From the NCBI GenBank assembly GCA_021157525.1, contig JAGGWK010000023.1, positions 1-44,410 on the forward strand: a stretch of DNA of 44,410 bases, written 5' to 3'. This document shows positions 1 to 44,410 of the stretch, in pieces (the stretch's first letter is position 1; each line of letters begins with the position of its first letter). The stretch comes from Candidatus Cloacimonadota bacterium. GTDB lineage: Bacteria; Cloacimonadota; Cloacimonadia; Cloacimonadales; TCS61. The notes below the pieces were generated by a model. It worked only from the letters and a program-made list of their open reading frames with translations, did no database searches and was not told the origin of the DNA. The position numbers and the translations under genes were made by a program.

Positions 1-1
1 A

Positions 2-418
2 GATGAGAATTTTTGCGCTGAACAAACGTATCATTACTGGCTGGAAATCGTCGAGCTGGACGGGTCAACATCGATGGTCGGGCCACAAACCATTACCACA
101 ACCGGGCAGCAAGAGCCGGGAACACCCGCCGTCCCGAAGGTGTATGGTCTCTATCAGAACTATCCCAATCCCTTCAATCCGGATACACAAATCTCCTTCT
201 CCGTACCCGGGACCACTCGTGGTCAATTGGTGATATATACCACCACGGGGCAGGTGGTGAAACAGCTGTTCGATGGAATCATCCAGCCACAGAAAATCTA
301 CACCATCAGCTGGGATGGTACCGACAGCACGGACAAACCGGTTGCATCCGGCCTCTATCTCTACCGGCTCCAAACCGAAAAAGCATCCTATAGCAGACGG
401 ATGATCATGCTGAAATAA
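2..418 (+). CDS. C-terminal part of a secreted protein with FlgD-Ig/T9SS-like sorting domain (partial)
   Basis: The reading frame is open from base 2 with no start, so the gene begins outside the window; about 138 residues are present. The last 90 residues form a typical C-terminal secretion/anchoring domain: the signature NYPNPFNPDTQISF, a beta-sandwich with GQLVIY and GQVVKQL strands, the SGLYLYRL strand, and a basic ending (SRRMIMLK). In Bacteroidetes and related phyla such tails direct export or attachment of surface proteins. The preceding stretch (YHYWLEIVELDGS) is the kind of linker that often comes before this tail. The catalytic or binding part is not visible, so the function is unknown. 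A hairpin terminator follows. Confidence 0.85.
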   Translation, partial: DENFCAEQTYHYWLEIVELDGSTSMVGPQTITTTGQQEPGTPAVPKVYGLYQNYPNPFNPDTQISFSVPGTTRGQLVIYTTTGQVVKQLFDGIIQPQKIYTISWDGTDSTDKPVASGLYLYRLQTEKASYSRRMIMLK

Positions 419-471
419 TCTTCGAAACAGCACGTTCTTCCATGGTGCGAAGAACCAGTATATTGTTAAAA

Positions 472-506
472 ACGGGCTTTTCTGCAATGCGTGAAGCCCG
501 TTTTTT
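472..506 (+). terminator. Rho-independent terminator after the secreted-protein gene
   Basis: ACGGGCTT (472-479) pairs with AAGCCCGT (494-501) around a 14-base loop and is followed by a run of T (501-506). It lies 54 bases after the stop codon. Confidence 0.85.
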
Positions 507-679
507 GCGTTTGGGGTAAGTATGAAAAAAGCGTCAGAGTGTTTTCCTCTACTGCCCCCGTTGTCCAGACAGAAAAACCGTTTGTATAAGTTAACATTCA
601 GCCCGCAAGTGAAGTGATGTATTGACAGAATTTTTACTCAACTTCAGCTTCGTATCCAGTAGAAAAAAGGAGAATGTCG

Positions 680-1120
680 ATGAATATCACCTTTACAGTC
701 AACAACCCGGTAAAAGCCGGCGAGTTATTGGATGTTTTTAAATCCGTGGGGTGGGATAGAAGTGCTCATGATATTGTTGCAGCTTTTGAAAATTCCTATT
801 ATGTGTGTGCATGGGATAGGAAGAAGTTGGTAGGTTTTGCCCGTGCCATATCAGACAGGTATTATTACACCTCCATCTTTGATGTGGTGATTCGCCCAAA
901 ATTCCAGAAAAAAGGTATCGCAAAAATCCTGATGCATATCCTGCAGGAAGAGTTTTCCGGCACCTGTTTCTTTTTGTCATACACCGAAGGTAATCGGGAT
1001 TTTTATGTTAAATGCGGTTTCAAAGACAATCCCGGCTGCATGTACATCCTCAAAGACGGTCCTTCCAAAGCATCCCTGGCTCTTCTGAAACCGGCAACAA
1101 ACCCTTTTGAAAAGCTATGA
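680..1120 (+). CDS. GNAT-family N-acetyltransferase
   Basis: A single-domain Gcn5-type acetyltransferase of 146 residues that would transfer the acetyl group of acetyl-CoA to an unidentified amine. The acetyl-CoA-binding motif is visible as DVVIRPKFQKKGIAKILM, followed by the beta-bulge strand CFFLSYTEGN and FYVKCGF, which matches the usual FYEKxGF. Two start codons are possible, 674 and 680. AGGAG at 668-672 is 7 bases from the second but only 1 base from the first, so 680 is preferred. A TTGACA box lies at 622-627. The stop overlaps the stop of the convergent SUKH-TPR gene by 6 bases. The substrate cannot be told. Confidence 0.88.
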   Translation: MNITFTVNNPVKAGELLDVFKSVGWDRSAHDIVAAFENSYYVCAWDRKKLVGFARAISDRYYYTSIFDVVIRPKFQKKGIAKILMHILQEEFSGTCFFLSYTEGNRDFYVKCGFKDNPGCMYILKDGPSKASLALLKPATNPFEKL

Positions 1121-2380
1121 ATTCTCCCGATCTAAAAGTTCATTGATCCGTTCCATATCCCTCTCCGCTGCGGCCAGATGCCCAAGTTTTCGGTGGGCCA
1201 TTTCTCTGGTAATGAAGGAAGATAGAGAGGCTGGATCCAGAGCTATTGCGCGATTACATATTTCCACAGCTTCTTCCAGAAGTTCCTTTTTATAAAGGAT
1301 GTCAGCATATATCGAAAGTGCCAAAACACTTTTTGGCTCCATCTGCACCGCTTTCTGGCTATAGAGCAGTGCGGTATTCAATTGCCCCACTTTCCCATAC
1401 ATTTTACTTATGATGATATAGCCGTAAGATTCTTCGGGGAACTCCTGGATGGCAGCCAGGCAGGAATTGATCGCTTCATCCACTTTACCTTGCATAAAGA
1501 GCAATTCACCCCGTTCAACCAGAAGGGCGCCACCAATATAGTTTTCCACAGCGGTATCAATGGCTTCGATTGCTGCATCCAATTGACCGAGCTCTGCATA
1601 ACACTGGGAAATGCTGTAATAGAGAAATGGATCGTCGGTGCCTCGTTTTTCCATCCTGTTCAGATAAAAAAGCGCAGAATGAAAATCACCCTTTTCCCGA
1701 TAAGCATTCCCTAATTCGATATAGGCCCGTTCTTCCCGGGGACGGAATTTTAACATCTCACTCCAATAGAGTATTTTTTTATCCGGATCATCAGTATCCG
1801 CAGGGAGCTCACGCCAATCATCATCGGGGAAAAAGTCGCCAAAGAGAGGAGCGTTATCTTCGGGGATGGTCTTCATGGCCCCGCCGGATGTGATGTATGC
1901 TTGCAAAAATGCACCAAAGGATTTTGCTGACATGCCCCATTCCTTGCAGGGTTCTTCGTGAAATGCGTCAAACAGGGGAGCTTCGCCATCAATGAGAGGT
2001 TGGGGAAACACCAGAATCTCACCATTGGGTGCACTGCACACCGGCACCACCGGATACACTGACATCCGGAAAGCGTCCATCTTCCAACCATCCTCGGCAC
2101 GATACCGATATTGATCATAAAGCTCATCGATGCTGAAGATGCGTATCACCTCCTGTTCCAGAGCTTCTATTCCACTTCTCCGGGCAACTGCAACAAGGGC
2201 ATCTGGGCAAATGACCCCACCATTGTGGGCTTGCAGAAAAACTTTATAGGATGCGGGCAAATCGATACCCAACAAGAGTTCAACCCGCTGAATAGTGGCA
2301 AGAGAGACCGGTTCATTAAAATAGCACTTTTCCGGATGCTGCAAAATCAGCTGCTCCAGATTCTTCAATACTGTTTCCAT
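1115..2380 (-). CDS. SUKH (SMI1/KNR4) domain protein with C-terminal TPR repeats
   Basis: 421 residues in two parts. Residues 1-165 look like a SMI1/KNR4 (SUKH) domain: the LPASYKVFLQAHNGG core, then a YPVVPVCSAPNGEILVF strand and a closing SFGAFLQAYI helix. Residues 200-421 hold about six tetratricopeptide repeats, for example AYIELGNAYREKGDFHSALFY, ISQCYAELGQLDAAIEAI and IYADILYKKELLEEAVEICNRAI. SUKH proteins are often immunity proteins against contact-delivered toxins, or general protein-binding modules. No toxin gene is seen nearby, so a scaffold role is equally possible. The start at 2380 has GAGGTGA just upstream; an upstream ATG at 2419 lacks such a site. It is a single-gene unit, convergent with the acetyltransferase. 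Confidence 0.8.
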   Translation of the reverse strand: METVLKNLEQLILQHPEKCYFNEPVSLATIQRVELLLGIDLPASYKVFLQAHNGGVICPDALVAVARRSGIEALEQEVIRIFSIDELYDQYRYRAEDGWKMDAFRMSVYPVVPVCSAPNGEILVFPQPLIDGEAPLFDAFHEEPCKEWGMSAKSFGAFLQAYITSGGAMKTIPEDNAPLFGDFFPDDDWRELPADTDDPDKKILYWSEMLKFRPREERAYIELGNAYREKGDFHSALFYLNRMEKRGTDDPFLYYSISQCYAELGQLDAAIEAIDTAVENYIGGALLVERGELLFMQGKVDEAINSCLAAIQEFPEESYGYIIISKMYGKVGQLNTALLYSQKAVQMEPKSVLALSIYADILYKKELLEEAVEICNRAIALDPASLSSFITREMAHRKLGHLAAAERDMERINELLDRENS

Positions 2381-2436
2381 GTTCACCTCATCATACAAAG
2401 AGCAAGGGATAAAAAGCAAGATACCGATGTCCAGAT

Positions 2437-2462
2437 AAAAAAAGAGGAGCCCATGACTCCTC
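2437..2462 (-). terminator. Terminator of the flavoprotein gene
   Basis: On the minus strand GAGGAG (2462-2457) pairs with CTCCTC (2449-2444), followed by seven T (2443-2437). It sits between the flavoprotein stop and the SUKH-TPR start. Confidence 0.8.
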
Positions 2463-2510
2463 CCTTTTACCGACCTGTTTGCCGTATATTTTTGCAGAAA
2501 ATCTGCCTGA

Positions 2511-3860
2511 TTATATCTGAGCGATAGCGTTTTCTGCGGCTTTTATCAATACATATTTGGTGGGCGCCGAGGTAAGCAATGGATGCGTGCCTACCTGGAA
2601 GCAGACCAGTTCATACACGGTCACATTTTTCTGGATGGCCAGTGCAATCACGTTTATCAGTTCCCCTGCGGATTTGCCACCACATATTTCGCCACCAATT
2701 ACAGCACCATTTTTAGGCGATACAATAAGCTTTACAAGGAGACTGGATGTACCTGGCAAAGTTCCCGGGTGACGGTCAACATCTTCAAACTTACCTACCA
2801 GAAATTCGATATTTGCGGCAGAAGCAGCTTGTTCGATAGCGCCAGCCGAAGCAAATACATGATTGTGGACTTCGGTAGAAAATACCGATAATGTGCCGGC
2901 AAAGTCCCGTAACAGCCGGATGCTGAAGAGGTTGTATCCCAGAATCCGTGCTTCTGCGGTAGCTGTGGATGCCAGCATGATGTTGTCGCTATCACCGGTA
3001 ATAAATCCCTCGGTACTGGAACAATCCCCCACTGCAAAGACATCGGGAGTTTTGGTGCGCAGGTAGCGATCTATGGCGATAGCGCCATTTTCATTGATCC
3101 TCAGACCAGCATCTGCAGCCAGTTTTGTATTTGGTTTGTAGCCGATTGCCGAGATCACGATGTCAGCTGGTAATGTTCTGCCATCAGCCAGTTTCACACC
3201 GGTCACGTGCCCAGCTTCTCCCACTATTTCTGCCACCCGTGTATTGGTAAAAAGTTTCACTTTGGTTTTCCGGATTTGTGAATCTGCCCGAGCTGCCAGA
3301 TCTTCGGAAAAAGCGCGGTAGAGACAGTATTTTTCCATCTCGATAAGAGATACATCTTTGGAGTCATTGGCAGCTAATTGTTCAGCCACTTCCACACCGA
3401 TGAAACCTCCGCCGATCACCACAACAGACTTTGCTGCATCGGTTTTGGCTTTCAGTTTATCGATGGCTGTATAACTTTTTTTGATGTATTCTACGCCATC
3501 CAGATCATACCCTGGTAAAAAGGTGGGTATCGCGGGTATGGAGCCGGTTGCAAAGACCAGTTTATCGAAGCCATAGGTGGCACCGGATAGGGTGGTAACA
3601 ACTTTATTTTTCACATCTACCTTGGTAGCAGGATCCACCAACACTTCTCCTCCGGCATCGATAAAAGGTTTTGGCCCCATTATATTTTTGGATACATCTC
3701 CCAACACGCCAAAGATGTAGGGAATGCCGCAGGGAACCAATCCCTTGGACTCTTCTTTCAGCATCAAAAAACTCTTTCCCGGGTTTTGCTTGATGCCGGT
3801 AACACCGGTGATAATGCCGGATGGCCCTCCGCCTAAGATAATAACATCATACTGTTTCAT
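2511..3860 (-). CDS. FAD/NAD(P)-dependent oxidoreductase, CoA-disulfide reductase / NADH oxidase-like
   Basis: 449 residues of the pyridine nucleotide-disulfide reductase superfamily. The FAD-binding GGGPSG is at residues 11-16, the second Rossmann motif GGGFIGVEVAE binds NAD(P)H, and DVFAVGDC is the second FAD motif. A cysteine in LVPCGIPY sits where CoA-disulfide reductases and NADH oxidases carry their single redox cysteine, so NAD(P)H-driven reduction of CoA disulfide, persulfide, or oxygen/peroxide is likely; the exact substrate is not determined. GGAGG lies 5 bases before the ATG at 3860, which rules out a longer start at 3890. The gene stands alone, with its own terminator and a 331-base upstream gap. 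Confidence 0.85.
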   Translation of the reverse strand: MKQYDVIILGGGPSGIITGVTGIKQNPGKSFLMLKEESKGLVPCGIPYIFGVLGDVSKNIMGPKPFIDAGGEVLVDPATKVDVKNKVVTTLSGATYGFDKLVFATGSIPAIPTFLPGYDLDGVEYIKKSYTAIDKLKAKTDAAKSVVVIGGGFIGVEVAEQLAANDSKDVSLIEMEKYCLYRAFSEDLAARADSQIRKTKVKLFTNTRVAEIVGEAGHVTGVKLADGRTLPADIVISAIGYKPNTKLAADAGLRINENGAIAIDRYLRTKTPDVFAVGDCSSTEGFITGDSDNIMLASTATAEARILGYNLFSIRLLRDFAGTLSVFSTEVHNHVFASAGAIEQAASAANIEFLVGKFEDVDRHPGTLPGTSSLLVKLIVSPKNGAVIGGEICGGKSAGELINVIALAIQKNVTVYELVCFQVGTHPLLTSAPTKYVLIKAAENAIAQI

Positions 3861-3979
3861 AACAGCCTCCATATATTTTTTTATATCCATATCCTATCAC
3901 GATGCAATTAAATTTTATCCATCTGACTTCATGATTTTGCGAGCAATTAATTTAGTTCCCCTTCTTTGTCAATGGCTTA

Positions 3980-3994
3980 TTTGACGGTGTCAAA
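3980..3994. promoter_or_regulatory. Perfect inverted repeat TTTGAC-GGT-GTCAAA, possible operator
   Basis: Six-base half-sites separated by three bases, 119 bases upstream of the flavoprotein start. The form is that of a dimeric repressor site. No known operator consensus was matched with confidence; the regulator is unknown. Confidence 0.3.
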
Positions 3995-4143
3995 GGATGC
4001 GGTGAAAAAATACTTTTCCCGGTTTATCAATATGAATTTACGATCACTTTCAGGAGTGTCATTGGAATATTTCAGGCAGAATTATGCTCACGATATAAGA
4101 GCTTTTTCTTTGCTCTTTGAAAATAGTATTTGGTACCTAAGGC

Positions 4144-4171
4144 AAAGCTCCCTGCCGCAGCAGGGAGCTTT
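4144..4171 (-). terminator. Terminator of the iorAB operon
   Basis: A perfect 12-bp stem (4144-4155 with 4160-4171) around a 4-base loop, 20 bases past the iorB stop. The T tract on the minus strand is short (TTT), so the stem strength carries it. Confidence 0.75.
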
Positions 4172-4191
4172 TGTTATCTGCTACATCTGTG

Positions 4192-4776
4192 TTATTTTAC
4201 TTTATCCGCAGCGATCTTGCGACCGGCATCCAGCGCAGCAATATTGGCATTAACCACCGCTTCGCCTTTGCGCCCGAAGACCTTGGCGATAGTGGTTTTC
4301 AGCCCTTCATAATTCAAGCCAAGCACAAAGCTTGCAGCCCCCAAAATCACGATATTCATCGAACGCGGACTGCCCAGCTCTTTGGCTATGGCATCAGCAT
4401 CAATGAGAAGATGATTTTTCACCTTTTCGGCTTCGGCATACAGAGCAGCTTCTTCCGGATAGTTATTGATATTTTTAAATGGCGTTTTGTTGGTGATTAT
4501 CCATCCTTCTTCCGACAGATAGGGTACATAACGCAGCGCTTCCATGGGCTCTACAGACAAGATCACGTCGCACCGTCCCATAGGAATGAGGTCTGAGTAG
4601 ATAGGCTGATCTGAGATCCGCAGATGTGATTGAACATCGCCACCTCGCTGGCTCATGCCGTGAACTTCCGCCTGTTTCAGGTTCAGTCCCTCTTCGATGG
4701 CTGCAGCGCCAATAACCGACGCAATGGTAAGGATGCCCTGTCCACCAACTCCTGCAAGTATGATATCTTTCTTCAT
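4192..4776 (-). CDS. iorB: Indolepyruvate:ferredoxin oxidoreductase, beta subunit
   Basis: 194 residues, the usual size for IorB, the gamma-domain subunit of 2-oxoacid:ferredoxin oxidoreductases. The N-terminal GVGGQGIL motif and the AEVHGMSQRGGDVQSHLR segment are characteristic. With IorA it converts aryl pyruvates from aromatic amino-acid transamination to aryl-acetyl-CoA, CO2 and reduced ferredoxin in the cytoplasm. It lies 12 bases after iorA; the GGAGGAG ribosome site overlaps the iorA stop codon, so the two are co-translated. A hairpin terminator follows. Confidence 0.93.
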   Translation of the reverse strand: MKKDIILAGVGGQGILTIASVIGAAAIEEGLNLKQAEVHGMSQRGGDVQSHLRISDQPIYSDLIPMGRCDVILSVEPMEALRYVPYLSEEGWIITNKTPFKNINNYPEEAALYAEAEKVKNHLLIDADAIAKELGSPRSMNIVILGAASFVLGLNYEGLKTTIAKVFGRKGEAVVNANIAALDAGRKIAADKVK

Positions 4777-4788
4777 TTCACTCTCCTC

Positions 4789-6381
4789 CTACTTCTTTTT
4801 GCTGGCTTTGCGACGCAAGGTCTGGACGCATTCCCGTCGGGGGATGATCACAGATACACCATTGTAGGCAAATTCTTCTTCGATCACCTTCACGTTTTCG
4901 TCATGAAGCCGTGAGAGAGGAGTTATCACCCGGATGTGTTCTTTTTCGATACCCATACCCATGCAGATTTCTTCCAGCCGATTATGCGCTGTGTAGTCCT
5001 GACCACCAGTCATCCCGGTAGTACTGTTATCAAGGATAATCACTACGATATTGGTTTTATCGTAAATGCAGTCCAGCAAACCTGTCATGCCCGAGTGACT
5101 GAAGGTTGAGTCGCCGATCACGGCAACGGCGGGGAACAATCCGGCTGCGGATGCACCCTTGGCCATCGGGATAGAAGCGCCCATATCCAGGCAGGTGTTG
5201 ATAGCATGATAGGGAGGCATAAAGCCCAGAGTATAGCAGCCGATATCGCTGAACACATGGCCGGGGCCATAGGGTTCGATGGCGGTATTTAAGGCTCTGA
5301 AGGAATCACTGTGAGGACATCCAACGCAGAGTGCTGGTGGACGACCGGTAACCACTTCGGGAACCGGTGCATCGGTGCCTTCGGGCAAGCCCAGGGCGAC
5401 CATTACTTTATTGGGATTCATCTCGCCATCACGACTGAAAGTGCCATCCAGGCGGCCGATGATCTTGGTGTTTGGCATGTAGCCTTTAATCATCTCTTCC
5501 ACCAATGGCTGACCTTCTTCCAGCACCATGATTTTGTCACACTCAGCCATGATACGGTTGATATATGTGCGCGGCAGCGGATATTGACTGATCTTCAGAA
5601 TGGGATAGGGGCAGGTCTTTCCTACGAAAACTTCCTTCAGGTAATTATAGGCCAATCCGCAGGCGATAATGCCCAGGGAAGTGTCTGTGCCTTCTTCATA
5701 CCAGTTAAAGGGAGATTCTTCGGAAGCTTTTTCCATCTCCGGTTGCAAAGCGATAAGGGCTTTGTATTTTTTCCGGGAAAAAGCGGGAAGTAACATAAAT
5801 TGGTTTGGATCCTCCGGCAGTTTCAGCTCATTTTCCGGCATTGGCTCCCGGCATTCAACGCCAGCGCGGGAGTGCGAAAGCCGAGTGGTAAGACGGATCA
5901 TAATGGGTAATTTAAAGTGTTCGGACAGATTGAATCCATGGAAAGCCATATCGTATGCTTCCTGCTGATTTGAAGGTTCCAGGCACGGAATCATGGCAAA
6001 CTTGGCATAAAAGCGGGAATCCTGCTCATTTTGGGATGAGTGCATCGATGGATCATCGGCTACGGCCAGCAGATTGCCACCGTTGGCTCCTACAAAGGCC
6101 GAATTCATAAAGGGATCTGCCGCAACATTTAAGCCCACATGTTTCATGCAGCTCATGGTGCGCTTTCCAGTATAACTCATCCCTACAGTGGCTTCCACAG
6201 CAGTCTTTTCGTTTGACGACCAGGTACGGTGAATATCCCGTTCAGCAGCCAATTCGCTCCTCTGAATATACTCCATAATTTCTGTGGAAGGAGTTCCCGG
6301 ATAGGCAAAACAACCAGACATGCCAGCATCCATAGCACCTTGTGCCAAGGCTTCGTCACCCAGTAACATTAGTTTTTTCAT
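4789..6381 (-). CDS. iorA: Indolepyruvate:ferredoxin oxidoreductase, alpha subunit (lacking the ferredoxin domain)
   Basis: 530 residues. The N-terminal transketolase-like domain has GDEALAQGAMDAG and GYPGTPSTEI-type residues (AYPGTPSTEIMEYI). The C-terminal thiamine-diphosphate domain has VGCPHSDSF, GDSTFSHSGMTGLL and DNSTTGMTGGQ. Typical IorA continues into a C-terminal two-cluster ferredoxin domain; here the protein ends soon after VSVIIPRRECVQ in a basic tail with no CxxCxxC, so that domain is absent. The ATG at 6381 has AGGAG 6 bases upstream; a longer open frame from 6537 has no such support. First gene of iorA-iorB, divergent from tilS. Confidence 0.93.
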   Translation of the reverse strand: MKKLMLLGDEALAQGAMDAGMSGCFAYPGTPSTEIMEYIQRSELAAERDIHRTWSSNEKTAVEATVGMSYTGKRTMSCMKHVGLNVAADPFMNSAFVGANGGNLLAVADDPSMHSSQNEQDSRFYAKFAMIPCLEPSNQQEAYDMAFHGFNLSEHFKLPIMIRLTTRLSHSRAGVECREPMPENELKLPEDPNQFMLLPAFSRKKYKALIALQPEMEKASEESPFNWYEEGTDTSLGIIACGLAYNYLKEVFVGKTCPYPILKISQYPLPRTYINRIMAECDKIMVLEEGQPLVEEMIKGYMPNTKIIGRLDGTFSRDGEMNPNKVMVALGLPEGTDAPVPEVVTGRPPALCVGCPHSDSFRALNTAIEPYGPGHVFSDIGCYTLGFMPPYHAINTCLDMGASIPMAKGASAAGLFPAVAVIGDSTFSHSGMTGLLDCIYDKTNIVVIILDNSTTGMTGGQDYTAHNRLEEICMGMGIEKEHIRVITPLSRLHDENVKVIEEEFAYNGVSVIIPRRECVQTLRRKASKKK

Positions 6382-6528
6382 GTTCGCTCCTTGTGTTATT
6401 ATTACAATTTTGTAAACCAAATTAGAAATGGAGCATTTTCGCACAAGCATTTTGTTTGACACATAGAGGTATAAAGAGAAGTTGGAGAAGAAAAATAATG
6501 AATCAAAGGGTTGAATAAGGATGTGACC

Positions 6529-7962
6529 ATGGGGCAACGAGATTTTTTCTTACTTTTCCAGAGCTATGTGCAAGTAAACAAGCTCATCCAACCTGGTGAC
6601 AAAGTGGTTGTCGGTTTTTCCGGAGGTGCTGATTCCACCGCTCTTTTACTGGCTCTCTCGCATCTCAGAACTTCTATCCGCTTCTCCATTCTGGCAGCTC
6701 ACATCAATTACCATTTGCGGGGAGAAGACTCCATGCAGGACGAAGCCTTTGTGAAGGAATTTTGTTTTAGCCGCAACATTGCTCTGGTGTTAAAGAATGC
6801 ACCAATATCACCGAAGAGCGGTATGGAAGCCAAAGCCCGGGAAATCCGTTTCACCTATTTCAACAGTCTGAAAGAACTCTATCACACCAACAAAATCGCA
6901 TTGGGACACCACAAAGGAGACCAAGCCGAAACGGTGCTCTTTCGACTGATGCGTGGCGCAGGGATAAATGGTCTCAAAGGAATCACACCCAGCAGTGATA
7001 CAATTATCCATCCGCTCCTGCCCTTTTCTCGGGAGGACATCGTAGCCTACCTCACCAGCCAGAAGATATCCTGGCGAGAAGACCTCTCAAACCAGAACAC
7101 TCTCTACAGTCGCAACAAAATCCGCAACGACCTTCTCCCCTGGATTCGCACCAATATCAATCCCAATATCACAGACCAGCTGGCATCTACAGCGACGATA
7201 TTTTATGAAACCGATCAGATTCTGGCCGAGATGGCATCCAGACGAATAAAAAGTGTGATACTCTACCAGGATGAAACCGCCATCCATCTTAACCTCACAC
7301 CACTGCAAAAATGGCGGAGCGTGTTGCGCTTTTATCTGTACCGCAAGGCCTTTGCCCAGCTGGTGGGAGCCAATTCCGATTTTTATCAGAGCCATTTTGA
7401 TGCTATCGAGGCGATGTCTGCATCCAACGGTAGCAAATACATCACCCTCCCACACAATGTTGTGGTGCAGAAACAATATCAGACTATCATATTCAGGGAT
7501 GTATCCGGCATAGAAAAGATAGATGTGAATAACAAAAAAGTGCTCACATCACTGCGCTCCCGGTTTAGCTTTGAAGGATGGCGCATCAGCATGAAAAAGC
7601 TCAAGAAAATGCCTACTAATCGCTATCCCTTTGAAGATCCTTTCATCACCTACATTGATCTGGATGCGATAACGTTTCCTATCACGATACGTCACCGTCA
7701 ATCCGGTGATCGCTTTGTGCCGATGGGGATGAAAAACAGCAAAAAGCTGAAGGATTTTTTCATTGACGAAAAAGTCCCGAAATTTGAAAGAGATAAAGTA
7801 TTGATATTTTGTGATGATGCAAAAATCATCTGGGTGTGCGGTCTTCGCATAGATAATCGGGTAGTGACGACCTCCGACACATCTAATCTTTTACGGATAA
7901 AAGTAGAGCGGGTAGCCACCCGGAAAATGCGGGCTGCCGAGCGAGTGAAAACGAGGAACTAA
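6529..7962 (+). CDS. tilS: tRNA(Ile)-lysidine synthetase
   Basis: 477 residues. TilS adds lysine to the wobble cytidine of the CAU-anticodon tRNA-Ile, using ATP, so that it reads AUA codons. The N-terminal PP-loop SGGADST (residues 30-36) activates the tRNA. The second conserved block reads GHHKGDQAETVLFRLMRG, where most homologues have HHxDDQxET, so one aspartate is glycine here. C-terminal substrate-binding domains follow (VPMGMKNSKKLKDFFIDEKVP). The ATG at 6529 has AGGA 7 bases upstream; a TTG at 6511 is possible but less likely. The stop overlaps the hpt start by one base (TAATG). tilS-hpt-ftsH is a widely conserved order. Confidence 0.95.
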   Translation: MGQRDFFLLFQSYVQVNKLIQPGDKVVVGFSGGADSTALLLALSHLRTSIRFSILAAHINYHLRGEDSMQDEAFVKEFCFSRNIALVLKNAPISPKSGMEAKAREIRFTYFNSLKELYHTNKIALGHHKGDQAETVLFRLMRGAGINGLKGITPSSDTIIHPLLPFSREDIVAYLTSQKISWREDLSNQNTLYSRNKIRNDLLPWIRTNINPNITDQLASTATIFYETDQILAEMASRRIKSVILYQDETAIHLNLTPLQKWRSVLRFYLYRKAFAQLVGANSDFYQSHFDAIEAMSASNGSKYITLPHNVVVQKQYQTIIFRDVSGIEKIDVNNKKVLTSLRSRFSFEGWRISMKKLKKMPTNRYPFEDPFITYIDLDAITFPITIRHRQSGDRFVPMGMKNSKKLKDFFIDEKVPKFERDKVLIFCDDAKIIWVCGLRIDNRVVTTSDTSNLLRIKVERVATRKMRAAERVKTRN

Positions 7963-8498
7963 TGAATAACGACATAAAACGAGTGGCCTTTACCGAAGTT
8001 CAGATACGCAAGCGGGTAGCCGAGCTAGGCGCTGAAATTTCTAGAGATTACAAAGGGAAAAATCCCTTGCTGATCTGCATCTTGCGGGGAGCCGTGGTAT
8101 TTGCTTCCGATCTGCTTCGGGCTATAACCATCCCTGCTGAAATTGATTTCATGGCCCTTTCCAGCTATGGTGCCAGCACGGTTTCGTCGGGAATAGTAAA
8201 GATTAAAAAAGACATCGATGTGGACCTGAAAGACCGGCACCTCATCATCGTGGAAGATATCATAGACAGCGGCTTGACTCTGGATTACCTGAGCAAATAT
8301 CTGGAAAATCACAAACCAGCTTCTGTGAAAATCTGCACCTTTCTCGATAAGCAGGAATCAAGAAAAGTGGACTTGAAAGTCGATTACATCGGCTTCCCGG
8401 TGGAAAATGAATTTGTCGTAGGATACGGATTGGATTTTGCCGAAAAATACCGTAACCTTCCTTACATCGGAATTTTGAAAGAGGAGATTTATACCTAA
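7962..8498 (+). CDS. hpt: Hypoxanthine phosphoribosyltransferase
   Basis: 178 residues, normal length. It salvages hypoxanthine (and usually guanine) with PRPP to make IMP/GMP. The PRPP-binding motif is clear as IIVEDIIDSGLTL, the N-terminal LICILRGAVVFASDL loop matches the family, and GFPVENEFVVGYGLDF near the end holds the purine-binding residues. Its start shares a base with the tilS stop, so the two are translationally coupled. Confidence 0.95.
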   Translation: MNNDIKRVAFTEVQIRKRVAELGAEISRDYKGKNPLLICILRGAVVFASDLLRAITIPAEIDFMALSSYGASTVSSGIVKIKKDIDVDLKDRHLIIVEDIIDSGLTLDYLSKYLENHKPASVKICTFLDKQESRKVDLKVDYIGFPVENEFVVGYGLDFAEKYRNLPYIGILKEEIYT

Positions 8499-8499
8499 C

Positions 8500-10536
8500 A
8501 TGGCATACGGAACAAACAACAATAAGCCCCAACCCCCAAAAAACGGTAAATTACCGCCAAAAATGAAGAAGACTCAAACCATTACTTTTTGGATTGTCAT
8601 CATTCTGTTTCTGCTGTTAATGTATCAATTTTCTCAAAATACCAGCAATGCCAAAGCTGAAGAAATTTCCTTTACGCAGTTTCAAACCATGGTTGACAGC
8701 GGCACAATAGCGGAAGTGCAGCTCAATGGTCTGGATATGGCCATCACCGACGTTAATGGCAAAAGATATACCACCTATCTCTCTTTCGAGCCTGATTCTC
8801 AATTTATCTCCGGGCTCAGTAAATCCGGGATAAACGTAAAAGGTAAACGCCCTTCCACATTTATGGGGTTGTTTTGGAACATTTTGCCGGTTCTTTTACT
8901 TATTGGATTCTGGATTTTTATGATGCGGGGAATGCGAGGCGGTACTGGCCAGGCTTTTAGCTTTGGCAAAAGCAGAGCCCGTCTGGCCATCAGTGGAAAA
9001 ACCAAAGTGAGTTTCAAAGATGTGGCTGGAGTCGATGAAGCCAAAGAAGAGCTGGAGGAAATCGTAGAATTTCTCAGGGCACCGGAGAAGTTTCAGCGAC
9101 TGGGGGGGCGGATACCTCGTGGCGTGCTGCTTTTAGGGCGGCCAGGTACCGGGAAAACCCTTTTGGCAAAAGCCGTAGCCGGGGAAGCCAAAGTTCCCTT
9201 TTACAGCATCAGCGGCTCCGATTTCGTGGAAATGTTTGTGGGCGTAGGAGCATCTCGCGTGCGGGATATGTTCGCAGAATCTAAAAAGAACGCTCCCTGC
9301 ATCGTCTTTATCGATGAGATAGACGCTGTGGGCCGCCATCGTGGCTCCGGCCTGGGAGGCGGCCATGACGAGCGTGAGCAAACCCTGAATCAATTATTGG
9401 TAGAGATGGACGGCTTTGACCCCAATGCGTCGGTGATCATCATTGCCGCCACAAACCGCCCCGATGTTCTGGACCCTGCATTATTACGACCAGGGCGGTT
9501 TGATCGCCAGATTGTGGTCGATTTACCAGACATCAAGGGCCGTGTAGCTATTTTGCGGGTTCACACCCGGGTTTTACCCATTTCAAAAAACGTCAATCTG
9601 GAGATCATAGGCCGGGCAACTCCGGGATTCAGTGGCGCAGATCTGGCAAACCTGGCAAATGAAGCTGCGCTGTTGGCAGCCCGAAAAAACCGTAAGAAAA
9701 TCGAGATGGATGATTTTGAAGAAGCCAAAGACAAGGTAACCCTCGGCAAGGCCAAAAAGAGCAGAGTAATCCCCGATGATGATAAATTGATCACCGCATA
9801 CCACGAGATTGGTCATGTATTGTGCGGCATCTTCCAGGAAAAGACGGAGCCGGTTCATAAAGTCTCCATTATTCCCCGGGGACTCACTGGCGGCGCCACT
9901 CATTACCTCCTCACCGATAAAGTACATTACACTCGCACCTATCTGGAGCAAACCATCGTTACGCTATTGGGGGGACGCTGTGCCGAAGAAGTCCAATTTG
10001 GTGAAATCACCACCGGAGCATCCAACGATATCCAGCGGGTAACTGACCTTGCCAGGAAAATGGTAACCCTGTGGGGCATGAGCGACAAGATCGGGCCTAT
10101 GGCCATTGGCCGCCAGGAAACCGAAGTCTTCCTGGGCCATGATATCTCCCATCACGATACCATCAGCAATGACATGGCCAAGCTCATAGACAGCGAAGTA
10201 AAGGCCCTGGTGACTGCCGCTTATGGAAAGGCATCCAGAATACTGCAGGAAAACAAAAAGTTGCTCACGATTCTCAGTGAAGAATTGACCGAGAAAGAGA
10301 CATTGGTTGCTGACGAGATTTACTCAATCGTGCTGGAAAATGTCAATGATGACAAACGAGCGTTCATCACCGAAAAATACGACAAAGCTAAAGCGATGGC
10401 CATAGATACTTCTGCAGAAGCAGCTCAGGATGTTCAAACAGAGTTGAAATTTGATACTCCCGATGATGAGAACCCTCCTGCCGATAATGAAGCGGGAGAA
10501 CCCACCGACACACCAGAGCCATCAGAAGAGAAATAG
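8500..10536 (+). CDS. ftsH: ATP-dependent zinc metalloprotease FtsH
   Basis: 678 residues. This membrane-bound AAA+ protease removes misassembled membrane proteins and short-lived regulators. Two membrane segments lie at about 27-44 and 122-142 with the small extracytoplasmic domain between. Walker A is GRPGTGKT (213-220, usually GPPGTGKT), Walker B is IVFIDEID (268-275), the second-region-of-homology arginines are in RPGRFDRQ, and the zinc motif is HEIGH (435-439, usually HEAGH). The C-terminal 40 residues are acidic and proline-rich. GAGGAG lies 13 bases before the ATG, inside the end of hpt. The AAA and protease domains are complete. Confidence 0.97.
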
Positions 10537-10537
10537 C

Positions 10538-11071
10538 ATGGAACAGATGCACGGAACAACCATCTTAGGGGTGAAGCGCGACGGCCACGTAGCTGTGGGC
10601 GGCGATGGTCAGGTAACTATGGGTAACACCGTTGTAAAAGGCGCTGCGCAGAAAATCAGAACCCTCAACAACGACACCGTAATCGCCGGATTTGCCGGAG
10701 CAACAGCAGATGCATTTACCCTCTTTGAAAAATTTGAAGGCAAACTGAAACAATACAAAGGCAACCTGCGCAAAAGCGCTGTAGAACTGGCCAAAGAGTG
10801 GCGCAGCGACCGCATCCTGCGCAAGCTGGAAGCCATGATAATAGTAGCCGATAACACCACGTTGCTCCTCATCAGCGGCACTGGTGACGTATTGGAACCC
10901 GATGACAACATCATCGCTATCGGCTCCGGGGGCAACTATGCTCTGGCCGCCGCTCGGGCATTGTACCAAGAGACACCCCTGGGAGCACGAGACATTGTGG
11001 AAAAATCGGTAAACGTTGCGGCAGACATCTGCATCTTCACCAATCACTCCATTACCATAAAGGAACTCTAA
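10538..11071 (+). CDS. hslV: HslV, peptidase subunit of the HslUV protease
   Basis: 177 residues. A threonine peptidase of the proteasome-like family that forms the proteolytic core with HslU. MEQMHG comes before TTILGV; removal of the six-residue leader would expose Thr7 as nucleophile, an arrangement also seen in Bacillus Cod[33 protein letters not shown] and [16 protein letters not shown] are family blocks. The ATG at 10538 is one base after the ftsH stop; longer frames starting inside ftsH are not needed. The stop overlaps hslU by one base. Confidence 0.95.
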
Positions 11072-12429
11072 TGAAAAATCTCACACCGCAAAATGTTGTT
11101 AAGGAACTGGATAAATATATTATCGGACAGGACAAAGCGAAACGGGCCGTGGCCATTGCACTCCGTAACCGTTGGCGCAGACAGCAGGTAACAGGTGAAC
11201 TTCAGCAGGAGATCATGCCTAACAATATCATCCTGATTGGCCCCACAGGGGTGGGAAAAACCGAGATCGCCCGTCGCCTCTCACGATTGGCAAACGCACC
11301 CTTCATCAAGGTGGAGGCATCGAAATTTACCGAAGTGGGTTACGTAGGCAGGGATGTGGAATCTATGGTGCGCGAGCTGATGAATATTGCCATCAATGAA
11401 GTACGCTCTGAGATGACGGAAGCAATCATTGCCGATGCAGAAAACAAGGCACGGGAACGGCTTCTTGATCTGCTGATGCCACCGCCACCTGCATCCGGTA
11501 CCGATACAGCCGAAGAGCAGGAGGCAAAAGATGAGCGGTATCAGCGCTCACGGGAAAAATTCGCTGCTAAGCTGGATAGTGGCCAATTGAACGAACGGGA
11601 TGTGGAGATTACGCTGCAAAATACTCCCATGCCCCATGTGGAGATTTTTTCCAATACCGGCATGGAAAACTTCGATATGCAGTTGGGCGAATTGATGGCC
11701 GGTATCTTGCCATCCAATAAAAGCAAAAAGAAAAAGAAAGTAAAGGTTCCCGAAGCCTTTGACTATCTGGTAGCCGAGGAATCGAGCCGGATGGTAAACA
11801 AAGACGCCGTAATAGGAGAAGCCCGTCACCGGGTGGAAAATGACGGTATTATCTTCATCGATGAGATAGACAAAATCGCCGATTCCGGCCGACATGAAGG
11901 TAGCGTGGATGTCTCCCGCTCCGGAGTTCAACGGGATTTGTTGCCCATCGTAGAGGGATCAAACGTTCCCACTAAATATGGAATCATCGATACTTCTCAC
12001 ATCCTCTTTATCGCTGCTGGCGCCTTTTCCATGGCAAAACCCTCAGACCTCATTCCCGAGTTGCAGGGCCGTTTCCCCATCCGTGAAGAGCTCCACAGCC
12101 TCAGCAAAGATGATCTCAAAAAAATTCTGGTACAGCCCAGAACCGCACTGAGTAAACAGTACAAAGCACTGTTTGCCACTGAAGGAGTGAAGCTGATTTT
12201 CCGTGAAGACGCTATCGAAACCATTGCAGAATATGCTGCCCAAGCTAATATCAAGATGGAAGATATCGGTGCACGTCGCCTCAACACCATCATGAACGCC
12301 CTGCTGGAAAATTACCTCTTCGACATGCCTGAGAAAAAAACCAAACAAGTTACCATCACCAAAAATATCGTCATCGATAAACTCGACTCTGTGATTCACG
12401 ACGAAGATTTATCGAAATTTATCTTATAA
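11071..12429 (+). CDS. hslU: HslU, ATPase subunit of the HslUV protease
   Basis: 452 residues, full length for the family. An AAA+ unfoldase that feeds substrates to HslV. Walker A is GPTGVGKT (57-64), Walker B is GIIFIDEID in the second half, and an inserted I-domain lies between them (roughly 110-240). The protein ends in DLSKFIL, matching the HslU tail that inserts into HslV and switches on its activity. It is coupled to hslV by a TAATG overlap and is the last clear member of the tilS-hpt-ftsH-hslVU run. Confidence 0.97.
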   Translation: MKNLTPQNVVKELDKYIIGQDKAKRAVAIALRNRWRRQQVTGELQQEIMPNNIILIGPTGVGKTEIARRLSRLANAPFIKVEASKFTEVGYVGRDVESMVRELMNIAINEVRSEMTEAIIADAENKARERLLDLLMPPPPASGTDTAEEQEAKDERYQRSREKFAAKLDSGQLNERDVEITLQNTPMPHVEIFSNTGMENFDMQLGELMAGILPSNKSKKKKKVKVPEAFDYLVAEESSRMVNKDAVIGEARHRVENDGIIFIDEIDKIADSGRHEGSVDVSRSGVQRDLLPIVEGSNVPTKYGIIDTSHILFIAAGAFSMAKPSDLIPELQGRFPIREELHSLSKDDLKKILVQPRTALSKQYKALFATEGVKLIFREDAIETIAEYAAQANIKMEDIGARRLNTIMNALLENYLFDMPEKKTKQVTITKNIVIDKLDSVIHDEDLSKFIL

Positions 12430-12444
12430 CAAAAAGGAATATCT

Positions 12445-12573
12445 GTGGAAGAAACGGCGCCATCGGCCACATCATTCCATCTCCAATATCCACCAAAAAC
12501 CGTGATATCACCGCTATTCGGGACAGTCTTACCCTGCCGCCGATCCAACACCATTATCGAATTTATCGGTTAA
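12445..12573 (+). CDS. Possible 42-residue small ORF between hslU and the lipoprotein gene
   Basis: A GTG at 12445 has AAGGA 6 bases upstream, and its frame runs to TAA at 12571-12573, just before the next gene's ribosome site. The product (begins VEETAPSATS, ends IIEFIG) matches no family I know and has no obvious signal or membrane segment. A different frame of the same stretch is also open and leads into the next gene. It could be a chance frame or the decayed remains of a longer gene. Confidence 0.2.
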   Translation: MEETAPSATSFHLQYPPKTVISPLFGTVLPCRRSNTIIEFIG

Positions 12574-12587
12574 AAAAGGAGTTTTCC

Positions 12588-13487
12588 ATGAACTATCGTT
12601 CTCTGTTTCTTACCATCATTTTTATTATAGGATGCAGCCTCTCTCAGGCCGCAATTTCTCTTCCAGCCCAGGATGCCGTAATCCTTACCCCGGTAAGTAC
12701 TTTCGATTTTGATCAGATAAACGAGTCTTCCACCTTGGTAAAAAGCCGTACCTGGAAAGACGTTTTCTGGACCCTTAACGACTCCGGCGACTGGGCACGG
12801 ATTTTTCCCATCACTGCCACAGGTGCTATCATTCGACCCGAATGGAACAGCAACTATCAGGGTGTGCAAATACCCAATGCCGTGAATATCGATTGGGAAG
12901 AAATGGCGGTGGATAATCATGGGAATCTCATCATCGGTGCCTGCGGAAACAATGGCAACAGCCGCAAAGACCTGGCTCTGTACATCCTGCCTGAACCCAT
13001 GCCGCAACTCACCGAGACTACCCGGGTAAGCCAGGTCATTCCCTTTTATTATCCCCAACAAACCAGCTTTCCTGCGGTGCCAAATAACTTCGACTGCGAA
13101 GCGGTTTTTTGCGCCTTTGATCATATCTACCTCCTTACCAAACATCGGGCAGATACCCGAACCTGCCTCTATCGCTTCGATTCACTGCATCCCGATAAGC
13201 CAAATCCCGTAACCCTGCTGGATACTTTTGACATCGGTGGCATGGTTACTGCGGCTGATGCCACTCCAGACGGCACCAAGCTGACAGTACTTACTTACAA
13301 CAATATCTGGGTATTTCAAAGTGAGACCGATGACTACTTCCATGGCAGGATGTTCTGGCTGCCCATCAGCGCCAAACAATGCGAAGGAATTTGCTTCGAT
13401 GGGAATATTTTGCGCATCACAAATGAGCAGATGGAATTATTTGAAGTGCCGCTGGATCAGCTGATCGAGGTTACACCAAAAAGGTAA
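12588..13487 (+). CDS. Predicted lipoprotein with beta-propeller-like fold
   Basis: 299 residues. The N-terminus is a signal peptide with a plausible lipobox, IIGC, with the cysteine at residue 16; cleavage after SQA is the alternative. The mature part carries motifs of a widespread secreted propeller-type family: FWTLNDSGD, NIDWEEMAVDNHGNLIIGACGNNGN, FDCEAVF and KQCEGICFD, each at the start of a likely blade. Such proteins sit at the cell surface or in the periplasm; catalytic activity, if any, is not evident. AAAAGGAG lies 7 bases before the ATG. It follows hslU by 158 bases and is convergent with the MATE gene. Confidence 0.75.
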   Translation: MNYRSLFLTIIFIIGCSLSQAAISLPAQDAVILTPVSTFDFDQINESSTLVKSRTWKDVFWTLNDSGDWARIFPITATGAIIRPEWNSNYQGVQIPNAVNIDWEEMAVDNHGNLIIGACGNNGNSRKDLALYILPEPMPQLTETTRVSQVIPFYYPQQTSFPAVPNNFDCEAVFCAFDHIYLLTKHRADTRTCLYRFDSLHPDKPNPVTLLDTFDIGGMVTAADATPDGTKLTVLTYNNIWVFQSETDDYFHGRMFWLPISAKQCEGICFDGNILRITNEQMELFEVPLDQLIEVTPKR

Positions 13488-13491
13488 AAAT

Positions 13492-14934
13492 CTAGGAGTG
13501 AATCTGGGTGGTTTTCCACCGCCCTGTGCGGTAAATACGGTAGGCCAGGATAGCGATAATCAGATTACTGAAAACCATTGACCACCACAGGGCATCAAAG
13601 GGCGATGCAGCCAAGGGCCGGGCAATGGCGGTAAGGATGCCAAAAATCACACCATCATGCAGCGGGATAATCTCCAGCAATTTACCCGAAAGCAGATAGA
13701 CGAAGGGAATACGCAAAAACCACAGTCTGGCGATGTTGAGTAACATCGTGGGCCGGGTGTGGCCAGAGCCATTGAACACTCCCATAAATATAAACACAAC
13801 CCCAAAGAGTAGTGACGCCAGAGAGGTAACTCTAAACATGCGTTTACCTATCTCTATCACCGCCGGATCATTGATGAAAAACCGGGTGAGATGGGCTCCG
13901 AAGAAAAAGATCACACTGCATCCTGCCAACATAATGACCATGATAACCCGGAAGGCGATCTTCACACTTTTCACGGCACGCCCCACTTCCCCTGCTCCCA
14001 GGTTTTGTCCCACGATGCTGGCAAGAGCATTGCTGATGCCCATTGCCGGCATCATGAAAAAACTTGTCATGCGATTGCCGATGGAAAATACCGAGATCAC
14101 CACGGTGCCAAAACTGTTTACAAATCCCTGCAAAATGAGAAACCCAAAACTGGTCATGGACTGTCCCAAAGAGGCAGGGATACTGATACGCAAGATTCTT
14201 CGCATCATATCTTTACGGGGTACTAAATCTGCCATCCGGGGAATGATGATCCGGGATCTGGTACGGATATACCATACCGATAACAATGCCGCAACTACGC
14301 GGGAAAAGAGAGTACCGTAGGCTGCACCCATGGTTTCCATCCGTGGAACAGGGCCCACACCAAAGATAAGAATGGGATCGATAACGATGTTTATCCCCAC
14401 AGAAATGATCTGCACCCGCATGGGAGAAACCGTGTCCCCCAGTCCGTGGGAAAAGCTCTGGTACGAGAGGAAGATAAACATGAAAACGATGCCGGTGAGG
14501 ATGATGGAAATGTATTGGCGTGCCATGGTGTAAATTTCTGGTGGTACCTGCAGCAGGACCAGAATCTGATCCAGAAAGATAAAGCTGAGGGAGAGAAATA
14601 TCACGCAGAAGACAGCCAGAATATCGATAAATTGCCCCACCACTTCCCGCAGTTTATTCAGCTCGCCAGCACCTTTGTACTGAGAGATCAACGAAGTACC
14701 GGCCACCACAAAGCCAAAGCCAAAGGATGATAAAAAGAAAACCAGGGGAAACGCTATTCCCGCTACGGAAACCGCATTCCGGGCATTGGCACCCAGTTTT
14801 CCCAGCCAGAATGCATCGGTGAGATTGTAGAAGGTCTGCATGAAATTGGACAGCATGATGGGCAATGACAACGTGATGAGATTTTTCAGCACGTGGCCTT
14901 GGGTTAAATCCATGCCGGTATTCTGTCGTTTCAT
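13492..14934 (-). CDS. MATE-family multidrug/metabolite efflux protein
   Basis: 480 residues with about 12 membrane segments in two pseudo-repeats. The N-terminal GHVLKNLITLSLPIMLSNFMQTFYNLTDAFWLGKLG is typical of MATE exporters (NorM/DinF superfamily), which expel cationic drugs or metabolites by H+ or Na+ antiport; VGQNLGAGEVGRA in the middle is the second repeat's signature. The ATG at 14934 is chosen because AGGAG lies 7 bases upstream; an ATG at 14952 has none. Single-gene unit, 4 bases from the convergent lipoprotein gene. Substrate unknown. Confidence 0.92.
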   Translation of the reverse strand: MKRQNTGMDLTQGHVLKNLITLSLPIMLSNFMQTFYNLTDAFWLGKLGANARNAVSVAGIAFPLVFFLSSFGFGFVVAGTSLISQYKGAGELNKLREVVGQFIDILAVFCVIFLSLSFIFLDQILVLLQVPPEIYTMARQYISIILTGIVFMFIFLSYQSFSHGLGDTVSPMRVQIISVGINIVIDPILIFGVGPVPRMETMGAAYGTLFSRVVAALLSVWYIRTRSRIIIPRMADLVPRKDMMRRILRISIPASLGQSMTSFGFLILQGFVNSFGTVVISVFSIGNRMTSFFMMPAMGISNALASIVGQNLGAGEVGRAVKSVKIAFRVIMVIMLAGCSVIFFFGAHLTRFFINDPAVIEIGKRMFRVTSLASLLFGVVFIFMGVFNGSGHTRPTMLLNIARLWFLRIPFVYLLSGKLLEIIPLHDGVIFGILTAIARPLAASPFDALWWSMVFSNLIIAILAYRIYRTGRWKTTQIHS

Positions 14935-15049
14935 CTGCCTTCTCCTTTTCATTATGCCACATGCAGAGAATCGCTATTTCGGTCAATGATAAAGCCGCAT
15001 AAGTTGCCCTGAATCGGGTACCTCTATCCGGGAAATCACATCTGGTCAC

Positions 15050-15088
15050 AACAAACAACAAGGCGCCCGACTTGTATGAGTCGGGCGC
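15050..15088 (-). terminator. Terminator of nifJ
   Basis: A perfect 10-bp stem, GCGCCCGACT at 15063-15072 with its complement at 15079-15088. On the minus strand it is followed by a T-rich tract (CTTGTTGTTTG). It lies 22 bases past the PFOR stop. Confidence 0.85.
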
Positions 15089-15110
15089 ATCGGCAATTCA
15101 GGGATTCAGA

Positions 15111-18100
15111 TTATTTATCTTCCGCCATTTTTCTGTATTCTTCATAGCGGTTTTTTGCATAGGTGTCGAAGGCTTTGCGGAATCCTTCAACTTTTTCAGG
15201 GAAGGTGCGTTCCAGCGATGTATAGCGTTTTTCGTTATTGAGGAAATCACCGACGGGGATTTTAGGTTTTCTGGAATCCAGAATGAAGGGATTTCTGCCT
15301 TCGGCTTTCAGGGTTGGATTGTACCGATAAAGAAGCCAATAGCCTGTATCCACAGCTTTCTTCTCTTCTTTTTGGCTCATGCTCATGTCTATACCATGGT
15401 TGATACAGGGAGCATATGCCACAACGATAGCGGGTCCATCATAGCTTTCGGCTTCTTTCATGGCTTTCACCAGCTGATTTTTGTTGGAGCCCATAGCCAC
15501 GGATGCCACATAGACATAGCCATAGCTCATCATCATCTTGCCCAGGTCTTTCTTCACCGTCTTCTTTCCAGATTCGGCAAACTTGGCCACAGCCCCCAGA
15601 GGAGAAGCTTTGGATGCCTGTCCACCGGTGTTGGAATACACTTCGGTATCCACTACCAGAATGTTGATATTCCTGCCGGATGCCAGCACGTGATCCACGC
15701 CGCCGAAACCGATGTCATAAGCCCAGCCATCACCACCGAAGCACCATACGGATTTTTCGATGAAATAATTTTGCAGTTCTTTGATTTTGTTCAGCACTTT
15801 TTTCCGTTCGTCATTCACACATACCTTCAGTACAGTGCCAAGGAGCTCTTTGATTTTTGCAGCATTTTCTTTGGCTGCTGCGTCCACATCCTGCCAGTGA
15901 TCCACAGCGTATTGCAGTGCATCACCAAAGCCCCTGATACCCTTAACCATTTCCAGTGTTTCACCACCTTTGGCTTCAGCATCTTTCATCATGGATGCAA
16001 ACTCGTCTGAGCCCATGTCTGCAAGGATTTTGGTTACGGCAGATTTCAAAATCTTACGGTTTGAATCTACGGCCAAACGCATTCCCATGCCGTATTCAGC
16101 ATTATCTTCAAACAGGCTGTTTGCCCAGGATGGTCCGTGTCCTGCACTATTTTTACAGTAGGGGATGGTGGGGAATGTTCCGCCCCAGATGGAGGTACAT
16201 CCGGTAGCATTTGCAATGATCATGCGATCACCGAAAAGCTGAGTAAGTAGCTTAATGTAGGGAGTTTCACCGCATCCTGCGCAGGCGCCGGAGAACTCAA
16301 GCAAAGGCTGTTTGAACTGGCTGCCTTTCACACTATCTTCTTTGTTTGCGCCCAATACATCGGTGGGAAGGGTTTCAAAGAACTCGGCATTTTGCTTCTC
16401 GCCTTTAGCCCGTTGGTCTTCCAGAGAGCTTATTTGCAGAGCGCCTACGGGGCATTCATTCACGCAAACCATGCAACCTTGGCAGTCTTCGGTATATACC
16501 TGAATTTTGTAGCGTAAATTTTTATCAGCGCCGCGAGCTTCAAGGGTATTGAAGCTTTCGGGAGCGTCAGCCAAATTTGCCGGATCGATGAGTTTTGCAC
16601 GGATTGCTGCATGAGGACAAACGAAGGAACACTGGTTACATTGGATGCATTTTTCTGGATCCCACTCGGGAATGAAAGGTGCTACACCGCGTTTTTCCAG
16701 TTTGGCAGTTCCGCTGGGAACAAAACCATCAAAGGGCATTTCGCTTACTTTGATACTATCCCCTTTTTCTCGCATGATGGGCTCGATAACGGTGCGGGTA
16801 AATTCGTCAGCATCGTCGGCAATGAGTTTTTTCTCTGCTTTGCAGGCTTCGGGAAGAGATGCGGGAACAGCGATTTTTACCAACGCTTCATTGGTTGCAT
16901 CCACTGCTTTCCAGTTCATTTCCACAATTTCCCGACCTTTTTTCATGTAGGATTTTTCGATAGCTTTCTTGATCATGGCAATAGCTTCTTCCCGGGGAAG
17001 AACCTCAGAGATGATGAAGAATGCAGCCTGCATCACGGTATTGATGCGACCGCCCAAGCCGATTCGGTTGGCAATTTCCAGCGCATTGATGTTGTATAAT
17101 CGTACTTTTTTCTCAATAATGGTTTTCTGCATATCCTTGGTAAGGTGACTGAAAACTTCGTCGCTTTCCCACGTAGAGTTCAGCAGGAACACGCCGTTTT
17201 CCTTGATGCCTTCCAGCAGATCATATCTTCCGATGAATGCCGGATTGTGGCAGGCGATGAAGTCAGCATTTACGATGAGGTATTCACTCTGGATGAGCTT
17301 TTTACCAAAACGCAGATGACTGCGGGTGATACCACCGGATTTCTTGGAGTCATACTGGAAATATCCCTGTGCATACATATCGGTGTTATCGCCGATAATC
17401 TTGATCGAGTTTTTATTGGCTCCCACAGTACCGTCAGAGCCCAGACCCCAGAATTTGCAGGAGATAGTACCGGCGGGACTGGAGTTGATTGGTGTAGAGA
17501 AATCCAGAGAAGTATGGGTTACGTCATCATTGATACCCACGGTGAAGCCATGAGTGCATGCGCCATCAAGGTGCTGATAAACGGCATTAACCATGGAGGG
17601 AGTAAATTCTTTGGAAGAAAGACCGTAACGTCCGCCCACAATGGTAAGCTCTTTGTGATCTTTCAGTGCAGCAACGATATCCAGATAAAGTGGCTCGCCA
17701 ATAGAACCTGGTTCTTTGGTACGATCCAGCACTGCGATTTTTTTCACCGATGCTGGAATCACATTTACCAGCGCTTCTACGGAGAATGGACGGTACAGGC
17801 GTACTTTTACCAATCCCAGCTTTTCACCTTTGGCATTGAGTGCATTGATGGTTTCTTCGATTGTATCACAACCGCTGCCCATGGCAACGATGATCTTTTC
17901 TGCATCTGGAGCACCTACATAATCAAACAGATGATAACTGCGGCCAACGATGCCAGAGACTTTGTCCATGTATTCCTGAACAATGGCGGGAGTTGCATCA
18001 TAGTATTTATTGACCGTTTCACGCCCCTGGAAATAGACATCGGGATTCTGAGCACCCACTTTTACCCGTGGAGCTTCAGGATTGAGTGCGCGGCTGCGGA

Positions 18101-18710
18101 ATTCTTTGATGTAATCCATTTCCACCAATTCTTTTAAGGTGTCGTAATCAATTATTTCGATTTTTTGAATTTCATGGCTATTACGGAAGCCATCAAAGAA
18201 ATTGAGGAATGGTACTTTGCTCTTCAGGGTTGCCAGATGAGAGACAATCGCCAGATCCATTATTTCCTGAATAGAACTTGCTGCCACCAGTGCAAAACCG
18301 GTGTTGCGGGTACTCATCACGTCAGAGTGATCTCCAAAGATAGAGAGTGATTGTGCGGCAAGGGAGCGTGCGGATACGTGAAACACGGTAGGTAACATTT
18401 CACCGGCAATCTTGTGCATGTTGGGAAGCATGAGCATCAGTCCCTGAGATGCGGTAAAGGTTGTGGTGAGGGCACCTGCGGAAAGAGCACCATGAACGGC
18501 GCCTGATGCACCTGCTTCAGATTGCATCTCCATCACTTCCACGGTTTCACCAAAAATATTTTTCCGCCCGTTTGCTGCCCAAAGATCAGCGTATTCTCCC
18601 ATGGGAGAAGACGGCGTGATCGGGTAGATTGCTGCTACATCGCAAAAGGCATATGCCACGTGTGCGGCAGCAGTATTCCCATCAACTGTTTGTTTCTTGA
18701 ATTCCTTCAT
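15111..18710 (-). CDS. nifJ: Pyruvate:ferredoxin (flavodoxin) oxidoreductase, single-chain
   Basis: 1199 residues, the usual size of homodimeric PFOR. It oxidises pyruvate with CoA to acetyl-CoA and CO2 and reduces ferredoxin, the central step of anaerobic fermentation. The N-terminal domain has DGNTAAAHVAYAF and YPITPSSPMGEYAD. Two 4Fe-4S clusters are bound by CIQCNQCSFVCP (about 688-699) and CQGCMVCVNECP (about 741-752). A third-cluster cysteine pair is in CAGCGETPY. The thiamine-diphosphate motif is GDGWAYDIGFGG (about 990) with NTGGQASKASP. GAGGTGG lies 4 bases before the ATG. It is monocistronic: an AT-rich promoter region before it and a strong hairpin after. Confidence 0.97.
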   Translation of the reverse strand: MKEFKKQTVDGNTAAAHVAYAFCDVAAIYPITPSSPMGEYADLWAANGRKNIFGETVEVMEMQSEAGASGAVHGALSAGALTTTFTASQGLMLMLPNMHKIAGEMLPTVFHVSARSLAAQSLSIFGDHSDVMSTRNTGFALVAASSIQEIMDLAIVSHLATLKSKVPFLNFFDGFRNSHEIQKIEIIDYDTLKELVEMDYIKEFRSRALNPEAPRVKVGAQNPDVYFQGRETVNKYYDATPAIVQEYMDKVSGIVGRSYHLFDYVGAPDAEKIIVAMGSGCDTIEETINALNAKGEKLGLVKVRLYRPFSVEALVNVIPASVKKIAVLDRTKEPGSIGEPLYLDIVAALKDHKELTIVGGRYGLSSKEFTPSMVNAVYQHLDGACTHGFTVGINDDVTHTSLDFSTPINSSPAGTISCKFWGLGSDGTVGANKNSIKIIGDNTDMYAQGYFQYDSKKSGGITRSHLRFGKKLIQSEYLIVNADFIACHNPAFIGRYDLLEGIKENGVFLLNSTWESDEVFSHLTKDMQKTIIEKKVRLYNINALEIANRIGLGGRINTVMQAAFFIISEVLPREEAIAMIKKAIEKSYMKKGREIVEMNWKAVDATNEALVKIAVPASLPEACKAEKKLIADDADEFTRTVIEPIMREKGDSIKVSEMPFDGFVPSGTAKLEKRGVAPFIPEWDPEKCIQCNQCSFVCPHAAIRAKLIDPANLADAPESFNTLEARGADKNLRYKIQVYTEDCQGCMVCVNECPVGALQISSLEDQRAKGEKQNAEFFETLPTDVLGANKEDSVKGSQFKQPLLEFSGACAGCGETPYIKLLTQLFGDRMIIANATGCTSIWGGTFPTIPYCKNSAGHGPSWANSLFEDNAEYGMGMRLAVDSNRKILKSAVTKILADMGSDEFASMMKDAEAKGGETLEMVKGIRGFGDALQYAVDHWQDVDAAAKENAAKIKELLGTVLKVCVNDERKKVLNKIKELQNYFIEKSVWCFGGDGWAYDIGFGGVDHVLASGRNINILVVDTEVYSNTGGQASKASPLGAVAKFAESGKKTVKKDLGKMMMSYGYVYVASVAMGSNKNQLVKAMKEAESYDGPAIVVAYAPCINHGIDMSMSQKEEKKAVDTGYWLLYRYNPTLKAEGRNPFILDSRKPKIPVGDFLNNEKRYTSLERTFPEKVEGFRKAFDTYAKNRYEEYRKMAEDK

Positions 18711-18787
18711 AAAACCACCTCGTATATATTTATTAACCTTACTTTACTTAATTTTTTCAAACATTTTTCTTCGGACTTTTACGTCAA
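18711..18787 (-). promoter_or_regulatory. Likely nifJ promoter/leader region
   Basis: AT-rich minus-strand stretch with a TTGACG box (18787-18782) 71 bases before the nifJ ATG. No standard TATAAT is found at 16-18 bases. AATGTTTG follows after 19 bases from TTG, which loosely resembles the Bacteroidetes -7 element. This reading is tentative. Confidence 0.3.
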
Positions 18788-18834
18788 CCTAATTAAGCAA
18801 TGAAATTATCTCGATTCAGGAAAGTCATTTCTTA

Positions 18835-19821
18835 TTATTCTTTTTCCGGGCTGGATGCATTAATCTGGTTTGATTGCTCCGGTGGTAATGTAAGCCGGAA
18901 ATGCCTGAACTGGCCGGGTGCCAGTGAGTCGGAAGCGATGGATTGGCGCAGTTGCAAAATCTGATCTTGAATCAGAAAAGCATCTCGGGAATTACCCACA
19001 GATGCAGCCTCTTCCAGCAGATACCAGCTGAGGACTTTTTCTCCCATGTTGCCATAGGTGCGTGCCAGCGCAACGATCACATCAAATCGGCTCAGGGATG
19101 GCGGAGTGTATTGGTAAAGGGGCAAGAGTAGCTCCAAAGCCTCGTCATATCGGTTTAGATGCAGATACGCAGAGGCGGAGAGAAAGGCGATTTCTGCCTG
19201 CAAAGTACTATCTGCCACAGCATCCAGCCTCCGGAGATGCCGAAGCATTGCAGAATAATCCGCCCGCATTTTATCGTTCTCAATCAATTTCAAAATCACT
19301 TCGGAAGTATCGATTTTCACCGAATCCCGCAGGAGGGTTTCATAAACATCGTTGGCTTCTGCATAGAGCTGATTTTGCTCGTAAATGCGGCCGATGGTCT
19401 GCATCAAATCGGGATCCAGATGCTGCTCTGCCTGAAGAAGCTCTGTGAGCTTTTCTATAGCCGTGGCCGGATCCAGTTGCTGTACATATTGACAGAAGCT
19501 TTGTTTTATCAAGGTCTTTATCGAATCGTTTTCGCTCTGAACAAAAATCTCAGAAAGGGTTTCTACAGCCCGTTCCCACTTCCCCATCTTGCCATATGCC
19601 AGGCCACGATAGTAAGCGATAGAATCGTTTTGCACACCCTCCAATAACGAGTCCCGCAGAGCAGTGATCACCCACTGATATTCCTGTTTATCAAAATAAT
19701 ACCGGGCGAGATCCAGTCGATATCGCAGCTGATTTTGCACTACCGAATCTGCAGGAACAAACTCCTGCGCCAGGCAGCTGCCTACCGCAATCAATGCTAA
19801 CATCAACGCAATCTGTTTCAT
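18835..19821 (-). CDS. Exported TPR-repeat protein, probable lipoprotein
   Basis: 328 residues. The N-terminal MKQIALMLALIAVGSC is a signal peptide; VGSC fits a lipobox and CLAQ could instead be a signal peptidase I site. The rest is helical repeats in tetratricopeptide style, for example LARYYFDKQEYQWVITAL, YRGLAYGKMGKWERAVETL, IGRIYEQNQLYAEANDVYETLL and ASAYLHLNRYDEALELLLPLY. It is expected on the outside of the inner membrane or at the outer membrane as a protein-interaction scaffold. The start overlaps the stop of the HgdC-like gene (ATGA), so it is the last gene of that operon. Confidence 0.75.
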   Translation of the reverse strand: MKQIALMLALIAVGSCLAQEFVPADSVVQNQLRYRLDLARYYFDKQEYQWVITALRDSLLEGVQNDSIAYYRGLAYGKMGKWERAVETLSEIFVQSENDSIKTLIKQSFCQYVQQLDPATAIEKLTELLQAEQHLDPDLMQTIGRIYEQNQLYAEANDVYETLLRDSVKIDTSEVILKLIENDKMRADYSAMLRHLRRLDAVADSTLQAEIAFLSASAYLHLNRYDEALELLLPLYQYTPPSLSRFDVIVALARTYGNMGEKVLSWYLLEEAASVGNSRDAFLIQDQILQLRQSIASDSLAPGQFRHFRLTLPPEQSNQINASSPEKE

Positions 19822-20594
19822 ACTGCATCCTGTGCAAAGAGGGCAGCTCCAAGAGCACCGGTGATAAGGGAATCCGGCGGTACCGAAATCTCGGATTGAA
19901 GCACATCACTCAATACTGCCTGCATGCCACTGTTTTTCGCCACGCCGCCGGTAAACACAATGGGTGCAGTCCAATGCAGCTGTGCAATCATGTTGCGGGT
20001 GCGCTTGGCTATAGCGCGATGGATAGAGGCAATGATGTCGGCAGGTTTGTGTTCTTTGGCGATGAGCCCGATGATTTCAGATTCGGCAAACACCACGCAG
20101 GTGCTGTTGATCTCCAGGTTCAGCTGCGATGTGGCAGCCAGGTACCCCAGAGTATCCACGGTGGTTTCCAGTATATGGGCTGCCACTTCCAAAAATCGTC
20201 CTGTGCCGGCGGCACAACGGTCATTCATCACAAAATCCTGCACATGACCTCCGGGACCTAACAAAATTGCTTTGGAATCCTGCCCGCCGATGTCGATCAC
20301 GGTACGGCAGGATGGAAACAGATGATACACGCCCCGGGCATGGCAGCTGATCTCAGAAATCACTTTTTGAGAAAAGGGCAAAATATTGCGCCCATAGCCG
20401 GTGGAATAGATCAGAGCCAGGTCATCCCGGCTCAGGCCGTTTTTGGTCAATCCATCCAGAAGAAGTTTTTCCGCCGTGTTGGCAGGATTGATTCCGGTAA
20501 CATCGTGGGATCGATAGATGACGGATGCATCCTGCACAAACACCAGTTTGGTGGTGCGAGAGCCAGAATCGATACCGCAGGTAATAGGTTTCAT
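19818..20594 (-). CDS. BadF/BadG/BcrA/BcrD-type ATPase, HgdC-like (2-hydroxyacyl-CoA dehydratase activator family)
   Basis: 258 residues of the actin-like ATPase family whose members, such as HgdC, drive electrons into 2-hydroxyacyl-CoA dehydratases by ATP hydrolysis. GIDSGSRTTKLV is the phosphate-1 loop, VIDIGGQDSKAI phosphate-2 and FTGGVAKNSGM the adenosine motif. The two cysteines that bridge a [4Fe-4S] cluster in the dimer are present in NDRCAAGTGRF and NSTCVVFAESE. No dehydratase subunits lie in the window, so it may serve another acceptor or a distant one. The ATG at 20594 overlaps the TGA of the sirtuin fragment (ATGA) and has no good ribosome site of its own. Confidence 0.88.
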   Translation of the reverse strand: MKPITCGIDSGSRTTKLVFVQDASVIYRSHDVTGINPANTAEKLLLDGLTKNGLSRDDLALIYSTGYGRNILPFSQKVISEISCHARGVYHLFPSCRTVIDIGGQDSKAILLGPGGHVQDFVMNDRCAAGTGRFLEVAAHILETTVDTLGYLAATSQLNLEINSTCVVFAESEIIGLIAKEHKPADIIASIHRAIAKRTRNMIAQLHWTAPIVFTGGVAKNSGMQAVLSDVLQSEISVPPDSLITGALGAALFAQDAV

Positions 20595-20761
20595 GAGAAG
20601 CACCACACTTTCGCTGAATTGCACCGGTAAGCTTCCGTCGTCGTCACATCCGCTACCAGGCGCTGCCCCCGGAAGGGATTTATCCCACTTTCGGCACTGA
20701 CCCCGGTGCCGGTAAGCACCACGATTCGTTTGGCGAAAGAAAGGGCGAGTTTCCTATCCAT
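20591..20761 (-). pseudogene. Truncated sirtuin (Sir2) N-terminal fragment, 56 residues
   Basis: A short frame starts at ATG 20761 with GAGGT 4 bases upstream and 12 bases after the M16 peptidase stop. It encodes IVVLTGTGVSAESGI followed by NPFRG, the NAD-binding signature of Sir2 deacylases (usually GAGISxxSGIPxFRG), then TTTEAYRCNSAKVWCFS, which lines up with the family's TPEAFxxxPxxVWxFY. It stops there, at about a quarter of normal sirtuin length, without the zinc-binding and catalytic-histidine parts, so it cannot be a working deacylase. No continuation was found in other frames. Its TGA overlaps the HgdC-like ATG. It is either a fossil kept for translational coupling or a small protein. 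Confidence 0.7.
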
Positions 20762-20773
20762 ATTTACCTCAAC

Positions 20774-23305
20774 TTATTTCAACACATGTATATACATCGC
20801 ATCCGGATTGAAGTATTCCTTCGCCAGAGCATGGATGGCGTCAAGGGATACTTTGTTCAGTCGCTCATCCCGTTTGAGATAATAATCATACCCCAGTCCC
20901 AGCACATCCAATACGCTGAGCATCTGAGCCTGAGCCAGCATGCTTTCCTCGTCCTGCAGTCGCTGACCACGGATATAATTTTTGGTTTTTTGCAGATCTT
21001 CCGCCTTGATACCGTTGACCTTGATGCTCTGGAGAATCTCCAGAATAAGAGAAACAGTGCGCCTGGCTTCACGACGATCAACAATAGCGCCGGCAACGAA
21101 GTAGCCCATCTGACGAATGGCATCAAAATCAAATTCCGTGGAGTAGGCCAGGCCTCGTTCTTCCCGCAATTCATCAAAGAGGATGGAATCGTTGTCACCC
21201 CCGATGATCTCTGAGAGCACATTGAAGGCGGTATTTTTCTGAGTTTCCATAGCACTACATCCAAAGCCACCCACATGCACTGCAGCCTGGGATGATTTTC
21301 TATCTGTTTGCTTTAAGCGCGGTCCCAATGTAGAAAGAGGTATGATGCGTTTTGCCGGCTTTTTGCAGGGAGGCTTGGCAGAAAAGAGCTTGGTGCAGAC
21401 ATCTCGAACTTGATGGAAATCGAATTCTCCCACCAGAGAAAGGGTCATGGGTGCAGGCAACAGAAAATCCCGATACCAGTGTTGCACTTTTGTGCGGGTA
21501 AGTTTGCGCAAATTCCCCTTGCGGCCAAAGCGGGAAAGCATGGGACTCTCTTTACCAAAAATCAACTGCTTCCACAGGTAACCGGCATAGTAATTGGGAT
21601 AATCCTTCACCCGATCTATGGTGCTGATGTAGCTCTGCCGAATGTTATCCAGAAAATTCTGTGGAAATTGTGGTTTGAGAAGTACATCGGCCAAAAGCTC
21701 CAAACCCAGAGGTACCGTTTCCCGAAAACACTTCATCTTGAAATTGGTGGTTTCTTTGTTTGGTGTGACGCCAAAACTGATCCCCTGCTCGAGACAATAA
21801 TGCAAAAACTGCTTGTGATTCATGGTCTCATTGCCATAGAGCAACAGCGCCGACGTAAGGGTATTTGCACCTCGTAACTGCTGCGGTTCGTCCAATTGCG
21901 ACACAAGAGCCGACAACGTGATACCAACAATTTCCTTCCCAGCCACCCGTTTCATGATGATCTTCATACCGTTTTCCAGGACAAATTCTTCATAGTCCCG
22001 CTTCGTGATATCCAGGGATGCTTCAGCGAGTTTGGGCTGGGAAAAAGCCTCCACTTCCGACTGAGGCGGTGGCGTCTTGCCGCAGTGAAAAATCCCCAGA
22101 TAATCGGTGCGCATGTAGGTATGGATGACAGCATCCAGTTGCTCTTTGGTGATAGTATCGATGCGGTCGCAATAATCCAAAAAGGAGTGATAATCGTTGA
22201 GCACTTCTTCGTTTCCCAGGCTGGATGCAAGAGACTCTACATATTCAAAGGTGTAGCGATACTGGTGAATCAGTTCTTTTTTCTGGTCGCGGATTTCTTT
22301 TTCAGACACACCAAATTTCTGGAGCAGGGCCAGTTCTTGGCGGATGATGCCGAGAATCCTGCCCAGGTCTGCCCCACGTTTGGGCATCACCATTATCATG
22401 GCACAGCCGTTCTCTATTCCGCATTGTGAGTGCACCTTGATCTCATCGATGAGATGCTCCTGATTAAAAAGCCGCTCGTAGAGACGAGAGTTTTTCCCTA
22501 TGGCAAAAACCTTGGTGACAAAGGCCAGGGTTTGGGAATCCGGGTGTTTCTCCGCCAGATCGGGAAGGACAAAAGCCAACATATCGTTGGAGATTTTTTT
22601 GGGAAAATGATGGTACACTGCGCGGCCGAGAGCATTGTCGCTGATAAATGTACGCTTGGTAAGAGGTCGCGATTGCCATGAACCAAAATGTTGGGATAGC
22701 AGCACCGTAAGCTGATCTGCTGTTACATCGCCCGTCGCCACAAAGAAGGCGTTTGCCGGAAGATAGTATTTTTTATAAAAGGTTTTCAGATCTGTCGGGG
22801 TAGCCTTTTTCAAGATATCCATATCACCGATGATCGGCTTTTTATAGAGATTTTTCTCGAAATAGCGCTGGATGAGATCCTCGATAAAGGTCTCTTCCGG
22901 ATCGTTTTGATACTGTTTAAACTCCTCGATGACCACCTTCTTTTCCCCATAAAAATCTTCTTTCCCAAAGGTGGCATGCTGGGCGATTTCCGCCAGAATC
23001 TGAACACCTTCTCCCAAAAAACGGCTGGGAAGGGTAAGATAAAAACAGGTGGAATCATACTCGGTGTAAGCGTTTATTGAGCCGCCTAAAAAGGTAACCC
23101 GCTCCATGATCGCATTATCGGGATAGCCGCGGGTAGCTTTAAACACCAAGTGCTCGGTAAAATGGGAATATCCTGCTTCGTCATCCTCTTCCCAGGCCGA
23201 GCCGATGCGGATGTAAAGCTGCAGGCACACCAATGGATTGCTGTGATCGGCTGCATGAATATAGCGAAACTGATTTTCCAGTGAATATGATTGAATGTCT
23301 ATCAA
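20774..23305 (-). CDS. M16-family zinc metallopeptidase (pitrilysin-like, two halves in one chain)
   Basis: 843 residues. The N-terminal half has the inverted zinc motif HFTEH (in GYSHFTEHLVFKATRG) with the distal glutamate in EKKVVIEEFKQY, and GSINAYTEYDSTCFY. The C-terminal half repeats the fold without the motif (FELREERGLAYS-like region: FDELREERGLAYSTEF), as usual for an inactive partner. It cleaves peptides or short proteins inside a clamshell cavity; no signal peptide is seen, so it is probably cytoplasmic. The start is TTG at 23305, one base after the folE2 stop; no better ATG is near. Member of the apbE-folE2-M16 operon. Confidence 0.92.
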   Translation of the reverse strand: MIDIQSYSLENQFRYIHAADHSNPLVCLQLYIRIGSAWEEDDEAGYSHFTEHLVFKATRGYPDNAIMERVTFLGGSINAYTEYDSTCFYLTLPSRFLGEGVQILAEIAQHATFGKEDFYGEKKVVIEEFKQYQNDPEETFIEDLIQRYFEKNLYKKPIIGDMDILKKATPTDLKTFYKKYYLPANAFFVATGDVTADQLTVLLSQHFGSWQSRPLTKRTFISDNALGRAVYHHFPKKISNDMLAFVLPDLAEKHPDSQTLAFVTKVFAIGKNSRLYERLFNQEHLIDEIKVHSQCGIENGCAMIMVMPKRGADLGRILGIIRQELALLQKFGVSEKEIRDQKKELIHQYRYTFEYVESLASSLGNEEVLNDYHSFLDYCDRIDTITKEQLDAVIHTYMRTDYLGIFHCGKTPPPQSEVEAFSQPKLAEASLDITKRDYEEFVLENGMKIIMKRVAGKEIVGITLSALVSQLDEPQQLRGANTLTSALLLYGNETMNHKQFLHYCLEQGISFGVTPNKETTNFKMKCFRETVPLGLELLADVLLKPQFPQNFLDNIRQSYISTIDRVKDYPNYYAGYLWKQLIFGKESPMLSRFGRKGNLRKLTRTKVQHWYRDFLLPAPMTLSLVGEFDFHQVRDVCTKLFSAKPPCKKPAKRIIPLSTLGPRLKQTDRKSSQAAVHVGGFGCSAMETQKNTAFNVLSEIIGGDNDSILFDELREERGLAYSTEFDFDAIRQMGYFVAGAIVDRREARRTVSLILEILQSIKVNGIKAEDLQKTKNYIRGQRLQDEESMLAQAQMLSVLDVLGLGYDYYLKRDERLNKVSLDAIHALAKEYFNPDAMYIHVLK

Positions 23306-23306
23306 G

Positions 23307-24086
23307 TTACTTCTCTCTTTCTACGCATGCATAAGCGTTGTGATTGTGTATCGATTCATGGTTTTCCGAAGCTACACTGAACCATGTGATCCGGGAATCC
23401 TCTAAAAGCAATGTTGTGACGTCGCGCACAATGTCTTCCACAAAGGCCGGATTGTCGTAAGCTTTTTCCGTTACGAATTTCTCATCTACCCGCTTCAGCA
23501 GGGAATAAACTTCGCAACTGGCAGATTGTTCTACATACTCTATCAGCTCTTCCAGCCAGATAAAATCCCGGTATTTTGCCCGCACCGTAACGGTGGAACG
23601 CTGGCTGTGAGCGCCATTATCACTAATCTCTTTGGAGCAGGGACACAGCGTAGTTACCGGTACTTCCACCCCCAAGGTCATTTCATACTCCTCTTTCAGA
23701 GATGCTTCAAAAAAACAGGTGTATGATGAAAGGGATTTGATGCCGGAAACCGGTGCTGCTTTTTGTATGAAATAGGGAAAGCGAATAGAGGTAAAGGCTA
23801 CATCTGCATCCAGGGATGTGCGCAAATCTTGCAGAAAGTTCGGTAAGTTTTCTATCAACACATCAGTGTGAAACCGATTGAGCACTTCGATAAATCTGCT
23901 CATGTGAGTACCCCGATGATGGTGAGGTAATTCCACATAAATATCCAAATCAGCGATGGTATTCTGGACGCCATTGGCCCGATCTTCCACCACTATCGGA
24001 TAACGTACATTTTTTACACCCACCTTGTCTATCGTGATGTTTCGCTGGTCTGGCAAACTCTGTATATCCACACTTTTTTTCATCAT
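23307..24086 (-). CDS. folE2: GTP cyclohydrolase FolE2 (type IB)
   Basis: 259 residues. It opens GTP to 7,8-dihydroneopterin triphosphate, the first step to folate and the queuosine precursor, and does not depend on zinc as FolE does. Family motifs are HRGTHMSRFIE, the metal-site cysteine in TTLCPCSKEIS, GAHSQRS, and the C-terminal SVASENHESIHNHNAYA. Two adjacent ATGs exist (24086 and 24083); GGAG lies 5 bases before the second, so the true start may be 24083. It overlaps the apbE stop. Confidence 0.95.
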   Translation of the reverse strand: MMKKSVDIQSLPDQRNITIDKVGVKNVRYPIVVEDRANGVQNTIADLDIYVELPHHHRGTHMSRFIEVLNRFHTDVLIENLPNFLQDLRTSLDADVAFTSIRFPYFIQKAAPVSGIKSLSSYTCFFEASLKEEYEMTLGVEVPVTTLCPCSKEISDNGAHSQRSTVTVRAKYRDFIWLEELIEYVEQSASCEVYSLLKRVDEKFVTEKAYDNPAFVEDIVRDVTTLLLEDSRITWFSVASENHESIHNHNAYACVEREK

Positions 24087-25072
24087 TTCTCCAAAAATTT
24101 CTTCATACCCGATGATGCCAGGGATTGCACATCACCATCTTTTTCAAAAAATATCATCGCTTCCACGGTGGGAAGGGTATTCACGTAGGCTATGGCATCC
24201 TCTGGATGCATCAGGAAAAGGGCTGTTGAAAAAGCGTCAGCCTCTACAGCAGTGGGCGCTATCACCGTCACCGATATGGCATCACGGGAAGGCATCGCCG
24301 TTCTGGCGTCCAGAATGTGATGATACCGCACCTCGTCCAGCATAAAAAACCGCTCATAGTCACCGGATGTCACCACCGCCCCGTTGGCCAAATTGAGTAC
24401 GCCGACCAGCTCTCCACGGTCACTGCGGGGATTTTGGATGCCGATGCGTATGGGCTGTTTTTTCCCCACCATTCCTATGTCGCCCCCGGCATTTATCAGG
24501 ATGTCTTTGGCGCCATGGCGCTGCAAATATGCTACTCCCTGGTCAATAATGTAGCCCTTGGCAATGCTGCCAAAATTCAGATGCATCCCCACCGGCCTTG
24601 TAAGAGTAGAATCGCTGAAGGATATGCGGGAAAATCCCACAAATGCCAGAGCTTGTTTCAACTCCTCGGGGTTTGGTAACGATGGAGTGGAAAAATCCCA
24701 TAATTCGCTGGCCCGCCCCACGGTCACATCATAGGCGCCGGCGGTGGCCGCATAAAGCGGCGCAGACTGCTTCAAGAGGGCTATTATATCATCAGAGACG
24801 GCAACCGTCTCGTCATCACAGTGGTTAATCTGCCACACTTCACCCTGCTCTTTGAAGCAGGAAAGCTGCTGCTCATAGCGAGCTATCAGGGCAAATACCG
24901 AATCCCCCAGCGCAGCAGCTTCCGCCGCCGGCGCCCGGTAGGAGACATCCACGAAGGTATCCATGGCAAAGCCCGAGCGAGACACTCCCTGCATCCTGCC
25001 TGCATGCAGGATGGCTGCCAGAGCCATAACTATCACCAATATAATGAGATAGACTATTTCTTTTCGTTTCAT
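24083..25072 (-). CDS. apbE: FAD:protein FMN transferase (ApbE)
   Basis: 329 residues. ApbE attaches FMN to threonine of target proteins such as NqrB/C or RnfD/G subunits on the outer side of the membrane. Residues 6-23 are one membrane anchor or signal segment. Family motifs are GFAMDTFVDVSY, YDVTVGRASELWDF, NFGSIAKGYIID and the INAGGDIGMVG loop, with the metal-binding site around SVTVIAPTAVEADAFSTALF. No Rnf or Nqr genes are in the window. GAGGTGA lies just before the ATG. First gene of the compact operon that continues to the TPR lipoprotein; 71 bases from recO with no terminator seen. Confidence 0.93.
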   Translation of the reverse strand: MKRKEIVYLIILVIVMALAAILHAGRMQGVSRSGFAMDTFVDVSYRAPAAEAAALGDSVFALIARYEQQLSCFKEQGEVWQINHCDDETVAVSDDIIALLKQSAPLYAATAGAYDVTVGRASELWDFSTPSLPNPEELKQALAFVGFSRISFSDSTLTRPVGMHLNFGSIAKGYIIDQGVAYLQRHGAKDILINAGGDIGMVGKKQPIRIGIQNPRSDRGELVGVLNLANGAVVTSGDYERFFMLDEVRYHHILDARTAMPSRDAISVTVIAPTAVEADAFSTALFLMHPEDAIAYVNTLPTVEAMIFFEKDGDVQSLASSGMKKFLEK

Positions 25073-25143
25073 TTCACCTCAACAGTGGCCAGAAAAAAGC
25101 CCTAAAGTATTTTGTCAATGAGTTCGGAAGTGAATGCATTTCT

Positions 25144-25914
25144 TTATGGTGCAAGAAAATAGAGTTCCAGGCTCTTCAGGGTGATCGCACGGTTGAAATG
25201 CTGAGAAAGGTGTATAAGCAAAACGTCAGTAATAAGGCGACCATCCGGAATAGAGATCGTGATATCATCCAGCATTGAGCCAATGTGCGGGAGTTTGATA
25301 AAGAGATCTGAGGCAGTGGGCGTGAGAGGAATCACCACATCCCGATGAGCAGGATGAAGACAGGAAGTACAAATCAGACCATTGAGTTGAGGATAATATG
25401 CGCCAAAGGCCTGAGGCGGTTTGCTGCACTTCACACATCTGTTGAGAAAAAGGGGAAAACCAAAAATCAGCGAAATACGCAGCATAAATCGCCACAAAAC
25501 CGCAATGCCATTGCGCTGAACTTTTACCACATAAGCCAGATATTCTTTGAGCAATTGATACAGTTGCACCGCCTCCATATCGTCGTAAAGCAGCTTGAGG
25601 AGAAGCTCTGCCGCAGCCTGCATCAGAGCGCTGGTGGGTAAATTTACATCATAGAGATGCGGCGTTACCATGGTGATATCCTTGAGTATGAACCACTCGG
25701 ATTCCGGAGATTTATGCAACACCCATTCTGCTTCGTTCAGAGACTCAAACATCCCTTCCATAGCTTTTCTCTGGCGTCGAACTCCCTGTGCCAACACGGT
25801 AATGCGACCAAAATCAACCGTTAAGACGTCCAAAATAAAGCTGCTCTCCTTCCACGGCTTTCGCATCAAAATGATGCCCTGGGTGGTGTGGCTTCGGTTA
25901 CGATGGGATGGCAT
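25144..25914 (-). CDS. recO: DNA repair protein RecO
   Basis: 256 residues. RecO works with RecR and RecF to load RecA onto SSB-coated gaps. The N-terminal OB fold begins TTQGIILMRKPWKESSFILDVLTVDFG, and a four-cysteine zinc finger is visible (CVKCSKPP and CTSC). The ATG at 25914 sits in the glmS stop (TAATG), so the longer frame from 25983 is not needed. It is the last gene of the ABC-transporter/glmS run; recF lies elsewhere in this window. Confidence 0.88.
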   Translation of the reverse strand: MPSHRNRSHTTQGIILMRKPWKESSFILDVLTVDFGRITVLAQGVRRQRKAMEGMFESLNEAEWVLHKSPESEWFILKDITMVTPHLYDVNLPTSALMQAAAELLLKLLYDDMEAVQLYQLLKEYLAYVVKVQRNGIAVLWRFMLRISLIFGFPLFLNRCVKCSKPPQAFGAYYPQLNGLICTSCLHPAHRDVVIPLTPTASDLFIKLPHIGSMLDDITISIPDGRLITDVLLIHLSQHFNRAITLKSLELYFLAP

Positions 25915-27752
25915 TATTCCACGGTGACGCTTTTTGCCAGGTTCCGGGGTTGATCGACGTCCAGACCTCGCAGGCAGGCGCAATGATATGCCAGCAATTG
26001 CAGAGGAATCACCGAAAGCAGCGGATGCAACGTATCGATGGTATCGGGGATATAGATCACGTTTTCGCTGAATTGTTTCACCCGCTCATCCCCTTCGGTG
26101 GCGATGGTGATGATGCGTCCTTTGCGAGCCTTCACCTCTTCCAGATTGGAGATGATTTTGTCGTAGATGGCGTCTTTCAGAGCAATAGCGATCACCGGCA
26201 TATGTTCGTCTATGAGGGCAATGGGGCCGTGTTTCATCTCTGCGGCAGGGTATCCTTCGGCATGGATGTAAGAGATTTCCTTGAGCTTCAGCGCCCCTTC
26301 AAGTGCAACTGGGTAATTCACGCCACGCCCCAGGTAGAGGGCATTTTGCGCATCTTTTATGGTTTCGGCGATGCGCTTTATTTCATCATTTTGTGCCAGG
26401 ATGGACTCTATTTTCGCCGGTATCCCACGCATTTCTTTGATGAATTGCATTCCGTACTTGGGTGAGACATGACGCATCCTTCCCAAAAGCAAAGCCAAGA
26501 GAGAGAGCACCGTAACCTGGGATGTGAAGGCTTTGGTAGAAGCCACGCCGATCTCGGTACCTGCATGGATGTACACGCCTCCTTCGGATTCCCGCGCGAT
26601 GGTGCTACCCACCGTGTTTGTAATGCCCATCACCCGGGCGCCACGGGCTTCGGCTTCCCGCAGAGCCGCCAAAGTATCTGCCGTCTCACCGGATTGGCTG
26701 ATGGCAATAACCATCGTATCGTCAAGTATCACCGGGTTACGGTAGCGATATTCACTGGCGTATTCCACATTCACCGGAATGCGAGCCAGGCTTTCGATAA
26801 TGTGTTTGCCGATGAGAGCCGCATGCCAGGATGTTCCGCAGGCTATGAGCTGAATAAATTTGATGCGCCGCAACTCCCGGCCATTCATATTGAGACCACC
26901 TAACACCGCCGTGGAGAACTTTTCATTAAGCCGCCCCCGGAAAGCATTGTACACCGATTCCGGTTGTTCAAAGATCTCTTTCAGCATAAAGTGCTGATAT
27001 TCCCCTTTATCGATAGTGGCAATATCCCAATCCACTTCACTTACGATGGGCTCCTGCACCTCGTTTTCAAGATTGGTAAGTTCAAAGCTCTCGGGAGTTA
27101 TGGAGACCAATTCGTTATCGTGAAGATAAATCACTTTTTTGGTATGGATGATGATGGCAGCCACATCGGATGTGATGAAAAATTCCTTTTCCCCGATGCC
27201 CAAAATCAATGGACTACCGCGACGGGCGGCCACGATTTGCCGGGGATTCCTGGAATCGATCACGGCGATGCCAAAGGTTCCTTCCACCAGTTTCAAAGCC
27301 CGTTGCACGCAATTTTTCAGGCAGCTATCTTCTTCACAGAAGTGCTCGATAAGATGTGCCAGCACCTCGCTATCGGTGTCACTGCTAAAGATGTGGCCAT
27401 TTTTCTCCAGTTGCCCCCGCAGCTGTTTGTGGTTTTCTATGATGCCGTTGTGCACGATGGCCAAACGATTGGTACAGCCGGTGTGTGGATGGGCGTTAGC
27501 GCTGGTCGCCTCACCGTGGGTAGCCCAGCGGGTGTGGGCAATCCCGATGGTGCTGAAGATTTTTGAAGGAGCCGGAAGAGAGCGTTCCAACTCAATGATC
27601 TTCCCCTGTTTTTTGAAGATTTTCAGATTATTCTCAGCATCTATCAGTGCGATTCCCGAGCTGTCATAGCCCCGGTATTCCAGGCGTTTTATCCCTTCAA
27701 TAATGATGGGAGTAGCGTTGCGTTTTCCCAGATATCCTACAATTCCACACAT
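25914..27752 (-). CDS. glmS: Glutamine--fructose-6-phosphate aminotransferase (isomerizing)
   Basis: 612 residues, standard length. It makes glucosamine 6-phosphate from fructose 6-phosphate and glutamine, the entry to peptidoglycan and lipopolysaccharide sugars. The N-terminal Cys2 nucleophile is in MCGIVGYLG, with RLEYRGYDSSGIAL and HTRWATHG of the glutaminase domain; two SIS sugar-isomerase domains follow (AISQSGETADT), ending in DQPRNLAKSVTVE. GAGGTG lies 5 bases before ATG 27752. It begins 2 bases after the upstream permease stop and has no glmS-ribozyme-like leader. Confidence 0.97.
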   Translation of the reverse strand: MCGIVGYLGKRNATPIIIEGIKRLEYRGYDSSGIALIDAENNLKIFKKQGKIIELERSLPAPSKIFSTIGIAHTRWATHGEATSANAHPHTGCTNRLAIVHNGIIENHKQLRGQLEKNGHIFSSDTDSEVLAHLIEHFCEEDSCLKNCVQRALKLVEGTFGIAVIDSRNPRQIVAARRGSPLILGIGEKEFFITSDVAAIIIHTKKVIYLHDNELVSITPESFELTNLENEVQEPIVSEVDWDIATIDKGEYQHFMLKEIFEQPESVYNAFRGRLNEKFSTAVLGGLNMNGRELRRIKFIQLIACGTSWHAALIGKHIIESLARIPVNVEYASEYRYRNPVILDDTMVIAISQSGETADTLAALREAEARGARVMGITNTVGSTIARESEGGVYIHAGTEIGVASTKAFTSQVTVLSLLALLLGRMRHVSPKYGMQFIKEMRGIPAKIESILAQNDEIKRIAETIKDAQNALYLGRGVNYPVALEGALKLKEISYIHAEGYPAAEMKHGPIALIDEHMPVIAIALKDAIYDKIISNLEEVKARKGRIITIATEGDERVKQFSENVIYIPDTIDTLHPLLSVIPLQLLAYHCACLRGLDVDQPRNLAKSVTVE

Positions 27753-27754
27753 AG

Positions 27755-29776
27755 TTACACCTCTATTTCCCGTTGAGTATTTATCTTTTTGAACCATACC
27801 AGGCAGAAATAAAAGATTATCCCTGCAGGTAAAATAAGCCAGGACGCAATGCGATCGTCCTTGGAAATAGCATCCATAAAGGGAATTTGATCGCCAAATT
27901 TCCCGATAAGCACCGATAGCGAATTATTGAGAAAGTGGGCAAACATGGGAACAAAAATGCTGCCGGTTTCCCAGGCCAGATATCCCATCCAAAAACCCAG
28001 GATAGCTGTGGGTACCAGTTTAAAGGGAGACATATGCAGGACGGCAAAAAGCAGTCCGGTGATGATAATGGCAGGCCACTTCCCCATTTTCCTGAAGGAA
28101 TTGAGAATATACCCACGGAAGAGAAATTCTTCGCAGAGTCCAGGCAAAACGGCGATCAGTAACAGATTAGTCCAGATAGAGATGTCGTCCATTATTACCA
28201 GATTATTCATTGCCTCAATATAAGATTTTGGCACCGGAAATATGAGATCGATAAACTGAAACAGCTGCATGACGATAACCAACAGCGGCAATGATGCCAA
28301 CAGAGTAACGACGAAATTTGCGGGCTTGGTGCCAACGAAACCAAAGGTTTTACGGTAATTCAGCTTGGCAATACGCATCAAGAGAATCACCGGAAGCACA
28401 ATGAGGAGCAGTTGCGATTTTATGATGCCAGAGACGAAGTCGGCAGTTTGCCACTTACCCCCTACATAAAAAAGCAAAATAAAGACAAAGAAGAAAACCA
28501 ACAGCGCAGTTTGTGGCGTAAGGACGTTGGCTTTTTCTTTACCCCAAAATTTCAATGACTGCTCATCACTGGTACGGAATAATACTCCTTCTGTGTTGAA
28601 GAGTTTTACCGAAATCCCCACGGCAATGACATCCAGAATAACGGTGCTACCCATCACAATGGCCACATTGAGCCAGGTGAAATTGGAGAGCATGATATTT
28701 CGGATAAGAAGAGAAATATTCACGACGGGAATAAGGGCAAAGCCGGGAGTGAGCTCAAAGCCAGGCAGCATACTGATCATGGCCACAATCATGGCAGACA
28801 TCATCACCGGCATCTGATAGCTGTTTGCCTCTTTGGTATTGCGGGCGTAGGTACTTATCGAGAGCAAGATAGCAGAAAACAGGGTAAGCAGGGGAATCAT
28901 CAAGACAAGGATAAGGGCAAAATTGGCTATAGGCAGATTCACTTGCACATCGCTGGAGACCGCCTGAGAAAAGATATAATGAAAGGAGAGATACATGCTG
29001 AAGAGGTTGAGCAACACCGAAATCCCCGAGATGGTGATAATGGTTAGATATTTCCCCACAACCAGTTCATTGCGCCTTGCCGCACTCACCAGAATGGTTT
29101 CCAAGGTTCCCCGCTCCTTCTCGCCAGCCACCAGATCCGATGCTACCACGGCACCACTGCTTATGGTCAGCATTATGAGGAGATAGGGCAAAAACTTTCC
29201 GATAGTAAAGCCCAGCATCTTGGATGGCGGAGCAATATTCTCTTCTGCCACATCCACCGCATCCAGCATATCACGGGATGCATCTATGGCTTCCAGACGC
29301 TCACCTACAAATTCGCTTTCCAGCTCTTCCAGAGCGTTTTCCACTCTTCCAAGAGCCATGTCGCTCTTGTCGTCGGTTTTGTTGTAAATCACTTTTACTT
29401 TATAAACTGTGTAGCCGGATGCATTCACGCTGTCCTGCACTTCCACCACAGCCTGCACACTCTTTTCATTTATCAGCTGCAAAAAAGACTCGGCGTCATA
29501 GCCGTTGAGCGGTTCCATCACCTGTATCTTTTCTGCATCTTCCAGGGCATTACGGATGCGATGGGTTTGTTCATCACTCACGGTATCGTGAAAATAGACC
29601 AGCACATCCTGCTTTTCCAGCTTCAATTCCTGCCGCGTCATCATAGAAGAAAAGGCGATCATGATAAAAGGATAGAGCACGATGGGCAACACAAAGGAGG
29701 TGATGATGGTACGTTTATCCCGAAACAGATCGAGCAGCTCTTTTCTAAAGATTATCAGTATTTTCTGCCAATTCAT
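27755..29776 (-). CDS. ABC-2 transporter permease (NatB-like) fused to a CPBP intramembrane protease
   Basis: 673 residues. Residues 1-400 form a NatB-type permease: one N-terminal membrane helix, a large extracytoplasmic domain, then SSGAVVASDLVAGEKERGTLETIL and several membrane helices. Residues about 430-673 form a CPBP (CAAX-like) membrane protease with motif 1 CEEFLFRG, motif 2 FAVLHMS and motif 3 HFLNN, the usual catalytic and metal residues. Such fusions exist in other phyla. The likely role is Na+ or drug export with the downstream-facing ATPase, but what the protease part does is unknown. The ATG at 29776 has AGGAGG 6 bases upstream and lies inside the 3' end of the ATPase gene (32-base overlap). 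Confidence 0.88.
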   Translation of the reverse strand: MNWQKILIIFRKELLDLFRDKRTIITSFVLPIVLYPFIMIAFSSMMTRQELKLEKQDVLVYFHDTVSDEQTHRIRNALEDAEKIQVMEPLNGYDAESFLQLINEKSVQAVVEVQDSVNASGYTVYKVKVIYNKTDDKSDMALGRVENALEELESEFVGERLEAIDASRDMLDAVDVAEENIAPPSKMLGFTIGKFLPYLLIMLTISSGAVVASDLVAGEKERGTLETILVSAARRNELVVGKYLTIITISGISVLLNLFSMYLSFHYIFSQAVSSDVQVNLPIANFALILVLMIPLLTLFSAILLSISTYARNTKEANSYQMPVMMSAMIVAMISMLPGFELTPGFALIPVVNISLLIRNIMLSNFTWLNVAIVMGSTVILDVIAVGISVKLFNTEGVLFRTSDEQSLKFWGKEKANVLTPQTALLVFFFVFILLFYVGGKWQTADFVSGIIKSQLLLIVLPVILLMRIAKLNYRKTFGFVGTKPANFVVTLLASLPLLVIVMQLFQFIDLIFPVPKSYIEAMNNLVIMDDISIWTNLLLIAVLPGLCEEFLFRGYILNSFRKMGKWPAIIITGLLFAVLHMSPFKLVPTAILGFWMGYLAWETGSIFVPMFAHFLNNSLSVLIGKFGDQIPFMDAISKDDRIASWLILPAGIIFYFCLVWFKKINTQREIEV

Positions 29777-30524
29777 CGCTGGCCTCCTCAACAATTTTTT
29801 CAACAAAATAGATAAAGATATCATCCAAATCCCGTAAACCGGTTTCTTCCCGCAGCTCTTCCCACGAGCCCTGAGCCAGCAATTTCCCCTGATGGATCAT
29901 CACGATGCGATCGGCAATGCGCTCTGCTTCCCGCATGATGTGGGTAGAAAAGACGACGCATTTCCCTTCTTCACGGCATCTGTGGATGAAGGTGACAATA
30001 TTTTTGGCAGTGAGAATATCCAGCCCTGAGGTGGGCTCATCGAAGATCATCACCGGTGGATCGTGGATGATGGAGCGGGCGATGGAGACCTTTTGTTTCA
30101 TGCCGGTAGAGAGCAGGTCAACTTTCCTGTCTAAAAATTCATGCATATCCAGCAGATCTGCCATGTGGGCAATTCTGGCTTTGATGCCAGCAGGTGAGAC
30201 ATCGTAAAGGCGACCGAAGTAGGTTATCACTTCACGGGCGGTGAGACGGCCGTAAAGCCCGGTATCTCCCGACAAAAACCCCAGATGTGCCCGCACTTCA
30301 CGAGGCTGGGTAAGTATATCATAGCCTTCGATGGTGGCCGTTCCGCTATCGGGTCTCAGGATGGTGGAAAGCATACGCATGGTGGTGGTTTTACCAGCAC
30401 CGTTTACCCCCAGCAACACCACAATTTCACCTTTGTTTACCGTAAAATTCAACTCGTCCACAGCATAGAAGGGATTTCCGGATTTTTGATCAAAGATCTT
30501 GGTGAGATTCTCTACCTGAATCAT
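29745..30524 (-). CDS. ABC transporter ATP-binding protein, NatA-like
   Basis: 259 residues with a complete nucleotide-binding domain: Walker A GVNGAGKTT, signature LSTGMKQKVSIA, Walker B VMIFDEPTSGLD, and switch histidine in FSTHIM. It energises the fused permease encoded next. An ATG at 30524 has AAGGAG 5 bases upstream; a GTG at 30530 would put that site on the start codon. First gene of the ATPase-permease-glmS-recO run; the M42 terminator lies just upstream. Confidence 0.92.
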   Translation of the reverse strand: MIQVENLTKIFDQKSGNPFYAVDELNFTVNKGEIVVLLGVNGAGKTTTMRMLSTILRPDSGTATIEGYDILTQPREVRAHLGFLSGDTGLYGRLTAREVITYFGRLYDVSPAGIKARIAHMADLLDMHEFLDRKVDLLSTGMKQKVSIARSIIHDPPVMIFDEPTSGLDILTAKNIVTFIHRCREEGKCVVFSTHIMREAERIADRIVMIHQGKLLAQGSWEELREETGLRDLDDIFIYFVEKIVEEASDELAENTDNL

Positions 30525-30543
30525 ATTCACTCCTTGTCTCGGG

Positions 30544-30577
30544 CAAAAAAGTAGAGACGATTTTTCATCGTCTCTAC
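30544..30577 (-). terminator. Terminator of the nfu-cupin-M42 group
   Basis: An 11-bp perfect stem (30551-30561 with 30567-30577) and six T on the minus strand (30550-30545), 25 bases past the aminopeptidase stop. Confidence 0.9.
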
Positions 30578-30602
30578 TTGGTTTAATGATTATCTGTCAA
30601 GA

Positions 30603-31667
30603 TTAAACAGAGGGTATGAAGTCCGTGGAATCGTCTATCAGATGCAGGAATTCGGCAATGATTTTCACAGCACCATCCACGTCGTTCAGGGAGATCACTT
30701 CATTTTGGGTGTGCATATAACGGCAGGGGATGGAGATAAGACCGGCAGCCACACCAGCGCGCGTCGTTTGAATGGCATTGGCATCGGTACCGGTTCCCCG
30801 GGGTGCAGCTTCTATCTGATATGCAACATCTGCATTTTCTGCAGCTTGCTTCAACAGTTTAAATACCATAGGATTAATGTTTGCGCCGAGAGCAAGCACC
30901 GGGCCGCCGCCGCAGGTGATGTCGCCAAATTTGGATTTATTGATGGTAGGATAATCGGTGGCATGGGTAACGTCTATGGCGATGCCCACATGAGGATCGA
31001 TACCAAAGGCACTGGTAATGGCACCACGGAGCCCGATTTCTTCCTGAACGGAAGCCACGGAATAGAGGCTGGCAGCCAAGGTTTCGTCTTTCAGTATTTC
31101 TTGCAGAGCAGCGGCGATGAGCACGCCAACTTTGTTATCGGTGGCTTTTGTCGTTACCAGATGGTCATTGAGCATTTCCATCCCCGGAGAGAAGGTAGCA
31201 TAGTCACCCAGAGCAACTTTGGTAAGGGCATCTTCTTTATCTTTAGCGCCGATATCGATGAAGAGATCCTCAAGTTTTGCGGCTTTGGTACGTTCATCGG
31301 GAGTAAGCAGGTGAATGGGCTTTTTACCTATGACGCCGCGAAGCATGGTGCCTTCGTGGTACACATTTACCCGAGTACCGGGAAGCAGGCTTACGTCCAC
31401 GCCGCCGATGGCGGAAAAGCGCAGAAAGCCGTTATCTTCAATATAATGAATCATCAGGCCGATTTCGTCGGCATGTCCTACCACCATAAAGCGCAGGTCG
31501 CCGGTTCCTTTTTTCAGAGCAATCACATTTCCGTGGACATCGGTTTTCACTTCATCGGCAAAGGGTTTTACATAATTACGATAAATCTCTTGAGCGCCTT
31601 GTTCAAAGCCGGATGGACTCGAAACAGTGACCAGTTTTTCGAATAAATCAGTCCATTGTTTGTTCAT
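30603..31667 (-). CDS. M42-family metallo-aminopeptidase
   Basis: 354 residues of the M42 group (glutamyl aminopeptidase/tetrahedral peptidase type), which trim peptides in the cytoplasm. The two-metal site residues are visible: GHADEIG, ATDNKVG, the catalytic VQEEIGLRGA, AIDV and the final PCRYMHTQNE. AGGAG lies 6 bases before the ATG at 31667, better than the upstream ATG at 31688. It is last in the group after nfu and the cupin gene and ends in a strong terminator. It fits a peptide-using organism. Confidence 0.93.
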   Translation of the reverse strand: MNKQWTDLFEKLVTVSSPSGFEQGAQEIYRNYVKPFADEVKTDVHGNVIALKKGTGDLRFMVVGHADEIGLMIHYIEDNGFLRFSAIGGVDVSLLPGTRVNVYHEGTMLRGVIGKKPIHLLTPDERTKAAKLEDLFIDIGAKDKEDALTKVALGDYATFSPGMEMLNDHLVTTKATDNKVGVLIAAALQEILKDETLAASLYSVASVQEEIGLRGAITSAFGIDPHVGIAIDVTHATDYPTINKSKFGDITCGGGPVLALGANINPMVFKLLKQAAENADVAYQIEAAPRGTGTDANAIQTTRAGVAAGLISIPCRYMHTQNEVISLNDVDGAVKIIAEFLHLIDDSTDFIPSV

Positions 31668-31694
31668 GAATTTCTCCTTTATTTCCATGTAATA

Positions 31695-32096
31695 TTAGCA
31701 GTTGTTCGCCACACCTTTAGCAAAGGGATTGACGTTTTTTTTCTTTACTGGAGTCGGTTGTTCTATGGGTATGATGCATAAAAACCGCATGAGCGAATCG
31801 CCGGTATTTTTGTAGCTGTGCTTCATCAGCGGAGGTACAAAAATCACGTCACCGGGCTTGAAGGGTTTGTCTCCATTTTCCGTAACCAGCGCGCCTTCAC
31901 CTTCCAAGATGTAGTTCTGATGTTCCCACGAGTGAGAATGAAAGGGTGTATGTCCACCGGGATCGACTTCAAACATGCGGGTAGCAAAATTGGGAGCGCC
32001 ATCTTTCCGGGCAATCAGCCAACGGATTTTTGCGCCCTTTGCACCTTCCATCACAACATCTTCCAGAGGGACATTGGTATAATGTTCCAGTTTCAT
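31695..32096 (-). CDS. Small cupin-domain protein
   Basis: 133 residues, one cupin barrel. The metal motif HTPFHSHSWEHQNYILEGEG supplies two histidines and a glutamate, with the last histidine in FVPPLMKHSYKN. Enzymes and regulators share this fold, so no reaction can be given. GGGAGG lies 4 bases before the ATG at 32096. The gene lies between nfu (whose terminator overlaps this gene's leader) and the M42 peptidase. Confidence 0.8.
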   Translation of the reverse strand: MKLEHYTNVPLEDVVMEGAKGAKIRWLIARKDGAPNFATRMFEVDPGGHTPFHSHSWEHQNYILEGEGALVTENGDKPFKPGDVIFVPPLMKHSYKNTGDSLMRFLCIIPIEQPTPVKKKNVNPFAKGVANNC

Positions 32097-32106
32097 ATTT
32101 CCTCCC

Positions 32107-32137
32107 AAAAAAAAGAAGGGGCGATATACGCCCCTTT
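32107..32137 (-). terminator. Terminator after nfu
   Basis: AAGGGGCG/CGCCCCTT stem (32116-32123 with 32129-32136) followed on the minus strand by a near-continuous T run (CTTTTTTTT). It ends about 10 bases before the cupin ATG, so cupin transcription needs read-through or a promoter inside this region. Confidence 0.8.
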
Positions 32138-32140
32138 AAT

Positions 32141-32371
32141 TTATCGTACTGAGATAACTTCTACGACTTCTGGAATCTCTTCCTTAAGAACCCGTTCGAT
32201 ACCTGCTTTGAGGGTAAGGGTGGCCATCGGACAGCTTCCGCAAGCACCTTGAAGGCGAACTTCTACCACGCCATCATTACGCGCGTTGATCAATTCACAA
32301 TCGCCACCATCAGCTTGTAACGAAGGGCGAACCTTATCCAGAACTTCCTGTACTCTATTCTTATCTAACAC
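32141..32371 (-). CDS. NifU-like (Nfu) Fe-S cluster scaffold/carrier
   Basis: 76 residues, just the C-terminal domain of NifU. The cluster-binding CxxC is in [18 protein letters not shown], the normal context; two such proteins bind one [4Fe-4S] and pass it to apo-enzymes. It would serve the many ferredoxin-type enzymes here (PFOR, HgdC-like). The start is GTG at 32371 with GGAGG 4 bases upstream. Confidence 0.92.
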
Positions 32372-32736
32372 GTTTCCTCCACTTTAGTATTTTTTCTAAC
32401 AAAAAAATGATAACTGCTTTTAACCGTAAAGCAAAAAGTTATCCAACAGGTCATCTTTGTGATGTTTACCTCCTGTTCCGGAGAAAAGAGAGGTGAAGAT
32501 ATCTCGGTTATCACGTAATTGGAAGCTGGCTGAGCAGACAGGATTATGGCATCCTATACAAAGAAAACAGCGAACCGGTGGAGATGGGAAAAAGTGCAGC
32601 ATCTCCTTCAGTTTCGTTTTGGTTTTCTGGAATCCTGGCATAACGGAGCAAGAAAATATCCTTGACTTTAAAAGAGCCCTTTTAAGGGTGGCAAAGATTT
32701 TTATTGAAAAAAGATATAAATCAAAAGGAGAGTCAC
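32372..32736. other. Divergent intergenic region between nfu and the GTPase gene
   Basis: 365 bases without a well-supported gene. It holds a TTGAC box and a palindrome before the plus-strand GTPase gene. A minus-strand frame at 32420-32641 (73 codons, containing CFLCIGCHNPVC) lacks a usable ribosome site and is listed among the rejected items. Confidence 0.55.
32662..32685 (+). promoter_or_regulatory. Promoter-like TTGAC box with palindromic operator candidate
   Basis: TTGAC at 32662-32666 is followed at once by TTAAAAG-AGCC-CTTTTAA (32668-32685), a perfect 7-base inverted repeat with a 4-base spacer. It lies where a promoter spacer would be, about 50-70 bases before the GTPase gene start. 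A repressor bound here could block the promoter. No -10 box is convincing. Confidence 0.35.
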
Positions 32737-34050
32737 ATGAAGAAAAAAGTAATTATCATGGGTGCTGCCGGAAGAGATTTCCAAAACTTCAACATTTATT
32801 ATCGCGGTAATGAAGAATGTGAAGTCGTCGCTTTCACCGCAACACAAATTCCTGGTATTGACGACAAGAAGTATCCTGCTGAATTAGCTGGTTCTCTCTA
32901 TCCCAATGGGATTCCGATTAAACCGGAAGCCGAATTGGTTGATTTAATTCGTGAACACAATATTGATCAGGTAGTATTTGCTTATAGCGACGTACCTTAC
33001 GAGCGCCTCATGCATAATGCTTCCATAGTTAACCAGGCTGGTGCAGATTTTGTGTTGATGGGTATGAAAAATTCCGTTATCAAAACCACCAAACCCCTTG
33101 TAACGATTTGTGCTACTCGTACTGGATGCGGCAAAAGCCAGACCACCCGTAAAGTAGTAGAAGTCCTCAAAGCAAAAGGTCTGAAAGTTGTCTCAATCCG
33201 CCACCCGATGCCTTACGGCGATCTGGTAGCTCAGAAAGTTCAGCGCTATGCTAAGCTGGAAGACCTGAAAAAATATAAATGCACCATTGAAGAAATGGAA
33301 GAATATGAACCCCATATCATGATGGGAAGCATCATTTACGCTGGTGTAGATTACGAAGCCATCGTTCGTGAAGCAGAAAAAGAAGCCGATGTCATCATCT
33401 GGGACGGCGGCAATAACGACACACCCTTCTATGTTTCAGACAAGATGGTTAACATCGTGGTTGCAGACCCGCATCGTCCCGGCCATGAAGTAGGTTATTA
33501 TCCAGGAGAAACAAATTTCCGCAATGCAGACGTTGTTGTGATAAATAAAATCGACTCAGCAGATCCCGAAGGCATCCAGATCGTTCGTGATAACCTGCGG
33601 GAAATTAACCCCACAGCTATCGTTATCGACGGTGCATCGCCCCTTACAGTTGACCATCCGGAGCTTATTGAAGGCGCTCGTGTGCTGGTAGTTGAAGATG
33701 GCCCCACCCTTACACACGGAGAAATGGCTTATGGCGCAGGTGTGGTTGCTGCGGAAAAATACGGTGCAGCGGATCTGGTAGATCCTCGTGAATGGGCTGT
33801 TGGTGAAATAAAAGAAACCTTCGAAAAATATCCTGACATTGGCGTGCTTCTGCCTGCCATGGGATATGGCGACCAGCAGATCAAAGACCTGGAAAAAACC
33901 ATTAACGCTGTAGATTGCGATGTGGTGGTTATCGGTACTCCTATCGATCTTCGTCGTATCATCAAAATCAACAAACCTGCTGTTCAGGTAGGGTACGAAT
34001 TACAAGAAATCGGCAAACCAACCATTGCCGATGTATTAAAGGATTTCTAA
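32737..34050 (+). CDS. Cyclic 2,3-diphosphoglycerate synthase-like GTPase (COG2403 family)
   Basis: 437 residues. The protein resembles archaeal cyclic 2,3-diphosphoglycerate synthetase and its uncharacterised bacterial relatives. Blocks seen: GAAGRDFQNFNIYYR, FTATQIPGIDDKKYP, YPNGIPI, a P-loop TGCGKSQTTR with SIRHPMPYG, IIWDGGNNDTPF, VVADPHRPGHE, YPGETNFR, NKIDSA, VEDGPTLTHGEMAYGAG and IGTPIDLRRIIKINKPA. The archaeal enzyme uses ATP to close 2,3-diphosphoglycerate into a ring; whether bacterial members do so is not established. AAAGGAG lies 6 bases before ATG 32737. Carbamate kinase follows after 70 bases, separated by a hairpin. Confidence 0.85.
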   Translation: MKKKVIIMGAAGRDFQNFNIYYRGNEECEVVAFTATQIPGIDDKKYPAELAGSLYPNGIPIKPEAELVDLIREHNIDQVVFAYSDVPYERLMHNASIVNQAGADFVLMGMKNSVIKTTKPLVTICATRTGCGKSQTTRKVVEVLKAKGLKVVSIRHPMPYGDLVAQKVQRYAKLEDLKKYKCTIEEMEEYEPHIMMGSIIYAGVDYEAIVREAEKEADVIIWDGGNNDTPFYVSDKMVNIVVADPHRPGHEVGYYPGETNFRNADVVVINKIDSADPEGIQIVRDNLREINPTAIVIDGASPLTVDHPELIEGARVLVVEDGPTLTHGEMAYGAGVVAAEKYGAADLVDPREWAVGEIKETFEKYPDIGVLLPAMGYGDQQIKDLEKTINAVDCDVVVIGTPIDLRRIIKINKPAVQVGYELQEIGKPTIADVLKDF

Positions 34051-34073
34051 CAAAAATACGGATCAAGCGGAAG

Positions 34074-34099
34074 GAGACTCATTCTCATGAGTCTCTTTT
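34074..34099 (+). terminator. Hairpin between the GTPase gene and arcC (terminator or attenuator)
   Basis: A perfect 9-bp stem GAGACTCAT/ATGAGTCTC (34074-34082 with 34087-34095) and TTTT. It ends 21 bases before the arcC ATG, too close to leave a separate promoter after it, so partial read-through is likely. Confidence 0.7.
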
Positions 34100-34120
34100 C
34101 GTTTCTAACGAGGAGGATTC

Positions 34121-35065
34121 ATGGCAAAGACAGCTGTTCTGGCTCTGGGCGGAAATGCAATAATTCAAGCAGGACAAAAAGGCACAATTACCCAGCAGTT
34201 TACCAATACCCGGGAAAGTCTGGAAGGTGTGGTAGATCTCATCCAACAGGGCTACAAACTCGCCATCACGCATGGCAACGGCCCCCAGGTGGGAAATCTG
34301 CTCATCCAGCAACTGGCCGGGATCGACAAGAACATTGCCCCCCTTCCCCTGGGCGTGCTCAACGCAGCCACCGAAGGTACCATGGGCTACATGATCGAAC
34401 AGAGCCTGCAAAACCGGTTGTATAAAAATCACATCAATCGCAACGTTATCACCATTGTCTCTCAGGTGCGGGTGGACAAAGATGATCCCAGCATCTTAGC
34501 ACCATCAAAGCCGGTCGGCCCATTCTTTACGCAAGTGCAGGCAGAAACTTTTGCTGCAAAATATGGATGGAACATGGTAGAAGATGCCGGTCGTGGATAT
34601 CGCCAGGTTGTACCTTCACCCCGTCCATTGGAAATCGTTCAGGCACCAACCATCAAGCAATTGGTAGAAGATGGCCATGTCGTCATCGCCTGCGGTGGTG
34701 GTGGCATTCCCTATTATCTGGATGCAGATGGCAACCAGGAAGGTCTGGATGCCGTGATCGACAAAGATTTTGCATCGGCACTTCTTGCTCTGGAGATCAA
34801 GGCAGATCTGCTGGTGATACTAACCGGCGTGGAAAAAGTGGCCATCAATTTTGGCACAGAAAACCAGATTGATTTAAACGAAATGAGCATCGAAGAAGCA
34901 CTAAAGTATCATAAAGACGGCCAATTCCCCAAAGGAAGCATGGGACCAAAGATTCTGGCGGCCGTTGATTTCATCCAGAATGGTGGAAAGGAAGTACTCA
35001 TCACTTCCATCGAAAAAATAGTTGATGCCTTTGCCGGGAAAACCGGTACACGCATCCATAAATAG
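34121..35065 (+). CDS. arcC: Carbamate kinase
   Basis: 314 residues, normal length. It transfers phosphate from carbamoyl phosphate to ADP, giving ATP and carbamate, usually the last step of arginine, agmatine or purine breakdown. Family motifs are LALGGNAI, THGNGPQVGNL, GRGYRQVVPSPRP, ACGGGGIPY, DKDFASALLA and GSMGPKI. GAGGAGG lies 5 bases before the ATG. No arginine deiminase or ornithine carbamoyltransferase is in the window, so the source of carbamoyl phosphate is not shown. The inverted-repeat element begins 5 bases after the stop. Confidence 0.96.
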   Translation: MAKTAVLALGGNAIIQAGQKGTITQQFTNTRESLEGVVDLIQQGYKLAITHGNGPQVGNLLIQQLAGIDKNIAPLPLGVLNAATEGTMGYMIEQSLQNRLYKNHINRNVITIVSQVRVDKDDPSILAPSKPVGPFFTQVQAETFAAKYGWNMVEDAGRGYRQVVPSPRPLEIVQAPTIKQLVEDGHVVIACGGGGIPYYLDADGNQEGLDAVIDKDFASALLALEIKADLLVILTGVEKVAINFGTENQIDLNEMSIEEALKYHKDGQFPKGSMGPKILAAVDFIQNGGKEVLITSIEKIVDAFAGKTGTRIHK

Positions 35066-35069
35066 AAAA

Positions 35070-35250
35070 GGGGCCGTCCCACAACAGCAAAACTGAGACT
35101 TCTACTCTCCATGCCTCAACGGAAGGTCGCCGCACAAGTCCACTCCGATCGAGGTGACAGCGACTTGGAGAGAGAGGTTTAAGACACAGATTTCAAACTC
35201 GAATCCCGGCTTTCTTGTTCTCCTCCAGGTTGTGGGACGGCCTCTTCTTT
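35070..35250. repeat. 180-bp element with 14-bp perfect terminal inverted repeats (structured RNA, double terminator or MITE)
   Basis: GGCCGTCCCACAAC at 35072-35085 is exactly complementary to 35229-35242, enclosing 143 bases with no reading frame of note. Inside, CTCTC (35105-35109) can pair with GAGAG (35168-35172) and CAAGTC (35135-35140) with GACTTG (35162-35167), giving a rod-like fold. T runs follow the outer stem in both directions (TTCTTTTTT on plus; CCTTTTCT on minus), so it could end transcription of arcC and of the converging small gene. Terminal repeats of this kind also mark miniature transposable elements. No clear target duplication was found. Confidence 0.6.
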
Positions 35251-35251
35251 T

Positions 35252-35590
35252 TTAGCTCTTGTATAGATGTAATTGCACTTCCCACATATCTATCATATGT
35301 TTATCCAATTCCATCGGCATCAGAGAAATCTTGCCGGTGATTTCATTATTACCACCCACCAATCTTACGCGCACAATCCGATGATTTGAAAAAAGCTGAG
35401 ATTCAACACAATCATGTTTCACTGTACCGCTAAAAACAATCTCCTGATCATCACACACAAAAACAAATTTCTGGGATCCTTTTTCATGAGTAGCCGTCAC
35501 TTCCAGTTGTCCGCGTTTCCAGGAATAACTGGGTTTCTTCATTGGATTGAAGCAATAGGCGTGCCCAGAGAACTGACCATTCCATTCCAT
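35252..35590 (-). CDS. Hypothetical protein, 112 residues
   Basis: No family recognised. The sequence alternates short beta strands with charged turns (QKFVFVCDDQEIVFSG, RIVRVRLVGGNNEITGKISL), suggesting a small all-beta domain; no signal peptide or membrane segment. An ATG at 35590 has GAGGA 7 bases upstream, so a longer frame to 35623 is not needed. It lies between the inverted-repeat element and the divergent response-regulator gene, about 190 bases from the latter. Confidence 0.65.
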   Translation of the reverse strand: MEWNGQFSGHAYCFNPMKKPSYSWKRGQLEVTATHEKGSQKFVFVCDDQEIVFSGTVKHDCVESQLFSNHRIVRVRLVGGNNEITGKISLMPMELDKHMIDMWEVQLHLYKS

Positions 35591-35778
35591 ATTTACATCC
35601 TCACTTACTTCCCCTCTACGCATGGTTTATGCCATATCCTGTTCCCGCAACAATTCCAACGACTTAGCCTTTCACTGATTCCCCACATACACCCTGCTAT
35701 CTCCATTGGGAAACAAAAGAGTGGACAAGATACCACAGAGTTTTCATAGAGAATTGGAATTCATAAAGAGAGGAAACA

Positions 35779-37173
35779 ATGAAAAGAATAATTGTACTGG
35801 AAGACAACTCTATGCTGTTGAGAACCTATAATAAAATACTATCCACTGCCGGTTACAACGTAAAACTTGCTGCATCCAGCGACATCTTTTTTCCCCTCTA
35901 CCGATCCTTTATTCCCGATTTGATCATTTTGGATATTTGCTTGAATAACAGCGAGATGAATGGTCTGGAAGTCTTTCGTAAGCTCCTTGATCAGTATGCA
36001 TTGCAAGCGAAGGTGATCGTCCTCAGCGGAGAAGCCAGCCGCACCGAAATCGCGGAATCGATGAAACTGGGAGCCTATACTTTTATCGAAAAAAACAGCA
36101 CCTTCAATGTAGATAAATTTCTGATAGATGTGCGTCAGGCATTAGCTTTGAAAGAACAGGAAGAAGCTTATGCCGATCTGAAACAGATGAATATGAAACT
36201 GAAATCCACCTATCTGGCGATGAATCCCTTTATCGGTGAATCCCCTGAGATTATGAATGTAAAAGAGCGGATCTGCAAATATGCTGCAGCAGACACTGAT
36301 GTGATGTTTGTGGGAGAAACCGGCACAGGCAAGGAAGTAGCAGCACATTATTATTACTGGAAATCTCAGCGAAGCGGACACCAATTCATTACGATAAATG
36401 CTGGTGGTTTAACGGAGAGCATCATAGATTCTGAGCTCTTTGGCCACAGACGCGGCTCCTTTACCGGTGCGGTGGAAACCAAACGGGGCATCTTTGAAGA
36501 AGCTTCTCAGGGTACACTGTTTCTGGATGAAATATCAAATCTATCCCTCTCCACCCAGGCAAAAATCTTGCGCGCCATAGAAAACAAAGAGGTAAAAGTA
36601 ATCGGTGGTAGCACGATTGAAGTGGATGTACGCCTGATAATGGCATCCAATGAAGACCTGATGCAGGCCGTTCAGGATGGTAAATTTCGTAAAGACCTCT
36701 ACTTCCGTCTGGAAGGAAACATCATAAATATCCCACCTCTGCGCAGCCGGGGAAACGATATCCTGCTTCTTACCGAACACTTCCTCAACCACTTCGCCTA
36801 CAAACACAAACGCACGCTGGATGTCAGTCTGCCACTACTTAAAGACGATCTGATGTCTTACTCCTGGATGGGAAATGTACGTGAGCTTCGGAAATTCTGC
36901 GAATACCTTTCCATCCTCAATGATGTGATCACCAACGATACCATCCGCAACGAATTGCGTCGTAAAAAGGCCGGAAACACCCTGGCTGATAATTCGATGG
37001 AATCGTTTTTCCAGATGAAGGATTTTACTGAAGGCATCGAAAATTTTGAAAAACACTATTTGCAATATCACCTGAACAAACACAACGGTAAAGTGAGTGA
37101 GACAGCTCACGACCTCAATCTCGACCGCTCTACCCTATATAAAAAAATCAAGCGCTTTGGACTGATTATCTAA
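35779..37173 (+). CDS. Sigma54-dependent response regulator, NtrC family
   Basis: 464 residues. The receiver domain (1-120) has acidic pair E8/D9, phospho-acceptor D52, S83 and K105, so it should be phosphorylated. The AAA+ domain has Walker A GETGTGKE (179-186), the sigma54-contact loop GSFTGA (226-231; GAFTGA is usual) and Walker B LFLDEI. A Fis-type DNA-binding helix-turn-helix ends the protein (KVSETAHDLNLDRSTLYKKI). It should activate RNA polymerase with sigma54 at distant enhancers. No histidine kinase is next to it and no sigma54 promoter was recognised in the window, so its signal and targets are unknown. GAGAGGA lies before the ATG. Confidence 0.93.
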   Translation: MKRIIVLEDNSMLLRTYNKILSTAGYNVKLAASSDIFFPLYRSFIPDLIILDICLNNSEMNGLEVFRKLLDQYALQAKVIVLSGEASRTEIAESMKLGAYTFIEKNSTFNVDKFLIDVRQALALKEQEEAYADLKQMNMKLKSTYLAMNPFIGESPEIMNVKERICKYAAADTDVMFVGETGTGKEVAAHYYYWKSQRSGHQFITINAGGLTESIIDSELFGHRRGSFTGAVETKRGIFEEASQGTLFLDEISNLSLSTQAKILRAIENKEVKVIGGSTIEVDVRLIMASNEDLMQAVQDGKFRKDLYFRLEGNIINIPPLRSRGNDILLLTEHFLNHFAYKHKRTLDVSLPLLKDDLMSYSWMGNVRELRKFCEYLSILNDVITNDTIRNELRRKKAGNTLADNSMESFFQMKDFTEGIENFEKHYLQYHLNKHNGKVSETAHDLNLDRSTLYKKIKRFGLII

Positions 37174-38438
37174 AACTCGGCGCAGCGATTGCAATTGTGG
37201 TCGTGACAGCAATCGGCATAGAGTTTCAAAAGCCCCTGCTGATAAATTCCTTTGGCGCGCACAATCCGCTTCTGACTGTCATCCATGTATTGCTCCATGG
37301 TATGCAGGATGTAATTCTCCGGTAATTTGTGCATCTGAGAGTAGATTTGCAGTGTCGTTTGTTCCAGCTCAACAAAGTTCTCCTCGCGGGCATACAGCAG
37401 CACCAGAGGCACGATGATATTTATGACCAGTGTATCAATGCGGGTAGCTCCCAGACGATATGCCGAATTGATGAGCTGTGCCGAACGGGAAAAGTAATTC
37501 TGGGTTCGCCGAAGAAATTCTCGCACCGAAAAATCTCCCTGAGTAAAGGAAAACAGCCGCACAATGCGATGAAACAATGAATCGGCAAAACTTTCTTGCA
37601 ACAGGGGTGCAATCTGCGCCAGACGTACCACCGGATGATTCCCCGGTCTGATGCGGAAGAGGGTCCAGGATACATCCAGTGGCGGATCTGCCACCACCCG
37701 TTTCGAAAGCACTGCACCTCGGGGAAGATGATCTGCCAAACCGCCTCTTTTCACCAGATACCCCAGCAGCTCAGCCGCATCTTCTTCGGCGGAAAAGCGC
37801 TTTTGCATCTCTGCATAATTGCATACTAAACTGAGTTTCAGCATCTGAAATTTGTTTTTGCTGTAGCCCAAAGCCTCCATGATGCCCTCATAGGCCAATT
37901 GATCAAAATCCGAAAATTCCCGCTCCGCCGCAAACCGTCTTACCTTTCCTTCCAGCCGCTCCATTCCCAGTTTTTCCAGTCTGGATGCAATAATTTCCGG
38001 CGCGACGCCGGTGAAGAAGTGACAATACTTATCGGTTTCTTTAAAGGGAAGCTCTGCATATCGTTTGAGCAATTTGGAGATGTCCCTATCCAGCTGAGAA
38101 TGCACCTCCAGCACTTCAACGGCATCGCCATTTTCTTTGATAGTAAAGGGATGATTACTGTGATGCTGATACACCACATGCAGAATCACGGTGTTAAACT
38201 GCGGATTTTCATCATGCCCATGATGGCGCCACTCAAAATTGGTAAGATCAACTTCCACATCCCCCCGAAAAATCTTACCATCCAGATGAATGATACAATC
38301 TTTGAAATCCGGTCCAGAATCGGTATTCCATCGACCGGGAAAATCGATGAGCAACTCTTTTCCTGAGCAGGTTTTGAGGGATTTGAGCAGATGCTGGCCA
38401 TCCCAAATATGATAGAGAAACCGTTCGGTAAATTCCAT
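37170..38438 (-). CDS. DUF2851 family protein
   Basis: 422 residues. The N-terminus ERFLYHIWDGQ, LLIDFPGRWNTDSGPDFKDC, RGDVEVDL, WRHHGHDENPQFNTVILHVVY are the family pattern; function is unknown. The protein ends in CCHDHNCNRCAEF, a Cys/His cluster that could bind a metal. GGGAGG lies 4 bases before ATG 38438; an open frame to 38564 overlaps the panC terminator and is unlikely. The stop overlaps that of the convergent response regulator by 4 bases. Confidence 0.85.
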   Translation of the reverse strand: MEFTERFLYHIWDGQHLLKSLKTCSGKELLIDFPGRWNTDSGPDFKDCIIHLDGKIFRGDVEVDLTNFEWRHHGHDENPQFNTVILHVVYQHHSNHPFTIKENGDAVEVLEVHSQLDRDISKLLKRYAELPFKETDKYCHFFTGVAPEIIASRLEKLGMERLEGKVRRFAAEREFSDFDQLAYEGIMEALGYSKNKFQMLKLSLVCNYAEMQKRFSAEEDAAELLGYLVKRGGLADHLPRGAVLSKRVVADPPLDVSWTLFRIRPGNHPVVRLAQIAPLLQESFADSLFHRIVRLFSFTQGDFSVREFLRRTQNYFSRSAQLINSAYRLGATRIDTLVINIIVPLVLLYAREENFVELEQTTLQIYSQMHKLPENYILHTMEQYMDDSQKRIVRAKGIYQQGLLKLYADCCHDHNCNRCAEF

Positions 38439-38451
38439 AGAACCTCCCTTC

Positions 38452-38477
38452 AAAAAAAGCCGCTGAAAAATAGCGGC
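38452..38477 (-). terminator. Terminator after panC
   Basis: GCCGCT (38459-38464) pairs with AGCGGC (38472-38477), and seven T follow on the minus strand (38458-38452). It lies 23 bases past the panC stop. Confidence 0.85.
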
Positions 38478-38500
38478 CACAAATATCCTTTGATAAAGAT

Positions 38501-39328
38501 CTACAGGGTTGTGTTGTCGATCAATCTGGTGTTTTCGATGTACGCAGCAAGGAGCAATCTGCATCCGGCCTTGACAGTATCAAGATGGTGCAGACTGGTG
38601 GAATCAACCAGTTCAATGTAATCAATCCGACCATTGTGATCAAGGATAATTTTCCGCATCTCGCTGCGAATGGTCTTGAAATCCGTCACACCGCTTTTTG
38701 TCAATTCTTCAGCTCGGGCTATAGCCAGGGACAGACACAGTGCATCCTGCCTTCCTTGGCTGGAAAGATAACTGTTCCGGGAGCTCATGGCCAGGCCATC
38801 GGCTTCCCGCACGATGGGACATCCCACAACGCGAGTGGTAAAATTGAGATCCCTGACCATCTGCCGCGTGACTACCAATTGCTGAAAGTCCTTTTCCCCC
38901 ATATACATAGCGTCGGGACGCACAATATTGAGAAGCTTCGCCAGCACCGTAGTTACACCACGAAAATGGGTGGGCCGCGTACGACCACACAAAATCTGGG
39001 TGATGATCTCAGTGTTTACCCAGGTTTTAAAATCTGCCGGATACATCTCGGCTTTGGTGGGAAAATAGACATAATCCACTTTCTCCCGTCTCAGCAGTTC
39101 CAGATCGTGCTCCAGATTTGTGGGATAGGTATCCAAGTCTTCCCCGGCACCAAACTGGGTGGGATTCACAAAGATGCTCACCACCAGGATAGCATGGTGT
39201 TTCGCCGCTTCCTGCACCAGGCTTATGTGCCCCTGATGCAAAAAACCCATGGTGGGAACAAAACCCACGCTTCCCTTCCAGGATGCAGAAATTTCCTGCA
39301 TCTGAGAAATGCTTCTTATCAGTTCCAT
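38501..39328 (-). CDS. panC: Pantothenate synthetase
   Basis: 275 residues. It joins pantoate and beta-alanine with ATP to make pantothenate, the vitamin part of CoA. PTMGFLHQGHISLV carries the nucleotide-binding HxGH motif, VSIFVNPTQFGAGEDLD and DAMYMGEKDFQQL are family blocks, and MSSRNSYLS is the KMSKS-like loop. GGAG lies 6 bases before ATG 39328, one base after the panD stop. Confidence 0.96.
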   Translation of the reverse strand: MELIRSISQMQEISASWKGSVGFVPTMGFLHQGHISLVQEAAKHHAILVVSIFVNPTQFGAGEDLDTYPTNLEHDLELLRREKVDYVYFPTKAEMYPADFKTWVNTEIITQILCGRTRPTHFRGVTTVLAKLLNIVRPDAMYMGEKDFQQLVVTRQMVRDLNFTTRVVGCPIVREADGLAMSSRNSYLSSQGRQDALCLSLAIARAEELTKSGVTDFKTIRSEMRKIILDHNGRIDYIELVDSTSLHHLDTVKAGCRLLLAAYIENTRLIDNTTL

Positions 39329-39329
39329 C

Positions 39330-39695
39330 TTACACTCCATAGGTGTAGAAGTTTCTGTTTTGTTCATCTTCTACTATGATCACCCGAGGGATGATTTTTT
39401 TGGCTTCGCTGTCTTCTACCACGCCATAATTTACCACGATGATTTTATCTCCCAGACTCACCAGCCTGGCGGCAGCGCCGTTCAGTCCCACAATACCCGT
39501 CCCGGGATCACCTTCCAGCACATAGGTGGCAAAGCGATTACCGTTGCTGATGTTGTAAATTTCTACTTTTTCGTTGGGATACATTCCCGCCGCATCAATG
39601 ATGTTTTTATCTATCGTGATGCTGCCAACGTAGTTCAGGTCACGCTGTGTAACCGTGGCGCGGTGAATTTTTCCAAGCATCATATTTCGTAACAT
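39330..39695 (-). CDS. panD: Aspartate 1-decarboxylase (pyruvoyl type)
   Basis: 121 residues. It makes beta-alanine from aspartate for PanC. The self-cleavage site is Gly24-Ser25 in NYVGSITID, which yields the pyruvoyl cofactor; the later NGAAARL and DKIIVVNYG blocks match the family. GGAGG lies 5 bases before ATG 39695. Paired with panC; panB is not in the window. Confidence 0.96.
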   Translation of the reverse strand: MLRNMMLGKIHRATVTQRDLNYVGSITIDKNIIDAAGMYPNEKVEIYNISNGNRFATYVLEGDPGTGIVGLNGAAARLVSLGDKIIVVNYGVVEDSEAKKIIPRVIIVEDEQNRNFYTYGV

Positions 39696-39756
39696 TACTA
39701 CCTCCAACACTCAATAATGGCCAACGTTGAACGTCGGTTTTTTTTTGTAAATAACT

Positions 39757-40995
39757 TTAACTGTCATCCTTCCAATTCAACGCCACAGCTCTGCCTTTTT
39801 GTTCATTTACGGTTTGCAGTAAAATGAATCCAACAACGAAAAATACCGATACCGACAGAATGGCCCAGCGCTGCTCCCCGGTGATGCGGGCAATTTCACC
39901 GTACAAGACAGGCCCTATGATGGATGACATTTTACCCGTAAATGCATAAAAGCCGAAAAATTCACCCATCTTGGCATCCGGTGTGAGAAGCGCCAACATG
40001 GTACGACTGCTGGATTGGCTGGAACCGATGGCCAGTCCTGCAACGATGCCCACAATGTAAAACTGCGTAACAGATTGGCAGAAAAATGCGCCCAAAAGCA
40101 CGCCCATCCATAGCACAAGAGAAATGTTGATGGTGCGCTTGGGCCCGATTTTATCCAGCACATACCCAAAGAAAAGAGCTCCCAGCATCGACGAAGGCTG
40201 CATCATGATAAAAAAGGTGATGAGCTGCTTGGTGGTCATCCCGAAACGACTGGCGCCGTAAATAGACGCAAAGCTGATGATCACGACGATGCCGTCGTTA
40301 TAGATGAGATAGCTGACAATAAACTTGAGTAATTCCCGGAAATTGCCGATATTTTTTGCCGAGACTCGGATGCGTTGCACAGCAGTGCGAAAGTAATTTG
40401 TTCGTTTGGAAGGACGGTGAACTTCTTTGAGCATCACGAAAATAAAGATGGAAAAGATCGCAAAAAAGGATGCCACCATGGGGTAGGTCAACGCCGTCCA
40501 GTGATTGTGCACCAGAGGAAGCGCTAACAGCAGTGAAATCATGCCGCCGATATAGCCCACACCCCAGCCCCAGCCGGAGACTTTTCCCATGTTTTCCCGA
40601 GTCGTTATGTCTGGCAAAAGGGCATTATAAAAGACATTGGCACTATTGTAGCCGAAATTGGCGATGATAAAAAAGAGCATTCCCTTGGTGATATCTCCGG
40701 CTCGCACAAAGTAGAGTAATGCGGTGAAGAAGATGGTGAGGCAGGTGTTGTAGAAAAGGAAGGTTTTTTTTGCACGGGAAAAATCCGCAACGGCGCCAAA
40801 GATAGGTGCTGACAGCGCCACCAGCAACATGGAGATGCTTACGGCTCTTCCCCACAACGCTGTTCCATATTCCCCCTGGTTAACCACTGTTTGCACAAAA
40901 TATTTGCTATACACCACCGTTACAATGATGGTGGTAAATGATGAATTTGCAAAGTCGTACATGATCCAGCTGAAAATATTTTTAGTCATTTTCAT
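39757..40995 (-). CDS. Major-facilitator transporter, UMF1/Atg22-like family
   Basis: 412 residues with about 12 membrane helices. The opening WIMYDFANSSFTTIIVTVVY and the later AIGSSQSSSRTMLALLTP are the hallmark of UMF1/Atg22-like permeases, some of which export amino acids or other small molecules. The substrate is not known. Its ATG overlaps the recF stop (ATGA), so it is translated with recF although unrelated in role. panD follows 61 bases later. Confidence 0.88.
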   Translation of the reverse strand: MKMTKNIFSWIMYDFANSSFTTIIVTVVYSKYFVQTVVNQGEYGTALWGRAVSISMLLVALSAPIFGAVADFSRAKKTFLFYNTCLTIFFTALLYFVRAGDITKGMLFFIIANFGYNSANVFYNALLPDITTRENMGKVSGWGWGVGYIGGMISLLLALPLVHNHWTALTYPMVASFFAIFSIFIFVMLKEVHRPSKRTNYFRTAVQRIRVSAKNIGNFRELLKFIVSYLIYNDGIVVIISFASIYGASRFGMTTKQLITFFIMMQPSSMLGALFFGYVLDKIGPKRTINISLVLWMGVLLGAFFCQSVTQFYIVGIVAGLAIGSSQSSSRTMLALLTPDAKMGEFFGFYAFTGKMSSIIGPVLYGEIARITGEQRWAILSVSVFFVVGFILLQTVNEQKGRAVALNWKDDS

Positions 40996-42062
40996 AGGAT
41001 TTTGTCCAGATTAATGATGGGTAATTGAAAATCGGTATAGCCACCGGGATGGGGTGTGGCTATGAATATCTGATGGTCTCCCGTGAGCATTTGTATGATG
41101 TTTGCGGCCCGATGATTATCCAGATCCGCCAACACATCGTCAAACATCAGGATGGGCGGATCCTGGTTTCTTTCCAGGATGAGCATAGCTTGGGTGAGGC
41201 GGGCTGCAATAGCCAGGGAGCGTTTTTGGCCTTGGGAGCCGAAGCGCCGCATGTTATGGCCATCCAGGAAAAAGATAAGATCATCCAGATGAGGTCCGCA
41301 AAGGGTGCGTTGGGCTTCCCATTCCCGCTCTTCCACCGATGCAAGATAAGCGGTTAGCTGTCCTATATAATCATCTCCATCCCTACAGGGAAAAGCGTGC
41401 TTATACTGCACCGTCACGGTTTCTGCCCCGCCACTGATCTCGTGATATTTTTCGCACAATAAAGGGATGAATGAGGTGAGATATTCCTGGCGATTTTGAT
41501 AGATAATGGCGGAACTTTCTATGAATTCCCGATCCCAGGCTTTTTTCTCCTGAAAGCTCAATTCCTTTTTTAAGAGCGCATTTCGCTGTTTCAACACTCG
41601 AAAAAATCGCCGGTATTCCTGCAGGTACAAAAAGGCATACTGGGATATGGCCTGATCCAGAAATGTGCGGCGCATGGTGGGTGCTCCGCTGATAATCCCA
41701 ATATCTTCGGGAGAAAAATAGACGGTACGGATGTAACGGTAAAGTTCGCTGATGCGATCCAGAGTGACGTCATTACAGGTAACGACCTTTCTCTTTTTGT
41801 CGTAGGCAGCGGTAATTTTGCGGGATTCTTCCCCAGATGAAAAAGCAGCCACAATACGAAAATATGCTTTTGAGAAACCAATCAGTTCTTCATCAAAACT
41901 GTTTCTGACTGATTTTCCAAAAGCACAATAGTTGATGGCTTCCAGAATATTGGTCTTCCCCGATCCGTTTTCCCCTATGATCAGAGCACCCTGAGGAGCA
42001 AAGGTAAAATCCTGCGCATCAAAATTTCGATACTGCTCCAAAGCCAACGAGATGATTTTCAA
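40992..42062 (-). CDS. recF: DNA replication and repair protein RecF
   Basis: 356 residues. RecF binds DNA at gap junctions and helps RecOR load RecA. SMC-like ATPase: Walker A GENGSGKTN (30-38), signature GSQGQKRSLAIA, Walker B ILMFDDVLADLD. The start appears to be TTG at 42062, one base after the dnaN stop; no ATG is available close by and no ribosome site is seen, so it is coupled to dnaN. dnaN-recF is a classic pair, though dnaA and gyrB are not next to it here. Confidence 0.95.
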   Translation of the reverse strand: MKIISLALEQYRNFDAQDFTFAPQGALIIGENGSGKTNILEAINYCAFGKSVRNSFDEELIGFSKAYFRIVAAFSSGEESRKITAAYDKKRKVVTCNDVTLDRISELYRYIRTVYFSPEDIGIISGAPTMRRTFLDQAISQYAFLYLQEYRRFFRVLKQRNALLKKELSFQEKKAWDREFIESSAIIYQNRQEYLTSFIPLLCEKYHEISGGAETVTVQYKHAFPCRDGDDYIGQLTAYLASVEEREWEAQRTLCGPHLDDLIFFLDGHNMRRFGSQGQKRSLAIAARLTQAMLILERNQDPPILMFDDVLADLDNHRAANIIQMLTGDHQIFIATPHPGGYTDFQLPIINLDKIL

Positions 42063-42063
42063 T

Positions 42064-43182
42064 TTAGTTCAGTCGCAACGGCATCAACAGGAATCGAGCC
42101 GTGTAATCATCCTTCTGTTCGGTATTGAAAAACAGAGCCGGTTCTGTCGCTTTTCCCATCCTGAATTCCACTTCGTTGGATTCAATGACATTGAGGATAG
42201 CGTTGAGATAGCGGTAATTGAAGGCGATGGTGATAGGGTCGCCGATGTAGTTCAGATCTTCGATTACCTCATTAGCTTCACCTTCTTCGCGATTTGCCGA
42301 GCTGATGTCGATCCGGCTGGCATTGATGTCGAAACGTACCTTGAAGGTTTCGTCAGAAGCCATCAGAGATACCCGTTTCACTGCATCTTTCAGGAGGGTT
42401 TTGCTGATTTTCAGGATGTTTGTATTATTAGCCGGTATCGCCCGGGTGTAGTCGGGGAATTTCCCTTCAATGATGTGTGAGAAAATAGTGTAATTTCCAT
42501 AGGAGAACATCACGCGGTTTGGCTCTACATGTACCTGAACGGAAGGGATATCTTCCCGTATCACCTTATCCAGAAACAAAAGCCCTTTGGTAGGGATTAT
42601 CTGTTCCGTCTCTTCAGGGATGTCGATAAGGTTATTGATTTTGAATTCGGCGATTTTTTTCCCATCGGTAGCAACCATCAACTGAGTATCGTTCGTAAGC
42701 TTCCAGAAGATGCCGGTAAATATGGGACGGTTGTGTTCATTGGAAACGGCAAAGTGAGTATTATCGATCATCTTTTTGAACATCTGGGAATCGAGCTCAA
42801 TCACATTTTCAACAGCTTTTTGCGGAATCAGTGGGAATTGAGACGTTTCTGCGCAAAGTAGATTAAACTTTGAATGTTCGCATTGGATGCGGAGATTTTC
42901 TTCTTCCAAGATAAAATGTACAGTGCGATCTGGTAACGAGTTGATGATATCCGTGAGATTTTTGGCCGATACTACCGCAGTACCACCGTCTATTACCGAT
43001 GCCGGAAACTCTACAATCACCGTAATTTCAAGGTCGGTTACAGTAAAGGTAACAACATTTCTTTCCTCGTCAGCACGGATGAGATAATTGGTAAGGATGG
43101 GCATCGTGTTTTTGCTGGGCACGATATTATACAGATGCTGTATGTTTGCCTGCAAATCTTGTTTGTCTATAGTAATTTTCAT
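42064..43182 (-). CDS. dnaN: DNA polymerase III beta subunit (sliding clamp)
   Basis: 372 residues, normal length. The protein forms the ring-shaped clamp that tethers polymerase to DNA. MKITIDKQDLQANIQHLYNIVPSKNTMPILTNYLI is the typical start, PDRTVHFILEEENLRIQCEHSKFNL and IIEGKFPDYTRAIP are domain blocks, and the end ARFLLMPLRLN matches the family. GAGGA lies 4 bases before ATG 43182. A terminator-like hairpin lies only 27 bases upstream. Confidence 0.96.
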   Translation of the reverse strand: MKITIDKQDLQANIQHLYNIVPSKNTMPILTNYLIRADEERNVVTFTVTDLEITVIVEFPASVIDGGTAVVSAKNLTDIINSLPDRTVHFILEEENLRIQCEHSKFNLLCAETSQFPLIPQKAVENVIELDSQMFKKMIDNTHFAVSNEHNRPIFTGIFWKLTNDTQLMVATDGKKIAEFKINNLIDIPEETEQIIPTKGLLFLDKVIREDIPSVQVHVEPNRVMFSYGNYTIFSHIIEGKFPDYTRAIPANNTNILKISKTLLKDAVKRVSLMASDETFKVRFDINASRIDISSANREEGEANEVIEDLNYIGDPITIAFNYRYLNAILNVIESNEVEFRMGKATEPALFFNTEQKDDYTARFLLMPLRLN

Positions 43183-43208
43183 TGTGTCCTCTTTTCCCTT
43201 TTGCTCAG

Positions 43209-43258
43209 AAAAAAATGAAAGCAAGAGTCCGTTGTGAGTTAGTAACCCTTGCTCTCAT
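43209..43258 (-). terminator. Terminator/attenuator between hup and dnaN
   Basis: A 14-bp stem (43215-43228 with 43245-43258, two G-U pairs) followed by a T run on the minus strand (43214-43209). It lies 14 bases past the hup stop and ends 27 bases before the dnaN ATG. Confidence 0.85.
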
Positions 43259-43272
43259 AAAAAGTTGTTAAA

Positions 43273-43545
43273 TTATTTAACAGCTTCTTTCAGTTTCTTA
43301 CCGGCTTTGAAAACCGGAACTCTGCGAGCCGGAATCTCGATCTGTTTTTTCGTTTGAGGATTCACACCGATACGGGCACCACGTTCGGTGGTTTTGAATG
43401 TACCGAAACCAACTAATGAGACTTTCTCGCCTTTTTCCAATGCTAAGGTAACGCCTTCGATAACAGAATTCAAAGCTGCGTTAGCGGCTTTCTTCGTGAT
43501 ATCAGCATCCTCTGCAATCTTAGTAACCAAATCTTGACGATTCAT
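43273..43545 (-). CDS. hup: DNA-binding protein HU
   Basis: 90 residues, the standard HU/IHF length. A dimeric nucleoid protein that bends DNA. MNRQDLVTKIAEDADITKKAANAALNSVIEGV is the helical base and FGTFKTTERGARIGVNPQT with IEIPARRVPVFKAGKKLKEAV forms the DNA-gripping arms. AAGGAGG lies 6 bases before the ATG. A TTGACA box lies at 43614-43609. Confidence 0.96.
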   Translation of the reverse strand: MNRQDLVTKIAEDADITKKAANAALNSVIEGVTLALEKGEKVSLVGFGTFKTTERGARIGVNPQTKKQIEIPARRVPVFKAGKKLKEAVK

Positions 43546-43853
43546 GAACTTCCTCCTTGCTTATTTTTAGGCTTAACGCAATTTGTTTTTCTTTTTTTTG
43601 CTAAAACCTGTCAACAAAAAAATTACATGAATAGCGATTTGATGGGCTTTGGCATTATTTTTTTCTTCTCATACTCCCCGATATCAAGGTTCAAATCGTC
43701 CCTATCCAATTTCTTTATATGCTTTTAGGGGCATTTGCCATCCCATGCCAGTGCTTTATATCTCTATCATAATGTTTTACAAACTAAACAGTTACTTCCA
43801 TAATAAAAAAGGTGGAACGCATCCTGCGTAATGTGGCACTAAAGGGAGGAAAT
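43546..43853. other. Divergent intergenic region between hup and the C25 protease gene
   Basis: 308 AT-rich bases with no gene seen. It holds the minus-strand TTGACA box of hup flanked by A/T tracts (43577-43623) and the GGGAGG ribosome site of the right-hand gene (43844-43849). No terminator or repeat was recognised. Confidence 0.5.
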
Positions 43854-44410
43854 ATGAAAAAAGTGATTCTTGTTCTAATACTTACATTCGCCATGGCGTT
43901 GTCTGCATCAGTCACACAACACACTATACATATACAACAACCAAAGGTACAAAGTCTTAATCATTATCAGATTATCAACATAGATTCCGCGATTCAACAC
44001 GGAACTCCAGGAAACCCCAGCTTACCTTATTTTGGGGTTACTCTTTTGTTACCCATCGGTGAAGAAGCTCAGGACGTCACCGTTACCCGCTCTGGAAAAC
44101 ACCTTTTATCTGAGAATTTCAATCCATACCCGGTGCAAAATCAATATCCCCTTTCTTATGAAGGGCAGATACCCTTTACGCCCCTGAGCGATAACATAGA
44201 GAGCGAGACTGTATTTCCCGCTGTGGCAAATGATGGATTTTCCACCAATTTCTACAGTGGTTTTCCCCTGCTTTCTACAGCAGTTACTCCTATCGAATTT
44301 AATCCACAAACCGGCGAAATCTTCTGGTTTGACACGGTAGCCATCAGCATCACATCTGCCGGTACCCAACGGGCTCAACGGGCAGAAGCACTGTTAAAAA
44401 CAGATACATC
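43854..44410 (+). CDS. N-terminal part of a gingipain-type (C25) cysteine protease precursor (partial)
   Basis: The gene runs off the window; 185 codons are present. MKKVILVLILTFAMALSAS is a signal peptide. Next comes a segment like the C25 propeptide: GTPGNPSLPYFGVTLLLPIGEEAQDVTVTRSG, then FNPQTGEIFWFDTVAISI. The catalytic domain lies outside the window. Together with the sorting-tail protein at the left edge it points to a dedicated route for large secreted proteins. The peptidase assignment rests on the propeptide pattern alone. GGGAGG lies 4 bases before the ATG. Confidence 0.7.
   Translation, partial: MKKVILVLILTFAMALSASVTQHTIHIQQPKVQSLNHYQIINIDSAIQHGTPGNPSLPYFGVTLLLPIGEEAQDVTVTRSGKHLLSENFNPYPVQNQYPLSYEGQIPFTPLSDNIESETVFPAVANDGFSTNFYSGFPLLSTAVTPIEFNPQTGEIFWFDTVAISITSAGTQRAQRAEALLKTDT

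Follow-up and report, generated by a model that had tools for sequence, protein, structure and literature searches.

A 56-codon remnant of a CobB-type sirtuin gene between an M16 peptidase gene and an HgdC-like ATPase gene in a Candidatus Cloacimonadota bacterium

A 56-codon open reading frame was examined in a 44,410-nucleotide stretch of DNA (the window), which is one of the 87 contigs of a 2.2 Mb assembly. This stub, known from one metagenome assembly, is very probably what ordinary gene decay has left of a CobB-type sirtuin gene that was once full-length. Support for decay comes from 15 family genomes with an intact sirtuin in this position, from the accelerated change of the stub and from other stages of decay in relatives. 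The features of the locus are as follows.

18835 to 19821, minus strand: TPR protein, the next gene of the conserved order (Pfam and locus comparison)
19818 to 20594, minus strand: intact BadF/BadG/HgdC-like ATPase, acyl-CoA dehydratase activase domain (PF01869; TIGR00241 at 255 bits, cut-off 125)
20591 to 20594, minus strand: ATGA, in which the ATPase start codon overlaps the stub stop codon by 4 nt (sequence)
20591 to 20761, minus strand: sirtuin stub of 56 codons, N-terminal part of a CobB-type Sir2 gene (open reading frame and homology matches)
20594 to 20597, minus strand: junction of the large deletion, where the VWxF block abuts the ATPase start and about 180 codons are missing relative to intact relatives (comparison with relatives)
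20665 to 20666, minus strand: scar of a six-codon internal deletion, with the GLW block gone (alignment)
20666 to 20719, minus strand: kept Sir2 signature, VLTGTGVSAESGINPFRG in the stub versus VLTGAGISAESGLKTFRD in intact relatives (alignment)
20766 to 20770, minus strand: GAGGT, the ribosome-binding site of the stub (sequence and pairing energy of -6.9 kcal/mol)
20774 to 23305, minus strand: intact M16 (insulinase-family) peptidase gene (Pfam PF00675/PF05193)
23307 to 24086, minus strand: FolE2 (GTP cyclohydrolase), upstream in the conserved order (Pfam and locus comparison)

The stub starts with ATG, encodes 56 residues and ends with TGA, and its pairing energy is that of a good ribosome site. 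These signals and the ATGA overlap, as given in a preliminary description of this DNA, were confirmed in the sequence. The NCBIfam CobB model matched the stub with an E-value of 1.1e-7 and a score of 31 bits, which does not reach the full-length cut-off of 320, and a Pfam search of the stub gave no match at E ≤ 1. Full-length sirtuins in relatives were also matched, with E-values down to 1.2e-7 per genome. When a profile was built from the intact sirtuins of the locus itself, the stub scored 36.7 bits, compared to 6.1 for the best of 1680 shuffled frames. The Sir2 likeness of the stub is not a chance resemblance.

The stub aligned to the first ~61 residues of the intact same-locus sirtuins. 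The match extended beyond the signature up to the VWxF block, in agreement with the preliminary description, with the qualification that six residues (the GLW region) are absent between the two; this internal deletion is in frame. Compared to the Sir2 consensus, GAG is changed to GTG, TFRD to PFRG, and GLW is deleted, with the NAD-binding motif still recognisable. The open reading frame ends at the VWxF block, and the NID segment, the catalytic histidine and the zinc-binding cysteine pairs are absent from it. In sirtuins, the part that is missing here carries the NID segment, the catalytic histidine and the zinc site, and its loss excludes deacylase activity of the stub. The stub is thus similar to the CobB/PRK00481-type Sir2 family NAD-dependent deacylases in gene position, N-terminal NAD-binding signature and VWxF block, but those proteins have about 240-270 residues, with the NID/His segment, the zinc cysteines and the remainder of the Rossmann fold, whereas the stub has 56 residues, lacks these parts and has lost invariant positions. 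The remainder of the sirtuin gene was not found elsewhere in the same genome, on any other contig.

The recurrent gene order in the family was FolE2, M16 peptidase, sirtuin (where present), HgdC/BadF-like ATPase and TPR protein, with FolE2 visible only in loci of sufficient length. Relatives retrieved by the genome contig scan included Candidatus Tenebribacter mawsonii and other Cloacimonadota MAGs. The preliminary description had proposed that a full sirtuin at this place in close relatives would indicate decay, and an intact sirtuin of 240-274 residues was indeed located directly downstream of the M16 gene in 15 family genomes. The ATPase was within 300 bp of this sirtuin in ten of the fifteen (G001, G005, G007, G008, G009, G010, G012, G018, G023 and G025) and 868-1266 bp beyond it in three (G006, G020 and G034), while G017 and G032 gave no match to the ATPase of the window. 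Overall, sirtuin and ATPase in relatives overlapped by 8 nt at one extreme and lay 1266 bp apart at the other. For 12 genomes without an intact sirtuin, the gap between the M16 and ATPase genes was 22-207 bp, and none of four relatives from the genome contig scan (ATPase identity 59-62%) had a sirtuin match at the locus.

Other stages of sirtuin loss were observed. At the same locus, G016 (L043:849-947, G016:C174) has a 43-residue frame that fuses the N-terminus VVILTGAGISAESGVRTFRD to the C-terminal tail KSGKIFPELVEIWTK without a change of frame; it scored 51 bits with the locus profile, both ends are well conserved, and the deletion is apparently recent. G061 (L054:1400-1480, G061:C35) has a sirtuin gene that is nearly full-length apart from a frameshift near residue 220, which could reflect early decay or a sequencing error. 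In G070 (L068:1727-1960, G070:C96), a 45-codon N-terminal stub ending with TAG is followed by the C-terminal tail in a different frame; this stub, with its out-of-frame internal deletion, belongs to another family and a locus that is not beside this ATPase, and it is independent of the stub in the window. The C-terminal sequence GEILPKLI in G031 and G063 is a probable C-terminal sirtuin fossil, although on the locus profile it only narrowly exceeded the best shuffle (7.1-7.2 against 6.1 bits). In other genomes the spacer is empty. A further C-terminal fossil read by eye in L036 was rejected, as the profile gave no support. Approximately five separate losses (G000, G016/G024, G015, G004, and g12 after G061) were counted by eye on the ATPase tree, which is poorly resolved. 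Sirtuin loss is recurrent in the family, and the locus provides a clear case of repeated loss of one operon gene with several stages caught in uncultured bacteria.

The remaining stretch is under relaxed constraint. Eight of the 23 columns that are invariant in 28 intact sirtuins were changed or deleted in the stub, compared to 0-2 when each intact sequence was left out in turn. On a tree with branch proportions fixed from M16 and ATPase, the stub branch fitted best when lengthened fourfold over expectation (2dlnL = 25.2). No other tip went above 5.5, a value reached in the slower direction, and intact tips in the faster direction did not exceed 4.1. The stub has 19-28 of 54 residues in common with intact sirtuins, for which the pairwise median is 37. 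A two-ratio codon model had a nearly flat likelihood for omega from 0.02 to 1, the branch dN/dS being not identifiable because synonymous sites are saturated. In neutral simulations with 8-20 residue changes, the frame stayed open in 16-68%, and an open frame is therefore no argument for function. The stub is similar to bacterial pseudogene remnants truncated by deletion in having intact same-locus orthologues, truncation, accelerated change and decay stages in relatives; it differs in its uninterrupted frame, its ribosome site and the tidy way in which it overlaps the following gene. The strong ribosome site, the lack of an internal stop, the retention of 15 of the 18 alignable invariant residues and the neat ATGA overlap run counter to decay, and some constraint may still act on the stub.

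The preliminary description had considered two readings, gene decay leaving a stub that is retained because its stop couples translation of the ATPase, and a small protein formed by the sirtuin NAD loop and acting with the ATPase; the decay in the first was borne out by the locus comparison, its coupling part is plausible at most, and the second is very unlikely. The open frame, the ribosome site, the largely kept signature and the position beside the ATPase would be expected of such a protein, but the accelerated change, the A-to-T change in the invariant GAG motif and the loss of GLW are against it, as is the absence of a confident fold (mean pLDDT of 46 in a single-sequence run without an alignment). 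A conserved short form was sought in relatives outside the genus and none was found, the other stubs differing in extent and breakpoints. It is even more improbable that the interior of the sirtuin gene was dropped during metagenome assembly. The sequence does come from a single assembly of many contigs; however, the surrounding gene order agrees with that of relatives, both neighbours are intact, no other contig carries the missing part, and the N-terminal part that remains has degenerated as well and has a second deletion, which an assembly error would not yield. Nor could a sequencing error be hiding a full-length gene, the refutation that the preliminary description had named: the ATPase starts at the stop of the stub and the sirtuin remainder is nowhere in the genome, so that no single error suffices.

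Sirtuin decay is compatible with a further reading, in which the remnant is maintained for translational coupling: ribosomes finishing this short leader frame at ATGA would pass to the ATPase start, whichever peptide they had made. This is a tentative possibility, with a real chance of being correct that nevertheless falls well short of even. The 4-nt overlap is in its favour, and so is the contrast between the strong ribosome site of the stub and the weak one of the ATPase (-3.1 kcal/mol, against a random median of -2.7). In Escherichia coli gene pairs, the last 15 nt of the upstream gene are enough for termination-reinitiation (PMC10666635), and overlapping gene pairs are coupled (PMC6728339). 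The stub and the ATPase resemble known ATGA-overlap termination-reinitiation pairs in the 4-nt overlap and the weak ribosome site of the downstream gene, but the upstream frame here is a degenerate gene. Against this reading, the ATPase is retained in relatives without a sirtuin, or with one 60-1266 bp away, which indicates that coupling is not generally needed; its ribosome site is also weak where no overlap exists (L012); and the ATPase might instead start at an in-frame GTG at 20624. RNA structure at the ATPase start was unremarkable (z = 0.98). The six-codon deletion of the window and the deletion of G016 at the same locus are both in frame, as coupling would favour, but those of G061 and G070 are out of frame, and one in three deletions keeps the frame by chance. 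Frame preservation was dropped as a test of coupling, as the events were too few. The ancestral frame of the large deletion in the window was not recoverable, since the C-terminal part is gone and the sirtuin-ATPase spacing varies.

The comparison shows that an ancestral sirtuin was truncated and that constraint on the rest was relaxed. Under the preferred reading of gene decay, the M16 peptidase and the HgdC-like ATPase of the family ancestor would have flanked a complete CobB-type sirtuin gene. Deletion would then have taken all sequence downstream of the VWxF block, and also six further codons, and the leftover stretch would have changed under relaxed constraint. Ribosomes probably still translate the stub, using its own binding site, and those that terminate at ATGA might re-initiate on the ATPase, for which the chance appears somewhat below even. 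Persistence of the stub through translational coupling to the ATPase is plausible from the arrangement of the two frames. It is conceivable, if on balance unlikely, that a dead sirtuin fragment was taken over as a leader frame setting ATPase translation by stop-start coupling (or, with a lower likelihood, as a small working peptide), a process that may also have started independently in G016. Should ATPase translation prove to depend on the stub, this would be an example of how an operon can retain a dead gene for nothing but its stop codon.

The assembly has one intact sirtuin, at C6:5120-5851 (L078), on a contig of 12875 bp. The GC content of this contig is 34-46%, compared to 45-49% on the other sampled contigs, and it is colinear with G062 and G029 at a DNA identity of 74-82%, whereas the ATPase of the window is only ~60% identical to theirs. 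Contig C6 may have been acquired as an island by transfer or may be a contaminant, and the genome may thus retain no native sirtuin. Given its GC content and similarity to G062 and G029, the C6 sirtuin is doubtful as a native backup copy.

Overlaps of 4 nt were also present at 19818-19821 (ATPase and TPR genes) and 24083-24086 (FolE2 and an ApbE-like gene), and short overlaps thus appear to be a habit of this operon. One 2-hydroxyacyl-CoA dehydratase (HGD-D) protein was detected at a contig edge (L077, G000:C46:1-930) and is a possible partner of the HgdC-like ATPase.
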